Positions 1 through 64,000 of a stretch of DNA of 64,000 nucleotides are shown one piece after another. Numbering within the stretch: position 1 is the first letter of the stretch; each line of letters starts with the position of its first letter. Made by a program: the position numbers and the translations under genes. The notes under the pieces are model-generated. The model was not told the origin of the DNA and did not search any database. It was given only the letters and a program-made list of their open reading frames with translations. The DNA comes from Gordonia polyisoprenivorans (GTDB taxonomy: Bacteria; Actinomycetota; Actinomycetes; Mycobacteriales; Mycobacteriaceae), in contig NZ_CP072203.1 in NCBI RefSeq assembly GCF_017654315.1, positions 5,022,001 to 5,086,000 of the forward strand, read 5' to 3'.

Positions 1-1905
1 CCCGCCCTCACCGACAAAGCGGTTCGGGACACCGTGACCGGTCGCGTCGATCAACCGCGACCGCGCCTCGAGGGTCGGCGAGGTCTGATAGGCGACCATG
101 GCCAACTGCGCGGCGAGAAACGGGTCGCGATCCTCCAACTCACTCGACTGGATGGCCAACTGTCGGCTCAGCGCCTGATTCCGGGCGGCCTCGGCCTGCT
201 CGCGCTGACCGACCGCATGTACGCCGGTGATCACCGCGATGACCGCTGCGGTGACTGCGACGATGCCGAAGACCCCGGCGGTCAGCGCGATTCGGCGCAG
301 CTGACGACTGCGGCGGCGCTCCTGGGCGTCCTGGGCGCGTACCCGCGCCTCACCGGCCTCCAGGAAGCCACGGCTGGCCTGATCCAGCGAGGAGCCGTCG
401 TCGGCGAGCGGCCGGAACATCTCCAGCCGGGCCCGCAGCGGCAGCAGGTCGTCGGGCCGTCCGTTGGCCTCCCACGTGTCCCGCAGGGTTTGTAGTCGGC
501 GCCGCAGCAACAGCCGTTCCCGGTCGGCGTCAATCCACTCGCCCAGCCGCGGCCAGGCCGTCAGCAGCGCCTCGTGTGCGACCTGGGCGTGCGAGGTCGT
601 CACCGTGACCAGACGTGCCGCGGCGAACGTCTCGAGCACATGACGGTTGTCCCCGGCCGGGTCGTCGGCGTCGAGATCGGCGAGACGGACGGTGCGCCGG
701 GTGACGGTCTCCTCGTCGACGTTGACCATTTCCAACAGGATTCGGCGCGCCACGTCCCGCTGCGCGTCGTCGAGTGAGTCATACACCGACTCCGCGGTCT
801 GTTCGACGGCCCCCGAGATACGCCCGGTCGACACATAGTCGCGCACGGTGAGTCGTCGGCGATCGGACTTCTCCCAGGTTGCACGCAGGGCATGGGACAG
901 CAGTGGCAGTACGCCCGCGCCGACCGGCCGCACGCTCGTCGACGGCGCCACGTCGTCGAGCAACATGGTCACCAGATCGTCGTCGACGGTGAGCCCGGCG
1001 ACCTCGGCGGGTCGCACGATCACCTCCCGCAGCTGTGCGGGCAGCATCGGCGTGACGAGCAGCTGCGAGTCGGCCAGCACCGACGCGATGATCGGCCCGG
1101 CGGCGGCACGCTCGTAGAAGTCGGCGCGCAACACCCCAATCACCACGGTGCGCCGGCGCCCGGTGTACTCGGCCAGCCGGGTGGTCAGCCGTGCCCGCCC
1201 GGCGGAATCACCCTGGGTCCACAGCTCCTCGAGCTGATCGATCACAAGCAGCGCCGGACCGTCGCCGGGCGTCTCATCGAGTGTTGCGACGGCCTGCTCG
1301 AGTGCGGCGGCCGGATCGTCGCCGGGCTCCATGACTGCCGCGCGCCAGTCGATGAACGGCTCCTGCGTGCCGATGCGCGGTAGCAGGCCCGCCCGAACGA
1401 GCGATGACTTGCCCACCCCGGATGCCCCGACCACCGCGACGGCGTGCAGCCAGCCGGGCCCACCGTCTCCGACCGACTGGTCCGGCTCCGGGCCGGGACC
1501 GGGCACAGTCTCGGGAAGCCGGGAGCGCACCATGTCGGCGAGCCGGTCGATCAGCTCGTCGCGACCGAAGAACCAGGCCCCGTCGTCGGCCGAGAACGGC
1601 GCGAAGCCCCGGTACGGCGACACCGCCGACGCCGACCTGCGGGCGCGCCGCGACGACCGTTCGGCCGCGGCCCACCACCGCTGGACGTCGGCCTCCTCGA
1701 CGACGCCGCACGTGGCCAGGACACGCTCGAACATCTCCCGGCTCGCCCGCGTCGGGGCGTGCTGTCCGGCGAACCACCCGGCGACCGTGCCCAGCAGCGC
1801 GCCGGCGTCGGACGCGACCTCGCGCACACTCATCCCGGACCGTTCGCGGAGCCCGGTGAGGGCGCGGCCGAGCTCGTCGCGGGTGTGCACAGCATCGGGT
1901 CCCAT
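1..1905 (-). CDS. HTH-nSTAND1 NTPase with membrane segment, 3' end outside window
   Basis: The reading frame is open from an ATG at 1905 to the window edge (635 codons, C-terminus missing). Residues about 5-60 look like an XRE-type helix-turn-helix (a SGMSVREVASDAG-type helix pair). A linker leads to FFGRDELI and a Walker A motif GASGVGKS near residue 160, then a Walker B-like LLVIDQLEELW near 220 and the conserved RADFYERA stretch, together typical of the nSTAND1 NTPase family. A hydrophobic segment near 540-567 is a probable single transmembrane helix. The family usually carries WD40 repeats after this point, and the last visible residues (FLAAQLAMVAYQTSPT) resemble the linker before such repeats. 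nSTAND proteins are signal-gated oligomerising switches; the ligand here is unknown. A regulatory or defence role is inference. Confidence 0.85.
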   Translation of the reverse strand, partial: MGPDAVHTRDELGRALTGLRERSGMSVREVASDAGALLGTVAGWFAGQHAPTRASREMFERVLATCGVVEEADVQRWWAAAERSSRRARRSASAVSPYRGFAPFSADDGAWFFGRDELIDRLADMVRSRLPETVPGPGPEPDQSVGDGGPGWLHAVAVVGASGVGKSSLVRAGLLPRIGTQEPFIDWRAAVMEPGDDPAAALEQAVATLDETPGDGPALLVIDQLEELWTQGDSAGRARLTTRLAEYTGRRRTVVIGVLRADFYERAAAGPIIASVLADSQLLVTPMLPAQLREVIVRPAEVAGLTVDDDLVTMLLDDVAPSTSVRPVGAGVLPLLSHALRATWEKSDRRRLTVRDYVSTGRISGAVEQTAESVYDSLDDAQRDVARRILLEMVNVDEETVTRRTVRLADLDADDPAGDNRHVLETFAAARLVTVTTSHAQVAHEALLTAWPRLGEWIDADRERLLLRRRLQTLRDTWEANGRPDDLLPLRARLEMFRPLADDGSSLDQASRGFLEAGEARVRAQDAQERRRSRQLRRIALTAGVFGIVAVTAAVIAVITGVHAVGQREQAEAARNQALSRQLAIQSSELEDRDPFLAAQLAMVAYQTSPTLEARSRLIDATGHGVPNRFVGEGG

Positions 1906-2128
1906 GGCGAGAAGAGTCCTTGTCGTCGGACCAGATTCGCGCTGGTCAGCGTATCGAGAAATGTATCGACTTCCGATTCTCAGCCACCGCGGCGCGCTTC
2001 GTCATCCCCTCCGCACCAAGATTGGTCCGCGCGGACTACACCGCGACGTCATCTGCGCGCCGGCGAGTAGGGCTGCGGCGCGAATCAATCAGGAGGTCAT
2101 CATCATCCCCGGTACCGAGGAGCCACCG

Positions 2129-2440
2129 TTGCATCGGCGACCCCAGCACGATTCGCGACCCCACCTCGATCCCCGCCATCGCCACCTGTACGCGGTGAAC
2201 CGTCCGGCGAGCCGACGTCCCGAGCTGTCGCGCCGTGAGATCGAGGTGCTCGTCGCCTGGCTGCACGCCGAGTCCAAACAAGAGGCCGCCAAATCACTGT
2301 TCATCAGTGTGTCGACGGTGAGCACCCACGTTGCCCGTATCCGGGCGAAGTACGAGTCGGCGGGCCGGGCGGCGAACACCAAGTCGGCGTTGTTCGCCCG
2401 CGCGATCCAGGACGGTTACGTCTCGCTCGACGAGTGGTGA
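2129..2440 (+). CDS. LuxR-type HTH transcriptional regulator (stand-alone)
   Basis: This is a short protein (about 103 aa) whose C-terminal 65 residues are a GerE/LuxR helix-turn-helix: LSRREIEVLVAWL, then the recognition helix region ISVSTVSTHVARIRAKY, ending LFARAIQDGYVSLDEW. No receiver or ligand-binding domain is present, so it is a DNA-binding domain on its own. The frame stays open far upstream, but that part lies antisense to the nSTAND gene. A TTG at 2129 is preceded by GAGGAG at 2117-2122 with a 6-nt gap and is my preferred start; GTG at 2197 would be shorter. It is divergent from the nSTAND gene. The family is certain, the start and target genes are not. Confidence 0.75.
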   Translation: MHRRPQHDSRPHLDPRHRHLYAVNRPASRRPELSRREIEVLVAWLHAESKQEAAKSLFISVSTVSTHVARIRAKYESAGRAANTKSALFARAIQDGYVSLDEW

Positions 2441-2457
2441 GTTCGGTTACGGGCCCG

Positions 2458-2517
2458 CTCGTCTGACGGCACCTCGTCTGACGGGCCCTCGTCTGACGGG
2501 CCCTCGTCTGACGGCAC
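2458..2517. repeat. Four tandem 15-bp repeats
   Basis: Four contiguous 15-bp units start at 2458, 2473, 2488 and 2503. Each begins CTCGTCTGACGG and ends CAC or GCC. The array lies in the gap between the convergent LuxR-type gene and the mycolyltransferase gene. Its function is not known; no terminator-like stem is evident inside a single unit. Confidence 0.9.
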
Positions 2518-2639
2518 CGTCGACGACGCGGTACCCGACCCGGAAGGGGGTCCGATGCCACGTCGTCGACGGTTCCGCCACGCACCCGCAGATCACCCCA
2601 GGCAAGGCGCCGCATCCCCTGTCGGCGCCTGTCCGGTGA

Positions 2640-3611
2640 TCAGCGGTCCCGGAACCAGCCGGAGTTCTTGGCGCGCCAGACCATGTCCTGCCAATAACCC
2701 CACGTGTGAGTGCCCACGTTCGGGAAGTCGGAGGTGATCCGGATGCCCTGTAATGCGGCGGCCACCTCGAACGACCGGGTCTGCGCGAGTGCCACCGCCT
2801 CGAGCGGAGTGCCCTTCACGGAGTTGACGGCATCGGTGTTGTATCGGCCCCAGGCGGCCGATCCCGCGGCCACCCGGATCTTCATGCCGCGCATCCGTGG
2901 CAGCTGGACGAGCGCGTCGTTGCGCTGCCAGCGGTCGCTCCACGGCGGCCCCCACATCGCATCCGCGCTGAACGGACCCACCCCGGCTTCGACGCCCGCG
3001 TCGATCAGCGCCAGGCGCACGGCCTCGCGCATCGTCGGCGCCGACAGGTTCACATAGCCCGACATCGAGAACACATGCGAGATCCGGTTGCGGTGATACG
3101 CGCCGTAGATCATCGCCGATCCGCCACCCATCGAGATGCCCATGATGGCGTATTTGCCCCACGGTCCGACGGCGAGTCCGCGCGCATCCAGTGCGGCGAC
3201 GATGCGGTCCAACCGGCACGTCCACATGTAGCGGTACTTGATCTTGTTGCCGGGGCTGGTGGTGTCCCAGTTGGTGTAGAAGCTCGCGAGTCCACCGACG
3301 GGTTCGACGACGTTGACGCCCGAGTCGGCCAGACGGGCGATGTTGGTCTCGTGACGCCAGCCGCTCATGTCGCTGGTGGCGCGCAGTCCGTCGAGGGCGA
3401 TCACCGTCTTGTAGTTGCCCGGCCGGGCCCAGATGTCGACCGGGCTCGCGGGCATCCCGCACCCGCCGACCGAGATCCGGTTCAGCGATGCGGCATCTGC
3501 GTCACCGACACCACTGGACAGGGAGATCACCAACGCCGACGCCACGATGGTCGCGGCGACGATTCGCCGGCCCAGGCGCTTGTGGACCGACCGTCTCAGA
3601 CTTGAACGCAC
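2640..3611 (-). CDS. Secreted mycolyltransferase / antigen 85-like esterase
   Basis: With the GTG start at 3611 the product has 323 aa. A basic n-region (RRSVHKRLGRR) and hydrophobic core followed by GDADAAS form a Sec signal peptide of about 40 residues. Mature-domain landmarks match the Ag85/corynomycolyltransferase fold: LDGLRATSDMSGWRHETN near 73-90, YTNWD near 112-116, nucleophile elbow GISMGGGSA with Ser160, and THTWGYW with His302 near the end. The enzyme should transfer mycolates between trehalose esters and arabinogalactan in the cell envelope. The frame extends upstream to ATG 3674 and TTG 3695, but these give an unusually long n-region. It sits downstream of a set of TGTGAC-type repeats that could control it. 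Confidence 0.88.
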   Translation of the reverse strand: MRSSLRRSVHKRLGRRIVAATIVASALVISLSSGVGDADAASLNRISVGGCGMPASPVDIWARPGNYKTVIALDGLRATSDMSGWRHETNIARLADSGVNVVEPVGGLASFYTNWDTTSPGNKIKYRYMWTCRLDRIVAALDARGLAVGPWGKYAIMGISMGGGSAMIYGAYHRNRISHVFSMSGYVNLSAPTMREAVRLALIDAGVEAGVGPFSADAMWGPPWSDRWQRNDALVQLPRMRGMKIRVAAGSAAWGRYNTDAVNSVKGTPLEAVALAQTRSFEVAAALQGIRITSDFPNVGTHTWGYWQDMVWRAKNSGWFRDR

Positions 3612-3703
3612 GCCGAGGACATTAGGGCGGTGCGGACCGCTCTCACCAGCCTCGTGACCACAGGGCACCGACATTGAGACCAGCCAGTTACCCAAGTGGC
3701 AAT

Positions 3704-3728
3704 TGTGACTGGATGTTACTAGTGTGAC
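3704..3728. promoter_or_regulatory. Triple direct repeat resembling an MtrA box
   Basis: TGTGAC (3704-3709), TGTTAC (3714-3719) and TGTGAC (3723-3728) lie in the same orientation at 10- and 9-bp steps, about one helical turn each. On the minus strand they read GTCACA / GTAACA / GTCACA. MtrA of actinobacteria is known to bind loosely conserved GTCACA- or GTAAC-type direct repeats, including upstream of an Ag85 gene in mycobacteria. The site lies about 93 bp upstream of the mycolyltransferase start and about 160 bp upstream of the diphosphatase gene. Assignment to MtrA is inference. Confidence 0.45.
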
Positions 3729-3888
3729 TCATAAGGTCTAGGTTGCTCTGAATTCGCTGAGCGAAACATGTGGAGAACCTGAATCGATTTCGATGTTCGG
3801 GCAACCGAGGCTACCGCCGGGTGGCACACTCAGGACTCAGACGGAGCATCCGGCCGATCAGCCGGGCTCATCGGCGAGAGGGCCGGCC

Positions 3889-4791
3889 ATGGACAGCGAC
3901 TCCACCCCGTTCCCGGACGCATCCGCCCCATTGCCAGGCGCATCCATTCCGGGCCGCGGAGTGAGCCGGCGCACCTTCCTCACCACGACGGCCGCCCTCG
4001 GCATCGGCGCGGTCGCCGGAACGGGCGTCGCCGGCATCGCATGGGGTGCTCCCCCACCGGACTGCGGCAGTCCGTCGGATTCGAGCAAGACGAACGGCCG
4101 TTTCTGGCTGTGGGATCAGGTCAAGGGGTGCACGCCCGCCCAGCCCGGGTCCAACCTCTACGTCAAGCAGATCTCGGCGAGTCCCAACCGCTTCTACGCG
4201 ATCCGTCGAGGCGGCGACAACCCGCACGGCAACAACGACATGCTGCTCATGCCGACCAATCGCATCTCGGGTATCGAATGCAGCTACCTGCGCCACGATC
4301 CGCCCAACTGGTGGTCCGGTGCGTGGCGCGAGGCCGTCGCGAACATCCCGGCCAAGCCGTCCTCCCCGCTCGCACTCGGCGTCAACTCCAAGGACCGACG
4401 AGGCCAGGACCAACTCCACATCCACCTGTCCCAGGTCTTCTATCCGACGTTCAGTGATCTCCGGCAGATCCAACCGGTGACCAAGATCAGCGACTGGATG
4501 ACGCCGCAGGCCAACGTCGAGCTACGCATCAACGATCGCCACAAGACCCCGCTGCGCAAGACCGCCTGGTTCCGGGTGGTCAAGTACACCGGGGCGTTGC
4601 CGAATCTGTTCGCCGAACTCGCGAAGGTCCTCCCGGCGACCGAGAGCATGGAACACCAGGTCGTCGGGGCAGTCTGGACCGGCATCGGGAGCACCTACTA
4701 CCTGATCAACAGCACGGCACTGAAGACACCCAAGGGACCGGGGACGGGCCTGCTGGACTACATCTACAACTGGCCGGCCAACAAACCCTGA
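3889..4791 (+). CDS. cdh: Tat-exported CDP-diacylglycerol diphosphatase (CDH family)
   Basis: This 300-aa protein starts at ATG 3889, with GAGAGGG 7 nt upstream. A twin-arginine signal is seen: GVSRRTFLTTTAALGIG followed by a hydrophobic stretch and AWGAPP. The mature part has CDH-family signatures: NNDMLLMPTNRISGIEC near 120-135, LGVNSKDRRGQDQ, and the histidine pair of LHIHLSQ (His177, His179), related to the HIT-like active site. The family hydrolyses CDP-diacylglycerol to CMP and phosphatidate; M. tuberculosis Rv2289 and E. coli Cdh are relatives. The Tat signal places it outside the cytoplasm in a folded form. The frame opens further upstream at 3793, but that extension has no signal-peptide logic. 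Confidence 0.87.
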   Translation: MDSDSTPFPDASAPLPGASIPGRGVSRRTFLTTTAALGIGAVAGTGVAGIAWGAPPPDCGSPSDSSKTNGRFWLWDQVKGCTPAQPGSNLYVKQISASPNRFYAIRRGGDNPHGNNDMLLMPTNRISGIECSYLRHDPPNWWSGAWREAVANIPAKPSSPLALGVNSKDRRGQDQLHIHLSQVFYPTFSDLRQIQPVTKISDWMTPQANVELRINDRHKTPLRKTAWFRVVKYTGALPNLFAELAKVLPATESMEHQVVGAVWTGIGSTYYLINSTALKTPKGPGTGLLDYIYNWPANKP

Positions 4792-5093
4792 CACATCGCC
4801 CCAGCTCACCGGATCGATATCTGTGAGCATCCGATGGAATCGGTCACGAATCGGCCACGGCAGGCCTTCACCACTGGCGCATTCGCACGCCGCGTAGATA
4901 CTGAGATCACCTGACACGCAGTGACTCTCGGGCCGAGAAGCAGTAACCGAACGGCCGCCGCCGCAACGAGTGTCGGGCCTGCGCAACGTCGCGCCGGCCG
5001 ACGATGCCTTTCCCCGCCTCGTGCAATCGGGCGGGTTCACCTCCGCGCATGCCTCGTGACGAGGCCGCGCACCGGGAGAAAGCCGGTGACACC
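4792..5093. other. Intergenic stretch without recognisable feature
   Basis: About 300 bp separate the diphosphatase stop from the TIGR04222-type gene. I see no convincing hairpin terminator, repeat or coding signal. A GGGAGAA at 5074-5080 serves as ribosome binding site for the downstream ATG at 5094. A promoter for the downstream unit is expected here but not identifiable by eye. Confidence 0.5.
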
Positions 5094-6074
5094 ATGAACG
5101 GTCCCGACACCTGGGGTATCCCCAGCACGACCTTCCTCGCCCTCTACGCCGTCATCTCGGTGGCGGCCCTCGCCGTCGTCATCGTGCGGCGACGTCCCGC
5201 CCACCAGCGGGTCGACGATCTCCCCGACCTCACTCCCGCACAGATCGGAGCATTGGCCTCCGAGGAGAATGCGGTCCTCGCCGCGGTCGCCCAGCTCCGG
5301 GCAGCCGGCTACATCACCTCGAATGGACGCGTGACCAATCGACTGAAAGCTGCACCCGCACAGAATGATCGGTTTGTGCGGGCGGTCGGTGACCGTTATG
5401 CGCGACGCGGCACGGGTGCCCTGCGTGACGTGTCGGCGCCGTTGCGGCAGGTGCACTCGGAACTCACCGAAGCGGGCCTGCGCCACGCACGCCGACGCGC
5501 GGTCGGGGTGGCCGTCCTGATTCCGGTACTCGTCCTCGGGCTGGCGCGGATCGTGGCCGGGCTCTCCCATCGCAAGCCGGTCGGCTATCTCGTCGTCATC
5601 GTGATATGCCTTGCTGCGGTGTGCATCTGGTGTGCCGTCCACCCTTGTGAGCGAACCGGGCGCGGCGATTCGGTGCTCACCGAACTGCGGCGGCGCCACC
5701 GGCTGCTCGCGCCGCAGTACCGGCCTGCGCTCGCCACTCTCGGCGCACACCACGCCGCGGTGGCCGCAGCCCTGTACGGCATCGAGGCCCTTACACTGCT
5801 CGATCCGCGCCTGGCCGCCGACCCGTCGCTCCGGCCGCCGACGACGGCCCCCGATCCGGTGATCGCCACGCCCACAACACCTGTCAAGCAGAAGGCCCGC
5901 TCGCGACGTGCCACGAGCAGCAGCGGGACATCGTGGTTCGGGTCCACCTTCTACGATGGCAGCGACGGCGGCTCGCATCACGGGGCTTCATCACACAGTT
6001 GCGGCGGAGGCTGGAGTGGCTGCAGCAGTGGCGGATCCAGCTGTGGGGGCGGTGGCGGCGGCTGCGGCGGGTGA
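5094..6074 (+). CDS. TIGR04222-type membrane protein with Cys-heptad C-terminal tail
   Basis: ATG at 5094 with GGGAGAA upstream gives 326 aa. One transmembrane helix lies near residues 10-30. A soluble part (DLTPAQIGALASEENAVLAA..., then YARRGTGALRDVSAPL) matches what I know of the TIGR04222 domain. Two more helices lie near 140-180, followed by a conserved-looking helical stretch ending ALTLLDPRLA. The last 50 residues are low-complexity Gly/Ser/His/Cys. Cysteines fall at 303, 310, 317 and 324, each exactly seven residues apart, preceded by SHHGASSHS. The next gene, a DUF692/MNIO enzyme 37 bp downstream, belongs to a family that modifies cysteines in peptide substrates, so this tail is a plausible substrate. 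That link is inference. Confidence 0.8.
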   Translation: MNGPDTWGIPSTTFLALYAVISVAALAVVIVRRRPAHQRVDDLPDLTPAQIGALASEENAVLAAVAQLRAAGYITSNGRVTNRLKAAPAQNDRFVRAVGDRYARRGTGALRDVSAPLRQVHSELTEAGLRHARRRAVGVAVLIPVLVLGLARIVAGLSHRKPVGYLVVIVICLAAVCIWCAVHPCERTGRGDSVLTELRRRHRLLAPQYRPALATLGAHHAAVAAALYGIEALTLLDPRLAADPSLRPPTTAPDPVIATPTTPVKQKARSRRATSSSGTSWFGSTFYDGSDGGSHHGASSHSCGGGWSGCSSGGSSCGGGGGGCGG

Positions 6075-6111
6075 TCACCACGAGACGGGCACATCAGAGA
6101 AAGGGCTCCGC

Positions 6112-6960
6112 ATGAACAGATCACGTAGTGCGTCGCAGGTCGCCGGTATCGGGATCGGCTGGCGCCCGGAGATCGCGGCCGTCGTCGACGGCCTCCCCGG
6201 CCTCGGATTCTGTGAGGTCATCGCCGAATCGGTGCCGTACATCGACGTCGAACCGCTTACGGCGCTGGGGGTGCCGGTGATCCCGCACGGCGTCGGCCTG
6301 TCGTTGGGCGGTGCCGAGCCGGTGACCGACGACCGGATCGACATCCTGGCCCGTGCGGCTCGCCGCCTGCGCTCACCGCTGGTCAGTGAGCACATCGCGT
6401 TCGTCCGAGCGGGCGGCGTCGAGGCCGGGCACCTGCTGCCCGTCCCCCGGACGCGCGAAGCGCTGGCAGTGTTGTGCGACAACATCACTCGCACCCAGGA
6501 CCGGTTGTCGGTGCCGCTGGCGGTGGAGAACATCGCAGCACTGTTCTCCTGGCCCGACGACGAATACACCGAGGGTGAGTTCCTCACCGAGATCGTCGAG
6601 CGCACCGGGGTCCGACTGCTGCTGGACGTCGCGAATGTGTATGCGTGCGCCCGCAACTCGGGTGCCAACCCGGCCGTCGAACTCTCCCGGATGCCGCTCG
6701 AGGCGATCGCCTACTGTCACGTGGCCGGCGGCGAATCCGACGGGGTGCTCTATCACGACACCCACACCGCACCCGTTCCCGACGCGGTGCTCGACCTCGT
6801 CACCCGGCTCGCCGCCACCGGGCGCGCACCGGCGTTCATGCTCGAGCGCGACGGCCGGTATCCGCCGGTGACCGAACTCCTCGGTGAACTCGACGCGATC
6901 GCCGACGCCGCACGGATGGACCGGATCACCGTCGGCAGCCGCTGGTGGGCGGCGTCGTGA
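6112..6960 (+). CDS. DUF692 / MNIO-family multinuclear non-heme iron enzyme
   Basis: This 282-aa TIM-barrel protein belongs to the DUF692 (MbnB/TglH/bufferin-synthase) family. Family metal-site motifs are visible in order: HGVGLSLG (His59), SEHIAF (Glu93, His94), VENIA (Glu139), LLLDVANVY (Asp172, Asn175), CHVAGG (His203), YHDTHTAPVPD (Asp216, His218) and LERDGRYP (Glu near 252). Known members use two or three iron ions and O2 to rearrange cysteine residues of ribosomal peptides. ATG 6112 has GAGAAAGG upstream and lies 37 bp after the Cys-tailed membrane protein. Its stop overlaps the next gene's GTG by 4 bp. Enzyme class is secure; substrate and product are not known from sequence. Confidence 0.9.
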   Translation: MNRSRSASQVAGIGIGWRPEIAAVVDGLPGLGFCEVIAESVPYIDVEPLTALGVPVIPHGVGLSLGGAEPVTDDRIDILARAARRLRSPLVSEHIAFVRAGGVEAGHLLPVPRTREALAVLCDNITRTQDRLSVPLAVENIAALFSWPDDEYTEGEFLTEIVERTGVRLLLDVANVYACARNSGANPAVELSRMPLEAIAYCHVAGGESDGVLYHDTHTAPVPDAVLDLVTRLAATGRAPAFMLERDGRYPPVTELLGELDAIADAARMDRITVGSRWWAAS

Positions 6961-7250
6961 CCGGCCTCGCCCGGCGGCAGGAAGCGCTCGTGCGCGCGCT
7001 CGTCACCGGTGCGCCGCCGCCTGCGGGCTTCGATCCGACGCGGCTGCGCGCCGTCGAGGACGCCCTGTTGCGCAAACGGTCCGGTGAGGCGGCCCGACAT
7101 CTACCGCTGCTGTGCGCAGAACTCGGGGAGCGCAGGTTCACCGAGTTGTTCTGCGCGTGGGCGCGCCGGCGGGAGCGGGGCGGATCGTGTGCCGATGCCG
7201 CGGCGTTCGCCGCGCAGCTGCCCGCAGACGTAGCAGAAGGTCACGCGTAG
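6957..7250 (+). CDS. Small partner protein of the MNIO enzyme (SCO6045-like)
   Basis: A 97-aa protein starts at GTG 6957, overlapping the MNIO stop as GTGA, which implies translational coupling. The sequence is helical and Arg/Ala-rich: LARRQEALVRALVTG, FDPTRLRAVEDALLRKRSGEAARHLPLLCAELG, RFTELFCAWARRR. It resembles the small proteins that follow DUF692 genes in Streptomyces and, in layout, the DUF2063-type partners of bufferin and methanobactin systems, which recruit the precursor peptide. An upstream in-frame GTG at 6945 is possible. The partner role is inferred from position and size; no catalytic motif is visible. Confidence 0.7.
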   Translation: MTGLARRQEALVRALVTGAPPPAGFDPTRLRAVEDALLRKRSGEAARHLPLLCAELGERRFTELFCAWARRRERGGSCADAAAFAAQLPADVAEGHA

Positions 7251-7298
7251 GGCGAACCTTCTGCTACATCTGCGGCAGCATCGCCTGACGCAACGAGA

Positions 7299-7334
7299 AA
7301 GGCGCCCCAACCGCGAAAGCAGTTGGGGCGCCTT
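7299..7334. terminator. Bidirectional intrinsic terminator between convergent units
   Basis: There is a perfect 13-bp stem: AAGGCGCCCCAAC (7299-7311), a 10-nt loop, and GTTGGGGCGCCTT (7322-7334). It separates the MNIO unit on the plus strand from tuf on the minus strand and ends in A/T-rich flanks in both directions. Confidence 0.85.
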
Positions 7335-7355
7335 GATGACTCAGTGAGTCAGGGT

Positions 7356-7375
7356 GTCACTTGACGATCCGTGAC
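7356..7375 (-). repeat. Partial second copy of the tuf 3' end
   Basis: GTCACTTGACGATCCGTGAC at 7356-7375 repeats the terminal codons and stop of tuf (7433-7454) apart from a 2-bp deletion. The copy lies 77 bp beyond the true stop. It looks like a scar of duplication or recombination at the tuf end, though chance similarity of this length cannot be excluded. Confidence 0.55.
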
Positions 7376-7380
7376 GCAGG

Positions 7381-7427
7381 CCCGTGCCCACATGACAACG
7401 CTCTCACGCCACCACAGAGGGCACGGG
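7381..7427 (-). terminator. Hairpin directly downstream of tuf
   Basis: CCCGTGCCC (7381-7389) and GGGCACGGG (7419-7427) form a perfect 9-bp stem with a 29-nt loop, starting 6 bp after the tuf stop. No T-run follows on the minus strand, so it may protect the mRNA 3' end or act with the stronger hairpin further downstream. Confidence 0.5.
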
Positions 7428-7433
7428 AAATCG

Positions 7434-8624
<1,191 letters not shown>

Positions 8625-8755
8625 TTGATTGTCCTCCTGGACTTGTTGCTCTACTGGGCGGATCCCAGCAGGGGTTTTCTCTTACGTTGTTCGCGCCGTG
8701 TCACCACGACGTCGGTCGCCGTGAGCGCTTCGCGACAGACCGCGCAGCGAGTGAA

Positions 8756-10861
8756 TTACTCGCCGGTGGCCTTCGCGATGATTTCCTTCGACACGTTCGC
8801 CGGAACCTCGGCGTACGAGTCGAACACCATGGAGTAGTTAGCCCGGCCCTGGGTCCGCGACCGCAGGTCGCCGATGTAGCCGAACATCTCCGACAGCGGA
8901 ACCTGCGCCTTGACGACACGGGCACCGCTGCGCTCCTCCATGGCCTGGATCTGGCCACGGCGGGAGTTCAGGTCGCCGATCACGTCACCCATGTAATCCT
9001 CCGGAGTCGTGACCTCGACGGCCATGATCGGCTCCAGGATGACCGGGCTCGCCATCCGCGCAGACTCCTTGAGAGCCTGTGCGCCGGCGATCTTGAAGGC
9101 CATTTCCGAGGAGTCGACGTCGTGGTACTGACCGTCGAGCAGGGTGACCTTCAAGTTGACCAACGGATAACCGGCGAGCACGCCGTACTGCATCGCGTCC
9201 TGCGCACCGGCATCCACCGAAGGGATGTACTCGCGCGGCACACGACCACCGGTCACGGCGTTCTCGAATTCGTAGGTCGCACCATCCTCGGCGTCCACGA
9301 GGGGCTCGAGCTTGATGATGACCTTCGCGAACTGGCCGGAACCACCGGTCTGCTTCTTGTGCGTGTACTCGTGCTTCTCGACGGTCTTGCGGATCGTCTC
9401 GCGGTAGGCCACCTGCGGCTTACCGACGTTTGCCTCGACCTTGAACTCACGACGCATGCGGTCGACGAGGATGTCGAGGTGGAGCTCGCCCATACCGCCG
9501 ATGACGGTCTGACCGGTCTCCTCGTCGAGGTGGACCGAGAACGTCGGGTCCTCTTCGGCGAGCTTCTGGATCGCGGTGCCGAGCTTCTCCTGGTCGGACT
9601 TGGTCTTCGGCTCGATGGAGACGTTGATGACCGGGTCCGGGAAGCTCATCGACTCGAGCACGATGGGTGCGTTCGGGTCGCACAGGGTGTCACCGGTGGT
9701 GGTGTCCTTGAGCCCGATCATCGCGTAGATGTGTCCGGCCCAGGCCTCGTCGACCGGGTTCTCCTTGTTGGCGTGCATCTGGAAGAGCTTGCCGATGCGC
9801 TCTTTCTTGCCCTTGGTGGCATTGAGCACCTGGGTACCGGCGCTGATGTGACCGGAGTACACCCGCACGAAGGTCAGCTTGCCGAAGAACGGGTGCGCAG
9901 CGATCTTGAACGCCAGAGCCGAGAACGGCTCGTCGGCGCTGGGCTTGCGAGAGAGGATCTCCTCCTCGTTGCCCACCGCGTGGCCCTCGACGCTCGGCAC
10001 GTCCAGCGGGGACGGCAGATACGCGATGACGGCGTCGAGCATCGGCTGGATGCCCTTGTTCTTGAACGCCGAGCCACAGATCACCGGGTAGAACTCGCGG
10101 GCGATCGTGAGCTTGCGGATCGCGCCCTTGATCTCGTCCTCGGAGAGCTCCTCGCCACCGAAGTACTTCTCCAGCAACGCCTCGTCGCTCTCGGCGACGG
10201 TCTCGAGCAGCTTCTCGCGGTACTCGGCGGCCTGATCGACGAGATCGGCGGGGATCTCCTCGAAGGTCGGCTCCGCACCGATCTCGACGGTGCCGCGCCA
10301 GGTGATCGCCTTCTGGGTGATCAGGTCGACGACGCCGTCGAAGTTGTCCTCGGCACCGATCGGCAGCTGCAGGACGAGCGGCTTGGCACCGAGGCGCTCC
10401 TCGATGGTGCGCACGGTGAAGAAGAAGTCCGCACCGAGCTTGTCCATCTTGTTGACGAAGCAGATACGCGGCACGTCGTACTTCTCGGCCTGTCGCCAGA
10501 CCTGCTCGGACTGCGGCTCGACGCCTTCCTTGCCGTCGAACACGGCGACCGCACCGTCGAGCACGCGCAGGCTGCGCTCCACCTCGACGGTGAAGTCGAC
10601 GTGGCCCGGGGTGTCGATGATGTTGATCTGGTTCTTGTTCCAGAAACAGGTCACCGCAGCGGAGGTGATGGTGATCCCCCGCTCCTTCTCCTGCTCCATC
10701 CAGTCGGTCGTCGAGGCGCCGTCGTGGGTCTCACCGATCTTGTAGTTCACACCGGTGTAGAAGAGGATTCGCTCGGTCGCGGTGGTCTTGCCGGCATCGA
10801 TGTGGGCCATGATGCCGATGTTGCGAACCTTGTTGAGGTCGCTGAGCACTTCCTGTGCCAT
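8756..10861 (-). CDS. fusA: Elongation factor G
   Basis: The 701-aa translocation GTPase starts at ATG 10861 ([26 protein letters not shown]), preceded by GAAGGGA. G-motifs seen are [28 protein letters not shown] and [10 protein letters not shown]. Domain II ([20 protein letters not shown]), domain IV ([14 protein letters not shown]) and the C-terminal fold ([20 protein letters not shown]) follow in the usual order and total length. It catalyses ribosomal translocation and, with RRF, recycling. An in-frame TTG one codon upstream is not needed. It lies between rpsG and tuf in the conserved str order. Confidence 0.98.
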
Positions 10862-10957
10862 CAAGTTCCCTTCGGGAAAGATTTCGGACTAAAGGCTGTC
10901 TTCATTTGTCAGCCCGGGCTCGCTGCGCTCGCCCCCACCCTCGCGGGCTCGGGTGGA

Positions 10958-10992
10958 CTGGCCGGTCGTCGCTGCGCTCCGAGCGGCCAGTG
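10958..10992. repeat. Inverted repeat in the rpsG-fusA spacer
   Basis: ACTGGCCG and CGGCCAGT flank a loop of about 19 nt in the 148-bp gap between rpsG and fusA. Just upstream the spacer holds a CTCGCTGCGCTCG-type GC-rich palindrome. These are typical small intergenic repeat remnants of high-GC actinobacteria; an attenuator or mRNA-stability role is possible but unproven. Confidence 0.5.
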
Positions 10993-11009
10993 CCCGGTGT
11001 TGAGTTCTT

Positions 11010-11480
11010 CTACCAGCGGTAGTGCGCGAACGCCCGGTTGGCCTCGGCCATCTTGTGGGTGTCCTCGCGACGCTTCACCGAGGCGCCCAGACCGTTGGAG
11101 GCGTCGAGCAGCTCGTTGGCCAGGCGCTCGACCATGGTCTTCTCGCGACGCTGCCGACTGAAGGTCACCAGCCAGCGCAGGGCGAGGGTGTTGGCACGGT
11201 TCGGCTTGACCTCGATCGGCACCTGGTAGGTGGCACCGCCGACGCGGCGGCTCTTGACCTCGAGGGTCGGCTTGACGTTGTCGAGGGCGCGCTTGAGGGT
11301 GACCACCGGGTCGGTGCCGGTCTTCTCGCGGGCTTGCTCGAGTGCGCCGTAGACGATGCGCTCGGCGGTCGACTTCTTGCCGTCCAGCAGGATCTTGTTG
11401 ACCAGCTGGGTGACCAGCGGCGAACCGTAGACGGGATCGTTGATCAGCGGGCGCTTGGGTGCGGGTCCTTTACGTGGCAT
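11010..11480 (-). CDS. rpsG: 30S ribosomal protein S7
   Basis: The 156-aa protein starts [30 protein letters not shown] and ends FAHYRW, both characteristic of actinobacterial S7. It binds the 3' major domain of 16S rRNA and nucleates assembly of the small-subunit head. ATG 11480 lies 6 bp after the rpsL stop, so the two are cotranscribed and probably translationally coupled. S7 is the usual autogenous repressor of the str operon in bacteria; no obvious S7-like hairpin was identified here. Confidence 0.98.
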
Positions 11481-11486
11481 CGCTTA

Positions 11487-11858
11487 TCAGCTCCCCTTCT
11501 TCGCGCCGTAACGGCTGCGGGCCTGCTTGCGGTCCTTGACACCCTGGGTGTCGAGCGAGCCGCGGATGATCCGGTAACGCACACCGGGGAGGTCCTTCAC
11601 ACGACCACCGCGCACGAGCACCATCGAGTGCTCCTGCAGGTTGTGGCCCTCACCCGGGATGTAAGCGGTGACCTCGACGGCACTGGTCAGGCGCACACGG
11701 GCAACCTTGCGCAGCGCGGAGTTCGGCTTCTTGGGGGTGGTGGTGTAGACGCGGGTGCACACGCCGCGACGCTGCGGGCTTCCCTTGAGCGCTGCGGTCT
11801 TCTTCTTCGCAGCCTTGTCATGACGGCCCTTGCGGACCAGCTGATTGATCGTTGGCAC
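11487..11858 (-). CDS. rpsL: 30S ribosomal protein S12
   Basis: The 123-aa protein starts at GTG 11858 ([15 protein letters not shown]), not at the upstream ATG of the open frame. S12 sits at the decoding centre. The [13 protein letters not shown] motif carries Lys43 and the GGRVKDLPG motif carries Lys88, both wild type at positions whose substitution gives streptomycin resistance. The first gene of the str operon, it has a leader of about 170 nt from a candidate promoter near 12055. Confidence 0.97.
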
Positions 11859-12386
11859 TGAGTATTTCTTCCTTTGTCGGCACGTTCGCCCGCACACGAG
11901 GTGGAGCGCTCGATGGTGTTGTCGTCGTGGTTTGTGCTCCGGGCAGGTCGTCGGAAACGGTCGAGACCGGACTTCCGGCGACCTCCACAACTCGCCCCAC
12001 CAGGATGTAAGCCCTGGTCAGTACAGTTATTGCTACCCCGAGGTCGGGCGTGTCAAACACCCGACAGCGGAATCGCTTGTCAGTCCGGCCACCCCTCGCA
12101 CGGGCGGGAGTTCCCATGCGAGCTGTCTACCTTCGTCGCCGTGGGCGTAAACCTCGGGCGGCGTGGGCAGGGCACGCGGACTGGCCCGGCTGTTGCCAGG
12201 CACCGACGGTCCACTCTACCGATGGGGTTCACACAGGTCAAAAATCGGATCCAGACGGCCAACACGACCGCAACCCGGAGTGATCGGCAGATGACCGGAC
12301 GTGGTTGGTCAACCGCCTGACCTGCCCGAACATTCCCGCGCGAGAAAATCGGACACATGCGGCGCCGGGACGCGTACCGGAGGTGC
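11859..12386. promoter_or_regulatory. Upstream region of the str operon
   Basis: This 528-bp gap carries no convincing gene. On the minus strand a TTGACA at 12056-12051 is followed 15 bp later by TAGCAA and an AT-rich AATAACTGTAC stretch, the only promoter-like sequence in the gap, leaving a leader of about 170 nt before rpsL. The short open frames here lack codon-usage support. The rest (12060-12386) shows no recognisable structure. Confidence 0.5.
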
Positions 12387-13061
12387 TCAGTGGCCGAGAA
12401 AGGTTTTGAGCATCACGATGACCGCGGCGAGCCCGGCGGCGATCAGCCCGGCGATCAGCATGCGCATGTCGAGTCGATTGCCGCGGACGCGCTCGGTGAC
12501 GATCGGGACCGAGGCGATCCGGATCACGATGACGCAGCCGGACACCAGCTGGGCGACCTGCGTCGGAATGAGGTCGTGATATCCGAGGGCCAGGATGATG
12601 GCGGGCCAGATCGCCGACGACATGATGGGCACCGCGTCGCGCAGCTCGTCGAGGATTTCGCGACGCAGGTCGGGGCGTTGGGCTGCGCCGTCGTTCACCT
12701 CGGCGCCCTCATCCACCCCGTCGGCGGCGCGATTGCCGCTCGTGCTCTCGTGCGCCTCCGGGATGTTGGCCCACGCGAGCAGGTCCGCGAAGACGTGCGC
12801 GATGTAGGTGGTCAGCCCGGTGCCGAGCACGATCAGCACAGCATGTCCCTCGTAGATGTCGCCGGCCGAGGCGAGGACGATCGCCGCCAACACCAAGAGG
12901 TTGCCGTAGACGTATGCCGAGAGCCGCGAGGCCGCCCGAGCAGGCGGCAGCGGTCCGCCGCGGCGCGCGGTGAGGACGCCGTACCACTGTGCGTGCGCAC
13001 GGTTCCCGGTATCACTGGGTCCGGAATCGTTCACACCGGCACCGGGCGCGGCGTCGCTCAC
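12387..13061 (-). CDS. Integral membrane protein of unknown function
   Basis: The 224-aa product starts at GTG 13061, overlapping the xthA stop as GTGA. I do not recognise a named family. After a polar N-terminus, hydrophobic segments appear at YVYGNLLVLAAIVLASAG, a segment containing LIVLGTGLTTYIAHVF, then after an acidic loop (GADGVDEGAEVNDGAAQ type) at SSAIWPAIILALGY, VAQLVSGCVIVIRIASV and LIAGLIAAGLAAVIVMLKTF, about five helices in all. Pairing with xthA may be only a shared transcript. The membrane location is well supported; the function is not. Confidence 0.8.
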   Translation of the reverse strand: MSDAAPGAGVNDSGPSDTGNRAHAQWYGVLTARRGGPLPPARAASRLSAYVYGNLLVLAAIVLASAGDIYEGHAVLIVLGTGLTTYIAHVFADLLAWANIPEAHESTSGNRAADGVDEGAEVNDGAAQRPDLRREILDELRDAVPIMSSAIWPAIILALGYHDLIPTQVAQLVSGCVIVIRIASVPIVTERVRGNRLDMRMLIAGLIAAGLAAVIVMLKTFLGH

Positions 13062-13963
13062 GAGGACGCCCGGCCCGGGCCGACGTCCTTGGCCTGGGGC
13101 AACGACACCTTCGATGATCCGCGGCGCGCCGGGTTGGACGGCGGCGGAACCATCGGCCCGATGTCGCCGTCGGGGGCGTCGTCGAGGTCGACGATGACCG
13201 GTGCGTGATCGCTGGGCTTGGATCCCTTGCGCGCGGCGCGGTCCACCCACGCCGCGGCCACCCGGGGTGCGGTGTCGGCGCCGGCGAGGATCAGATCGAT
13301 CCGCATGCCGAGGTCCTTGTGGAACATTCCGGCACGGTAGTCCCAGTAACTGAAGACACGTTGGGACGGCCACCGTGTCCGCACCACGTCGGTCAGGCCG
13401 AGATCCTCCAGACCGGCGAGCGCCGCGCGCTCGGGTTCGGTGACGTGGGTGTGACCCTCGTAGGCCTTGGGGTCGAACACATCGGCGTCGGCGGGCGCGA
13501 TGTTGATGTCGCCGCACAGCATCGTCGCGGCCGCCTCGGGCTCGACCACCTCCCGGAGCCGGTCGAGCCACGCGAGCTTGTAGCGGTAGTGATCGGAATC
13601 GGGCTCGCGGCCGTTGGGCACATAGAGGGAGTACACGCGCACTCCCCCGCAGATCGCCGACACCGCACGCGCCTCGGGCGGCGACTCGGGGTCGGGATAG
13701 CCTGGCGCACCGTCGAATCCGCGGCGCGCCTCGGACAGGCCGACCCGGGACAGGATCGCGACCCCGTTCCACTGCCCCTGCCCGACGTGGGCGAACTCGT
13801 AACCGCGATCGGTGAATTCGGGCCCGAGCACGGTGTCGAAGACGTCGTCGGAGAGTTTGGTCTCCTGCAGACACACCACATCGGGACGCCGCTCATCCAG
13901 CCAGGGCAACAGCCGTGGAATCCGCTGTTTCACCGAGTTCACGTTCCAGGTCGCCACACGCAT
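13058..13963 (-). CDS. xthA: Exodeoxyribonuclease III family AP endonuclease
   Basis: The 301-aa enzyme starts at ATG 13963 with the canonical RVATWNVNSVKQR. Family landmarks are LQETKLSDD (catalytic Glu), GVRVYSLYVPNGRE, LCGDINIAPADADVFDP (Asp-Asn pair), FSYWDYRAGMFHKDLGMRIDLIL and the terminal SDHAPVIVDL (Asp-His). It cleaves abasic sites in base-excision repair and removes blocked 3' ends. The tail after SDHAPV is longer than usual (Pro/Ser-rich, about 35 residues). It is divergent from the Ser/Thr kinase gene, separated by about 166 bp. Confidence 0.93.
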   Translation of the reverse strand: MRVATWNVNSVKQRIPRLLPWLDERRPDVVCLQETKLSDDVFDTVLGPEFTDRGYEFAHVGQGQWNGVAILSRVGLSEARRGFDGAPGYPDPESPPEARAVSAICGGVRVYSLYVPNGREPDSDHYRYKLAWLDRLREVVEPEAAATMLCGDINIAPADADVFDPKAYEGHTHVTEPERAALAGLEDLGLTDVVRTRWPSQRVFSYWDYRAGMFHKDLGMRIDLILAGADTAPRVAAAWVDRAARKGSKPSDHAPVIVDLDDAPDGDIGPMVPPPSNPARRGSSKVSLPQAKDVGPGRASS

Positions 13964-14129
13964 GCGACCACGGTATCGCCGCCCGACAGAGCGCTCGCGA
14001 CATCCCACCCCGCAGATCCGATCCGCCGAACAGAGGACCGAGGACGTGACCACCAAGGGTCGGGTGTGTCATCGTCGATCACAGACCCTGTCGATCACAG
14101 ACCCGCCAGCCGAGCAAGGGCGCGAGACC

Positions 14130-15821
14130 ATGACATTACGAGTCGGCTCGACCTTCGCCGGATACACCGTGCTCGCCCCACTCGGCGCCGGCGGTATGGG
14201 CGAGGTCTACCTGGTGGAGCATCCACACCTGTTGCGGCGCCAGGCGCTGAAGGTCATCTCGCGTCTCGGGGCGGGTAACGACGAGTTCGCTCGACGCTTC
14301 CTCCACGAGGCCCGCACCGCCGCCGCCCTGGATCATCCGGGCATCATCACGGTGCACGACTTCGGGATCGTCGACGAGACACCGTGGTTCACGATGAGTT
14401 ACATCGATGGTGCCGACCTGAGCGCCGCGGACCTCACCCCCGACGAGGTCGTGCACATCGTGAGCCGCGTCGCCGACGCCCTCGACCACGCCCACAACCA
14501 AGGAGTGGTGCACCGCGACATCAAGCCCGCGAACATCGTCGTGACCCGTGCGGCGTCAACACAGGAGATCGACCGGGTCATCGTCCTGGACTTCGGGATC
14601 GCCAAGCTCGCCGACGGCAATGCCACACCACTGACCGCGACCAACGCCATCATCGGCACCCTGGCCTACTGCGCGCCCGAGATCATCGAGGGCGGCGCCG
14701 CGACCGCACGCTCGGATCAATACTCCCTGGCGTGCACGGCCTATCAGCTCCTCACCGGCACCACACCGTTCCACGCGGCCGAGCCCGCCGCCCTGATCCG
14801 CGACCATCTGGCCCGGCCCGCCCCCGCACTCGGCCTCGCCCATCCCGACCTCGCCGGGCTCGACGCGGCCTTCGCCACCGCACTGGCCAAACACCCCGAG
14901 AACCGCCACCGCGACTGCCGATCGTTCGCCGCCGCGCTCGCCGCGACGAGCACCGCAACGAACACCATCGCGTCTCCGGACCCAACGACGACGACGCTGC
15001 CCCGAGTGCCCCACACCCAGTGGCGCACTCGACCACCGCGAATCCCGCCCCCGCGGACCCCACCGCCTGGGACCCCACCACAGCGAACCCCGCCACCCGG
15101 GACCCCACCACAGCGCACTCGGCCCGCCACCGACGCCCGGCCCCGACCGCCCACTCCGATCCCACAGGCGCCAACCCCGCCCACTCCGATCCCGCCGCCG
15201 GCTCCCGCACGACGCACCGGCGGAACCACCGCCAGGCTCTGCGCCGCGATCCTCGCCCTTGCCGGCGTCGCGATGGTCGCCGGAAGTCTGCTCGGCTGGG
15301 CGACGATCTCGTTCACCGACACCACCGGCCGGCAACGGAGTTACACCATCAGTGGACTCGGCACCGTCGACCACGGTGGTGCCGCGGGGGACTTCGATCC
15401 GCTCTCCGTCGCGCACTACACCGCAGCGGGCATGCCGACGGTCATCTGCGGGGCGCTACTCGTACTCGCCGCGGGTGCGCTCTGCATACGCCGACTGGTG
15501 ATCGTCGGCGCACGGCATCGACCCAGCCCGCTCGCTTCACTCCCAGCGCTGCACCGATTCAGCCCGCCCGCTTCGCTCCCGGCGCTGGTCGGTGTCGTCG
15601 CAGGCGGGGCCGGTGCATTCTTCGCCGCACGCGCGATCCGCGACCCGTGGCGCGCGGTCGCCTCGACCGATCCCTCGCTGACGCCGTTTCAGCAGTGGCT
15701 CGACGCGGCCACCGTCGGTCCCGGCCTGTGGATGGTGGCCGCGAGCGCCGCGGTCGGCGTCGTCGTGTCGATCGTGGCCGCGATCGTCGGCTCGCCGACC
15801 ACCTCGCGTCGAGGGGCATGA
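14130..15821 (+). CDS. Membrane-anchored Ser/Thr protein kinase (Pkn type)
   Basis: The 563-aa kinase starts at ATG 14130. Kinase landmarks are the Gly loop GAGGMGEV (19-26), Lys41, HRDIKPAN (His128-Asn135), DFGIAKL from Asp154 and YCAPEI. Residues about 275-360 are a Pro-rich linker with short TPPPGTPPQR-type repeats. The C-terminal part has about four hydrophobic segments (LCAAILALAGVAMVAGSLL, ICGALLVLAAGALCI, LVGVVAGGAGAFFAAR, MVAASAAVGVVVSIVAAIV) instead of the usual single helix plus PASTA sensor. Within it PLASLPAL and PPASLPAL come from an imperfect 28-bp DNA duplication. It probably senses a membrane or periplasmic cue, but the ligand is unknown. Confidence 0.93.
   Translation: MTLRVGSTFAGYTVLAPLGAGGMGEVYLVEHPHLLRRQALKVISRLGAGNDEFARRFLHEARTAAALDHPGIITVHDFGIVDETPWFTMSYIDGADLSAADLTPDEVVHIVSRVADALDHAHNQGVVHRDIKPANIVVTRAASTQEIDRVIVLDFGIAKLADGNATPLTATNAIIGTLAYCAPEIIEGGAATARSDQYSLACTAYQLLTGTTPFHAAEPAALIRDHLARPAPALGLAHPDLAGLDAAFATALAKHPENRHRDCRSFAAALAATSTATNTIASPDPTTTTLPRVPHTQWRTRPPRIPPPRTPPPGTPPQRTPPPGTPPQRTRPATDARPRPPTPIPQAPTPPTPIPPPAPARRTGGTTARLCAAILALAGVAMVAGSLLGWATISFTDTTGRQRSYTISGLGTVDHGGAAGDFDPLSVAHYTAAGMPTVICGALLVLAAGALCIRRLVIVGARHRPSPLASLPALHRFSPPASLPALVGVVAGGAGAFFAARAIRDPWRAVASTDPSLTPFQQWLDAATVGPGLWMVAASAAVGVVVSIVAAIVGSPTTSRRGA
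15524..15587 (+). repeat. Duplicated 28-bp unit inside the kinase gene
   Basis: Imperfect copies at 15524-15551 and 15560-15587 (both begin CAGCCCGC, about four mismatches) are 36 bp apart, so the reading frame is kept. They encode PLASLPAL and PPASLPAL in the loop between two membrane segments. The CTCGCTTC core resembles small intergenic repeats of this genus, so it may be a repeat element captured in frame. Confidence 0.6.
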
Positions 15822-15850
15822 CAGGACGAGGAGCATGACAGGATTGCGTC

Positions 15851-16498
15851 ATGTCGGAAATCTCCGTCCCGTCCGGGATCGACGAACGGCAGTGGTGGAT
15901 TCGACTCCTGCGGTTGGGCTTTGCGGCCCTGGGTGCGGCGGCGTTGATCCTGTTGCCCATCCGGCAGGCCGACGTCGACGGTTTCACCCTTGGTAACTAC
16001 CTGAGCTACTTCACAGTGCTGTCGAACATCGCCGCCGTCTGCGTGTTGACGATCGGTGCCGCATTCGCACCGGAATCCGTTGTGTGGCAATGGATCAGGG
16101 GTGCAGCCACCACATGCATGGCGATCACCGGGATCGTCTACGCCCTGCTGCTCTCGGGCATCGACGTGAACCTGAACATCGAGTGGATCAACTCGGTGCT
16201 ACACCGTGTGCTGCCGGTGGTCCTGCTCGTCGACTGGATCATGGTGCGACCGCGCCGCCTACCCGCGTGGAGTTGGTGGAGTTGGCTGGCCATCCCCTTG
16301 GTCTACGGCGTGTACACACTCACGAGGGGAACCGTCGTCGACTGGTATCCGTATCCGTTCATCGACCCGCGCACACAGGGGTACCTGTCCATGACGATGT
16401 CGATGATCGTCATCGTCATCGGGATGGCCGGGCTCGCGTTCGCCGTGTCCTGGCTCGGGACGCGGCTGCCGTGGCGAACGGCCGAATCCACCGGGTGA
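15851..16498 (+). CDS. Pr6Pr family membrane protein
   Basis: A 215-aa polytopic protein with about six hydrophobic segments, including LLRLGFAALGAAALILLPI, LGNYLSYFTVLSNIAAVCVLTIGA, CMAITGIVYALLLSGI, VLPVVLLVDWIMV and IVIVIGMAGLAFAVSWLG. The YFTVLSN motif, the central LHRVLPVVLLVDWI and the YPYPFIDPRTQGY loop identify the bacterial Pr6Pr family. Its biochemical role is not established to my knowledge. ATG 15851 lies 29 bp after the kinase stop, in the same direction. Confidence 0.82.
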   Translation: MSEISVPSGIDERQWWIRLLRLGFAALGAAALILLPIRQADVDGFTLGNYLSYFTVLSNIAAVCVLTIGAAFAPESVVWQWIRGAATTCMAITGIVYALLLSGIDVNLNIEWINSVLHRVLPVVLLVDWIMVRPRRLPAWSWWSWLAIPLVYGVYTLTRGTVVDWYPYPFIDPRTQGYLSMTMSMIVIVIGMAGLAFAVSWLGTRLPWRTAESTG

Positions 16499-16574
16499 CG
16501 GACACCCCACCCGCACCGGACCTCCCGAGCGCGGACCGGCGCCTTTCGCGCGCACCCCGACATGTGCCATCGTT

Positions 16575-18236
16575 GTGACCATCGACACAACATCGGCAGC
16601 GCACCCGGATCCTCGCCACCGGACTCCCGGCCGACAGGTCATCGCAGCGTCCTGGCGGCGATCGGCGTTGTCCGGAATCCGCCCCGACCGAGATGTACTG
16701 CCCGCGCCGGTCGACATCTCGTCGGCCGACCCGCTCCTCGACGCCGCCCGGCCCGTCCTCGACGACGCCGCCTCGCGGATCGTCGGCAGCGAGATGTCGC
16801 TACTGCTCGTCGACCACGAATGCCGCATGGTCTCCCGCGTCACCGGCGGCACCACCATCGAGCGCGCTCTCGACGGCGCAGGCGCGGCCAGCGGGGTGCC
16901 CTTCGGCGAAGCCGCGGTCGGCACCACCGCGCTCGGCACGCCCGCCGAGATCCGTCGCGGCGTGATGGTCAACAGCTCCGAGCACTACCTCGAGAAGTTC
17001 AAGCGACTCAGCTGCTTCGGTCAGCCGATCATCCATCCGGCCACCCGACGCCTCGTGGGCAGTCTGTGCATGACCGAGGTCGCCGACAACACCAACCCGT
17101 TGGCGGTGCCGTTCGTCAACGGCATCGTCGCCGACATCGCCGATCGGCTCCTCGATCGCTCCCGTTCACATCAACGACGGGTGCTCGACGCATTCCAGCG
17201 CGCCGCCCCGCGACGCGATGTCGCCGTCGCCGCCATCGGTGACGACATCCAGCTCACCAATACCCTTGCCGCCGAACTACTCTGCGCGTCCGACTTCGGC
17301 GCGCTGCGGGCCGTGGTGGCCGACCCGGCACTGCACCCGACCACGCTGTCGCTGACCCTGACCGGCGGGACCGGCGTGGAGATCCTCGTCGAACCGGTGG
17401 CGGGAACCCACGGAGCGGCACTGTTCCACCTGCGGCCGCTGACCGTCGGAGCCACCTCGACCCCCACCCCCACCCGCCCGGCCTCGGTGGCCGCGGGCAT
17501 CGCGATCACCGGTGAGCCGGGTACCGGACGCAGCACGACGGCCCGGGCGCTGGCCGCCGACCTCGGCGGCGGTCACCGACCACCGATCGTCGTCGACATC
17601 GCCGACGCCCTCATCGACGGCACCGCGCCGGACATCGCAGCGGTGCTCGCCCGGTGCCGCGCGGAGTCGGTGGCGCTGGTCGTCGACGGCGCCGAACTCC
17701 TCGACGACCGGTCGCTGACCCTGCTGCGCCATGCCGCGGGCCGGGCGACACCGGCCGCGCCGGTGATCGTGGTGACCGGTCCGCCGGCGCAACTCGGCGC
17801 CGGGGCCGCGGCTCTCATCGGGCACTGCCCGCGTCGGGTGGACCTGCCGCCGCTGCGCCAGCGCAGCACCGAGCTCGCCGCGATCGCCAGTGGCATCGTC
17901 GCCGACCTCGCACCGGACACCGCCCTGTCGAGCGGGGCCACCGACTGCCTGCTCAGTCAGGAGTGGCTGGGCAACCTCACCGAGTTGGTGTCGGTGCTCG
18001 ACGAGGCGGTGGCCACCTGCCGATCCCGCTCGGCGCGCACGATCGAGGTCGCCGACCTCCCCGAGCGGTACCGCACCACGAGCCGCGCCGCGCATCTCGC
18101 CGGTCGCGAACAGGCCGAGCGTCAGGCGATCATCGACGCGTTGGAACGCTGCTCGCACAACAAGGTTCAGGCCGCCCGGGAACTCGGGATCTCCCGGACC
18201 ACGCTGTACGCGCGGATGCGGGCGCTCGGGATCTGA
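16575..18236 (+). CDS. GAF-AAA-Fis transcriptional activator (AcoR-like, without GAFTGA)
   Basis: The 553-aa regulator starts at GTG 16575. Residues about 50-190 form a GAF-like sensor (LLLVDHECRMVSRVTGG, GTTALGTPAEIRRG, CFGQPIIHPATRRLVG). Residues about 305-470 form a reduced AAA domain with a P-loop-like TGEPGTGRSTTARAL and DLPPLRQRSTEL. The last 40 residues are a Fis helix-turn-helix (NKVQAARELGISRTTLYARM). The GAFTGA loop that contacts sigma-54 is missing, as in actinobacterial AcoR/MimR-type regulators that work with other sigma factors. Related proteins control alcohol, ketone and aldehyde oxidation genes, and an aldehyde/alcohol dehydrogenase pair lies 1.4 kb downstream. Confidence 0.85.
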   Translation: MTIDTTSAAHPDPRHRTPGRQVIAASWRRSALSGIRPDRDVLPAPVDISSADPLLDAARPVLDDAASRIVGSEMSLLLVDHECRMVSRVTGGTTIERALDGAGAASGVPFGEAAVGTTALGTPAEIRRGVMVNSSEHYLEKFKRLSCFGQPIIHPATRRLVGSLCMTEVADNTNPLAVPFVNGIVADIADRLLDRSRSHQRRVLDAFQRAAPRRDVAVAAIGDDIQLTNTLAAELLCASDFGALRAVVADPALHPTTLSLTLTGGTGVEILVEPVAGTHGAALFHLRPLTVGATSTPTPTRPASVAAGIAITGEPGTGRSTTARALAADLGGGHRPPIVVDIADALIDGTAPDIAAVLARCRAESVALVVDGAELLDDRSLTLLRHAAGRATPAAPVIVVTGPPAQLGAGAAALIGHCPRRVDLPPLRQRSTELAAIASGIVADLAPDTALSSGATDCLLSQEWLGNLTELVSVLDEAVATCRSRSARTIEVADLPERYRTTSRAAHLAGREQAERQAIIDALERCSHNKVQAARELGISRTTLYARMRALGI

Positions 18237-18269
18237 GCCAGAACACCACATATTCCCGGGAACGTCGGC

Positions 18270-19418
18270 CTACCCGGTGATCTCGCTCCCGCCGTTGTGC
18301 AGAGCGTGACGAGCGAGGACTGTGATGAGATCGGTCTGGGTCACGATGCCGACGATGGCCGGCCCGTCGAGCACCGGCACCGCGTCAAAGCCACGTTCGG
18401 CGAGCTGGGGTAGCAACGCGGCGATCGGCGTATCCCGATGTGCCACCGGCAGATCCGTGGTCATGATGTCGATGGCACACACCTCCTGAGCGGCGAATAC
18501 CTCCGGGGTGCCGCGCATAACCGAAGCGGTCGGCGTGAGTCCGGACTCGATGAGATCGATCTGGAACACCACTCCCTCGTACGCGCCGTCGGCGCCGACG
18601 ACCGGTAGCGAGGTGAATCCGTGCTCACCGAAGAGGTGCGCGAGTTCCGCGCGCCCGGTCCGGGGAGCGACCGTCACGAGGTCCCGGGACATCACCGACG
18701 CCACCTCCACCGGGCCGGTGACGTGCCCGGCCGCCTGCAGTTCGGCGGCTCCGACCAGTCGCGCGAGGTCGGCGACCCCGAGGTTCAGTGACTGCTGATA
18801 GCGCGCCAGGATGTCGGCGAGTTCGTCCTCACGGAGTCCCACCCGTTCGGCGGGGTCGGCAACCGGATCGAACTGCCGGAACGGGTAGCGACGCCCGGTG
18901 AGCCGACCGAATGCCACGGCGGTCACCACCAGCAGCACGGCGCCGACGGCGACCGGTGCCAGGGCGAAACGGAATCCGAGCTCACGCACGGTGTCGGGCG
19001 CCAGAGCCGCACTCATCGCCACCGCACCCGCAGGCGGATGCACTGCCCGACACAGGATCATCGCCGCGACGGCCGCCCCGACCGCCAACGCCACCCGTAC
19101 CGTGGGCTCGTCGACGACGAGCGTGATCCCGACGCCGACCACCGCCGAGACGACGCTGCCGACGACGACTGCCCACGGCTGGGCAAGTGGGCTGTTGGGC
19201 GCGGCGAACACGAGCACCGTCGTCGCACCGAACGGCGCGATGAGATACATCCCGAGGTGCAGATCCACCCCGGAGGACAGCATCACGACGCCGAGCACGC
19301 CGAGACCGAGACACGATCCGAGCCCTGCGCGCAGCGCCTCACGCGGCGAACCCGCGCCGGTCGGCGGCCCGAGCCCGTGCGCAGCTCGCCCGAGGGCACC
19401 GGTGATCCTCGACAGCAT
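18270..19418 (-). CDS. HPP family membrane protein with CBS-domain pair
   Basis: The 382-aa protein starts at ATG 19418. The N-terminal 180 residues hold four or five hydrophobic segments and the family signature CRAVHPPAGAVAMSAAL. After a linker (YQQSLNLGVADLARLVGAAEL) come two CBS motifs: VMSRDLVTVAPRTGRAELAHLFGEHGFTSLPVVGADG and IMTTDLPVAHRDTPIAALLPQLAERGFDAVPVLDG. HPP proteins are proposed nitrite or small-anion transporters; CBS pairs bind adenosyl ligands and gate activity. It lies opposite to the regulator upstream and is divergent from the aldehyde dehydrogenase, so it may be unrelated to the dehydrogenase pathway. Confidence 0.88.
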   Translation of the reverse strand: MLSRITGALGRAAHGLGPPTGAGSPREALRAGLGSCLGLGVLGVVMLSSGVDLHLGMYLIAPFGATTVLVFAAPNSPLAQPWAVVVGSVVSAVVGVGITLVVDEPTVRVALAVGAAVAAMILCRAVHPPAGAVAMSAALAPDTVRELGFRFALAPVAVGAVLLVVTAVAFGRLTGRRYPFRQFDPVADPAERVGLREDELADILARYQQSLNLGVADLARLVGAAELQAAGHVTGPVEVASVMSRDLVTVAPRTGRAELAHLFGEHGFTSLPVVGADGAYEGVVFQIDLIESGLTPTASVMRGTPEVFAAQEVCAIDIMTTDLPVAHRDTPIAALLPQLAERGFDAVPVLDGPAIVGIVTQTDLITVLARHALHNGGSEITG

Positions 19419-19495
19419 CGTCGACCTCCGCCGGATGAGGTGAATGTGACCTCATCACGCTAGGTCAACGGCTCTCCGGCGCCGAGGTCGGCACC

Positions 19496-19524
19496 TGTAC
19501 AGCACGGTGTTCAGTTTCTGTACA
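19496..19524. promoter_or_regulatory. Paired TGTACA palindromes upstream of the aldehyde dehydrogenase
   Basis: Two copies of the palindrome TGTACA (19496-19501 and 19519-19524) are 23 bp apart, about two helical turns, and both are preceded by C. They lie about 130-155 bp upstream of the aldehyde dehydrogenase start in the divergent gap. That spacing fits activator sites for an AcoR-like regulator such as the one encoded at 16575; this match is inferred. Confidence 0.45.
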
Positions 19525-19651
19525 TCTCGCTCGACCCATGCGGTGGCAGAAATAGAAGCAGGACCGAATATGACCCCCGTCACAAATGATCGTCATTGAT
19601 GACACCGCCATGTTCGCCCCTTCCTCACCACTGAGTCGAGCAGGAGACCTC

Positions 19652-21148
19652 ATGACCGCCGTCGCAACCGACCTCCTCCCCCGGATACGGGATTTCATCT
19701 CGTCGGAGAAGAAGATGCTGATCGGGGGTGACTGGGTGTCGGCGGAGTCCGGGCAAACGTTCGAGACCATCGATCCCGCCACCGCCCGCCCCATCACCAG
19801 CGTCGCCCACGGCGGTGCCGCCGACATCGACCGTGCGGTGCGCGCGGCCCGTGCCGCGTTCGACGAGGGCGCGTGGGTCCGGATGAAGCCCAACGAGCGG
19901 GAACGTCTGCTGTGGCGGGTGGGTGACATCCTCACCGAACGCGCCGAGGAATTCGGCCAGCTCGAGGCACTCGACAACGGCAAGGCCGCGACCATCGCGA
20001 CCGCCGTCGACACCAACTGGTCGGCCGACATCTTCCGCTACAACGCGGGTCTGGCCACCAAGATCACCGGCTCGACCGTGAACGTGTCGATGCCGTTCGT
20101 CCCGGGCGGCGAGTTCCACGCGTACACGCTGCGCGAGCCGGTCGGGGTCTGCGGACTCATCGTGCCGTGGAACTTCCCGCTGCTCATGGCGGCGTTCAAG
20201 CTGGCACCCGCACTCGCCGCCGGTAACACCGTGATCCTCAAGCCGGCCGAGCAGACCCCGCTCACCGCCCTGCTGCTCGGTGAGGTCTTCCAGGAGGCGG
20301 GCTTCCCGCCCGGCGTGGTCAACATCGTCACCGGCTTCGGCGATGCGGGCGCGGCACTCTCGGCGCACGACGACGTCGACAAGATCGCCTTCACCGGTTC
20401 GACCGAGGTCGGCAAGAAGATCGTCGACGCCGCCAAGGGCAACCTGAAGAAGGTATCGTTGGAACTCGGCGGCAAGAGCCCCAACATCGTGTTCGCCGAC
20501 GCCGACTTCGAGAAGGCCGTCGCCGGGTCGGTGGCCGCGTGGATGTTCAATCACGGCCAATGCTGCGTCGCCGGTACCCGCCTGTTCGTCGAGCGCCCCA
20601 TCTTCGACGACTTCACCGCCGCCGTTGCCGAGGCCGCCTCGCAGGCCAAGATCGGACCGGGTCTGGACCCCACCACCGAGCTCGGACCGCTGGTCAGCCA
20701 GGAGCAGTTCGATCGCGTCTCCGGATATCTCGCGGCCGGTCTCGCCGACGGAGCTCGCGCCCTGACCGGCGGAAAGCGTTGGGGCAATGAGGGTTTCTTC
20801 ATCGAGCCGACCGTCTTCGTCGACGTCGAACCGGACTTCTCGATCGTGCGCGAGGAGATCTTCGGCCCCGTCGTCGCCGCCCTGCCCTTCGACGCCGACA
20901 CCGGCGTTGCCGCGGCGGCCAACGATTCCATCTACGGTCTGGCCGCCGGGATCTGGACCCAGGACCTGTCCAAGGCCCACAAGACCGCCCGGGCGATCAA
21001 AGCCGGCTCGGTGTGGGTGAACCAGTACAACGGCTTCGACACCGCGATGCCGTTCGGCGGCTACAAGCAGTCCGGGTGGGGCCGCGAGCTCGGCGGCTCG
21101 GCGATCGATCTGTACACGCAGACCAAGGCCGTCAACGTCGCTCTCTGA
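19652..21148 (+). CDS. NAD-dependent aldehyde dehydrogenase
   Basis: ATG 19652 with AGGAGA upstream gives 498 aa, a standard ALDH length. Motifs are VGVCGLIVPWNFPLLMA, the Rossmann FTGSTEVGKKI, the general-base segment LELGGKSPNIVF (Glu), the catalytic Cys in FNHGQCCVAGTRLFV, and EEIFGPVVAALPF. It oxidises an aldehyde to the acid in the cytoplasm. The downstream NDMA-type alcohol dehydrogenase (49-bp gap) and the upstream AcoR-like regulator suggest a two-step alcohol-to-acid route. The overall sequence resembles phenylacetaldehyde/betaine-type ALDHs, but substrate cannot be read from sequence. Confidence 0.93.
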   Translation: MTAVATDLLPRIRDFISSEKKMLIGGDWVSAESGQTFETIDPATARPITSVAHGGAADIDRAVRAARAAFDEGAWVRMKPNERERLLWRVGDILTERAEEFGQLEALDNGKAATIATAVDTNWSADIFRYNAGLATKITGSTVNVSMPFVPGGEFHAYTLREPVGVCGLIVPWNFPLLMAAFKLAPALAAGNTVILKPAEQTPLTALLLGEVFQEAGFPPGVVNIVTGFGDAGAALSAHDDVDKIAFTGSTEVGKKIVDAAKGNLKKVSLELGGKSPNIVFADADFEKAVAGSVAAWMFNHGQCCVAGTRLFVERPIFDDFTAAVAEAASQAKIGPGLDPTTELGPLVSQEQFDRVSGYLAAGLADGARALTGGKRWGNEGFFIEPTVFVDVEPDFSIVREEIFGPVVAALPFDADTGVAAAANDSIYGLAAGIWTQDLSKAHKTARAIKAGSVWVNQYNGFDTAMPFGGYKQSGWGRELGGSAIDLYTQTKAVNVAL

Positions 21149-21197
21149 CAACAGCTTTCCCTCCCCATCAATTTCATCACTCACATAGGAGTAGTCG

Positions 21198-22316
21198 ATG
21201 ACCATCACCACCAAGGCCGCCGTCCTCACCGGCCCGGGCAAGCCCTTCGAACTCGTCGAACTCGACCTCGATGAGCCCCGCGAGGGTGAGGTACTCATCA
21301 AGTACACCGCCGCGGGACTGTGCCATTCCGACCTGCACCTGACCGATGGCGACCTACCGCCGCGCTATCCGATCGTGGGCGGTCACGAGGGTTCGGGCAT
21401 CATCGAGGCGGTCGGCCCCGGTGTCACCAAGGTCAAGGTCGGCGACCACGTGGTCTGCAGCTTCATCCCGAACTGCGGCACCTGCCGCTACTGTTCGACC
21501 GGCCGGCAGAACCTCTGCGACATGGGCGCCACCATCCTGGAGGGCTCCATGCCCGACGGATCGTTCCGATTCCATTCCGGCAAGGATGATTTCGGTGCGA
21601 TGTGCATGCTCGGCACCTTCTCCGAGCGGGCCACCATCAGCCAGCACTCGGTGGTCAAGGTCGACGACTGGCTGCCGTTGGAGAAGGCGGTCCTCGTCGG
21701 CTGCGGCGTCCCGTCGGGCTGGGGCACCTCGGTCTACGCGGGCGGGGTACGCGCCGGCGACACCGTCGTCATCTACGGCATCGGCGGCCTGGGCATCAAC
21801 GCCGTGCAGGGTGCGGTCTCGGCCGGCGCCAAGTATGTCGTCGTCGTCGATCCGGTTGCGCTGAAGCGGGATACGGCCATCAAGTTCGGGGCGACGCATG
21901 CCTTCGCCGACGCCGAGGAGGCCGCGGCCAAGGTCAATGAGCTGACCTGGGGCCAGGGCGCCGATCAGGCTCTGATCCTCGTCGGCACCGTCGACGAACA
22001 GGTCGTCTCGAGTGCGACCGCGGTCATCGGCAAGGGCGGCACGGTGGTCATCACCGGACTGGCCGACCCCACCAAGCTGACCGTGCACGTCTCCGGCACC
22101 GACCTGACGCTGAATCAGAAGACCATCAAGGGAACTCTGTTCGGCTCGGCCAACCCGCAGTACGACATCGTCAAACTGCTGCGCCTCTACGACGCCGGTC
22201 AGCTCAAACTCGACGAACTGATCACCACCACCTACACGCTTGATCAGGTCAACGAGGGCTACCAGGATCTTCGCGACGGCAAGAACATTCGCGGAGTGAT
22301 CATCCACGACAGCTGA
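21198..22316 (+). CDS. NDMA-dependent (nicotinoprotein) alcohol dehydrogenase
   Basis: The 372-aa zinc enzyme has catalytic-zinc ligands in GLCHSDLHL and GGHEGSGII, and structural-zinc cysteines in IPNCGTCRYCSTGRQNLC. The nucleotide fold is IYGIGGLGINAVQGA. The extended class III-like architecture and the segment ATILEGSMPDGSFRFH mark the NDMA-dependent alcohol dehydrogenase family. Members hold NAD(H) tightly and pass electrons to another carrier, in actinobacteria proposed to be mycofactocin. No mycofactocin genes lie in this window. It follows the aldehyde dehydrogenase by 49 bp and ends at a strong terminator. Confidence 0.9.
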   Translation: MTITTKAAVLTGPGKPFELVELDLDEPREGEVLIKYTAAGLCHSDLHLTDGDLPPRYPIVGGHEGSGIIEAVGPGVTKVKVGDHVVCSFIPNCGTCRYCSTGRQNLCDMGATILEGSMPDGSFRFHSGKDDFGAMCMLGTFSERATISQHSVVKVDDWLPLEKAVLVGCGVPSGWGTSVYAGGVRAGDTVVIYGIGGLGINAVQGAVSAGAKYVVVVDPVALKRDTAIKFGATHAFADAEEAAAKVNELTWGQGADQALILVGTVDEQVVSSATAVIGKGGTVVITGLADPTKLTVHVSGTDLTLNQKTIKGTLFGSANPQYDIVKLLRLYDAGQLKLDELITTTYTLDQVNEGYQDLRDGKNIRGVIIHDS

Positions 22317-22337
22317 GCAATTCGACGTCCATCGACC

Positions 22338-22380
22338 CGACCCGGACGCACCACGCCCCCGCTGGTGCGTCCGGGTCGTT
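22338..22380 (+). terminator. Intrinsic terminator after the alcohol dehydrogenase
   Basis: A perfect 16-bp stem joins CGACCCGGACGCACCA (22338-22353), a 9-nt loop, and its complement at 22363-22378, followed by TT. It closes the aldehyde/alcohol dehydrogenase operon. Confidence 0.9.
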
Positions 22381-22419
22381 CCATGTCGGTGATCGCCGAG
22401 ACGTGGGTACGCTGATCGC

Positions 22420-23211
22420 GTGATCAGTCCGGGAACACTCGCCGCGGTGCGCGCCGAGCTCGGGAGAATCCGGACCAATCCGACCGACACCTTGCTGATG
22501 CTCGCCTTCAACTCGGCGATGGTGTTCGTCCTGTGGTTCGCGCTCCCGCGAACCTGGTTCTTCACCTTCACCGGCCCCGAGGGCCTTCCGTACGCACTCG
22601 CCGGCTGGATGTACGCCGACGTGTGCGCCACCAACGTGCTCGCTCCCGACCGCGAGCGGGTGTTGTCGAGCCTCGACGACCCGCGTGCCTTCGCCGAACT
22701 GTTGCGCTCCAAGGCCCTCGGGTTGTGGCTTCTGGTCGGACCGGCGTGCGCGACGCTCGCGATCATCATCTCGCTGGTGGGTAACCGCAGTTGGGTGTTC
22801 ACCACCGAGGTGGTCCTCGCCGTCGCCGTCGTTCCCCTCGGAGCGTTGGCCATGACGAGCCTGGTGGGAATCATGTTCCCCTACCATCTGCGGTCGCTGC
22901 GCTGGCGATGGGAACACCGCAGGCAATTCAAACAGGTCATCCTGCGGTGGCTCGTCCTGCTGGTCCTGCCCTACACACTGTATCCGGTGGCCTTCGGATT
23001 GATCGTTGCACTGCCGGTGACGATCTGGCGTCTGTCCCGACGTCTCGGATGGGACCGCGATCTGTCCACCGTCGATTTCCTCGTCTGCGTAGCGATGGCC
23101 GTGATCATCACCGCGCTGAGGTGGACTCTGGCGCATCGCTTCGCGGTGAGCTGGGTTCGCCGCCACCGCGAGCGGGTGCGCGAGTACCTGCTCGACGTCG
23201 AGCGGGGCTGA
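22420..23211 (+). CDS. Polytopic membrane protein of unknown function
   Basis: A GTG at 22420 opens a 263-aa protein that I cannot assign to a named family. It has about five hydrophobic segments: MLAFNSAMVFVLWFAL, LGLWLLVGPACATLAIIISLV, VVLAVAVVPLGALAMTSLVGIM, LVLLVLPYTLYPVAFGLIVAL and VDFLVCVAMAVIITALRW. A basic cytoplasmic C-terminus (RRHRERVREYLLDVERG) follows. The pattern around RVLSSLDDPRAFAELLRSKALG recalls permease-like components of ABC exporters, but no firm motif supports that. It is convergent with the TetR gene, with a 21-bp repeat array in between. Confidence 0.8.
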   Translation: MISPGTLAAVRAELGRIRTNPTDTLLMLAFNSAMVFVLWFALPRTWFFTFTGPEGLPYALAGWMYADVCATNVLAPDRERVLSSLDDPRAFAELLRSKALGLWLLVGPACATLAIIISLVGNRSWVFTTEVVLAVAVVPLGALAMTSLVGIMFPYHLRSLRWRWEHRRQFKQVILRWLVLLVLPYTLYPVAFGLIVALPVTIWRLSRRLGWDRDLSTVDFLVCVAMAVIITALRWTLAHRFAVSWVRRHRERVREYLLDVERG

Positions 23212-23214
23212 GCC

Positions 23215-23277
23215 CGGTCGACGGTTTTGAGCGCCCGGTCGGCGGTTTTGAGCGCCCGGTTGGCGGATTCAGGCGGG
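23215..23277. repeat. Three tandem 21-bp repeats
   Basis: Three units of 21 bp begin at 23215, 23236 and 23257. The first two read CGGT(C)G(A/G)CGGTTTTGAGCGCC; the third is degenerate. Read on the minus strand the unit begins GGCGCTC. The array lies between convergent genes and runs into the TetR C-terminal codons. Confidence 0.85.
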
Positions 23278-23892
23278 GGTTCGCAGGGTCGCCGACACCA
23301 TCTCGGTCCATGCGGCCACGACCTGCGCGCGTCGTGCGGAGTCGTCGGAGAGGGTGTCGGCCAGACCGAGACCGCGGGCGAGGTCGAGGGTGACCTGCGC
23401 GATCCGGTGCACCCGCGGATCGGTGCCGGTGGGATCGAGCATCGAGGTGGTCATGCGGTGCGCCGCGTGGGCGAACTTGTCCTCCATCGGCAGGATCAGT
23501 CGACGCAGTGCCGGGTCGGACGCGGCAGCGGCCCACACCTGCAGGGCCGCCTTGAACACCGTGCCGGTATACAGTTCGACGGCACGGTCGATCGCGGCGG
23601 CCACCCGCGCGTCTCCCTCCGGCAGTTCGGCTTTGGCCGCCGACGCCGATTCGGTCATGTCCTCGAAGATCTCCTCGAGCGCGGCGGTGATCAATGCCTC
23701 CCGCGTCGGGAAGTGGTGTTGCGCCGCGCCCCGGGACACCCCGGCGCGCTCGGCCACCGCTGCCACCGTTGCCGCCGACCACCCGTCGCGTGCCAGCGCG
23801 TCGATGGTCGCGTCGAGGAGCCGTTCCCGGGTCAGCCTCGAGCGCTCCTGTTGCGGTTCGCGCGGACCGGCCGCACGTGCCCCCGAGGTCAC
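23269..23892 (-). CDS. TetR family regulator of the acyl-CoA catabolic operon
   Basis: The 207-aa product starts at GTG 23892, overlapping the enoyl-CoA hydratase stop as GTGA. The N-terminal helix-turn-helix is RERLLDATIDALARDGWSAATVAAVAERAGVSRGAAQHHFPTREAL in layout (about residues 20-65), followed by a helical ligand domain. Being the last gene of the branched-chain/isoprenoid acyl-CoA operon, it likely binds an acyl-CoA intermediate and represses the whole unit, as TetR members AtuR and PaaR do in other systems. A 5-bp-arm inverted repeat at 33443-33460, near the first gene, is a candidate operator. The last codons overlap the repeat array. Confidence 0.85.
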   Translation of the reverse strand: MTSGARAAGPREPQQERSRLTRERLLDATIDALARDGWSAATVAAVAERAGVSRGAAQHHFPTREALITAALEEIFEDMTESASAAKAELPEGDARVAAAIDRAVELYTGTVFKAALQVWAAAASDPALRRLILPMEDKFAHAAHRMTTSMLDPTGTDPRVHRIAQVTLDLARGLGLADTLSDDSARRAQVVAAWTEMVSATLRTPA

Positions 23893-24701
23893 GGTGCCAG
23901 GCCCGCGGTGAGATCCCATGCGGGACGCCGTTTCGACAGGAACGCCGTCATTCCCTCGCGCGCCTCGTCACTGCCGAACAACGCCGCCGATTCGGCCGCC
24001 CGTCGCTGTGCGTCGCGATCGAAGGCCGCCAGTATCGGCGCCGTGGTGAGTTCCTTCGACGCGGCCAGTCCTTGCGGCGAGGCCTTGCCGATACCTCTCA
24101 GCACGGCGCCGAGCGTGGCGTCGAGGTCGTCGACACCGTTGTGCGCCTGCGTGATCAGTCCGATGCGTTCGGCGACGGCGGCGTCGAACGTCTCACCGGT
24201 GAGGTAGTAGCGGCCCGAGGACCGTGCGGTCATCTTCGGCAGCAGCACCACCGAGATCACCGACGGCGCCAAACCCAGCCGCGCTTCGGTGAGCGCGAAA
24301 CTGCATGCGGGACCGGCGAACACCATGTCACAGGCGCCGATCAGCCCGAGCCCGCCGGCCCGCACGTGCCCGTCGATGCGGGCGATGACCGGTTTACGCA
24401 GTTCCAGGATCGTCCGGAGTACCCCGAGCATCGCCTCGGTCCCGGCCGCCGACGCCTCTTCCACACTCGTACCGCGAGCCAGCGCCTCGCCGAGATCGGC
24501 TCCGGCACAGAACGTGTTGCCGGTGTGGGTGAGCACCACCGCGCGTACGCCGGGGTCGCCCCCGGCGTGGACGAGCCCGTCGAGGAGCTGGGCGACGAGG
24601 GCGGTGCCCAGGGCGTTACGGTTCGCCGGCGAGTCCAGGGTGAGGGTGGCGATGCCGTCCTCGATCACGCGGTGGACGACTTCGGTCTGCTGCTCGGTCA
24701 C
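23889..24701 (-). CDS. Enoyl-CoA hydratase / methylglutaconyl-CoA hydratase-type crotonase
   Basis: This 270-aa crotonase has the oxyanion-hole segments NTFCAGADLGEA (about 65-75) and HVRAGGLGLIGACDMVFA (about 112-130), with ARLGLAPSVISVVLLPKM after. It should hydrate an alpha,beta-unsaturated acyl-CoA. In leucine (liu) or acyclic terpene (atu) pathways a crotonase hydrates the product of the biotin carboxylase, and here the same operon encodes such a carboxylase. It lies 61 bp after the first acyl-CoA dehydrogenase and overlaps the TetR start. Confidence 0.88.
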   Translation of the reverse strand: MTEQQTEVVHRVIEDGIATLTLDSPANRNALGTALVAQLLDGLVHAGGDPGVRAVVLTHTGNTFCAGADLGEALARGTSVEEASAAGTEAMLGVLRTILELRKPVIARIDGHVRAGGLGLIGACDMVFAGPACSFALTEARLGLAPSVISVVLLPKMTARSSGRYYLTGETFDAAVAERIGLITQAHNGVDDLDATLGAVLRGIGKASPQGLAASKELTTAPILAAFDRDAQRRAAESAALFGSDEAREGMTAFLSKRRPAWDLTAGLAP

Positions 24702-24762
24702 GTCGGGTCCTTCGTCGGCGGTGTCGGTCGGGGTTCGGTGTCTCGTTCGGGGCGTGTCCGGG

Positions 24763-25920
24763 TCAGTACGACTTGGGCAGACCCAGGCTGGTCTGGGACA
24801 CGAAATTGAGGATCATCTCACGACTGACAGGGGCGATCCGGGCGATCCGGGCCAGCGACAGCATCGGCGCGAGACCGTATTCGGTGGTCAACCCGTTCCC
24901 GCCGAGCGAGTGCACCGCGTGATCGACGATCTTCACACACGCCTCCGCCGCTGCGTACTTCGCCATATTCGCCGGTTCGGCCGCACCCCAGTCATCCCCC
25001 GAGTCGTAGAGCGTGGCGGCCTTCTGCATCATCAGTTTGGCCATCTCCAGCTCGATCTTGCCCTGCGCCAACGGATGTGCGATCGCCTGGTGCGCGCCGA
25101 TGGGGGTTTTCCACACGGTGCGATCGGTGACGTACTCGACCGCCTTGCCCAGCGCGAAACGTCCCATCCCGATCGCCGACGCCGCACCCATGATCCGCTC
25201 CGGGTTCAGCCCGGCGAACAACTGACTCAGGGCGGCGTCCTCGGAGCCGACGAGTGCATCCGAGGGCAGCCGGACGTCGTCGAGGTAGAGCAGGAACTGC
25301 TTCTCCGGGTTCTGCAGTTCCATGTCGATCTGCTTGTACTCGAAGTTGGGTGTGTCGGTCGGCACGATGAACAGCGACGGCTTGAGGTTGCCGGTCTTGG
25401 CGTCGGTGGTGCGTCCGACGATGAGGACCGCCTGTGCCTGGTCGACCCCGGAGATGTAGATCTTGCGACCGTTGAGGATCCAGTCGGAGCCGTCACGGCG
25501 TGCGGTGGTGGTGATGTGGTGCGAGTTGGATCCGGCGTCGGGTTCGGTGATACCGAATGCCATCGTGATCGAGCCGTCCGCCAGGCCCGGCAGCCACCGC
25601 TGCTTCTGTTCGTCGGTGCCGAAGCGGGCGATGACGTTGCCGCAGATGGCCGGTGACACGACGAGCATCAGCAGACCGGTGCCCGCGGCGGCGATCTCCT
25701 CCATCACGATCGACAGCTCGTACATGCCGGCACCGCCGCCGCCGTACTCCTCGGGCAGGTTGACCCCGATGAAACCGAGTTTGCCTGCCTCACGCCACAA
25801 CTCGTCGGTCTTGCGTCCCTCGCGAGCGCACTCCCGGAAGTACTCCTGGCCGTACTTGCCGGCCAGACCGGCGACCGCTGCGCGCAGTTCGGCCCGCTCG
25901 GGGCTTTCGATGAAACTCAT
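24763..25920 (-). CDS. Acyl-CoA dehydrogenase
   Basis: This 385-aa flavoenzyme has FGITEPDAGSNSHH (substrate/FAD contact), the WILNGRKIYISG strand, and the C-terminal HSLGGNGLTTEYGLAPMLSLARI with RIAPVSREMIL. It introduces the first double bond into an acyl-CoA and passes electrons to ETF. ATG 25920 overlaps the carboxylase alpha stop (ATGA). Two different acyl-CoA dehydrogenases in one operon suggest two successive desaturations or two chain types. Exact substrate is unknown. Confidence 0.9.
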   Translation of the reverse strand: MSFIESPERAELRAAVAGLAGKYGQEYFRECAREGRKTDELWREAGKLGFIGVNLPEEYGGGGAGMYELSIVMEEIAAAGTGLLMLVVSPAICGNVIARFGTDEQKQRWLPGLADGSITMAFGITEPDAGSNSHHITTTARRDGSDWILNGRKIYISGVDQAQAVLIVGRTTDAKTGNLKPSLFIVPTDTPNFEYKQIDMELQNPEKQFLLYLDDVRLPSDALVGSEDAALSQLFAGLNPERIMGAASAIGMGRFALGKAVEYVTDRTVWKTPIGAHQAIAHPLAQGKIELEMAKLMMQKAATLYDSGDDWGAAEPANMAKYAAAEACVKIVDHAVHSLGGNGLTTEYGLAPMLSLARIARIAPVSREMILNFVSQTSLGLPKSY

Positions 25921-28058
25921 GGCGTGTTCCCCTCGGTGGATTCGATCGGTGTGATGGTGTTGTCGGTACTGGTGTTCTCTGGGCCGGTGTTTTCTGGGCC
26001 CGTCTCCTCGCCGATGACGGCGAGCACGTCGCCGACCGCGAGCTGACGGCCGGGTTCGACGGCCAGCGTGGTGACGACGCCGTCGGCGGGCGCGGAGATG
26101 GTGTGTTCCATCTTCATCGCCTCCAGCCAGATCAACGGCTGTCCGGCGGTCACCCGATCACCCTCGGCGACAGCCACTCTGATCACCGCACCCGGCATCG
26201 GCGCCAGCAGCGATCCCGGGCGTTGCACGGCGGTGGGATCGATGAATCGTGGCGCACGGCGCAGATGCACCGACCACCCGGGGCCGTCGACGAAGACCTC
26301 GTCGGAATCTGCTCCGGTCCGATCGGTCCCGCCGCGGTACCGGGACACGCGCAGTTCACGCCGCAGGCCGGTGCGGTCGGTGAGCACGACGGCCTCGGGC
26401 GTGGCCGCGAGCACCGAGAACTCCGGCGCATCCGGCAGCTCGATACCGTTGCGACCGTTGCGGTACCGGACCCGGACCTCGGTGTCGTCGGCGCGCAGAT
26501 AGGTCTTGGTCTGATACCCCGAGGCCATGTTGCGCCACCCTGAGGGCAGGCTCGCCTGCACCCGGGCGGCAGCGCGGTTGGCCGCGGCATCGGCCAGTGC
26601 GGCCGCGATGCCGGCCATGGCCACCTCGTCGTCGCCGGCCGACGACGCCGCCAGTGCGTCGAGTCCGACGGTGTCCAGATAGCCGGTGTCGGTGAGTCCG
26701 GACAGGAAGGTGGCATCGCGCAGGATGTTCACCAGCAGATCGCGGTTGGTGATCGGACCGTGGATCGTGGCGTCGGCCAGTGCACCGGCCAGCATCGCCG
26801 CCGCCCGCCCCCGGTTGGGCGCCCACGCGATGACCTTCGCCAGCATCGGGTCGTAGAAGGTGGAGATCTCCGAGCCGCCGGCAATCGACGAGTCCACCCG
26901 CACCCCCGGTCGCGACAGCGGACCGAAAGTCGTTGCGGCGTCGATACCGAACGCGTGCACCCGCCCCGACTGGGGCTGCCATCCGGCCGCAGGGTCCTCG
27001 GCGTAGAGACGCACCTCGATCGCCGCGCCGCGAGCGCGTGGCGCCTCGACGTCGAGGTGGTCGCCCATCGCGATCCGCAACTGCCACTCGACGAGATCGG
27101 TGCCCGTGGTCAGTTCGGTCACCGGATGCTCCACCTGCAGGCGGGTGTTGGTCTCCAGGAAGTAGAAACGGCCGGACTCGTCGGCGAGGAACTCGACGGT
27201 TCCGGCGCCGGTGTAGCCGATCGCCTCGACCGCGGTTCGTGCTGCGGCGTAGAGCTTCTCACGCATCGCCTCGCCCACCCGCTCGACGAGCGGCGCCGGT
27301 GCCTCCTCCACCACCTTCTGATGGCGGCGCTGGATCGAGCACTCCCGCTCCCCGACCGCCCACACCGCACCATGGGAATCGGCGAGCACCTGCACCTCGA
27401 TGTGGTGTCCGCGTTCGACATACGGTTCGCAGAACACCGTCGGATCGCCGAACGCCGACTGCGCTTCGCGCCGGGCCCCGTCGACCTGCTCGGTGAGGTC
27501 GGCGAGATCGCGGACGATTCGCATGCCGCGGCCACCGCCACCGGCGGACGCCTTGATCAGCAGCGGCAGGTCGGAGTCGGCGACCGCGGCCGGATCGATG
27601 TCCCCGAGGACCGGCACACCGGCATCGGCCATCAGTTTCTTGGCGTTGACCTTGGAGCCCATCGCCGAGATCGCCGCGGGCGGCGGTCCGATCCAGATCA
27701 GGCCCGCGTCGAGCACCGCTTGGGCGAAGTCGGCGTTCTCCGAAAGGAATCCGTAACCCGGATGAACAGCGTCGGCGCCCGCGGCGCGGGCGGCGGCGAT
27801 GATCTTCTCGCCCTGCAGATACGTCTGGGCCGAGGTCGATCCGGGCAACCGGACCGCCACGTCGGCGGCGCGGACATGCGGTGAGCCGGCGTCGGGGTCG
27901 GAGTACACCGCGACGGTGCCGATGCCCATCGCCCGGCAGGTGGTGAACACGCGGCAGGCGATCTCGCCGCGGTTGGCGACAAGTACGCGCGAGATGGTGC
28001 CGGTCATGGCGGGCTCCACGGTCCTGTTCTGTTCTGCGGTGTCCTGTTTTGCGGTCAT
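25917..28058 (-). CDS. Acyl-CoA carboxylase alpha subunit (biotin carboxylase + BCCP)
   Basis: With ATG 28058 (TGAGGA 6 nt upstream) it is 713 aa. A GTG at 28070, overlapping the beta-subunit stop, is an alternative start. The biotin carboxylase part opens ISRVLVANRGEIACRVF and carries KASAGGGGRGMR (ATP grasp), EVQVLADSHG, ECSIQRRHQKVVEEAP and FLETNTRLQVEHPVTE. A middle domain leads to the biotinyl domain with EAMKMEH (lysine is biotinylated) near residue 650. It charges biotin with CO2 for the beta subunit encoded just upstream. The short tail after IGEETG has repeated ENTGPENTSTDNT residues. Confidence 0.93.
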   Translation of the reverse strand: MTAKQDTAEQNRTVEPAMTGTISRVLVANRGEIACRVFTTCRAMGIGTVAVYSDPDAGSPHVRAADVAVRLPGSTSAQTYLQGEKIIAAARAAGADAVHPGYGFLSENADFAQAVLDAGLIWIGPPPAAISAMGSKVNAKKLMADAGVPVLGDIDPAAVADSDLPLLIKASAGGGGRGMRIVRDLADLTEQVDGARREAQSAFGDPTVFCEPYVERGHHIEVQVLADSHGAVWAVGERECSIQRRHQKVVEEAPAPLVERVGEAMREKLYAAARTAVEAIGYTGAGTVEFLADESGRFYFLETNTRLQVEHPVTELTTGTDLVEWQLRIAMGDHLDVEAPRARGAAIEVRLYAEDPAAGWQPQSGRVHAFGIDAATTFGPLSRPGVRVDSSIAGGSEISTFYDPMLAKVIAWAPNRGRAAAMLAGALADATIHGPITNRDLLVNILRDATFLSGLTDTGYLDTVGLDALAASSAGDDEVAMAGIAAALADAAANRAAARVQASLPSGWRNMASGYQTKTYLRADDTEVRVRYRNGRNGIELPDAPEFSVLAATPEAVVLTDRTGLRRELRVSRYRGGTDRTGADSDEVFVDGPGWSVHLRRAPRFIDPTAVQRPGSLLAPMPGAVIRVAVAEGDRVTAGQPLIWLEAMKMEHTISAPADGVVTTLAVEPGRQLAVGDVLAVIGEETGPENTGPENTSTDNTITPIESTEGNTP

Positions 28059-28066
28059 GAAAGTCC

Positions 28067-29665
28067 TCACATCCGGAAGACGCCGAAGTTCGACGTCCCC
28101 TCGACGGGTGCACTGTGGATCGCCGAGAGGCTCAGCCCGAGAATCGTACGGGTGTCACGCGGGTCGATCACCCCGTCGTCGTAGAGCATTCCGGACAGGA
28201 ACGCCGGCACCGACTCCGTCTCGATCTGCGCCTCGATCATCTGCCGCATCGCCGCATCGGCGGCCTCGTCGACCACACCGCCGCGCGCCTCGGTCGCCGC
28301 GCGGGACACGATGGAGATGACACCGGCCAGTTGCGCGGCGCCCATGACCGCGGATTTCGCACTGGGCCAGGCGAACAGGAAACGGGGATCGAAGGCGCGC
28401 CCGCACATACCGTAGTGCCCGGCACCATAACTGGCGCCCATCAGCACCGACAGGTGCGGCACCGTGGAGTTCGAGACCGCGTTGATCATCATCGACCCGT
28501 GCTTGATGATGCCGCCACGTTCGTACTCCTTGCCGACCATGTAGCCGGTGGTGTTGTGCAGGAACAGAAGTGGTGTGTCCGAGCGGTTGGCGAGCTGGAT
28601 GAACTGGGCCGCCTTCTGTGATTCCTGGCTGAACAGCACTCCCTGCGCGTTGGCCAGGATGCCGACCGGATAGCCATGGATGCGCGCCCACCCGGTGCAC
28701 AGCGAGTTGCCGTATTCGGGTTTGAACTCGTCGAAGTCGCTGTCGTCGACAATGCGCGCGATCACCTCGCGCGGGTCGAACGGGATCTTCAGGTCGCCCG
28801 GCACGATGCCGAGCAATTCGTCGGCGTCATACCGTGGTTCGCTGACCTCGGCGACTGGCCGCGGACCGGATTTGCGCCAGTTCAGGCGGGCGACGATGCG
28901 TCGTCCGATCCGCAGCGCGTCCTGCTCGTCGGCGGCATAGTAGTCGGCCAGCCCCGACTGCCGTGCGTGCAACTGTGCGCCGCCGAGGGACTCGTCGTCA
29001 CTGTCCTCACCGGTGGCCATCTTCACCAGCGGCGGCCCGCCGAGGAACACCTTCGACGCGTTCTCGATCATCACGACGTGGTCACTCATCCCCGGCACGT
29101 AGGCTCCACCGGCCGTGGAGTTGCCGAAGACGATGGCCACCGTGGGGATTCCGGCCGCCGAGAGCCTGGTCAGGTCGCGGAACATCCGCCCGCCCGGGAC
29201 GAAGACCTCTTTCTGGGTCGGCAGATCCGCACCGCCGGACTCCACCAGCGAGATCACCGGCAACCGGTTGGCCAGGGCGATGTCGTTGGTGCGCAGGATC
29301 TTACGCAGCGTCCACGGGTTGGACGTGCCGCCCTTGACGGTCGGGTCGTTGGCCACGATCACGCATTCGACACCCTCGACGACCCCGATGCCGGTCACCA
29401 CCGAGGCGCCGACGGTGAAGTCCGAGCCGTACGCCGCGAGCGGACACAGTTCGAGGAACGCCGAATCCTCGTCGATGAGCATCTCGATACGTTCCCGAGG
29501 GATCATCTTGCCGCGCTTGCGGTGTCGTGCGATGTTCTTCTCACCGCCGCCGGCGAGCGCCTTGTCGAGCTCGGCCTGCAGGTCGTCGAGCTTGCCGAGC
29601 AGGCCCTCCCGGTTGGTCTGATATGCCTCGCTCGCCGTGTCGAGCGTGGAACGGATCGCCGTCAT
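28067..29665 (-). CDS. Acyl-CoA carboxylase beta subunit (carboxyltransferase)
   Basis: The 532-aa carboxyltransferase carries both crotonase-like halves: KGGTSNPWTLRKILRTNDIA with LVESGGADLP and FGNSTAGGAYVPGMSDH in the first, and GILANAQGVLFSQESQKAAQFIQL with FLHNTTGYMVGKEYERGGIIKHG and GASYGAGHYGMCGRAFDP in the second. The sequence matches methylcrotonyl-/geranyl-CoA carboxylase beta subunits (LiuB/AtuC type) better than propionyl-CoA carboxylase. The reaction is gamma-carboxylation of a 3-methyl-2-enoyl-CoA. Its stop overlaps the alpha-subunit frame. Confidence 0.92.
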   Translation of the reverse strand: MTAIRSTLDTASEAYQTNREGLLGKLDDLQAELDKALAGGGEKNIARHRKRGKMIPRERIEMLIDEDSAFLELCPLAAYGSDFTVGASVVTGIGVVEGVECVIVANDPTVKGGTSNPWTLRKILRTNDIALANRLPVISLVESGGADLPTQKEVFVPGGRMFRDLTRLSAAGIPTVAIVFGNSTAGGAYVPGMSDHVVMIENASKVFLGGPPLVKMATGEDSDDESLGGAQLHARQSGLADYYAADEQDALRIGRRIVARLNWRKSGPRPVAEVSEPRYDADELLGIVPGDLKIPFDPREVIARIVDDSDFDEFKPEYGNSLCTGWARIHGYPVGILANAQGVLFSQESQKAAQFIQLANRSDTPLLFLHNTTGYMVGKEYERGGIIKHGSMMINAVSNSTVPHLSVLMGASYGAGHYGMCGRAFDPRFLFAWPSAKSAVMGAAQLAGVISIVSRAATEARGGVVDEAADAAMRQMIEAQIETESVPAFLSGMLYDDGVIDPRDTRTILGLSLSAIHSAPVEGTSNFGVFRM

Positions 29666-29678
29666 CGGATGCTTCCCC

Positions 29679-30839
29679 TCACTGCTGGTAACCCAGTCGT
29701 TTGGCCGCCAGGCCGGTCAGGATCTCGGTGGTGCCACCGCCGATCCCGATGATTCGCATGTCGCGATACTGCCGCTCCACCTCGGTGCCGGTCATGTAAC
29801 CGAGCCCACCGAAGAGCTGAACCGCCTTGTCGGCCACCCACTGTCCGGTCTCCACGGCGGTGTTCTTGGCGAAGCACACCTCGGCGATGAGGTCGTCGCC
29901 GGAGGCGATCTTGCGTTCGACGACGGCCCGGGTGTAGGTGCGGGCCACGTCGATCCGCCGGGCCATCTCGGTCAGCGTGTCCTGCACCGACTGTCGCGCG
30001 ATGATCGGTTTGCCGAAGGTCTCGCGCTGCCGCGCCCAGTCCAGGGTGAGATCCAGGCAGCGTTGCGCACTGGCGTAGGCCTGGACCGCCAGCGACGACC
30101 GTTCGGTGACGAAGGCCGCGGCGATCTGGGCGAATCCCGAGTTCTCGGGTCCGACCAGGTTCTCCACCGGCACCCGTACGTCGACGAAGGACAGTTCGGC
30201 GGTGTCCGAGCAGCGCCAGCCCATCTTGTCGAGTTTGCGGGTGACGGTGAATCCCGGTGTGCCCTTGTCGATCACCAGCAGCGACACGCCGGAGGCGCCG
30301 GGGCCGCCGGTACGGACGGCGGTGACCACGAAGTCGGCGCGCACCGCGGAGGTGATGTAGGTCTTGGCGCCGTTGACCACATAGTGATCACCGTCGCGCT
30401 CGGCGCGGGTGGTCAAGTGCCCGACGTCGCTGCCGCCGCCGGGTTCGGTGATCGCGAGACTGCCGATCATCTCACCGGCCAGGGTGGGGCGAACCCATCG
30501 GTCGATTTGGGCGGGGTCTCCGGCCGCGATCAGGTGCGGCAGGGCGATGCCGTGGGTGAACAGCGACGCGAACACACCACCTGCGGCACCCGCGTAATGC
30601 AGTTCCTCGCCGAGGATCGAGGCGTCGACGAGATCGCCGCCACTGCCACCGACCTCCTCGGGTATGCCCAGCCCGAACAGGCCGAGTTTGGCCGCCTCCC
30701 GGTGGATCTCGCGCGGGATCTCGCCCGTCTTCTCCCACTCGTCCTGGGCGGGAAGGACATGACGGTCCACGAAGCCACGCACGGTCTCCCGTAACGCGCG
30801 TCGTTCATCGCTGTCCCAGAGGTCACTGGTGATCGGCAT
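29679..30839 (-). CDS. Acyl-CoA dehydrogenase (citronellyl-/isovaleryl-CoA-type context)
   Basis: A second acyl-CoA dehydrogenase of 386 aa: LAITEPGGGSDVGHLTTRAERDG, YVVNGAKTYITSAV, and the C-terminal QLFGGLGYMTGTEVERQYRDMRIIGIGGGTTEIL with the usual Glu of this subclass near YMTGTEVERQ. It starts 4 bp after the AtuA-type gene and ends 13 bp before the carboxylase beta start. In atu and liu operons the dehydrogenase supplies the unsaturated acyl-CoA that is then carboxylated. The substrate here (isovaleryl versus citronellyl or other branched acyl-CoA) is not decidable by eye. Confidence 0.9.
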   Translation of the reverse strand: MPITSDLWDSDERRALRETVRGFVDRHVLPAQDEWEKTGEIPREIHREAAKLGLFGLGIPEEVGGSGGDLVDASILGEELHYAGAAGGVFASLFTHGIALPHLIAAGDPAQIDRWVRPTLAGEMIGSLAITEPGGGSDVGHLTTRAERDGDHYVVNGAKTYITSAVRADFVVTAVRTGGPGASGVSLLVIDKGTPGFTVTRKLDKMGWRCSDTAELSFVDVRVPVENLVGPENSGFAQIAAAFVTERSSLAVQAYASAQRCLDLTLDWARQRETFGKPIIARQSVQDTLTEMARRIDVARTYTRAVVERKIASGDDLIAEVCFAKNTAVETGQWVADKAVQLFGGLGYMTGTEVERQYRDMRIIGIGGGTTEILTGLAAKRLGYQQ

Positions 30840-30843
30840 GTGT

Positions 30844-32601
30844 TCAGTCCTGAGCGGTTGTTGTCGGGCTGGTGGAATTCTCGAGGAACCTCAACGGAAT
30901 CGGCACCGGCCGCGAGCGCAGCCACTCACCCATCCCCTTGGCCTGCGGATCAAAGCGCACGTTGTCGGCGACCCCACGTCCGAGCACTCCCTCGATGACG
31001 AAGTTGACCGCGAGTAGGTTGGGTAGCCGATAACGGCGCACCGTGAGGCCGGCAACCTCGGGCAGCAGTGTGGTCAGCAGGTCGGTGTCGAGTGTGGCGT
31101 CAAGCCACTCGAAATGGTCCGGATCACGCACCCACACACCGATGTTCGCGCTGCCGCCCTTGTCGCCGCTGCGCGCTCCGGCCAGGGTACCCAGCGGCAT
31201 CATCCCGGTGGGCTCGGGATCGGCTGCGGCGCCGCCGGGCGCGCGGTTGACCGGCTCGTCGCCCTCGACAGCCGTGCGCAGCGGGCTGGGTTCGATGCGC
31301 TCGACCACGCCGTCGGGCAACGCAACCCGATGCTCGATGACCGCAGCGTCGACATAACCGGGTTCGAACACCCCGTACGGAGAACCGTGCCCGGGCGGTG
31401 CGGTCATGCTGAATCCGGGGTAGCTGGCCAACGCCAGTTCGACAGCACCCGAGGAGAATCCCCGGCCCACCGTGGCAGCGTCGGGGTCGCGGGCGACACA
31501 GCGCAGCAGTGCCGAGGCCTGCTCCTCGGTGGTGGCATCGTCGCGGTCGAGTCGCGAGAGCTCCCAGGTGATCTGTTCGGGCTCGGTGGGCAGCGCCGCG
31601 AGGAATTGACTTTTGAACAGCTCCGCCTTGGCCTCGATGTCGAGGCCGGTGAGGATCATGGTGATCTCGTTGCGCACGCCCGCAAGATGATTGAGCGAGA
31701 CCTTGGTGGTCGTCGGTGGCGCCTCACCACGGACCCCGGTGATCGCCACGCGGTCCTGGCCTTGCTGGGCGAGGGTGATGGTGTCGAGCCGGGTGGTGAC
31801 GTCCGGGCCGAGGTAGCGCGGTCCGCCGACCTCGTACAGCAGTTGCGCGGTCACCGTTCCCACGGTCACCGCACCTCCGGTCCCGGCATGTTTGGTGATG
31901 ACCGAGGAACCGTCGGCGGCGATCTCGGCGATCGGGAAGCCCAGATGCCCGGCACGCGGCGAGTCGGCGAGGCCGAGTTCGGTGAAGAACGCGTAGTTGC
32001 CGCCGGTGGCCTGGGCGCCGCATTCGATGACATGTCCGGCCACGACCGCGCCGGCGAGTGCGTCGAGGTCGTCGTATCCCCAGTCGAAGGCGCTCGCGGC
32101 CGGGCCGACGGTGAGCGAGGCGTCGGTGACCCGGCCGGTCACGACGATGTCGGCGCCGGCGTCGAGTGCGGTCTTGATGCCGAAGGCGCCGAGATAGGCG
32201 TTGGCGGTCAACGGTGTTCCCAAGTTCAGCTCGGCGGCGCGGTCGACCAGGTCGTCGCCGTCGACGAAGGCCACGCCGACGTTCACGCCCACCTTCTCGG
32301 CGAGTTCCCGCAGGGCGACGGCGAGTCCGTGCGGATTGAGACCACCCGCGTTGGACACGATGCGCACGCCCTTGTCGACGGCGAGGCCGAGACACTGCTC
32401 CATCTGACGCAGAAATGTCTTGGCGTAGCCGGTGTTCGGGTCTTTGAGACGATCGCGGCCGAGGATGAGCATGGTGAGCTCGGCGAGGTAATCGCCGGTG
32501 AGGTAGTCGAGTTCACCGCCCTCGAGCATCTCCCGCATCGCCGAGAAGCGATCGCCGTAGAAACCCGACGCATTACCGATACGGACTGGATTGGGAGTCA
32601 T
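30844..32601 (-). CDS. atuA: AtuA-family protein (DUF1446, acyclic terpene utilization)
   Basis: The 585-aa protein starts [22 protein letters not shown] and has [34 protein letters not shown] and [13 protein letters not shown], the DUF1446/AtuA signature block. A C-terminal region ([26 protein letters not shown]) adds the second conserved domain, so this is the long two-domain form. AtuA is needed for citronellol/geraniol catabolism in Pseudomonas, but its chemistry is unresolved. Overlap with the TIGR03084 gene (ATGA) and a 4-bp gap to the acyl-CoA dehydrogenase tie it to the same operon. Confidence 0.9.
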
Positions 32602-33413
32602 CTATCGACCTTCCGTCGAGGGAGCGGGGGCACCGAGGGCTCCCGCCCGGCGCCGGGCGGCCCGGCGAAACATTGTGCGATCGTGGACCATTCACGGGCG
32701 TTGTCACCGACGATCTCGAGGTCGAGGTCGGCCGGGGCACGACGCTGGGTGACCAGTTCACAGAAGTCGACGGCCGGGCCGCGCACCACATCGGTGGCGT
32801 CGGCGGGCCCCCATGTCCACAGCGCCCCCGACGGAGCGGTGATCTCGAAGCGGAACGGTGTGGCCGGAGGCGTTCTCCCGTTGACGACATAGGCGAAATC
32901 GCGAGTGCGTACCCCGATGTGCACGACCGCCTTGATGCGGTCGGTGGGCGCAAGGCGCACGCCGAGCGCATCGGCGACGTCGAGGCCGTGCGCCCACGTC
33001 TCCATCAGCCGAGCGGTGGCCATCGAGGTCGCCGACATGGGCGGGCCGAACCACGGGATCTTCGTCCCCTCGGGCACCGCGAGCAGCGCGCGCTCCAGCG
33101 ACTCACGTGCCGTCCGCCAGTGCGCGAGGAGGTCGGCGGGAGACATCTGCGCCCCCTGCTCCGCGGCCGCGTCGACGAAGCCGGCTGGATCCTTCATCGC
33201 CTCGCGGGCGATCTCGGCGAACGCCGCCGGATCGGTGGCGGCGACCGCGGCCACCTCATCGGTCCACCCCAGATGCGCGATCTGGTGGGCGATGGTCCAC
33301 CCGGGCGCGGGTGTGGGGGTCGAGAAGGCCTGGCCATCGAGGTCGGCGACCAGGTCATCGAGTTCGGCAGAGGCGGCGGCGAGGTCGGCGACGACCTCTT
33401 GCACGAGCGACAT
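32598..33413 (-). CDS. TIGR03084 family metal-binding protein
   Basis: The 271-aa protein starts at ATG 33413. It has a DinB/maleylpyruvate isomerase-like four-helix N-terminus with metal-binding histidines in [14 protein letters not shown] and [15 protein letters not shown]. This is followed by a family-specific C-terminal domain ([37 protein letters not shown]). DinB-fold relatives act in mycothiol-dependent reactions. It is the first gene of the (-) catabolic operon. The frame extends upstream to 33743 through the 21-bp array, but that part is repeat-derived and improbable as protein. Confidence 0.85.
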
Positions 33414-33442
33414 GCGACCAGCGTCACACGTCGGCGCCAAAA

Positions 33443-33460
33443 AATCAAGCACGCATGATT
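33443..33460. promoter_or_regulatory. Inverted repeat upstream of the acyl-CoA operon
   Basis: AATCAAGCACGCATGATT has 5-bp arms (AATCA / TGATT) around an 8-bp GC-rich centre, preceded by an A-rich run. It lies 30 bp upstream of the first gene of the operon and could be the operator of its TetR regulator. This is assigned by position only. Confidence 0.4.
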
Positions 33461-33470
33461 GTTTTCCTGC

Positions 33471-33638
33471 GACAGCGCTCTTCCCCTCGCCGACAGCGCT
33501 CTTCCCCTCGCCGACAGCGCTCTTCCCCTCGCCGACAGCGCCCGCCAGATCCGCGACAGCGCCCGCCAGATCCGCGACAGCGCCTTCCTCCTCGCCGACG
33601 GCGCCCGCCAGATCCGCGACGGCGCCTTCCTCGCCGAT
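33471..33638. repeat. Eight tandem 21-bp repeats with GACAGCGC core
   Basis: Units of exactly 21 bp begin at 33471, 33492, 33513, 33534, 33555, 33576, 33597 and 33618. Each opens with GACAGCG or GACGGCG; three internal variants alternate (CTCTTCCCCTCGCC, CCCGCCAGATCCGC, CCTTCCTCCTCGCC). On the minus strand the core reads GCGCTGTCGGC. The array fills most of the divergent gap between the catabolic operon and the thioesterase gene. Because 21 bp is seven codons, all frames stay open, which explains spurious long frames here. Confidence 0.92.
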
Positions 33639-33717
33639 TCGCCACCCCTTCGCGACCTGCGTCACAACGGGCGAATGCCACACGGACGTCGCCGAGATCG
33701 GGTGATAGGACTGAGCG

Positions 33718-34635
33718 ATGACCGATCTGTCACCCAGCTCCACGACGGTTCACGACCCGCTGTCGGTGTTTCATGTCGGCAACCTGACGGTGTCCGGAAC
33801 CCAGGTGAGCGCGCAACAACAACTGTGCGCACGGTTCGCCGACCACCGGGGCCGGATCGACCTCCCGGCGTTCGGGGTCCTGTTCGACCACATCGGCGGA
33901 ATCCCCTTCCACCTCGCGGGCGCGCGGTCCGGCGCGCTGAGCATGCAGGCGCGGCTGACCATGTCGACACTCGGCCACGTCGACGTCGACGACCGACTCA
34001 CCTGCGACGCGGAGACCGCGATGCACGACGATCACACCGGCGTGACCCCGGTGCAGATCCGGACCGAGTCCGGCCGGCTGTGCTGTATCGGGACGGCACG
34101 GAACATGCGCGTCGGGCGGGCGTCCACCGACGGCACGACCGAAACCCCGCTGCACGACGTCCCTAATTGCGCTGACGCCCACGGCGTTCGACTTCCGGAG
34201 GCAATACCACCCACACTCGACGGGCGCGACGTGGTTGCCCAGATCTCTGCCCGGGTGCGCGACGCCGGCCCGCTGACCACCCTGCTCAACGGTGGCGTCG
34301 ATCTCGTCGGCGACGACGGCGCCGTTCGGTTCACGGCGACCACCGAGCCATGGATGGGCAATCTCTTCGGCACGATGCACGGCGGCGTCATCGCCACCAT
34401 CGTCGGACAGGCCTTCTCGTTCGCCGGACAGGCGCTGACCCCGGCCGGCGGCGAGTATCGCGTCGCCGACATGTCGGTCGGGTTCTTCCGGTCACCCGCG
34501 GTGCACGGCGGGGACGTCATCGTCGAGGTGACCCCGGTCAAGACGGGGCGTCGCGTCGCAGCCTTCGCCGCACGCATGACCGCACACGACGGATTGTTGC
34601 TTTGCGAGGGCGTCGCCGACGTCCACTTCCGCTGA
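33718..34635 (+). CDS. PaaI-type acyl-CoA thioesterase with double hotdog domain
   Basis: The 305-aa protein has two hotdog-fold halves. The first carries [19 protein letters not shown] and the second [23 protein letters not shown], matching the PaaI/4HBT active-site helix (HGG). It should hydrolyse acyl- or aryl-CoA thioesters in the cytoplasm. The second half ends [11 protein letters not shown]... [14 protein letters not shown], as expected. ATG 33718 directly follows the 21-bp array, so its promoter must lie within or beyond the repeats. The partner genes suggest lipid or sterol side-chain turnover, but the substrate is unknown. Confidence 0.82.
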
Positions 34636-34713
34636 CCTCAACGCACACGACGGGACCTTCGCGCCGTTGTCGGCGTATGGTCGCACTGCTATCGTTTGGT
34701 ACGAAAGGGGCTG

Positions 34714-35223
34714 ATGTTACCAATGTTGCAGATGAAATTCACTCACCGACGCGCCGCCATCGGCGCATGTCTGACCCTCGGAGCATGCGCGATCGCTCCA
34801 CTGGCTGCGGGCACCGCTGCCGCGGCCCCACAGACCACCCCACAGGACGTCCGCACCCTCGACGCGTCGCAGCAGACACCGACCATCGGAGTCAGCCGCA
34901 CGGGCGCGATGCCAACCGGCGCGTTCGTCGCTCCGCTCGCGGCAGCGGCAACCGGCACGGACTCAACCGTCGTCTGGCTCGAACCCATGCCCAAGGACGC
35001 CTGCGCAACCTCGCTCAGCGACGCGAAAGTGGCTGTGAGCTGGAAGAACACCTCGGCTCGCACCAGCGACGATGCCACCTTCCCGGCATGCTCGGCGGGC
35101 AAACCCGCACTCAGCCCGGAGCTGAAGACCGGCCCGGGCACCCTGGAATTCACGGTGACCGTGCTCGGCAAGGGCGGCGACACCTTCACCCTCTCCCCCG
35201 GAACCGCGACGATCCAGCGCTGA
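34714..35223 (+). CDS. Small secreted protein of unknown function
   Basis: About 169 aa with a Sec signal peptide: THRRAAIGACLTLGACAIAPLAAG followed by TAAAAPQ as probable cleavage region. The mature protein has an Ala/Thr-rich start, then two cysteines (KDACATSLSD and FPACSAGK) that could form a disulphide and a C-terminal beta-rich stretch (LEFTVTVLGKGGDTFTLSPG). Several ATGs are possible (34714, 34723, 34732); AAAGGGG sits just before the first. I do not recognise a family. It is followed by the second 21-bp array. Confidence 0.7.
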   Translation: MLPMLQMKFTHRRAAIGACLTLGACAIAPLAAGTAAAAPQTTPQDVRTLDASQQTPTIGVSRTGAMPTGAFVAPLAAAATGTDSTVVWLEPMPKDACATSLSDAKVAVSWKNTSARTSDDATFPACSAGKPALSPELKTGPGTLEFTVTVLGKGGDTFTLSPGTATIQR

Positions 35224-35236
35224 TACCTCACCCGAC

Positions 35237-35341
35237 GGCGCTCTCGGCACGTCCGAGGGCGCCGTCGGCGTCAGCAAGGGCGCTGTCGGCACGTCCGAGG
35301 GCGCCGTCGGCGTCGGAGAGGGCGCCGTCGGCGGGTTGCGG
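35237..35341. repeat. Five tandem 21-bp repeats with GGCGCYGTCGGC core
   Basis: Units of exactly 21 bp start at 35237, 35258, 35279, 35300 and 35321, each opening GGCGC(C/T)(G/C)TCGGC. The third unit contains GCGCTGTCGGC, identical to the minus-strand core of the array at 33471-33638, so the two arrays are related and oppositely oriented. It occupies the gap between the secreted protein and the acyl-CoA synthetase, ending about 55 bp before a KstR-like box. Confidence 0.92.
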
Positions 35342-35394
35342 CGGAACCGCACCACGATCCAGTAGACAATTCTGGAAATCTGTAAACACCGCGG

Positions 35395-35408
35395 TGGAAC
35401 ACGTTCTA
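35395..35408. promoter_or_regulatory. KstR-like operator upstream of acyl-CoA synthetase
   Basis: TGGAACACGTTCTA fits the KstR consensus TnnAACnnGTTnnA, with one arm mismatch to the perfect TAGAAC/GTTCTA palindrome. It ends 10 bp before the ATG at 35419, so a repressor bound here would cover the start region. KstR controls cholesterol catabolism in mycolata. Binding is inferred from the motif. Confidence 0.6.
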
Positions 35409-35418
35409 GATTTGGGGC

Positions 35419-37014
35419 ATGGCCGAGACCGTGACCCAGCTCCTCCTCGAACGCGCCGACGACGACAATGTCGCCATCATCGACGACCACATTCGCCGGA
35501 CGTGGCGCGATCACATCGCCGACGCCCGCCGAATGGCCTCGGCGGTGCTCTCCCTCGCCGACCCGCAGCGGCCGATGCACGTCGGCACCCTGCTCGGGAA
35601 CACCCCGACCATGTTGACCGCGCTGGCCGCCGGGGCCCTCGGCGGCTACGTCACCGCCGGCATCAACAACACGCGCCGCGGCGAGGCGCTTGCCGGCGAC
35701 ATCGTCCGCGCCGACTGCCAGATCCTGCTGACCGACGCCGAACACCGCGATCTCCTCACCGGACTCGAGCTGCCCGGGGTCACCGTCCTCGACACCTCCG
35801 GCGAGGAATGGACGCGTCGCGCCGACGCGGCCGGCGAGTTGGTTCCGTACTCGACGCCGGGCGCGATGGACCCGTTCATGCTCATCTTCACCTCCGGAAC
35901 GAGCGGTAATCCCAAGCCGGTTCGGCTGGCGCACATGCTGATTCCCTTCGCCGGCCCGCCACTGGTGGACAAATTCGGCATCACCTCCGACGACATCTGC
36001 TATCTGTCGATGCCGTTGTTCCACTCCGCCGCACTGCTCGGCGGATACAGCGTCGCCGCCTCGGCGGGCGCGGCGATCGTCCCGGCCCGCTTCTCCGCGT
36101 CGACCTTTCTCGACGACGTCCGCCGCCACGGCGTGACGTTCATGAATTACGTCGGCAAACCGCTCGCATACATCCTCGCCACCCCCGAACGCCCCGACGA
36201 CGCCGACAATCCGCTGCGCGCCGCCTTCGGCAACGAGGCCACCGATCAGGACATCGCCGACTTCGCCCGGCGTTTCGATTGCAGCGTCTGGGACGGTTAC
36301 GGGTCGAGCGAGCTCGCCATCATCGTCACCCGTGAACCCGGCACCCCGACCGGCTCCATCGGCAAGGGCTTTCCCGGTGTGGCCGTGTACGATCCGGCCA
36401 CCACCACCGAATGCGCACGCGCACGCTTCGACGCGGGCGGCGCCCTCATCAACGCCGACGAGGCCATCGGTGAACTCGTGAACACCTCGGGCGCAGGCAT
36501 GTTCACCGGGTACTACAACGACGAGGCCACCACCGGCGAACGGCTCCGCGACGGCATGTACTGGTCGGGTGACCTCGCCTACAAGGACGACAACGACTGG
36601 ATCTATCTGGCCGGCCGCACCGGCGACTGGATGCGCGTCGACGGCGAGAACATGACAGCCGGCCCCATCGAGCGTGTCCTGCAACGTATCCCGGGGATCA
36701 GTCAGGTCGCCGTGTACGGGGTCCCCGACGACCGGGTCGGCGACGCGGTGATGGCGGCGATCGTGCTCGACGACGACGCGACCATCGATCCCGACGAGTT
36801 CGCCACCGCGCTCGCCGCGCAACCCGATCTCTCCCCCAAGGCCTGGCCTCGATATGTGCGAATCGCCGCGACGCTCCCGACGACGGCCACCAACAAGATC
36901 GTCAAACGGCAACTGAAGTCCGAGGGTGCGGTCCCCGGCGACGGAACGCTCTGGGTGCGCCCGGCCCGCGCGCACAGCTACCACGTATCGACCGCGACCC
37001 CGACACCGGCATGA
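35419..37014 (+). CDS. Fatty-acid/steroid side-chain acyl-CoA synthetase (FadD-type)
   Basis: The 531-aa adenylate-forming enzyme has FTSGTSGNPKPVRLAHM (P-loop), SMPLFHSAALLGGY, DGYGSSELA (A5), YWSGDLAYKDDNDWIYLAGRTGDWMRVDGEN (A7-A8 hinge) and TNKIVKRQL with the catalytic lysine. It activates a carboxylic acid to acyl-CoA with ATP. ATG 35419 lies just downstream of a KstR-like box, suggesting a substrate linked to sterol degradation. It heads a four-gene operon, its stop overlapping the LLM gene (ATGA). Confidence 0.9.
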   Translation: MAETVTQLLLERADDDNVAIIDDHIRRTWRDHIADARRMASAVLSLADPQRPMHVGTLLGNTPTMLTALAAGALGGYVTAGINNTRRGEALAGDIVRADCQILLTDAEHRDLLTGLELPGVTVLDTSGEEWTRRADAAGELVPYSTPGAMDPFMLIFTSGTSGNPKPVRLAHMLIPFAGPPLVDKFGITSDDICYLSMPLFHSAALLGGYSVAASAGAAIVPARFSASTFLDDVRRHGVTFMNYVGKPLAYILATPERPDDADNPLRAAFGNEATDQDIADFARRFDCSVWDGYGSSELAIIVTREPGTPTGSIGKGFPGVAVYDPATTTECARARFDAGGALINADEAIGELVNTSGAGMFTGYYNDEATTGERLRDGMYWSGDLAYKDDNDWIYLAGRTGDWMRVDGENMTAGPIERVLQRIPGISQVAVYGVPDDRVGDAVMAAIVLDDDATIDPDEFATALAAQPDLSPKAWPRYVRIAATLPTTATNKIVKRQLKSEGAVPGDGTLWVRPARAHSYHVSTATPTPA

Positions 37015-38168
37015 CCGGTGCGGTTCCAGACACCCCGGACCCTGCCATCCCAGACCCTGCCACCCCGGACCCCGACACCGACCGTCCGCAGCTGACCGAG
37101 CTCGGCTACTATGCGCTGTCCCGGCATCCGGTGCGTCCGGCCGAACTCGTCGACGAGGCGGCGCATGCCGAACGTCTGGGCCTGGGAACGGCATTCGTCT
37201 CCGAGCGCTTCAACGTCAAGGACGCCGCGGTGTTGTGCGGTGCGCTCGCGGCGGCGACCACCCGCCTGGGTCTGGCCACCGCGGCGACCAATCACACCAC
37301 CCGCCATCCGGTCGTCACCGCGACCATGGCCGCCACGCTCGACGAGGTGTCGTCGGGGCGGTTCGCGCTGGGGCTCGGGCGCGGGATCACGCCGCAGTGG
37401 CAGATTCTTGGCCTGCCGACGATCACCGGCGCAGGCATCGAGGACGCGGTCGGCGTCCTGCGCCGGCTGTGGTCGGGTGAGATGATCGTCGGCCACGACG
37501 GACCGTCCGGCTCGTATCCCCTGTTGTCCCTGGGCATCACACTCGATCCGCCACCGCCGGTGCTGCTGGTGACCATGTCGCCGAGGACGCTCGACCTCGC
37601 CGGGCGCATCGCCGACGGCGTTGTCCTGCACACCTTTCTCACCGCCGACGCCACCCGTGCCGCGGTCATCCGTGTGCGCACCGCGGCCGAGGCGGCCGGC
37701 CGTGACCCGGCGTCGGTACGCATCTGGTCGGTGCTGGCCACCGTCCCCGACGACCTCGACGCCGACGACCGATCACGCCGCTTGTACGGGCGTCTCGCCA
37801 CCTATCTCCAGGGCTACCCGGAGGTGCTCGTCGGCGCGAACGGTTGGGACACCACCGATCTGGATCGCATCCGGTCCACCACCGCATTCACCGACGCCCG
37901 TGGACCGATCGACGCAAGCGCCACCGCGGCGCAACTCGATGAATTAGCCGGCGCCATCCCGGACTCGTGGGTGGCCGACTGTGCGGTCGGATCGCCACGG
38001 GCCTGTGCGGTCGCGGTCGCCGACCAGTTCGATCTCGGCGTCGACTCGGTGATCCTGCACGGCGCGGCGCCCACCGAGATCGACGACATCGTCGGCGCGT
38101 ATCGCACGCTGGGACGCCGTCCACGACGCCCGCTGCCCGCCAATCCCGGCCGAGGACACCATTCATGA
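37011..38168 (+). CDS. LLM-class F420-dependent oxidoreductase (TIGR03857-like)
   Basis: The 385-aa protein has a luciferase-like TIM-barrel: LGYYALSRHPVRPAELVDEAAHAERLGLGTAFVSERFN, LATAATNHTTRHPVVTATMAATLDEVSSGRF and LGLGRGITPQW, characteristic of F420-dependent LLM oxidoreductases of mycolata. A His/Trp pattern typical of F420 binding is present, but cofactor choice cannot be proven. It oxidises or reduces a small organic intermediate in the cytoplasm. ATG 37011 overlaps the acyl-CoA synthetase stop and its own stop overlaps the phosphotransferase start. An N-terminal Pro/Asp-rich extension (TPDPAIPDPATPDPDT) is unusual. Confidence 0.83.
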   Translation: MTGAVPDTPDPAIPDPATPDPDTDRPQLTELGYYALSRHPVRPAELVDEAAHAERLGLGTAFVSERFNVKDAAVLCGALAAATTRLGLATAATNHTTRHPVVTATMAATLDEVSSGRFALGLGRGITPQWQILGLPTITGAGIEDAVGVLRRLWSGEMIVGHDGPSGSYPLLSLGITLDPPPPVLLVTMSPRTLDLAGRIADGVVLHTFLTADATRAAVIRVRTAAEAAGRDPASVRIWSVLATVPDDLDADDRSRRLYGRLATYLQGYPEVLVGANGWDTTDLDRIRSTTAFTDARGPIDASATAAQLDELAGAIPDSWVADCAVGSPRACAVAVADQFDLGVDSVILHGAAPTEIDDIVGAYRTLGRRPRRPLPANPGRGHHS

Positions 38169-39211
38169 CGTTCACCGACATCCCCACCGCCGTCGAGCAC
38201 CTCACGCCGGCGCTGCTCACCGATTTGTTGGCCGACTCCGGTCACCACACCGCGGTCCGTACCGTCGAGGCCACACCGGTCGGCACCGGGCAGATGGCCG
38301 AATCCTTGCGCCTCCGAATGACGTTCGACGGGCCGACAGACCTGCCGTCGACCATGATCGCCAAACTGGCGACCGGGGATCCCGGTCAACGCGAATTCGC
38401 CTCGGGTGCGTTCCGCAACGAGGTCACGTTCTATCGCGAACTGGCCGCAGGTGTCACCGTCCCCGTCCCCGCCTGCTACGCCTCGGCACTCTCGGTGAGT
38501 TGCAGCGAGTTCGTGGTGCTGCTCGAGGACATGGGTGCGGCACGACAGGGCGATCAGATCGCCGGCTGCACCGCCGGGCAGGCCCGGGCGGTGGCCGTCG
38601 CGGCCGCCGGGCTGCACGCTCCCCGATGGAACGATCCCGCTCTGCTGCAACGCTTTCCTCTGCCCACCTCCGACGACCGTGAGCTGATGGATTCTGTCCT
38701 CGCACCGATGACCGCCCAGTACCGCGACCGGTTCCGCCCGGGTGCGGCGGAGAACGAATTGCTGGACTGGCTGGTCGAGCATGCCGGCGCCTGGCTGGTC
38801 GCACCGACCTCGCACACCGCGCTCATCCACGGTGACATGCGGATCGACAACGTGCTGTTCGGGGCGCACGGCGCGGTCACCGTCGTCGACTGGCAAACCA
38901 TCACCACGGGATCGGCGTTGCGTGACATCGCCTTTCTGCTCGTCACGAGCCTCGACGTTGAGGACCGGCGCGCACACGAACGTGACATCGTCGCCGCCTA
39001 CCATCGGCGTCTCGTCGCACTCGGGGTGCGCGACTACACCGCCGAGGCGTGCTGGGCGGACTATCTCGGCAATCTCATCCAGGCACCGCTGATCGTGGTG
39101 TTCGGAGCCGGTGCCGCCCGCCCGACCGCCCGCGGCGACGCCATGTTCGCCGCCATGGCGCATCGCGCCGCCGTCGCACTCGCCGACCTCGCCCCGGAGA
39201 TGCCCCGGTGA
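38165..39211 (+). CDS. Phosphotransferase family protein (APH / ecdysteroid-kinase-like)
   Basis: The 348-aa kinase-fold protein shows MIAKLATGD (ATP-lysine segment), NEVTFYRELAAGV, VVLLEDMGAARQGDQIAG, the catalytic loop LIHGDMRIDNVLFG and VVDWQTITTGSALRDIAF for Mg binding. This is the APH/EcKinase family that phosphorylates small molecules; in mycolata such genes often sit among sterol and lipid catabolic genes. Start and stop overlap the neighbours (ATGA and GTGA). Whether it phosphorylates a sterol intermediate or acts otherwise is open. Confidence 0.85.
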   Translation: MTFTDIPTAVEHLTPALLTDLLADSGHHTAVRTVEATPVGTGQMAESLRLRMTFDGPTDLPSTMIAKLATGDPGQREFASGAFRNEVTFYRELAAGVTVPVPACYASALSVSCSEFVVLLEDMGAARQGDQIAGCTAGQARAVAVAAAGLHAPRWNDPALLQRFPLPTSDDRELMDSVLAPMTAQYRDRFRPGAAENELLDWLVEHAGAWLVAPTSHTALIHGDMRIDNVLFGAHGAVTVVDWQTITTGSALRDIAFLLVTSLDVEDRRAHERDIVAAYHRRLVALGVRDYTAEACWADYLGNLIQAPLIVVFGAGAARPTARGDAMFAAMAHRAAVALADLAPEMPR

Positions 39212-40248
39212 GCCGGCCCGTCACTACGGTGTTCGGCGCCACCGGCTTCCTCGGGTCGCGGGTGGTCCGTCGCCTCCTGGACCAGGCGAACAGCGATCAG
39301 ACGGGTACCGTGCACAACGCGGCGGTGCGTGTGATGGTGCGACCGGGCTCCGACACCTCGATGCTCGACGGCCTCGACGTCGAGACCGTCGTCGGCGAAC
39401 TCGACGACGCCGACGCGGTGTCGCGAGCGATGTCGGGTGCCGCTCGAGTGATCTACTCCGTCGTCGACACCCGTGCGTGGATTCGTGGTCGGGAACCACT
39501 GTGGCGCACCAACGTCGAGACCCTGCGCGGTGTTCTCGACGTCGCGGCCCGCCACGACCTGGAGCGGTTCGTCTACACCTCGAGTATGTGCACCATCGGT
39601 CGGGTACGGGGCCGGCCGGCGTCGGAGCGCGATGCGTTCAACTGGGCCTCGACCGCGAATGCCTATGTGCTGTCGCGGGTTGCGGGCGAGCGTACGGCGC
39701 TTGACGCCGCCGGACGTGGCGTGCCGGTGGTCGCGATGTGTGTCTCCAACACCTACGGCCCCGGCGACGTCAAGCCCACCCCGCACGGCGCCTTCGTGGC
39801 CGGTGCCGCACTGGGCAAGCTGCCGTTCGGGCTGCGCGGGATGTGCGCGGAAACGGTCGGCGTCGACGACGCCGCCGAGGCACTGATCCGGGCCTCCCGC
39901 GGCGGCCGGATCGGCGAACGCTACATCGTCAGCGCCGACTACCTCGACCTCGGGGAGATCGTCCGAATCGCCGCCGACGAGGCGGGCGTCGCGCCCCCGC
40001 GACCGACGTTGCCCCGCCCGGCGATGTACGCGCTCGGCGCCGGCGGCGATCTCCGATCGCGGATCACCGGGACCCCGCAACGGTTGTCGGTGGACACGGT
40101 GCGATTGATGCACTGCATGTCGCCCATGGATCACCGGCGGGCGAGCGACGAATTCGATTGGCACCCCACCGATGTCGAGGACTCCGTGCGGGCCGCGGCC
40201 CGCTATTGGGTACGGCGTCGAGCCGCTCGAGGCGCGGTCACACGCTGA
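39208..40248 (+). CDS. 3beta-HSD / NAD-dependent epimerase family short-chain reductase
   Basis: The 346-aa extended SDR starts at GTG 39208, coupled to the phosphotransferase stop. The Rossmann motif is TVFGATGFLGSRVV. The catalytic region reads FVYTSSMCTIGR then AYVLSRVAGERTAL, so the usual YxxxK is YxxxR here. NTYGPGDVKPTPHGAF follows, and DTVRLMHCMSPMDHRRASDEFDW closes. The family includes 3beta-hydroxysteroid dehydrogenases and sugar epimerases. Operon context with a KstR-like box favours a sterol or lipid substrate. The Lys-to-Arg change may alter catalysis. Confidence 0.82.
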   Translation: MSRPVTTVFGATGFLGSRVVRRLLDQANSDQTGTVHNAAVRVMVRPGSDTSMLDGLDVETVVGELDDADAVSRAMSGAARVIYSVVDTRAWIRGREPLWRTNVETLRGVLDVAARHDLERFVYTSSMCTIGRVRGRPASERDAFNWASTANAYVLSRVAGERTALDAAGRGVPVVAMCVSNTYGPGDVKPTPHGAFVAGAALGKLPFGLRGMCAETVGVDDAAEALIRASRGGRIGERYIVSADYLDLGEIVRIAADEAGVAPPRPTLPRPAMYALGAGGDLRSRITGTPQRLSVDTVRLMHCMSPMDHRRASDEFDWHPTDVEDSVRAAARYWVRRRAARGAVTR

Positions 40249-40263
40249 TCCGTCGGAACCACC

Positions 40264-41487
40264 TCACACGGGCAGTGCACCGATGTCGGCGTCGTCGGAG
40301 CCGAAGTGCCGGTAGGTCGCGAGTTCATGGGCCCGGCGTCCGCGCCATTCGAGGTAACTGTCGGCCACCGGGGTCCTGCCGAGCACCCGATAGCCGACCG
40401 TGTTGCGCACCCATGCCGCGCCGAATGCCCACGGAAGGCGTTGCGGCAGGCCGAGATCCCGCATACCGCGGGGTCCGAGGAATCCTTCGAGCATGCTCAG
40501 CAACCGTTCCCGCGTGTAGCGCGCGGCGAGGTCGGGTGCGTGGCGGTAATGCAGCTCGGACTGAGCGTCGACCAATGCCCGGGACAGCTCACCTCCCGCT
40601 TCGGTGACCCCGGTCTGGCACAACAGGATCGCGTAACTGAGCTGATGCTGATCGCGTTCGTGGTCGAACAGCCAGTCCTCGTCGACGCCGACGAGCCAGC
40701 CCACGTACTTCCACAGGTGCATGATCGCGCGTGACTGCTCGGCGTCGACGGGCACGCCGAGGGATCGCACGCCCATCATGAGCGCACCACTGAACAGGTT
40801 GAGTGTGGAGGCGAGATCGGTCTGATTGATCGGCAGCCCCCACTGCGTGGCATCCCAGCGGCCGTTCTTCTCGAAGGCGTCGTTGACCAGCGCATGCATC
40901 AGCCGCACGTGCACGGTGAGCTTCCAGCCGTCGCCGTCGCGGGCCATGCCGCCGGGTGCGCCCACCGCGATCGCCCACGTCTGGGTCTCCCCGAGTCGAC
41001 GTGTCGCGGTACTGCGGGACAGTCCGCCGGTCTCGGCGAGCAGGTCGACCGGCCCGCCGAACCGATAGCCGCCGATCAGGGACAGGGCGAGCAGGACGTC
41101 GTTGGCGTTGCGTCCGAACCGCCGGAAGACCTGCGCGCCATACTCGACGAGTTCCGGATCGACCCACGACGGCGTGGCCTCGGCGCGGGTGAAGAACTCG
41201 CGCAACGCGGTGGGCGCGTCGTCGGGGACACCGTCCTGCAGGGCTCGGTGGACCGCGCGCATCGAGACACGGTCGGGATGCTCCCGAGGTAGGCGCATCG
41301 CCGCGACCAGCGCTGCCGCCGGTTCGTCGCGCATCATCAGCCGCCGGCCGAGCAGCGACATCTCCTCGGCCGTCGGCTCACGCAGACGCCAGTACGCACG
41401 CAGCGGTCGACCGATCCGCCGGCCACGGTCGGGTGACGCCCGGAATCGGCGGGGTGGTTCGAGTTCCTGCGGCGCCACAACGGTCAT
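40264..41487 (-). CDS. Oxygenase MpaB family protein (DUF2236, latex-clearing-protein fold)
   Basis: The 407-aa helical protein has the DUF2236/MpaB core: FFTRAEATPSWVDPELVEYGAQVFRRFG, LALSLIGGYRFGGPVDLLAETGGLSRS, the heme-contact helix HVRLMHALVNDAF (Arg, His) and INQTDLASTLNLFSGALMMGVRSLGV, plus HLWKYVGWLVGVDEDWLF. Relatives are MpaB and the rubber oxygenase Lcp, b-type heme oxygenases. ATG 41487 overlaps one arm of a palindrome, and the start is probably leaderless. It is convergent with the epimerase. No signal peptide is visible, unlike Lcp itself. Confidence 0.85.
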   Translation of the reverse strand: MTVVAPQELEPPRRFRASPDRGRRIGRPLRAYWRLREPTAEEMSLLGRRLMMRDEPAAALVAAMRLPREHPDRVSMRAVHRALQDGVPDDAPTALREFFTRAEATPSWVDPELVEYGAQVFRRFGRNANDVLLALSLIGGYRFGGPVDLLAETGGLSRSTATRRLGETQTWAIAVGAPGGMARDGDGWKLTVHVRLMHALVNDAFEKNGRWDATQWGLPINQTDLASTLNLFSGALMMGVRSLGVPVDAEQSRAIMHLWKYVGWLVGVDEDWLFDHERDQHQLSYAILLCQTGVTEAGGELSRALVDAQSELHYRHAPDLAARYTRERLLSMLEGFLGPRGMRDLGLPQRLPWAFGAAWVRNTVGYRVLGRTPVADSYLEWRGRRAHELATYRHFGSDDADIGALPV

Positions 41488-41513
41488 GAGACGAAACTAG
41501 CAATTGGTCTCAT
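41486..41513. promoter_or_regulatory. Inverted repeat over the MpaB start codon
   Basis: ATGAGAC (41486-41492) and GTCTCAT (41507-41513) form perfect 7-bp arms around a 14-bp spacer containing CAATTG. The left arm covers the minus-strand ATG (41487). This arrangement suits a TetR-type repressor blocking a leaderless transcript. The regulator is not identified. Confidence 0.45.
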
Positions 41514-41532
41514 CGGGGGCAACCACGCCCGG

Positions 41533-42402
41533 TCAGGTCAGCAGATCGGCAAGCTCACTCATGTCATAGGGTGCGGTGGCGCCGTGGTCCCGATATGCGA
41601 CGAAGGTGGGTTGCTGCGGATCATAGCGTCCGATGAAACCACCTGCGGCGCTGAATATCTGACCGGTGATCTCCGATGCCGCCGCACTGGCGAGAAAGGT
41701 GTAGAGCGGTGCGACATACTCCGGCGGAGCCGGATCGAGAGCGGCATCGCGGGTGAACTCGTCGAGAATGCCCCGCTCATGCAGGCTTTCGATGTGCCGC
41801 ACGTACTCCGGTCCCGACGACAACCGTGACTTGGCCCCCGGCATCACGACGTTGACGCGCACACCGAGCTCACGCAGATCACCGGCCGCGGCGAGCGCCA
41901 AAGCGTTCACTCCTCCTTTGGCAGCGGGATATCCACTGCCACCGAAGGTTCCGAGCGAGGCGGCCGAGCCGGTCAACACGATCGACCCCGACTGCTGCTC
42001 GGCGAACACCCGCCCGGCGATCGAGGTGAGGTGAAACGCACTCATCAGGTGTGCGTCGATCTGCTGGCGGAACTGGTCCTCGGTGATCGTCAGGACCGTC
42101 GAGCCCGGTGGCTCGGCGATCCCGGCACAGTTGATCGCGATGTCGAGCGCACCGAACCCGGACAGCGCGGCGTCGGCCATCTTCTCCACGACGCCCGCCT
42201 GCCCGGCCGGCCCGCACACCCCCACCGCCTGCCCACCACCGCCGATGATCTCGTCCACGGTCGCGGCAACGGCCTCGTCGTCGCGACCGTTGATCACCAG
42301 CGAGACCCCACGCCCGGCGAGCGCGTATGCCACCGAGAGTCCGATGCCCCGGGTGGCGCCGGCGAGCATCGCGACCCGGCCGGCCAGATCGAGCTCGACC
42401 AT
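41533..42402 (-). CDS. Short-chain dehydrogenase/reductase
   Basis: The 289-aa classical SDR starts at ATG 42402, sharing one base with the upstream stop (TGATG). It has the cofactor motif GATRGIG, the NCAG-type motif INCAGIAEPPG, catalytic Ser in VLTGSAASLG and YPAAKGG (Tyr-x3-Lys). ITGQIFSAAGGF is the usual C-terminal strand. It reduces or oxidises a hydroxyl/keto group; operon context with CYP51 suggests a sterol or lipid substrate. A GTG one codon earlier is an alternative start. Confidence 0.88.
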   Translation of the reverse strand: MVELDLAGRVAMLAGATRGIGLSVAYALAGRGVSLVINGRDDEAVAATVDEIIGGGGQAVGVCGPAGQAGVVEKMADAALSGFGALDIAINCAGIAEPPGSTVLTITEDQFRQQIDAHLMSAFHLTSIAGRVFAEQQSGSIVLTGSAASLGTFGGSGYPAAKGGVNALALAAAGDLRELGVRVNVVMPGAKSRLSSGPEYVRHIESLHERGILDEFTRDAALDPAPPEYVAPLYTFLASAAASEITGQIFSAAGGFIGRYDPQQPTFVAYRDHGATAPYDMSELADLLT

Positions 42403-43715
42403 CACACCCCGCTGGTGATCGGAGTGATCGGCAGCGCCGTGACCGGGACCGAGCGGCCACGGTCGGTGAAGCTGAAGTCGGCACCGGAACTGAAGCGGGT
42501 GATCGCCACCTCGCCGCTCTCGGCCTGTTCGACGTCGCCGAGCGCGAACCGCACACTGAGCCCGCTGCCGGTAGACGTGCCGTCAGTGGACGTGCTCTCG
42601 GTGATCACCCACCTCGGGTCGACGGCCACCCCGATCGCGCGCAGCGGCTCGATGTGGTCGTGGGTCAGCAAGGTGATCCATCCGCCGTCGGTCCGTGCGT
42701 CCGACTCGCCGGGGATCGTCACCACGACCTCATCTCCCTCGACATCGACCTCGATCCCGCTGTAGCTGCGGGGACCGAGCACCGGCACCAACGCGATGAC
42801 CTGCGCCAGCGCAGCAGCGTCGGTTCCCAGGCGCAGCACCCGCCGTAGCCGATCCGCGGACAATCCCGCGATGCCGGTGAACTGTTTGCCGAAGATCTCA
42901 CGCGCCTGCTCGTCGGAGTCGGCGTGGCGACGCACACTCGTCCAGAAGCCGAGCGCGAGCAATTGGTGTTGCAGGGCAACCTCTTCGGCGATCCGCGCCA
43001 GCGCCGAGTGCGACCACTCCCGGAACTGCAGGTCCGCGACGAGCGGTCCGCGATAGTCGACGAGCCCGTCGTCGGCGTCCGGATCGATCGCCACCAGCTC
43101 GATCTGCGCGGCACGTGTGGTGAACATCGTCTCGGCGTCGGCCGGCAACGGGAGTTCGTCGCGGTCGGGTTCGATCGTCACCGTCCACGCGCAGTGTGGA
43201 TGCCGGTCGGCCGGACGCCGCGGCGGCCGGTGGATCGGCCGGATACGGGCCCGCCGATTGGTGGCGATCGCGGTCGCGTCGAACGTGGGGTCCTCGATGT
43301 CGTGGCACATCGCGGTGACGTACTCGTCGCCGAGCGGCTCGACATCCATCAGCGCGCCACAGTAATTCAGCACGAACGCGCCGTGGTGGTGGTCGGTGAT
43401 CTCATACCGGAAATCCATGAACTGCGGGGGCGCCCCGATGTCGAGCTGCAGACACTTGAACATGTCCTCGACACCGTCACCGTCGACACCCAGCGCGGTC
43501 CGCATCCGATGGGTGTAGACGGGGCTCGCGGCCATCCACTCCTCGATGGCCACCTGCGCCATCGTGTCCCGGCCGAAGGCGCTGATGAGGTGCGCCATAC
43601 CGCTGCGATCGATGAGTTGCCCCGACAACAGCAGCTCCGGAATGAGGTCGGCGAGCTGGTCGCCGGTCAGATCGGAGTAGGTGCGGGCTGGAATCTCGTG
43701 GGCTGTATCGGTCAT
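42402..43715 (-). CDS. Conserved-looking protein of unknown function in the CYP51 operon
   Basis: The 437-aa product is acidic and soluble, with no signal peptide or membrane segment. I do not recognise a family. Notable stretches are FMDFRYEITDHHHGAFVLNYCGALMDVEPLG (His- and Cys-containing, near residue 95-130), MCHDIEDPTFDATA, and a basic IHRPPRRPADRHPHCAWTV that looks like a ligand or metal site. The second half is Asp-rich beta/alpha sequence. It sits between the NTF2-like protein (9-bp gap) and the SDR (TGATG), so it probably takes part in the same pathway. Confidence 0.8.
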   Translation of the reverse strand: MTDTAHEIPARTYSDLTGDQLADLIPELLLSGQLIDRSGMAHLISAFGRDTMAQVAIEEWMAASPVYTHRMRTALGVDGDGVEDMFKCLQLDIGAPPQFMDFRYEITDHHHGAFVLNYCGALMDVEPLGDEYVTAMCHDIEDPTFDATAIATNRRARIRPIHRPPRRPADRHPHCAWTVTIEPDRDELPLPADAETMFTTRAAQIELVAIDPDADDGLVDYRGPLVADLQFREWSHSALARIAEEVALQHQLLALGFWTSVRRHADSDEQAREIFGKQFTGIAGLSADRLRRVLRLGTDAAALAQVIALVPVLGPRSYSGIEVDVEGDEVVVTIPGESDARTDGGWITLLTHDHIEPLRAIGVAVDPRWVITESTSTDGTSTGSGLSVRFALGDVEQAESGEVAITRFSSGADFSFTDRGRSVPVTALPITPITSGV

Positions 43716-43724
43716 GGGCTCAGG

Positions 43725-44267
43725 TCACCAGAAGGGCACCGGCGCCTTGCCGAACGGATACCAGCCAGGCTGATCGCCGGTGGCCTTCTCGATCCGTTTG
43801 AGCATGCCGTCGCTCATCGCATTGTTCTTCAGCATCTCGATGAACAGGGCGGAGACGTTGCCGTAGTCGAAGAAGTCACGCTGCCAGGAGAACTGGAAGT
43901 TCCCGGCATATTTGAACCAGCTCCCCTGGATGCCTTCGAGCGCATAGTGGGTGCCGTCGTCGCGGGTGCCGGAATAGATCTGCTTCCACAGTCCGATCAT
44001 CGAGCCGGTCTGATCGTCGATCACCCATTCCTGATACGGGTAGGTCCAGCCCTCGAGGCCTTCCATCTCCTGCCCGAGCGCGATCTCACGGATCTCGTCG
44101 CGTCCGACCGCCATGAAATCCTTGTCGGGGCCGTAGTTCCAGCCGTAGGTGGCGTCCTCGGTGTAGAAATCCGCCAACGGTTTCCAGTCGCCGGCTGCCT
44201 CGGCGTCGATGTTGGCCTGCAGCCAGCGCTGCTTCATCTCGTCCAGTTCGGCACGATCGAAAGGCAT
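43725..44267 (-). CDS. NTF2-like / SnoaL-fold protein
   Basis: The 180-aa protein starts at ATG 44267 after GAGGACC. The opening helix (DEMKQRWLQANIDAEAAGDWKPLADFYTEDATYGWNYG) and following strands match the SnoaL/ketosteroid-isomerase-like cone fold. Aromatic residues (WTYPYQEW, SWFKYAGNFQFSWQRDFF) line the predicted cavity. It likely binds or isomerises a hydrophobic substrate. It lies directly downstream of the ferredoxin, where M. tuberculosis has the 181-aa Rv0762c; that correspondence is from memory of the locus. Confidence 0.82.
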   Translation of the reverse strand: MPFDRAELDEMKQRWLQANIDAEAAGDWKPLADFYTEDATYGWNYGPDKDFMAVGRDEIREIALGQEMEGLEGWTYPYQEWVIDDQTGSMIGLWKQIYSGTRDDGTHYALEGIQGSWFKYAGNFQFSWQRDFFDYGNVSALFIEMLKNNAMSDGMLKRIEKATGDQPGWYPFGKAPVPFW

Positions 44268-44279
44268 GAAAGGTCCTCG

Positions 44280-45837
<1,558 letters not shown>

Positions 45838-45841
<4 letters not shown>

Positions 45842-46641
45842 TGCTCGGATCCTTTCGGGGGGAGTTTGCTCTTGGGGATGGCGCCTTCGGCCTCCACCTC
45901 GACCGCACGCATGTGCGCGCCGCGCGGCATCGTGATCATGGCCGCGACCGCCTGCGCAATGTGTTCCGGGGCAAGGAAATTGCCGTGGCGCGCCAGTCCG
46001 TGCGTGATCCAGTCGTTGAGCATGTTCTCGGTGGTCTTCTGGTCGAGATTCATGCCCATGCCGGTGAGGGTCTGGCCCGGGCGCACCACCCCGGCGCGCA
46101 CGCCGGTGCCCTCGAGTTCGAGTTGGATGGTCGCGACGAGACCGTCGATGCCGGACTTGGCGGCCACATACGCCGACGACCACGGCCGGGGGTGCAGTGC
46201 CACATCGGATCCGATGAACACGACGTCCCCGCGCGTCCGCTCGATCATGCCGCCGATGACCGCACGGTAGAGGCGGTAGGCGCCGGTGAGGTGGATGTTG
46301 ATCTGATCGGCGAACTCGGCGGGCGAGGTCTCGTACGACAGTCCGACGGCGAGGTCACCGGCACCGGCGACGACGATTTCGAGATCACCGATCGCGGCCT
46401 GCGACTTGGCGACGCACTCGAGGACCGACGCCTCGTCGGTGACGTCGAGGGGCACCGCGACGGCTTCCCCGCCCGCGGTGATGATCTTGTCGGCGAGCTC
46501 TTGGAGTCGGTCGACTCGGCGCGCGGCCAGGGCCACCGGATGCCCTTGCGCTGCCAGCCATTCGGCGGTGGCCGCGCCGATGCCGGAGGATGCGCCCGCG
46601 ACCAGGACCGGGCGTCGTGCGGGATGCGGGAGGAAGGCCAT
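45838..46641 (-). CDS. Short-chain dehydrogenase upstream of cyp51
   Basis: The 267-aa classical SDR has GASSGIGAATAEWLA, LAVGLSYETSP after the AGAG motif, VFIGSDVALHPR with catalytic Ser, and YVAAKSGIDG (Tyr-x3-Lys). Its position between the CYP123-like P450 and cyp51 equals Rv0765c in M. tuberculosis. It overlaps both neighbours (ATGA, TGATG). It probably oxidises or reduces a hydroxyl generated by one of the P450s. The C-terminal tail is Lys/Pro-rich (IPKSKLPPKGSEQ). Confidence 0.9.
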
Positions 46642-47876
46642 CAGCGCACCGTCACTCGTACCGGGAGTTCGGCGAAGCCGCGGACGTTCACCGAGTGCAC
46701 ACGCACCGCGTTCTCCATGTCGATGTCGACCGACCGGATCGACCGGGCCACCTCGGTCAGCCCGATGTTGGCCTCCAACCTCGCCAGGTGGGCGCCGAGG
46801 CAGAAATGGGTGCCCATGCCGAAGCTCATCAGCGCCTGACCGCAGTCCCGGCCGATGCGGTAGCGGTCGGGATCGTCGAAGACGTCCTCGTCGCGGTTGG
46901 CCGAGCCGACCAGCAGCAACACCCGTTGGCCGGCGGCGATGGTGTGTTCGCCGTAGTCGACGTCGGCGGCGACCCGGCGCAACACCATCTGCGTCGAGTT
47001 GTCGTAGCGCAAAGTCTCCTCGGTCCAGTCGGGTACCAGGTCGGGGTCGGCGACGACGCGCGCCATCTCGTCGGGATTGCGCCAAGCCCAATACAGAGCA
47101 TTGGCAAGGAGTTTGGTGGTCGTCTCGTTGCCGGCCACCACCATCAGCACCATGAATCCGACAATCTCGTCGTCGGACAGCGCCGTCTTGGCCCCCGACT
47201 CATCGTCGATCTCGGCGGTGAGCAGTGCCGAGACGAGGTCCTCGCCGAGGCTGGTGCGACGTTCGGCGATCAACGCCGAATAGTATTTGTGCAGTTCGAT
47301 ATACGCGTACACGGCCGCCTCGGGGACGTCGAGCACCCCCTCCTCGCGATGCAGCAGCAGATCCGACTGCTTGCGCAGGAACGCCCGGTCACTCTCGGGG
47401 ACGCCGAGCAACTCCGACACCACGTCCATCGGGAGCAATCCGGCGAAGTCGGCGATGTAGTCGAACTCGCCCTTATCGAGGCACCGGCTCCAGTGTTCGT
47501 GGGTCAGGGCGGTGATCCGGCCGGAGAGGTCGTTGACGCGGCGCGGGGTGAAGCCCTTGCTCACCAGTTTGCGGATGCGCATGTGTTTCGGGTCGTCGAG
47601 TGCCAGAAACGACATCGACTTGTGTGCGTCCGGACCGTACGACGCCGGGTCCATCGATACGCCCCAGGCGTTGGACAGGTTCACCGAGTCACGAAATGCG
47701 CTGCGCACGTCGGCATGCCGGGCCAGCGCCCAGAAATCCAACTCGGAGTTGTAATACACCGGCGCCTCACGGCGCAGGCGTGCATAGGTGGGATACGGAT
47801 CCTCATGAAAGCCATAGGCATACGGATCGAACGGAATATGCTCCTGCATCCCGGCCACGGCAACGGTGTCGGTCAT
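46641..47876 (-). CDS. Cytochrome P450 (CYP123-like)
   Basis: The 411-aa P450 carries VVAGNETTTKLL (I-helix), EETLRYDNSTQM with ExxR, and FGMGTHFCLGAHLARLE with heme Cys359. Place in the cluster next to the SDR and cyp51 parallels Rv0766c (CYP123). ATG 47876 lies 16 bp before the TetR stop. It shares the ferredoxin encoded downstream. The substrate is unknown; a lipid or sterol-like molecule fits context. Confidence 0.92.
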   Translation of the reverse strand: MTDTVAVAGMQEHIPFDPYAYGFHEDPYPTYARLRREAPVYYNSELDFWALARHADVRSAFRDSVNLSNAWGVSMDPASYGPDAHKSMSFLALDDPKHMRIRKLVSKGFTPRRVNDLSGRITALTHEHWSRCLDKGEFDYIADFAGLLPMDVVSELLGVPESDRAFLRKQSDLLLHREEGVLDVPEAAVYAYIELHKYYSALIAERRTSLGEDLVSALLTAEIDDESGAKTALSDDEIVGFMVLMVVAGNETTTKLLANALYWAWRNPDEMARVVADPDLVPDWTEETLRYDNSTQMVLRRVAADVDYGEHTIAAGQRVLLLVGSANRDEDVFDDPDRYRIGRDCGQALMSFGMGTHFCLGAHLARLEANIGLTEVARSIRSVDIDMENAVRVHSVNVRGFAELPVRVTVR

Positions 47877-47892
47877 CGGGTGTGCTCCATCA

Positions 47893-48480
47893 TCACGATT
47901 GCTTCTCCATCAGCAGGTGGGCGGCGGCGACCAGACGTTCGGAGGTCTGCTCGTAGCTGAGGTGGCCCATCCCGGCGTGCACGAGCCCGCCGGCGTACAA
48001 CATCTCCAGCGCGTCGACGACCGGCCCCGGGTTCTCCGGGTCCACCTCGAGCGCCTGGGCGAGGCGTTGGCGGATGAATCCGCCGATGCGCAGGCGCAGG
48101 TGTTCGACGTCGGGGTCGGTGCCCAACAGTGCGACGGTAACCGCGCCGCCGAGTTGCCCTTCACCTGCGACCACGAGGGAGACGTCGCGCAGCACCGCGG
48201 CCACCCGGTCGGCCGGTTCGAGAGTCGGGTCGGGGGCGGGTACGCCGTCGGCCAGACGACGCCAGAACACCTCGGCCACAAGGTGACTCTTCGACGAGAA
48301 GTAGGTGTAGGCGGTGGCTGGCGCAACACCGGCCCGCTTGGCGACCACCCGAACCGTCAACCCGTCGAAGCCCTCGTCGTTGAGCACGTCGACCGCCGCG
48401 TCGGTCAGCCGGGCAACGGTTTCGGCCTGCTGGGCGGAGAGTCGCCGTCGGGTCGATTCCTGAGATACGGGACTGGACAT
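47893..48480 (-). CDS. TetR family regulator of the CYP51 locus
   Basis: The 195-aa regulator has an N-terminal helix-turn-helix (RRRLSAQQAETVARLTDAAVDVLNDEGFDGLTVRVVAKRAGVAPATAYTYFSSKSHL in layout, residues about 10-65) and a helical C-terminal domain. It is first in the leftward operon and divergent from the aldehyde dehydrogenase, separated by about 64 bp that hold a palindrome at 48503-48516. It likely represses both units in response to a substrate of the P450/SDR pathway. Matches Rv0767c by position. Confidence 0.88.
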   Translation of the reverse strand: MSSPVSQESTRRRLSAQQAETVARLTDAAVDVLNDEGFDGLTVRVVAKRAGVAPATAYTYFSSKSHLVAEVFWRRLADGVPAPDPTLEPADRVAAVLRDVSLVVAGEGQLGGAVTVALLGTDPDVEHLRLRIGGFIRQRLAQALEVDPENPGPVVDALEMLYAGGLVHAGMGHLSYEQTSERLVAAAHLLMEKQS

Positions 48481-48502
48481 GTGACCGACGCTACACTAGC
48501 TT

Positions 48503-48516
48503 TGAACTCGAGTCCA
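48503..48516. promoter_or_regulatory. Candidate TetR operator in the CYP51/aldA divergent gap
   Basis: TGAACTCGAGTCCA is a 14-bp near-palindrome (12 of 14 positions symmetric) centred on CTCGAG, between the TetR start (48480) and the aldehyde dehydrogenase start. A nearby pair of TCCAGA copies adds symmetry. It is the only operator-like element in the gap. Confidence 0.5.
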
Positions 48517-48544
48517 GACACCTGTCCAGATGGAGTTCCAGTTC

Positions 48545-50011
48545 ATGTCACTCAGACCCGTATCCGCCTCGGATCTACTCATCGACGGCAAGCTGATCCC
48601 CGGCGGGGGTTGCACTTTCGATGTCATCAACCCCGCCACCGAGGCCGTGATCGGCAAGGCGGCCGACGCCGACACCGCCGACATGGATGCCGCGATCGCC
48701 GCCGCCCGACGCGCCTTCGACGAGACATCGTGGTCGCGCGACCACGCATTCCGTGCGCGTTGCCTCCGGCAGCTGCGCGACGCCCTGCTCGCGCACGTCG
48801 ACGAACTCCGTGAGATCACCGTCGCCGAAGTTGGTTGCCCGGTGTTCCTGACGCACGGGCCGCAGCTGGAGGGACCCATCAACGACCTCGGCTACTTCGC
48901 AGACCTCGCCGAGAATTATTCGTGGACAACCGATCTCGGCGAGGCCAAGCCGATGGGTCTGAAGAACCATCGCGAGGTGCGCAGCGAGGCGGCCGGCGTC
49001 GTCGGCGCGATCACGCCGTGGAACTTTCCGCACCAAATCAACTTCGCCAAGATCGGGCCGGCACTTGCCGCCGGATGCACGGTCGTCCTCAAGCCCGCCC
49101 CCGACACCCCATGGTGTGCGGCACTGGTCGGCAAGGTGATCGCCGAGGAAACCGACTTCCCGCCCGGCGTCGTCAACATCGTCACCTCCAGCGATCACGC
49201 AGTGGGCGCCCAACTCGGCAGCGACCCGCGCGTGGACGTCGTGTCCTTCACCGGGTCCACCGCCACCGGCAAGAAGGTGATGGCCGCTGCCGCGGAATCG
49301 CTCACCAAGGTCTTCCTCGAACTCGGCGGGAAGTCGGCGTTCATCGTCCTCGACGACGCCGATCTCGCGGCCGCGTGTTCGATGGCCGCGTTCGCCGTGG
49401 TCACCCACGCCGGGCAGGGATGCGCCATCACCACCCGACTGCTCGTCCCGCGCGAGCGACTCGACGAGGCGATCTCCGCCACCCGCGACAGCCTCGCCGG
49501 GCTCGCCGCGGGCGACCCGACCGACCCCGGAACCATCTGCGGGCCCTTGATCTCTGCTCGCCAACGTCAGCGTGTGGAGTCCTACATCGCACTCGCACGC
49601 GCGGAGGGTGGCACCATCGAGATCGGCGGCGGACGACCCACCGACAAGCCGACCGGATTCTTCGTCGAACCCACGTTGATCTCCGGGGTCGACAACTCGT
49701 CCCGGGTCGCCCAGGAAGAGATCTTCGGGCCGGTGCTGGTGGTCCTCCCCCACGATGGTGACGACGACGCCATCCGCATCGCCAACGACTCTCCCTACGG
49801 CCTCTCCGGAGCGGTATGGGGTACCGATGAAGATCGGATCAACAAGGTCGTCAACGGAATTCGCACCGGAACCATGTCCGTCAACGGCGGCATCTGGTAC
49901 TCCGCCGATGTGCCCTTCGGCGGCTACAAGGCATCGGGTATCGGCCGCGAGATGGGCGTCGCCGGCTTCGAGGAATACCTGCAGACCAAGGCCGTCGCCC
50001 GACCCGCCTGA
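48545..50011 (+). CDS. aldA: Aldehyde dehydrogenase (AldA-like, CYP51 locus)
   Basis: With ATG 48545 (GGAG 9 nt upstream) it is 488 aa; ATG 48530 would add five residues. Motifs are AAGVVGAITPWNFPHQIN, the FTGSTATGKKVM cofactor loop, LELGGKSAFIVLDD (Glu), the catalytic Cys in HAGQGCAITTRLLV, and QEEIFGPVLVVLP. It oxidises an aldehyde, perhaps one released by P450 or SDR chemistry at this locus; Rv0768 has the same position. It is first of four cotranscribed genes. Confidence 0.92.
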   Translation: MSLRPVSASDLLIDGKLIPGGGCTFDVINPATEAVIGKAADADTADMDAAIAAARRAFDETSWSRDHAFRARCLRQLRDALLAHVDELREITVAEVGCPVFLTHGPQLEGPINDLGYFADLAENYSWTTDLGEAKPMGLKNHREVRSEAAGVVGAITPWNFPHQINFAKIGPALAAGCTVVLKPAPDTPWCAALVGKVIAEETDFPPGVVNIVTSSDHAVGAQLGSDPRVDVVSFTGSTATGKKVMAAAAESLTKVFLELGGKSAFIVLDDADLAAACSMAAFAVVTHAGQGCAITTRLLVPRERLDEAISATRDSLAGLAAGDPTDPGTICGPLISARQRQRVESYIALARAEGGTIEIGGGRPTDKPTGFFVEPTLISGVDNSSRVAQEEIFGPVLVVLPHDGDDDAIRIANDSPYGLSGAVWGTDEDRINKVVNGIRTGTMSVNGGIWYSADVPFGGYKASGIGREMGVAGFEEYLQTKAVARPA

Positions 50012-50041
50012 TCCATCACCCAACGAAAAGAGCAGCAGCAC

Positions 50042-50779
50042 ATGACGTCTTCACGATTCACCGACAAAACCGTCATCGTCACCGGCGCCGCCGGCGGCAT
50101 CGGCGAGGCCTACGCACGAGCACTGGCCGGCGAGGGCGCCAATGTGGTCGTCGCCGATCTCAACGACGAGGCCGGCGAGAAGGTCGCCGCCGACATCGGC
50201 GGACGCTACGTCCACACCGACGTCTCCGATCCCGACTCGGCCGCGGCACTCGCGCAGGCCACCGTCGACGCGTACGGCCGGATCGACGGTCTGGTCAACA
50301 ACGCGGCGATCTACGGCGGGATGAAACTGGACTTCTTGATCACCGTCCCGTGGGACTACTACAAGAAGTTCATGAGCGTGAACCTCGACGGCGCGCTCAA
50401 CGTCACCCGTGCGGTGTATTCGCACATGACCGACGGGGGCGCGATCGTCAATCAATCCTCCACCGCGGCATGGTTGTACAGCGGCTTCTACGGTCTCGCG
50501 AAGGTGGGCGTCAACGGCCTCACCCAACAGTTGGCCACCGAGCTCGGCGGTCAGAACATCCGGATCAACGCGATTGCCCCCGGACCCATCGACACCGAGG
50601 CAACGCGCACCACCACACCGAAGGAGATGGTCGACGACATCGTGAACCGCTTACCACTCAAACGCTTCGGCACGCCCGAGGATCTGGTGGGCATGTGCCT
50701 GTTCCTGTTGTCCGACGAGGCCGGCTGGATCACCGGCCAAATCTTCAATGTCGACGGCGGGCAGGTGATCCGGTCGTGA
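50042..50779 (+). CDS. Short-chain dehydrogenase/reductase (CYP51 locus)
   Basis: The 245-aa SDR shows VTGAAGGIGEAYARALA, NNAAIYGG, Ser in NQSSTAAWLYSG and YGLAKVG (Tyr-x3-Lys). ITGQIFNVDGGQVI closes the fold. It begins 30 bp after the aldehyde dehydrogenase and its stop overlaps the next gene (GTGA). Equivalent by position to Rv0769. The substrate is likely a hydroxy-lipid of the same pathway. Confidence 0.9.
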   Translation: MTSSRFTDKTVIVTGAAGGIGEAYARALAGEGANVVVADLNDEAGEKVAADIGGRYVHTDVSDPDSAAALAQATVDAYGRIDGLVNNAAIYGGMKLDFLITVPWDYYKKFMSVNLDGALNVTRAVYSHMTDGGAIVNQSSTAAWLYSGFYGLAKVGVNGLTQQLATELGGQNIRINAIAPGPIDTEATRTTTPKEMVDDIVNRLPLKRFGTPEDLVGMCLFLLSDEAGWITGQIFNVDGGQVIRS

Positions 50780-51663
50780 GCGCCGACCCTGCCGGCTCTC
50801 TGCGGCTCGGGTATGTCGGGCTGGGAAACATCGGTGGCCCGATGGCCGGCAGCCTCGCCAAGTGGGACGGCGGGATGACGGTGTTCGACCTGTCCGAGGA
50901 CGCCGTCGCCAAGCTCGTCGACCAGGGAGCCGATCGCGCAAAGTCACTTGCGGATCTGGCTTCTCGCACCGATATCATCGGGGTCTGCGTGCTCGACGAC
51001 GAGCAGGTCCGCACAGTCGTCAGCGGTGACGGCGGGTTGTTGAGCGCCGCGGCTCCGGGAACGATCATCACCGTGCACTCGACAATCGCTCCGGAGACGG
51101 CAGTCGAGCTCGCTGCCGCGGCCGCCGAGCGCGGCGTGACAGTGCTCGACGCCCCGATCTCCGGCGGCGCGGCCGGTGCCGCCGAAGGCCGTTTGGCGAT
51201 CATGGTCGGCGGCCCGCGCGACGCCTACGAGAGTATCAAGGAACCGTTCGCACTCACCTCCGACATGCTGGTCCACGCCGGCCCGGACGTCGGTGCGGGC
51301 ACGAAGATGAAGCTGGCGCGAAACCTGCTCCACTTCATCTCGTTCACCGCCACCACCGAGGCCGCCCGCCTTGCCGAGGCAGCCGGTATCGACCTGGTGA
51401 AACTGGGAACAGTGGTGCGCCACACCGACGCCATCACCGGTGGTGCCGGCGCCATCATGCTGCGCGGCACCACCGCCGAGATCGCACCGGATGATTTCTG
51501 GTACGGCATCTTCACTTCGGTTCGAACCCTGGGCGAGAAGGATCTCTCGTTGGCGTTGGCCCTTGCCGATCATTTGGGTGTCGACCTTCCCCTCGGCCGG
51601 TTGGCACGCCGCGACCTTGCCGAGGCACTCGGCGTCCCCCACCACGAAGGAGAACTCTCATGA
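50776..51663 (+). CDS. 3-hydroxyisobutyrate dehydrogenase-family oxidoreductase
   Basis: The 295-aa beta-hydroxyacid dehydrogenase starts at GTG 50776. It has the Rossmann motif YVGLGNIGGPM, the substrate loop DAPISGGAAGAAEGRLAIMVGG and the catalytic-lysine segment GAGTKMKLARN. The family oxidises 3-hydroxy acids with NAD(P). Start and stop overlap neighbours, so it is translationally coupled. Rv0770 occupies this position in M. tuberculosis. The open frame extends upstream to 50350, but that part lies inside the SDR gene. Confidence 0.9.
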   Translation: MSADPAGSLRLGYVGLGNIGGPMAGSLAKWDGGMTVFDLSEDAVAKLVDQGADRAKSLADLASRTDIIGVCVLDDEQVRTVVSGDGGLLSAAAPGTIITVHSTIAPETAVELAAAAAERGVTVLDAPISGGAAGAAEGRLAIMVGGPRDAYESIKEPFALTSDMLVHAGPDVGAGTKMKLARNLLHFISFTATTEAARLAEAAGIDLVKLGTVVRHTDAITGGAGAIMLRGTTAEIAPDDFWYGIFTSVRTLGEKDLSLALALADHLGVDLPLGRLARRDLAEALGVPHHEGELS

Positions 51664-52028
51664 CATCCGAGCAGCGCCAGAAGTCGCTCGACATGATGTC
51701 GAAGGTCTACGGCTGGGAAATGTCCGACGGACCCGGCGACTACTTCGCCCATACCGCCGATCAGGTGTTCGGCGAAGTCTGGTCCCGCGAAGGGCTTTCC
51801 ATCCGCGATCGCCGACTCCTACTCCTCGGTGCCCTTGCGCAGTCCGGCCAGATCGACGTCGCCGAGATCCAGGCGTCCTCGGCGCTGGCCAATGGCGAAC
51901 TGACACCGGAACAGCTGGAGGAGATCTCCCTGTTCCTCTGCTACTACGTCGGCTGGCCCCTGGGCACCAAGATGCACTTCATGTTCGGCAAGGTAATCGA
52001 CAACCATCGCAAGTCCCAGAAGGAATAG
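51660..52028 (+). CDS. Carboxymuconolactone decarboxylase-family protein
   Basis: The 122-aa all-helical protein starts at ATG 51660, overlapping the preceding stop. IRDRRLLLLGALAQSGQIDVAEIQ and ELTPEQLEEISLFLCYYVGWPLG match the CMD family core. The CxxC of the AhpD peroxidase branch is missing; only one cysteine is present, so a redox role is unlikely. Rv0771 is the positional counterpart. Role in the pathway is unknown; an isomerase or lactone-handling role is possible. Confidence 0.88.
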   Translation: MTSEQRQKSLDMMSKVYGWEMSDGPGDYFAHTADQVFGEVWSREGLSIRDRRLLLLGALAQSGQIDVAEIQASSALANGELTPEQLEEISLFLCYYVGWPLGTKMHFMFGKVIDNHRKSQKE

Positions 52029-52031
52029 CCG

Positions 52032-52068
52032 ACCGTCGAAGGGCGCTGACGCCCTCCCGCCCGACGGT
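52032..52068 (+). terminator. Nested hairpin after the CYP51-locus operon
   Basis: ACCGTCG (52032-52038) pairs with CGACGGT (52062-52068), and inside them GGGCG pairs with CGCCC around CTGA. It begins 4 bp after the CMD gene stop. There is no T-run, so it may act as a Rho-assisted terminator or 3' stabiliser. Confidence 0.55.
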
Positions 52069-52544
52069 GTTCCCATCCCGATGGACGAGGCCGCCCGCGC
52101 GGGAATGCTCCAGCCCCTCCCGCCCGATGGCCGTCCCATCCCGATGGTCGAGGTGCCGAGGAGCGCCAGCGACGAGCCTCGAGACCCCCTGTGCCGAACG
52201 CTTTCCGGTCCACGGTGGTTCGGTTCCAGCGCTACTGCAGGCGGTCTCGAGGCTCGCCGCACGCGGCTCACACCTCGACCATCGGGGGATGACGACTCGC
52301 CACGGAAGGATGCTGACGCCTTCCCATCCCGTGTCTTCTCACCCCGATGCCCTTCTCACCCCGATGGTCGAGGTGCCGAGGAGCGCCAACGACGAGCCTC
52401 GAGACCCCCTGTGCCGAAAGGCTTCCGGTCCGCGGACGCTCGAACACCTCGACCATTGGATGGATTTCACTATGGAGTTCTCAAACAACAGATGCGGTCC
52501 CGGCGATGCCGGGTGCGGGGAATCAGGTAGTGGGGCAGCGTAGG
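52069..52544. repeat. Non-coding repeat mosaic beside the HNH gene
   Basis: No gene is supported here. Two 58-bp copies at 52141-52198 and 52361-52418, both beginning CCGATGGTCGAGGTGCC, differ at one position. A shorter direct repeat (CCTCCCGCCCGA-type) occurs at 52053 and 52117. A 41-bp element at 52245-52285 opens TCTCGAGGCTCGCC and ends CACCTCGACCATCGG, the inverse of the 58-bp unit's ends. These look like small palindromic intergenic elements that have piled up. Confidence 0.8.
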
Positions 52545-53834
52545 TCAGGCTGCCACGTCGTCGAGTCGCATAGTGCGTCGGTGATAGGACGGCACTGGTC
52601 GTCGTTTCGGATCCACGCTTGCGGGTGGGATCAGCCAGGGGTGGCGGTCGAATCCCATGACGATGTCCCATCCGTGGTGGTGGACGTCGTCGTGGCAGCT
52701 GTTGCAGAGCAGACAGCCGTTGTCGAGGTCGGTGGGGCCACCTTTGCTCCAATGAACGAGGTGGTGTCCTTGGCAGCGTCCGGCGTGTGCTCCGCATTTG
52801 ATGCACCCGCGGTCACGCACGAGTAGAGCCTTGCGCTGTCCGGGGGTGAAGAAGCGTTCCTGGCGTCCGACGTCGAGGGGTACACCGTCGGAATTGAGGA
52901 TGATCTTGGTGATCGTCGTGTCACATGACAACATTTTCGCGGTCGCTTCGGTGATCGCGCCCATGTTCTGCAAATCCCCGCCGAGCGCCGGGTTGTCCGC
53001 CGACCAGGTCCACAACAGGCCGTTGGTGGGTTTGGCCGAGAAGGTGGTGTCGGCCAATCCTTGTGCCGCGAGTTCGACGATCGTTTCGAATGCGGCAGCA
53101 CAGATCTGCTCGGGTGTACGGGGATCCGGTGACCCATCGGGTTGCGGCCTGGGCGCCGACAAGGTTTCCATCAGAGTCCGGGTCTTCTCCCCGGCGATGA
53201 TGTCGAGGTTCGCCGAGATCTCCAACCGTCCGTCGTCGGTGATGCGGTCGGTGTAGGAGTTGATTCGCTTGTCCTCGGCGGCCGGTAACCCACCCGGTGT
53301 TTCGGCAGCCAACTCGTTCCCCAACTGCCGCGCGTAGGTGTTGATCTCGGCGGGGGTGAATCCGGCGAAGTAGTGCGACAAGAGTTTCCGCAGAAACTCG
53401 CACCGTTGAACGGTGTCCAAAGGTTCGGGAGATCGGGTGTCGATGTGCGCCAGCCCGCGGACGATGGCATCGGCGTGTTCGGACGAGATGGACCCGTCCG
53501 CGGCATGCGCCAACAACAGATCAATGTCGCTGGTGGCCGAGATCCGCACATACCGACCCGCGACCGCGGGCGCGAAACCCATGCTGATCAACAGTTCTCG
53601 CAGTCGGGTGGTTTTGTGGTCGGCCACCCCTAACCGGTCCATTTCGCCGGTGAGGGTGGTGGCGTGGTGATCAACCAGGTTCCGCAACAGCAGGACTTGT
53701 TTCATTGCACCGAAGGCCTGGGGTCCGGTCATCTCCGGATTCCATTGCAGGTCGCCGAGTTGGGTGACGATCACAGCGAAGACTGCTTCGGCATCAACAT
53801 CTTTGACGTCAAGAGTTGTGGTGGTGTCGATCAT
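52545..53834 (-). CDS. DUF222 / HNH endonuclease (13E12 repeat family)
   Basis: The 429-aa protein starts at ATG 53834 after GGGGAGGGG. The N-terminal part (AFGAMKQVLLLRNLVDHHATTLTGEMDRLG to RELLISMGFAPAVAGRYVRIS) is DUF222. The C-terminus is an HNH nuclease module with zinc cysteines, GCIKCGAHAGRCQGHHLVHWSKGGPTDLDNGCLLCNSCH, including the HH and N of the active site. This family corresponds to REP13E12 proteins of M. tuberculosis, multi-copy genes in mycolata that are targets of phage integration. Both flanks hold related repeats, supporting a mobile or recombinogenic character. Confidence 0.9.
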   Translation of the reverse strand: MIDTTTTLDVKDVDAEAVFAVIVTQLGDLQWNPEMTGPQAFGAMKQVLLLRNLVDHHATTLTGEMDRLGVADHKTTRLRELLISMGFAPAVAGRYVRISATSDIDLLLAHAADGSISSEHADAIVRGLAHIDTRSPEPLDTVQRCEFLRKLLSHYFAGFTPAEINTYARQLGNELAAETPGGLPAAEDKRINSYTDRITDDGRLEISANLDIIAGEKTRTLMETLSAPRPQPDGSPDPRTPEQICAAAFETIVELAAQGLADTTFSAKPTNGLLWTWSADNPALGGDLQNMGAITEATAKMLSCDTTITKIILNSDGVPLDVGRQERFFTPGQRKALLVRDRGCIKCGAHAGRCQGHHLVHWSKGGPTDLDNGCLLCNSCHDDVHHHGWDIVMGFDRHPWLIPPASVDPKRRPVPSYHRRTMRLDDVAA

Positions 53835-54344
53835 CGGCCCCTCCCCGGTGGCTGATCGGTGTGATGGCTCCAGTGTACCTCGCCAGGGTGTTCGACGCAA
53901 GGGGAAGTTTGATCAATTCTGCTTGTGGACAACGTGTTTCGGCGCTGATCTTCTGTCGGTGGGGTGTGGTAGGGGTGCGGTTTTCGTTTGTCTTGATGTC
54001 GATGTGGTTGGGGGGCTTGTTGTCTCGCCGGGCCTCGAGGCTCGCCGCACGCGGCTCGCACCTCGACCATCGGAGGGAAGACCCGGCGCATGGGGCACCG
54101 CGCACCTCGACCATCGGAGGGAAGACCCGGCGCATGGGGGCACCGCGCACCTCGACCATCCGGGGGGAAGGCCCAGTGCCTGGGGCATCAGGGGGAAGGC
54201 CCGGCGCATGGGGCGTCGGGGGAAGGGTTCCGGCCATTGGGCAAGACGGGCACCTCGACCATCGAGGGGAAGGCGTCTCGAGGACGTCGACGTCAAACAT
54301 CAGGAAGGCCTCGTCGAACCGTGAACGAGGGCTATGGTCGAAAG
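53835..54344. repeat. Repeat-rich non-coding region upstream of the HNH gene
   Basis: A 41-bp element at 54033-54073 is 39/41 identical to 52245-52285 and in the same orientation. It runs into tandem units of about 44 bp starting at 54059, 54103 and 54148, each opening CACCTCGACCATC and carrying GGCGCATGGGG, then degenerate copies to 54283. AT-richer DNA at 53880-54010 probably holds the HNH gene promoter. No gene is supported. Confidence 0.82.
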
Positions 54345-55715
54345 ATGTCGTCGCAAGTGACCTTCATCGAACTGACCGGCGGGAATGGTCACAACATCCT
54401 CAGCGCCAGTCCCGGTCCGGACCTGGCTGCCCACCGGTACGAGGAGCGCGAATATGCTGCCGTAGGACGTGCCCGCCGATTCGAGAGCACCTCGTCGGGC
54501 GCCGTCGCCGAAGCCGACTCCGCGGAGTTCACCACTCGAATCCTGGTGCGGCGACCCGAGAATGACTCCGATTTCAACGGACACGTCGTCGTCGAGTGGT
54601 TCAACGTGTCCAGCGGCACCGACGCCGCACCCGAGTACACCTACCTCGCGCCGGAGATCGTCCGATCGGGATATGCGTGGGTGGGGGTGTCGGCGCAGTA
54701 CACCGGCATCGAAGGCGGTGCCGGATCTGTCGGAATGGACGGCGGTGACACGCCCACGCGTCTCGCCGACAAGGACACCGATCGATACGGGTCACTGCAC
54801 CACCCGGGTGACGGCTACAGCTACGACATCTACGGCGCCATCGGTGGCGCACTCACCGCGAACCATACCGAAGGCCATCCGCTGGCGGGGCTCACGGTGC
54901 GCCGACTGCTGGCCGCGGGCGAATCCCAATCGGCGATGGCACTGACAACCTACGCGAATCATTTCACCAACCTGCACAACGTCTTTCACGGGATTCTGAT
55001 TCACAGCCGATCACTCGGAGCACTACCGCTCGGCGAGGCCGGTGGCCCCGCCGACATCACCGAGGCCTATCGCGGGTTGCCCGTGCGAATATCCACCGAT
55101 CTGACCGTTCCGGTCTTCGTCGTGCAGACCGAGACCGACGTTCTCACCAACTTTCAGTATGTGCAAGCCCGACAAACTGATTCGTCACTGTTACGCGTAT
55201 GGGAGATGGCCGGGACGTCACATGCCGATCTCGCCCAGATCGGCGAGTACGAGTCGATGCTCGGTTGTCCGGCGCCGGTGAATCGCGGACAGCAGCGCTT
55301 CGTGCTGCGCTCGGCGTTGCACTATCTGCGGTCGTGGGTCGACGAGGAGTCGGAGCCCCCGGTCGCGGACCCGCTCCTGGTGGTCGACGCCGGCGACGGC
55401 CACCGCTTCGAACTCGACCAGGTCGGCAATGCGCGCGACGGCGTGCGCACTCCGTGCGTGGACGTACCGACCCAGATCCTCAGCGGCGTGGTCGAGGACG
55501 ACGTACCCCGGATCTGCGTCCTGTTCGGTGTGACGACACCCCTGCCGCCGACGGTCATCGCCGATCTCTACCCGGACCAGGACACCTACCTCAAGCGTTA
55601 CGCCGAGGCGGCCGACACGGCGATCGAGGCGGGCTTCGTCCGCCCGGATGACCGCGCCGAGGTGCTGGCCGATGCCCGCGCCGATCTGGTGGCCGACGCC
55701 GACGCCTTCCGCTAG
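54345..55715 (+). CDS. Alpha/beta hydrolase domain-containing protein (Abhydrolase_10)
   Basis: The 456-aa protein starts at ATG 54345; GTG 54321 in frame is an alternative. It has VVVEWFNVSSGTDAAPEYTYLAPEIVRSGYAWVGVSAQY and LAAGESQSAMALTTYANHFT (GxSxS nucleophile elbow), then PVFVVQTETDVL and MAGTSHADLAQ with the acid and histidine. This is the large alpha/beta hydrolase domain family found near steroid-degradation genes in mycolata; ester or lactone hydrolysis is likely. It lies upstream of a KstR-like box. Confidence 0.85.
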   Translation: MSSQVTFIELTGGNGHNILSASPGPDLAAHRYEEREYAAVGRARRFESTSSGAVAEADSAEFTTRILVRRPENDSDFNGHVVVEWFNVSSGTDAAPEYTYLAPEIVRSGYAWVGVSAQYTGIEGGAGSVGMDGGDTPTRLADKDTDRYGSLHHPGDGYSYDIYGAIGGALTANHTEGHPLAGLTVRRLLAAGESQSAMALTTYANHFTNLHNVFHGILIHSRSLGALPLGEAGGPADITEAYRGLPVRISTDLTVPVFVVQTETDVLTNFQYVQARQTDSSLLRVWEMAGTSHADLAQIGEYESMLGCPAPVNRGQQRFVLRSALHYLRSWVDEESEPPVADPLLVVDAGDGHRFELDQVGNARDGVRTPCVDVPTQILSGVVEDDVPRICVLFGVTTPLPPTVIADLYPDQDTYLKRYAEAADTAIEAGFVRPDDRAEVLADARADLVADADAFR

Positions 55716-55717
55716 AT

Positions 55718-55731
55718 TAGAACACGTTCTA
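55718..55731. promoter_or_regulatory. KstR-like operator upstream of thioesterase
   Basis: TAGAACACGTTCTA has perfect TAGAAC/GTTCTA arms around AC, an exact match to TnnAACnnGTTnnA. It begins 3 bp after the hydrolase stop and lies 54 bp upstream of the thioesterase ATG. KstR is the cholesterol-catabolism repressor of mycolata. Confidence 0.7.
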
Positions 55732-55784
55732 GTCTGGTTTCGGTCCGCGGTTCGCCACGGCCGGCACGACCCGGGAGTCGCCGC

Positions 55785-56450
55785 ATGCAGTTCACCCTCG
55801 AGGACATCTCCGACGACGAGATCGCCCGACGCCGTGCGGTCTACGAACCGCTGACCGAGTCCGTGCGCCAGCTCATCGATGCGGTGATTCGCACCGAGGT
55901 CCCCGACGATGTGGTGGCCGCGGCGCGCGAGCGGATCGACGCCATCGTTGACACCCTGCGCGCCGAACAGATCGACGGCCCGTACGGCGTGCGCTACACG
56001 CCAGACTTTGTCGGAATGCCTTGGGGCAATTCGGTTGTCGGCGTTCGTAACGCCATCGCCCCACCACTGCGGACCCACCACGACGGGCACGAGGTGTCTG
56101 CCGAGTTCACCCTCGGTGCCGCCTATGAGGGTCCCGGTGACCATGTGCACGGCGGAGTGGCCGCGATGATCCTCGATCAGGTCCTCGGCGAGGCCGCCAG
56201 CGTCGACAACGTGCCGTGCTACACCGGGACGATCTCGCTGCGCTACGTGCGCCCGACTCCACTGGGACCGCTGACCGCACGCGCGTCGATCGTCGGCCGC
56301 GACGGCCGTAAGAAGACCGTCCGGGGCACTCTCGCCGACGCCGAGGGGGTCACCGTCGAGGCCGAGGGCGTGTTCATCGTTCCCCGCGACTGGACCGGGC
56401 GCATGCCGCGCGCGTCCAAGGACCACTCCTCCGCTCACACGCAGGACTGA
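55785..56450 (+). CDS. PaaI-type thioesterase
   Basis: The 221-aa protein has the hotdog active-site segment GPGDHVHGGVAAMILDQVLGEA and the strand GTISLRYVRPTPLGPLTARASI, typical of PaaI/4HBT thioesterases. A long N-terminal helical part (LTESVRQLIDAVIRTEV... VAAARERIDAIVDTL) precedes it. It should cleave an acyl-CoA released in sterol degradation, given the KstR-like box. ATG 55785 is preceded by GGGAG. Confidence 0.85.
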   Translation: MQFTLEDISDDEIARRRAVYEPLTESVRQLIDAVIRTEVPDDVVAAARERIDAIVDTLRAEQIDGPYGVRYTPDFVGMPWGNSVVGVRNAIAPPLRTHHDGHEVSAEFTLGAAYEGPGDHVHGGVAAMILDQVLGEAASVDNVPCYTGTISLRYVRPTPLGPLTARASIVGRDGRKKTVRGTLADAEGVTVEAEGVFIVPRDWTGRMPRASKDHSSAHTQD

Positions 56451-56535
56451 CATTGCGCACCGCGGTCACCTCGATGGGAACGCACGGTGATCGGCTCTCC
56501 GTGACCCGTGGCGTCGCGCGCGGTACCGTCGACGC

Positions 56536-57462
56536 ATGAACAGCGTCGTTCCCGAGCAAGATCCCTCCGCGCCGACACCGTTCAGCGAGGCTGAGGCACA
56601 ACGGGTCCGCTCGATCTGGGGCACGTTGGGACTGCCGGGTCTGATCGACGTCCACACCCACTTCATGCCGCGGTCGGTCATGGACAAGGTGTGGGCGTAC
56701 TTCGACTCGGCAGGCCCGCTCGTCGGACGCGAATGGCCGATCACCTACCGAGCGGACGAGGACGTCCGGGTGGCTGCGTTGCAGGCGTTCGGCATTCGCG
56801 CGTATTCGTCACTCGTGTATCCGCACAAGCCGAACATGGCCGAGTGGCTCAACGGATGGGCCGCCGACTTCGCCGCCCACCACCCCGATTGTCTGCACAC
56901 CGCGACCTTCTACCCCGAGGAGCCGGCGACCGCCTACGTCTCGAAGGCCATCGTCGCGGGCACCCGGGTCTTCAAGTGCCACATCCAGGTCGGCGCCTTT
57001 TCACCACTCGATCCACTGCTCGACGGGGTGTGGTCGCAGATCGCCGACGCGCAGGTCCCGGTGATCATCCACTGCGGCTCCGGGCCGGCGCCGGGCACCC
57101 ACACCGGGCCCGAGCCCATCGCCCGGCTGCTCAAGCGATTCCCGTCGTTGCCGCTCATCATCGCGCACATGGGCACACCGGAATACGAGGAATTCCTCGG
57201 TCTCGCCGAACGATTCGAGAATGTGCGACTCGACACCACGATGTCGTTCACCGACTTCTCCGAGGCCGACGCGCCGTACCCACCCGAGCTACGACCCCGG
57301 CTGGCCGACCTGGGACCAAAGATCTTGTTCGGCAGCGACTTCCCGAACATCCCTTACACCTACACCCACGCCCTCGACGCGATCATGCGGCTGGATCTGG
57401 GCGACGACTGGGTACGCGGGGTCCTCTATCGCAATGCGGCGGAGTTGTTCGGCGTGAACTGA
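56536..57462 (+). CDS. Amidohydrolase-2 family metal-dependent hydrolase
   Basis: This 308-aa protein has the HxH metal motif in LIDVHTHFMPRS near residue 38, IIHCGSGPAPGTH and LIIAHMGTPEY (histidines), and LFGSDFPNIPYTYTHAL (Asp) near the end. The family (TIM barrel, often one zinc) performs hydrolysis or decarboxylation of cyclic or aromatic acids, ACMSD-like. It lies 85 bp downstream of the thioesterase, same strand, and may be cotranscribed. Substrate not assignable. Confidence 0.88.
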   Translation: MNSVVPEQDPSAPTPFSEAEAQRVRSIWGTLGLPGLIDVHTHFMPRSVMDKVWAYFDSAGPLVGREWPITYRADEDVRVAALQAFGIRAYSSLVYPHKPNMAEWLNGWAADFAAHHPDCLHTATFYPEEPATAYVSKAIVAGTRVFKCHIQVGAFSPLDPLLDGVWSQIADAQVPVIIHCGSGPAPGTHTGPEPIARLLKRFPSLPLIIAHMGTPEYEEFLGLAERFENVRLDTTMSFTDFSEADAPYPPELRPRLADLGPKILFGSDFPNIPYTYTHALDAIMRLDLGDDWVRGVLYRNAAELFGVN

Positions 57463-57478
57463 GCCCCTCTCGGAAGAC

Positions 57479-58438
57479 TCAACTCAAGAAACGACGAGCC
57501 CCTTTGTCTGCCCTGCGAAACACGGACAGCGCCTGACGAAGCTGTTCGTCGGTGTCTTGGAATATCCAGTACTTCTCCATGACTGCGACCACGGCGTCGT
57601 CATTGCCCGCGCGGTACATCTGTTCGCAGTCCTCGCACAGTGCCCAATACGAGGGGAGCGAATGCCCTTTGCCATAAACGCGATACCTGGTCCTGTCGAT
57701 GTCGAGTGGATGTACCCAGACGACATTGACGCTTCCGCAGATTGCACATGACTGGTCGGTGCTGTTGGTCGGCGCGCCGTCGACCCAGTCGTCCGGATAC
57801 CTCGGCGCACCGTCTGCCAGCGTGACGACGGCGGCATACCCACTCGCCGGCCTCGGTGGCGCCTGCACGTAGTGATCAGCGAACCACCCGGTCGACGGGA
57901 TTCGCGGCACCGCGTCGCGGTCACCGCGCTCACGCGGGATCGGGCGGCCATCATCGGGCCAGAGCACCTCCACACGGGATGCGGCGTCGAGGATGATTCC
58001 CGCGTCGAACGTGATCTTTCGTTCCGAAAGTCCGAGGAAAGGTGCCGCAGTGACGAGTACAGACTCGCCGCGAGGCGGCAGGTGGTCGAGGCCGAAGGCG
58101 AAGGAGGCGTCGTGGGCGCCGGCTGTGCCGCGGAACCGCCCGAGTCCACCCGCGTTCAACTCCGGCGACGGCAGATTGGACGAGGTCGTTCCGTCGGCCC
58201 ACTCGAACCCGACGAGCAACGGAACCACGGAGCTGCGGCGACCATCGCGCCCGAGCCACAGCCCGCCGTCAAAAGTCATCGCGTCCTTGCGGATTCGGAC
58301 CTCGACGGTCATCTCGACCCCGGTGGTGTACACCACTGTCTGCGTAATCCAGACCACCACGTCAGCACAGCGATTGATCACGCCGTCGAGCGGCGCCCGG
58401 ACCCCTACCTCGTTGAGTGGGGGCGTCCACCTGATCAT
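57479..58438 (-). CDS. Zinc-ribbon-containing protein of unknown function
   Basis: The 319-aa product starts at ATG 58438 (GTG 58441 alternative). I do not recognise a family. A C-terminal zinc ribbon is clear: SCAICGSVNV and ALCEDCEQMYRAG form two CxxC knuckles spaced about 36 residues apart. N-terminal parts look like beta-sandwich sequence (MTFDGGLWLGRDGRRSS, VPLLVGFEWADGTTSSN). It is convergent with the amidohydrolase and next to DUF2277. A nucleic-acid- or protein-binding role is inferred from the ribbon. Confidence 0.8.
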   Translation of the reverse strand: MIRWTPPLNEVGVRAPLDGVINRCADVVVWITQTVVYTTGVEMTVEVRIRKDAMTFDGGLWLGRDGRRSSVVPLLVGFEWADGTTSSNLPSPELNAGGLGRFRGTAGAHDASFAFGLDHLPPRGESVLVTAAPFLGLSERKITFDAGIILDAASRVEVLWPDDGRPIPRERGDRDAVPRIPSTGWFADHYVQAPPRPASGYAAVVTLADGAPRYPDDWVDGAPTNSTDQSCAICGSVNVVWVHPLDIDRTRYRVYGKGHSLPSYWALCEDCEQMYRAGNDDAVVAVMEKYWIFQDTDEQLRQALSVFRRADKGARRFLS

Positions 58439-58473
58439 CACCTCGCGCCGTCTCCGATCACTGCGCCGCAGCC

Positions 58474-58743
58474 CTACCCCCGCGCCGCGATCCGCGCCCG
58501 GACCTCCGGACGCCGCAGCGGCGGTACGGTTTTCGGCGGCTGGCGACGCTCCGGGAGCTCACCGAGCAGGGTTCGCGTGGCGGCGGTCACCGCGATGACC
58601 GCCGCCTCGAACACCTCGGCGTTGGCTGCCGACGGATGACGTATGCCGCTCACCTTGCGAACGTACTGGCGCGCGGCTGCCTCGATCTCTTCCTCGGTCG
58701 CCGCGGGTTCGAGTCCGCGCAATTCGGTGATGTTGCGGCACAT
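58474..58743 (-). CDS. DUF2277 domain protein
   Basis: The 89-aa protein starts at ATG 58743 with MCRNITELRGLEPAATEEEIEAAARQYVRKVSGIRHPS, the signature opening of DUF2277. A helical core (FEAAVIAVTAATRTLLGELPER) and a basic Pro-rich tail follow. The family is widespread in actinobacteria and uncharacterised. It lies 11 bp after the quinone oxidoreductase stop, so they share a transcript. ATGs further upstream would disrupt the conserved start. Confidence 0.87.
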   Translation of the reverse strand: MCRNITELRGLEPAATEEEIEAAARQYVRKVSGIRHPSAANAEVFEAAVIAVTAATRTLLGELPERRQPPKTVPPLRRPEVRARIAARG

Positions 58744-58754
58744 GAGGTGACCTC

Positions 58755-60494
<1,740 letters not shown>

Positions 60495-60513
60495 CCGCCG
60501 CCGAACACCCGGA

Positions 60514-61269
60514 TCACCCGCCTGCGAGTGCCCGCACCTTACCCAACACGTCCGGATAGCGCTGCAGGTGCGCGCCGCCGTTGAGATCGATTGCGGCACC
60601 GGTCATCCACCCCGACGCCGGGGAGGTGAGGAACGCGATCGTCGCGGCGATGTCCTCGGGAGTACCCGCCCGACCCAACGGCGTGTTCTCGATGTACTCC
60701 TCGGTCAGCCCGGGGACGAAGGCGATGCCGGCGGTCAGCGGTGTGTCGACGAGTCCGGGCGAGACGGCATTGACGCGAATCCCACGCTCGGCGAGTTCGA
60801 GGGCGGCCACCTCGACGAGCATCAGCACCCCGGCCTTCGCTGCACAGTACGACCCCATCCCGGCACCGGGCTGGCGGCCGTTGAGCGAGGCCACGCAGAC
60901 GATCGAACCACCCTGGGCGACATGGCGTCCCGCATACTTGAGCACAAGGAACGTTCCGGTCAGACAGACGTCGACGGTCGTCTGCCACGCCGTCAACTCC
61001 AGGTCGGTGAGCGCTCCCGGCATCGACAGCCCTGCGCAGTTGACGACGGTCGTGAGGTCGTCCAGACCGTCGAAACCTGCAGCGACAGAGGCCTCGTCGG
61101 TGACATCGAGGTGCACCGCGGTCGCGGTTCCTCCCAGTTCGGCGGCAGTTGCCGACGCGGCATCGGCATTGACGTCGGCGACGACGACGCGATGGCCGTC
61201 CTCGTGCAGCCTTCGCGCGGTGGCCTTTCCGATGCCCGACGCGCCGCCGATCACCAGCGCCGTACTCAC
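60514..61269 (-). CDS. Short-chain dehydrogenase of the FMO operon
   Basis: The 251-aa SDR starts at GTG 61269, overlapping the hydrolase stop as GTGA. Motifs are ALVIGGASGIGKATARRL, VNCAGLSMPG, VCVASLNGRQPG (catalytic Ser) and YCAAKAGVLML (Tyr-x3-Lys). ASGWMTGAAIDLNGGAH closes. Third gene of the FMO-hydrolase-SDR unit, it could oxidise an alcohol released by ester hydrolysis. Confidence 0.92.
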   Translation of the reverse strand: MSTALVIGGASGIGKATARRLHEDGHRVVVADVNADAASATAAELGGTATAVHLDVTDEASVAAGFDGLDDLTTVVNCAGLSMPGALTDLELTAWQTTVDVCLTGTFLVLKYAGRHVAQGGSIVCVASLNGRQPGAGMGSYCAAKAGVLMLVEVAALELAERGIRVNAVSPGLVDTPLTAGIAFVPGLTEEYIENTPLGRAGTPEDIAATIAFLTSPASGWMTGAAIDLNGGAHLQRYPDVLGKVRALAGG

Positions 61270-62237
61270 GCGGTCACCGCCGAGGTGGCGAGATGGCGTG
61301 TCAGGAACAGGATCTGGTGGGACACGACCGGATCGAACCACGAATCCTGAACCTCGGCGAAGATCCCGAAGTGGTCACACGGGTAGTGCCGAATCTCGGC
61401 GCGCGCGGCGAACCCGGCCTTGGCCGCCGCGTGGGGCGGCGCTCCCCGATCGAGGTCGGCGATCTGCATGAGGACCGGCGCGGCCACATCGGGCGCGGCC
61501 TTGTCGGCGCGAAATGAGCTGAGCTCCAAGCCGATCGACGCGTCGACCTCGTTGCGCCAGCTGGGGCCGGCGATCGCGAGGTAACTCTCCAGGTAACCGT
61601 CACTGGTCAGCGCGGCCTTGTCACCGGGCTTGCCGACGACCGGCATCATCACCGGGTCGCGCCCAAGTCTGGCGCCCAACGCACTGCCGATGCCGACGGC
61701 CGTGGATCGCAACATCGAGACCGCACCCACCTGCGGGTAATGGTGAACACCGGCCGCAAGCCCGCTGACCATCGGCACCGCCGAGATGACGGCGGCCACG
61801 TCGTCGCGTCCCGTCCGCGCACGTTCGGCTGCCACGATCAACACGTGCCCGCCGGATTGCGACAGCCCCCACAGGACGATCCGGGAGGCGTCCACACCGG
61901 GCTGACGGCCGGCGGCGTCGATGGCGGCATGGTAGTCGGCGGCCTGACCGGACATCGAGACCCGTTGGCGCGGTTCACCATCGGAGAGTCCGAAGTTCCG
62001 GTAGTCGAACGCGAACACCGCCAGACCGGCGTCGGCCAGGCGTCGCGCGAACGGCTCGAGCCCGGAATCCTTGGTACCACAGAAGCCGTGGGCCATCACC
62101 ACCACCGGCACTCCTGCGTCGGTGGCGAATGCGGTGCCGGTGGGTGCGAAGAACCAGGCGTCGCAACCGGTTCCGTCAGAATCGAATCGTACGGACTCGA
62201 AACGCGCGGTGCGACGGTCGGTGTCGGCGGTGGTCAT
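61266..62237 (-). CDS. Alpha/beta hydrolase of the FMO operon
   Basis: The 323-aa protein starts at ATG 62237, sharing 4 bp with the FMO stop. The fold is marked by VVVMAHGFCGTKDSGLEPFARRLADAGLAVFAFDYRNFGLSDG (oxyanion region) and LWGLSQSGGHVL with Ser in GLSQSG; His is likely in YPCDHFGIFAEV. A carboxylesterase beside a Baeyer-Villiger-type monooxygenase suits ester or lactone cleavage. The frame extends upstream to 62501, but that part is inside the FMO gene. Confidence 0.9.
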   Translation of the reverse strand: MTTADTDRRTARFESVRFDSDGTGCDAWFFAPTGTAFATDAGVPVVVMAHGFCGTKDSGLEPFARRLADAGLAVFAFDYRNFGLSDGEPRQRVSMSGQAADYHAAIDAAGRQPGVDASRIVLWGLSQSGGHVLIVAAERARTGRDDVAAVISAVPMVSGLAAGVHHYPQVGAVSMLRSTAVGIGSALGARLGRDPVMMPVVGKPGDKAALTSDGYLESYLAIAGPSWRNEVDASIGLELSSFRADKAAPDVAAPVLMQIADLDRGAPPHAAAKAGFAARAEIRHYPCDHFGIFAEVQDSWFDPVVSHQILFLTRHLATSAVTA

Positions 62238-63607
62238 CGTGCCTCCTGCAGCGGCGCGGCGTCGACGCCCGCCCAGCGGACGGGCCCCTGCTCCGCGGCA
62301 CGCGCACGCCCGGCGGGCAGTTCTTTGGTACGGATGTTGTGTTCGTAGAGATAGTGGTCGAGTTGCTGTGTGTGCCTTGCCGTGTGCAGCATGTGCCCGG
62401 TGAAGTACTGCTGGTCGGACGCAATGGTCTCGCGCATCTGCGGCACCGACGGCGGTCGGTACTGTCCGACTGCATAGGCACCGATGACCCTGGCCTGGCA
62501 TTCCACGAACGGAAACAGCGTCGGCGTGGACTGGGCGAACCCGGCGAACACGACGTCGTCGATGCCCGGATGGAAGATGCGCTTGTACAGGTCGATGTGG
62601 TTGTCGGGGGCGCTGATCACGTCGGGGTCGAAGAACGGGAAGGTGATGTTGTATCCGGTGGCGTAGATGATCACGTCGAAGTCGGCACTCGTACCGTCGG
62701 CGAAGTGCACGGTGTGGCCGTCGAGTCGCTCGATGTTGCCCTTGGCGGTGACGTCACCGGAGCCGAGCCGCAGCGGCAGCTCGACCGACTGCGTCGGATG
62801 TGCTTCGAAGAACTTGTGATTCGGGGTCGGCAGTCCGTAATCCTCGGGGCGCCCGGCGGTCATCGGCTGCATGATCTGGGTGAACTTGCGCTGCCACGAG
62901 AACGGAATGTAGGGCGAGGTGTGGTAGTACTTGTCGGCCGGTTTGCCCGCGAAGTACTTGGGGACGATCCAGGCGCTCGACCGGGTCGAGATGGTGACCG
63001 TGGTGTCGAGCGCCTTGGACGACAGCTCGACGGCGATGTCGGCGGCACTGTTGCCCAAGCCCACCACCAGGATTCGTTTACCGGCGAAGTCCAGCGGCGT
63101 ACGCGGGTCGATATAGGAATGGGAGTGGATCTCGTCACCGGCGAATTCGCCCGGGAAGTCCGGCCACCGCGGATCCCAGTGATGCCCGTTGGCCACGACC
63201 AGCAGGTCGACGCGACGCGTCTCGCCGCGCTGGGTCGACAACTCCCACCCGCCGCCGTCGAGTCGACGGGCGTGGGTGACACCATTTCCGAACTCGATGT
63301 TCTCGCGCAGACCGAAGGCGTCGGTGTAGTCGTCGAGGTACTGCTTGATCTGGGTGTGGTGCGGGAAGTCCGGGTATTCCGACGGCATGGGGAAATCGCG
63401 GAACGACAGCTGATGCTTGGACGTGTCGATGTGCAGCGAGCGGTAAGCGCTGGAGTGCCCGTTGGGATTACCGAACGCCCAGTTGCCGCCGACCCGATCG
63501 GAACTCTCGAAGCAGGTATACGGAACGCCGTAGTCGGTAAGCATCTTTCCCGATGTCAGACCGCTGATTCCGGCGCCGATGATGGCGGTACGCGGGAGAT
63601 CGCGCAT
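62234..63607 (-). CDS. Group B flavin monooxygenase (FMO / Baeyer-Villiger type)
   Basis: The 457-aa flavoprotein begins with the FAD motif TAIIGAGISGLTSG (GxGxxG at 11-16), has the fingerprint FAGDEIHSHSY (FxGxxxHxxxY), the NADP motif VVGLGNSAADIAVEL, and the C-terminal ATG motif in IIYATGYN. Such enzymes insert oxygen into ketones or oxidise heteroatoms using NADPH and O2. Its start at 63607 faces the TetR gene across a divergent gap with a perfect palindrome. The coupled esterase and SDR suggest ketone to ester to alcohol to ketone/acid degradation. Confidence 0.92.
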   Translation of the reverse strand: MRDLPRTAIIGAGISGLTSGKMLTDYGVPYTCFESSDRVGGNWAFGNPNGHSSAYRSLHIDTSKHQLSFRDFPMPSEYPDFPHHTQIKQYLDDYTDAFGLRENIEFGNGVTHARRLDGGGWELSTQRGETRRVDLLVVANGHHWDPRWPDFPGEFAGDEIHSHSYIDPRTPLDFAGKRILVVGLGNSAADIAVELSSKALDTTVTISTRSSAWIVPKYFAGKPADKYYHTSPYIPFSWQRKFTQIMQPMTAGRPEDYGLPTPNHKFFEAHPTQSVELPLRLGSGDVTAKGNIERLDGHTVHFADGTSADFDVIIYATGYNITFPFFDPDVISAPDNHIDLYKRIFHPGIDDVVFAGFAQSTPTLFPFVECQARVIGAYAVGQYRPPSVPQMRETIASDQQYFTGHMLHTARHTQQLDHYLYEHNIRTKELPAGRARAAEQGPVRWAGVDAAPLQEAR

Positions 63608-63628
63608 GGGAGCCCCTTTTGGATAGTT

Positions 63629-63648
63629 GACAGATCTCTGAATCTGTC
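63629..63648. promoter_or_regulatory. Palindromic operator in the FMO/TetR divergent gap
   Basis: GACAGAT (63629-63635) and ATCTGTC (63642-63648) are perfect 7-bp arms with a 6-bp spacer, 22 bp upstream of the FMO start and about 70 bp before the TetR start. It suits autorepression and control of the FMO operon by the adjacent TetR protein. Confidence 0.65.
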
Positions 63649-63718
63649 TACCGCACGCAAGGCCTCACAGTGAACACTTTGGCGAAACTGTCCACTCCGG
63701 TTGTTAGAGTTGGTGACC

Positions 63719-64000
63719 ATGACACCCGCCCCGGCCACCAGCGTCGCCGACCGCCTGCTCGACGCGGCCGAGAAGTTGCTCGCCGACAAGGGCATTCGGG
63801 CCACGACGATGCAGCAGGTCGCCGACGTCGCCGGGGTGTCGCGGGCGTGGCTCTACCGACACTTCCCCGACAAGCAGTCGATGGTCGGGGCGACGATCGT
63901 GCGGCTCACCGATTCGTTCTGGAGCGACGCGCGCGTCGAACTCGAAACACTGGGCGACTTCACCGCGCAACTCGTGGCAGGCGTCCGAATCGGCCGCGGC
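63719..64000 (+). CDS. TetR family regulator, 3' end outside window
   Basis: The frame is open from ATG 63719 to the window end (94 codons seen). The N-terminal helix-turn-helix is clear: DRLLDAAEKLLADKGIRATTMQQVADVAGVSRAWLYRHFPDKQ in layout, residues about 10-52. The ligand domain is cut. GTG 63713 is an alternative start. It is divergent from the FMO operon, with a 20-bp palindrome between, and so is its likely repressor. Confidence 0.88.
   Translation, partial: MTPAPATSVADRLLDAAEKLLADKGIRATTMQQVADVAGVSRAWLYRHFPDKQSMVGATIVRLTDSFWSDARVELETLGDFTAQLVAGVRIGRG

Follow-up and report, generated by a model that had tools for sequence, protein, structure and literature searches.

The stretch of Gordonia polyisoprenivorans DNA analysed here (64,000 nucleotides of contig NZ_CP072203.1, referred to as the window) contains three adjacent genes on the forward strand, which encode a TIGR04222-type membrane protein with a cysteine-rich tail, an MNIO (DUF692) enzyme, and a small helical protein (Table 1). 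The start of the third gene overlaps the MNIO stop codon by 4 nt. A first-pass annotation of the locus had described three neighbouring genes with the last two overlapping, and the coordinates bear this out, although the trio is organised more tightly than that description conveyed. The trio is flanked on one side by a CDP-diacylglycerol pyrophosphatase-like gene and on the other by convergent genes that we take, from their translations, to be tuf and fusA. The genome has a single TIGR04222 protein scoring above the model cut-off and a single MNIO at an E-value of 1e-15 or better, and the nearest named relatives of the latter are in G. polyisoprenivorans (97% identity) and G. oryzae (95%). The locus was also considered as a defence system, a reading that was dropped when no PADLOC match was found.

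Table 1. Features of the three-gene locus, in window coordinates.
Feature	Position	Strand	Evidence and assignment
TIGR04222 membrane protein, 326 aa	5094..6074	+	NCBIfam TIGR04222, 88.8 bits (cut-off 43); candidate substrate
Gly/Ser/Cys tail, residues 285-326 of the TIGR04222 protein	5946..6071	+	Sequence; candidate modified region
MNIO (DUF692) enzyme, 282 aa	6112..6960	+	PF05114, 259.5 bits (cut-off 25)
Helical partner, 97 aa, GTG start	6957..7250	+	Resembles the N-terminal half of DUF2063, without an RRE

Hydropathy and an AlphaFold2 model (pLDDT 80.8, pTM 0.70) predict three transmembrane (TM) helices in the TIGR04222 protein, at residues 11–33, 135–158 and 164–182, as the first-pass annotation had proposed, together with a helical domain in two parts (48–126 and 189–241) that is followed by a disordered linker and the tail; a Foldseek search with the model found no good match in the PDB (best E-value 1.5). 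The tail has four cysteines with seven-residue spacing (residues 303, 310, 317 and 324), and the protein ends exactly in CGG. Six columns of the tail (C317, G322, G323, C324, G325 and G326) are at least 90% conserved in a 61-sequence alignment, for which 60 of the 66 listed homologues were taken, and within the clade of the window 74 of 79 tails share the exact -CGG end. Cysteine spacing varies outside the window, with a mode of 6 among the 67 Cys tails identified across the class Actinomycetes (see below), whose commonest ends are GGCGG (28), GCGGG (10) and CGGGS (5). Glycine directly follows cysteine in 249 of 296 cases, against a glycine content of 48% over the last 45 residues.

The MNIO gives its highest equivalog score with BufB (NF050167; 184.5 bits), which is below the cut-off of 310 for membership, and scores only 35 bits with the MbnB model, for which the cut-off is 325. 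Its His/Asp/Glu/Asn motifs align with those of 3bww, 8hci and MbnB (7tcr), in keeping with the complete set of metal-ligand motifs noted in the first-pass annotation, and 15 motif positions, presumed metal ligands among them, are invariant in an alignment of the window with 80 related loci.

Clusters of this general kind have been described (Antoine et al. 2025, PMC12452194). According to that study, TIGR04222 proteins constitute 40% of the signal-peptide-less Cys proteins encoded before MNIO genes, and their tails—C-terminal Ser/Gly regions with Cys, judged to be periplasmic from predicted topology—were proposed as possible MNIO substrates. The window has the features used there to recognise a TIGR04222-MNIO cluster, namely C-proximal cysteines in a Ser/Gly-rich tail and an adjacent MNIO, and it also shares the PME-type 2 partner discussed below. 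The suggestion in the first-pass annotation that the membrane protein would represent a new substrate class is thus anticipated in print, as a prediction. What is added here is a universal partner at the sampled loci, the exact -CGG end, an orientation that favours the cytosol, and sharper counts linking tail and MNIO; the terms CGG, DUF2207 and Gordonia are absent from the main text of PMC12452194.

The 97-residue protein has no match in Pfam or NCBIfam. A full PME-type 1 partner (DUF2063 plus RRE, about 250 aa) is ruled out by its length and by the lack of a PF09836 match, either in this protein or elsewhere in its genome. When compared by hhalign with eight DUF2063-type proteins, however, it aligns over profile columns 2–97 of 258 with E-values of 3.4e-5 and 1.7e-6. 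A search of PDB sequences with the partner profile found nothing, and members of the partner alignment gave scattered weak Pfam matches, DUF2063 not among them. Encoded after the MNIO and related to DUF2063 without its Pfam signature, the protein corresponds to a PME-type 2 partner, and it appears to be a minimal one, resembling the N-terminal half of DUF2063 without the RRE half. The earlier suggestion that the small open reading frame (ORF) is a partner is consistent with this, and also with its persistence beside the MNIO: a homologue follows the MNIO in all 80 named loci (counts of its length and overlap omit nine ORFs that lack a start codon by the rule used). At TIGR04222 loci across the class each of the 71 sampled MNIOs comes with a partner domain, which is a separate protein in 34 cases and fused to the MNIO C-terminus in 37, and all 173 matches of at least 40 bits to the partner HMM in the fetched loci are near an MNIO. 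In PMC12452194, by contrast, PME-type 2 partners are reported in at least 10% of TIGR04222-MNIO clusters and many clusters are apparently partnerless, a question on which these counts bear. An engineered MNIO-to-partner fusion with the same order as the natural ones is active, and the partner modulates the iron cofactor of the MNIO, as described in PMC13419390. We recognised no paper on MNIO-partner fusions at TIGR04222 loci among the matches listed in a literature search whose coverage excludes most preprints and subscription papers, and such fusions do not appear at the 12 of 14 fusion passages of PMC12452194 that were checked.

Within Gordonia the distribution of these genes is patchy, with an MNIO in 8 of 59 genomes and a TIGR04222 protein above the cut-off in 10; both are found together in seven of the eight genomes with an MNIO. 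Where TIGR04222 occurs without an MNIO, the two proteins with readable ends (L321 and L322) have no Cys tail. The 80 named loci, which were found using the MNIO as query, are from Nocardia (31), Mycolicibacterium (10), Pseudonocardia (8), Tsukamurella (8), Gordonia (7), Mycobacterium (5), Actinomadura (3) and others. A TIGR04222-like ORF adjoins the MNIO in 79 of them, including one (L028) in which it is recognisable only over the C-terminal 86 aa; in the exception (L061) the contig begins 53 nt before the MNIO. Neighbouring ORFs of at least 110 aa within about 6 kb were clustered, and of the 25 most widespread clusters none is present in more than two genera, save those of the TIGR04222 protein, the MNIO and an ORF that runs antisense to it. 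Of 393 Actinomycetes genomes sampled evenly, at least 115 have TIGR04222, 96 have an MNIO and 83 have both (Fisher p 6e-44; counts involving TIGR04222 are lower bounds, as part of the initial candidates in each genome were scored), so that the co-occurrence on which the first-pass annotation had made its reading depend is found well beyond the window. These comparisons confirm the three genes as a real and conserved operon-like unit.

A total of 144 places encoding TIGR04222 were taken together with flanks of up to about 5 kb, and as two had no stop codon inside the stretch taken, this yielded 142 C-termini. A Cys tail was defined as having at least three cysteines in the last 60 residues and a Gly/Ser/Cys content of at least 60% over the final 30. 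Sixty-seven of the 142 proteins have such a tail, and an MNIO is encoded within 5 kb of 58 of these, elsewhere in the genome for seven, and nowhere for two, one of which (L282) has an MNIO fragment truncated by the contig end while the other (L300) lacks the Gly/Cys pattern. Five of the seven remote MNIOs have another Cys-tailed carrier of their own (four single-TM proteins and one TIGR04222), so the link between tail and MNIO is weak in those five cases. None of the 15 Gly/Ser tails with fewer than three cysteines has an MNIO within 5 kb, although six have one elsewhere in the genome; 13 of the 15 end in Asp or Glu. Among the 60 TIGR04222 proteins without a Gly/Ser tail, 23 have an MNIO nearby, and these are mostly tailless proteins of a single genus (f4/g7, perhaps Streptomyces). 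Counted by genome, 61 of the 63 that encode a Cys tail have an MNIO, as do 22 of the 51 that do not (p 4e-11). The conservation of the Cys tail beside the MNIO, on which the first-pass annotation had likewise made its reading depend, is evident in these counts.

Evidence against a simple rule pairing tail and MNIO comes from the side of the enzyme: of 91 MNIO loci examined in the class, 29 show no Cys-Gly-tailed ORF on the same strand within 3 kb. Twenty-four of the 29 are from f4/g7, where a paralogue of TIGR04222 without a tail is often present and the MNIO may have a different role; at one of the 29 (L188) the end of the TIGR04222 gene is truncated by the contig. On a tree of 127 TIGR04222 domains (short, duplicate or X-bearing domains were left out) the tail state changes 12 times, providing six independent pairs on supported branches. 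The presence of an MNIO within 5 kb changes in the same direction as the tail in 2.4 of the six pairs on average and in the opposite direction in approximately none (median p 0.25); for an MNIO anywhere in the genome the values are 0.5 and none (p 1). The genomic counts show that the cysteine array of the tail goes with an MNIO, with an association that is phylogenetically concentrated and a tree test that is underpowered.

The orientation of the tail was assessed from charge distribution. Fifty-four clade TIGR04222 proteins score above 45 bits against that of the window by blastp, and in the 37 with three TM helices the mean numbers of Lys plus Arg are 0.3 before TM1, 3.3 after TM1, 2.7 before TM2, 1.35 in the TM2–TM3 loop and 5.7 after TM3; the corresponding values for 44 of the 67 Cys-tailed proteins of the class are 1.18, 3.25, 3.23, 0.75 and 5.32. 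By the positive-inside rule this pattern places the N-terminus outside, the first loop inside, the hairpin outside and the C-terminus inside. The same kind of tail is also found on other scaffolds, beside 8 of a chosen set of 20 MNIOs that have no TIGR04222 Cys tail close by (the set leaves out G466, G505, G681 and G695, which are 4 of the 13 MNIO genomes without TIGR04222). Six of these carriers are microproteins of 84–119 aa with one TM helix followed by Arg-rich sequence, and two are proteins of more than 400 aa without a TM helix (highest 19-residue hydropathy 1.26 and 1.39); one carrier (L344) has no Pfam match. At two Mycobacterium/Mycolicibacterium loci (L081 and L083) an extra single-TM tail carrier is encoded more than 2 kb downstream. 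Because of the charge distribution and the occurrence of such a tail on proteins with one helix or none, we favour a tail that faces the cytosol, where the MNIO could reach it without export, and we infer that the Cys-Gly tail resembles a portable module that is normally cytosolic.

As to chemistry, our best guess is that Xaa-Cys-Gly units of the tail would be converted to 5-thiooxazoles, which absorb near 305 nm, by analogy with bufferins and captophorins (PMC13097082), because the MNIO is nearest to BufB, the aligned catalytic Asp is kept, and Cys-Gly dyads abound in the tail. The Asp in question, whose equivalence to the proposed catalytic base FonB-Asp249 comes from our own alignment, was matched by pattern in 79 of 80 clade MNIOs (all but L098). 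The residue after it is Gly in 78 of these 79 MNIOs, and the wider set linked to TIGR04222 has Gly, Asp, Glu, Ala or Thr there, whereas the two captophorin MNIO groups described in PMC13097082 have Phe or Asp at this place; given this difference and the score below the BufB cut-off, the chemistry may differ. A role of the tail with copper is perhaps conceivable, but it is borrowed from the bufferins and has no support in the neighbourhood examined, where no recurring copper gene was noticed near the trio among ORF clusters compared without functional annotation. The bufferin, oxazolin and captophorin systems (BufABC, HvfABC and FonABC) share with the window a BufB-nearest MNIO, a DUF2063-type partner and Cys-Gly dyads, but in the window the partner has no RRE and the candidate substrate is an integral membrane protein, with no DUF2282 match, no EGKCG repeat and no apparent cleavable signal peptide. 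Methanobactin MbnBC differs in acting on a small peptide, and the window MNIO scores low on the MbnB model.

Taking these observations together, we consider it probable (roughly 0.7) that the trio is a protein-modifying unit, in which the MNIO and a minimal DUF2063-type partner oxidise the tail cysteines of the membrane protein and the product remains membrane-bound. The MNIO would assemble with its partner, reach the cytosolic Gly/Ser/Cys tail of the adjacently encoded protein without export, and oxidise its cysteines; conversion of the Xaa-Cys-Gly units to 5-thiooxazoles would then leave a membrane-tethered array of soft-metal, perhaps copper, ligands. The characterised MNIO substrates in Table 1 of PMC12452194 are RiPP precursor peptides, and an integral membrane substrate, if true, would extend MNIO chemistry from such precursors to resident proteins. 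We entertain more tentatively a broader form of this reading, in which the Cys-Gly tail is a portable, cytosol-facing module that occurs on proteins with three helices, one helix or none and is read by the MNIO from its free C-terminus. The partner would be reduced to half of DUF2063 (about 60 aa at the smallest) or form the C-terminal domain of the MNIO, the RRE and leader logic of other MNIO systems would not be needed, and the product would be a thiooxazole metal-binding layer tethered on the cytosolic side of the membrane. The natural MNIO-partner fusions and the 60-aa partners offer ready minimal systems for asking what the partner does.

The location of the tail is where the published view departs from ours. 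A tail modified by the MNIO before translocation could serve as an extracytoplasmic metal buffer, like a membrane-anchored bufferin, which we regard as rather unlikely. The periplasmic placement in PMC12452194 supports it, as does a fourth hydrophobic stretch in 13 of the 54 clade homologues, but the positive-inside charge pattern opposes it, and in the AlphaFold2 model the conserved hydrophobic segment that follows TM3 is split into short helices (213–241). The Arg-rich sequence following the helix of the single-TM carriers, the carriers that have such a tail but no TM helix, and the features of the DUF2207 relatives described below also argue against it. Our orientation result makes the published periplasmic assumption testable.

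Two further alternatives seem to us improbable, to the same degree. The array could remain unmodified and bind metal or form disulphides while the MNIO acts on some other, unrecognised substrate; the 29 MNIO loci without a nearby Cys-Gly tail are in line with this, and a literature search for TIGR04222, whose listed matches were PMC12452194 and one genome paper, found no experiment on modification of the tail. Against it are the presence of an MNIO within 5 kb of 58 of 67 Cys tails and of none of the 15 low-Cys Gly/Ser tails, and the other scaffolds that bring such a tail to 8 of the 20 MNIO loci with none on a nearby TIGR04222 protein. Alternatively, a different MNIO reaction could take place at a fixed C-terminus (for instance at the last Cys, or a C-terminal excision or amidation like those known from pearlins or MovA products), with another role for the inner cysteines. 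Modification of C-terminal residues by known MNIOs is on record (Table 1 of PMC12452194) and the clade tails nearly always stop at CGG, but in other clades the ends vary (CGGG, CGGGS, SSSS) while the multi-Cys pattern persists. We give hardly any credence to the idea that the tail is a slippage by-product of GC-rich repeats within an inherited neighbourhood of no function, which the low complexity of the tail in a GC-rich genome might suggest. Slippage as the origin of the tail was rejected on codon variety, all four Gly and both Cys codons being in use (GGC 789, GGT 227, GGG 198, GGA 137, TGC 240 and TGT 49). Across the 42 tail codons the window differs from two close relatives by 5 and 7 synonymous and 3 and 3 nonsynonymous changes, with no gap and with the four cysteines and CGG end identical, a modest signal; and the other neighbours of the trio differ between genera, contrary to simple inheritance of the neighbourhood.

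Weaker matches to the TIGR04222 profile are DUF2207 proteins, all seven of those scanned having both DUF2207 domains; the TIGR04222 protein of the window scores 18.2 bits against PF20990 (DUF2207), below the cut-off of 33. These relatives share a mostly Gly-rich tail with the TIGR04222 proteins but differ in having a long N-terminal domain and no Cys in their Gly-rich ends, which are seen in 12 of 13, nine of them terminating in GGSW. Nine of the 13 have a start that by eye is signal-peptide-like, which together with the Gly-rich tail fits an N-out orientation. The Gly tail may be older than its cysteines.

The Cys-bearing tail is also found on proteins that have one transmembrane (TM) segment or none. 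The Cys-Gly tail of the TM-less proteins is of the same kind as that of the other carriers. Microproteins of 84–119 aa with one TM segment lie near MNIO genes in loci L327, L329, L330, L331, L342 and L343, and two further examples are listed below; the tail of the single-TM microproteins is Gly-rich and Cys-bearing, often with His, and none was retrieved with the TIGR04222 profile used in this analysis. The DUF2207 proteins of loci L014, L121 and L123–L134 have a Gly-rich C-terminal tail, often ending in GGSW, that is free of Cys, which suggests that the tail is older than its cysteines.

Features located in the window and in loci from other genomes
Locus	Position	Feature	Context
L341	3616-5043	TM-less protein, >400 aa, Cys-Gly tail	5′ of MNIO-partner fusion
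L344	5951-7306	TM-less protein, >400 aa, Cys-Gly tail	5′ of MNIO-partner fusion
L081	9206-9502	Single-TM microprotein	Near MNIO
L083	9074-9370	Single-TM microprotein	Near MNIO
L028 (Gordonia desulfuricans)	5578-5835	TIGR04222-like C-terminal 86 aa, including Cys tail	Adjoins MNIO
Window	7230-7241 and 7256-7267	Inverted repeat of two perfectly matching 12-nt arms, GTAGCAGAAGGT / ACCTTCTGCTAC	Across small-ORF stop codon

At loci of one actinomycete genus (f4/g7; including L199, L201, L207 and L217), an MNIO-partner fusion gene lies 5′ of the TIGR04222 gene. These fusions are followed by one of two kinds of TIGR04222 protein: one whose Ser/Gly/Cys tail is long, or a paralogue lacking a tail (C-terminus GEPDLRAAFAHRE...). 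At many loci with the tailless paralogue no Cys-Gly tail was found nearby. Of the TIGR04222-like protein of G. desulfuricans, no part other than the C-terminal 86 aa was recognisable in frame.

The inverted repeat in the window extends across the small ORF's stop codon and may mark a point where transcription ends or the mRNA is processed. In a Tsukamurella tyrosinosolvens record (L352) the trio adjoins mshC, a mycothiol biosynthesis gene.
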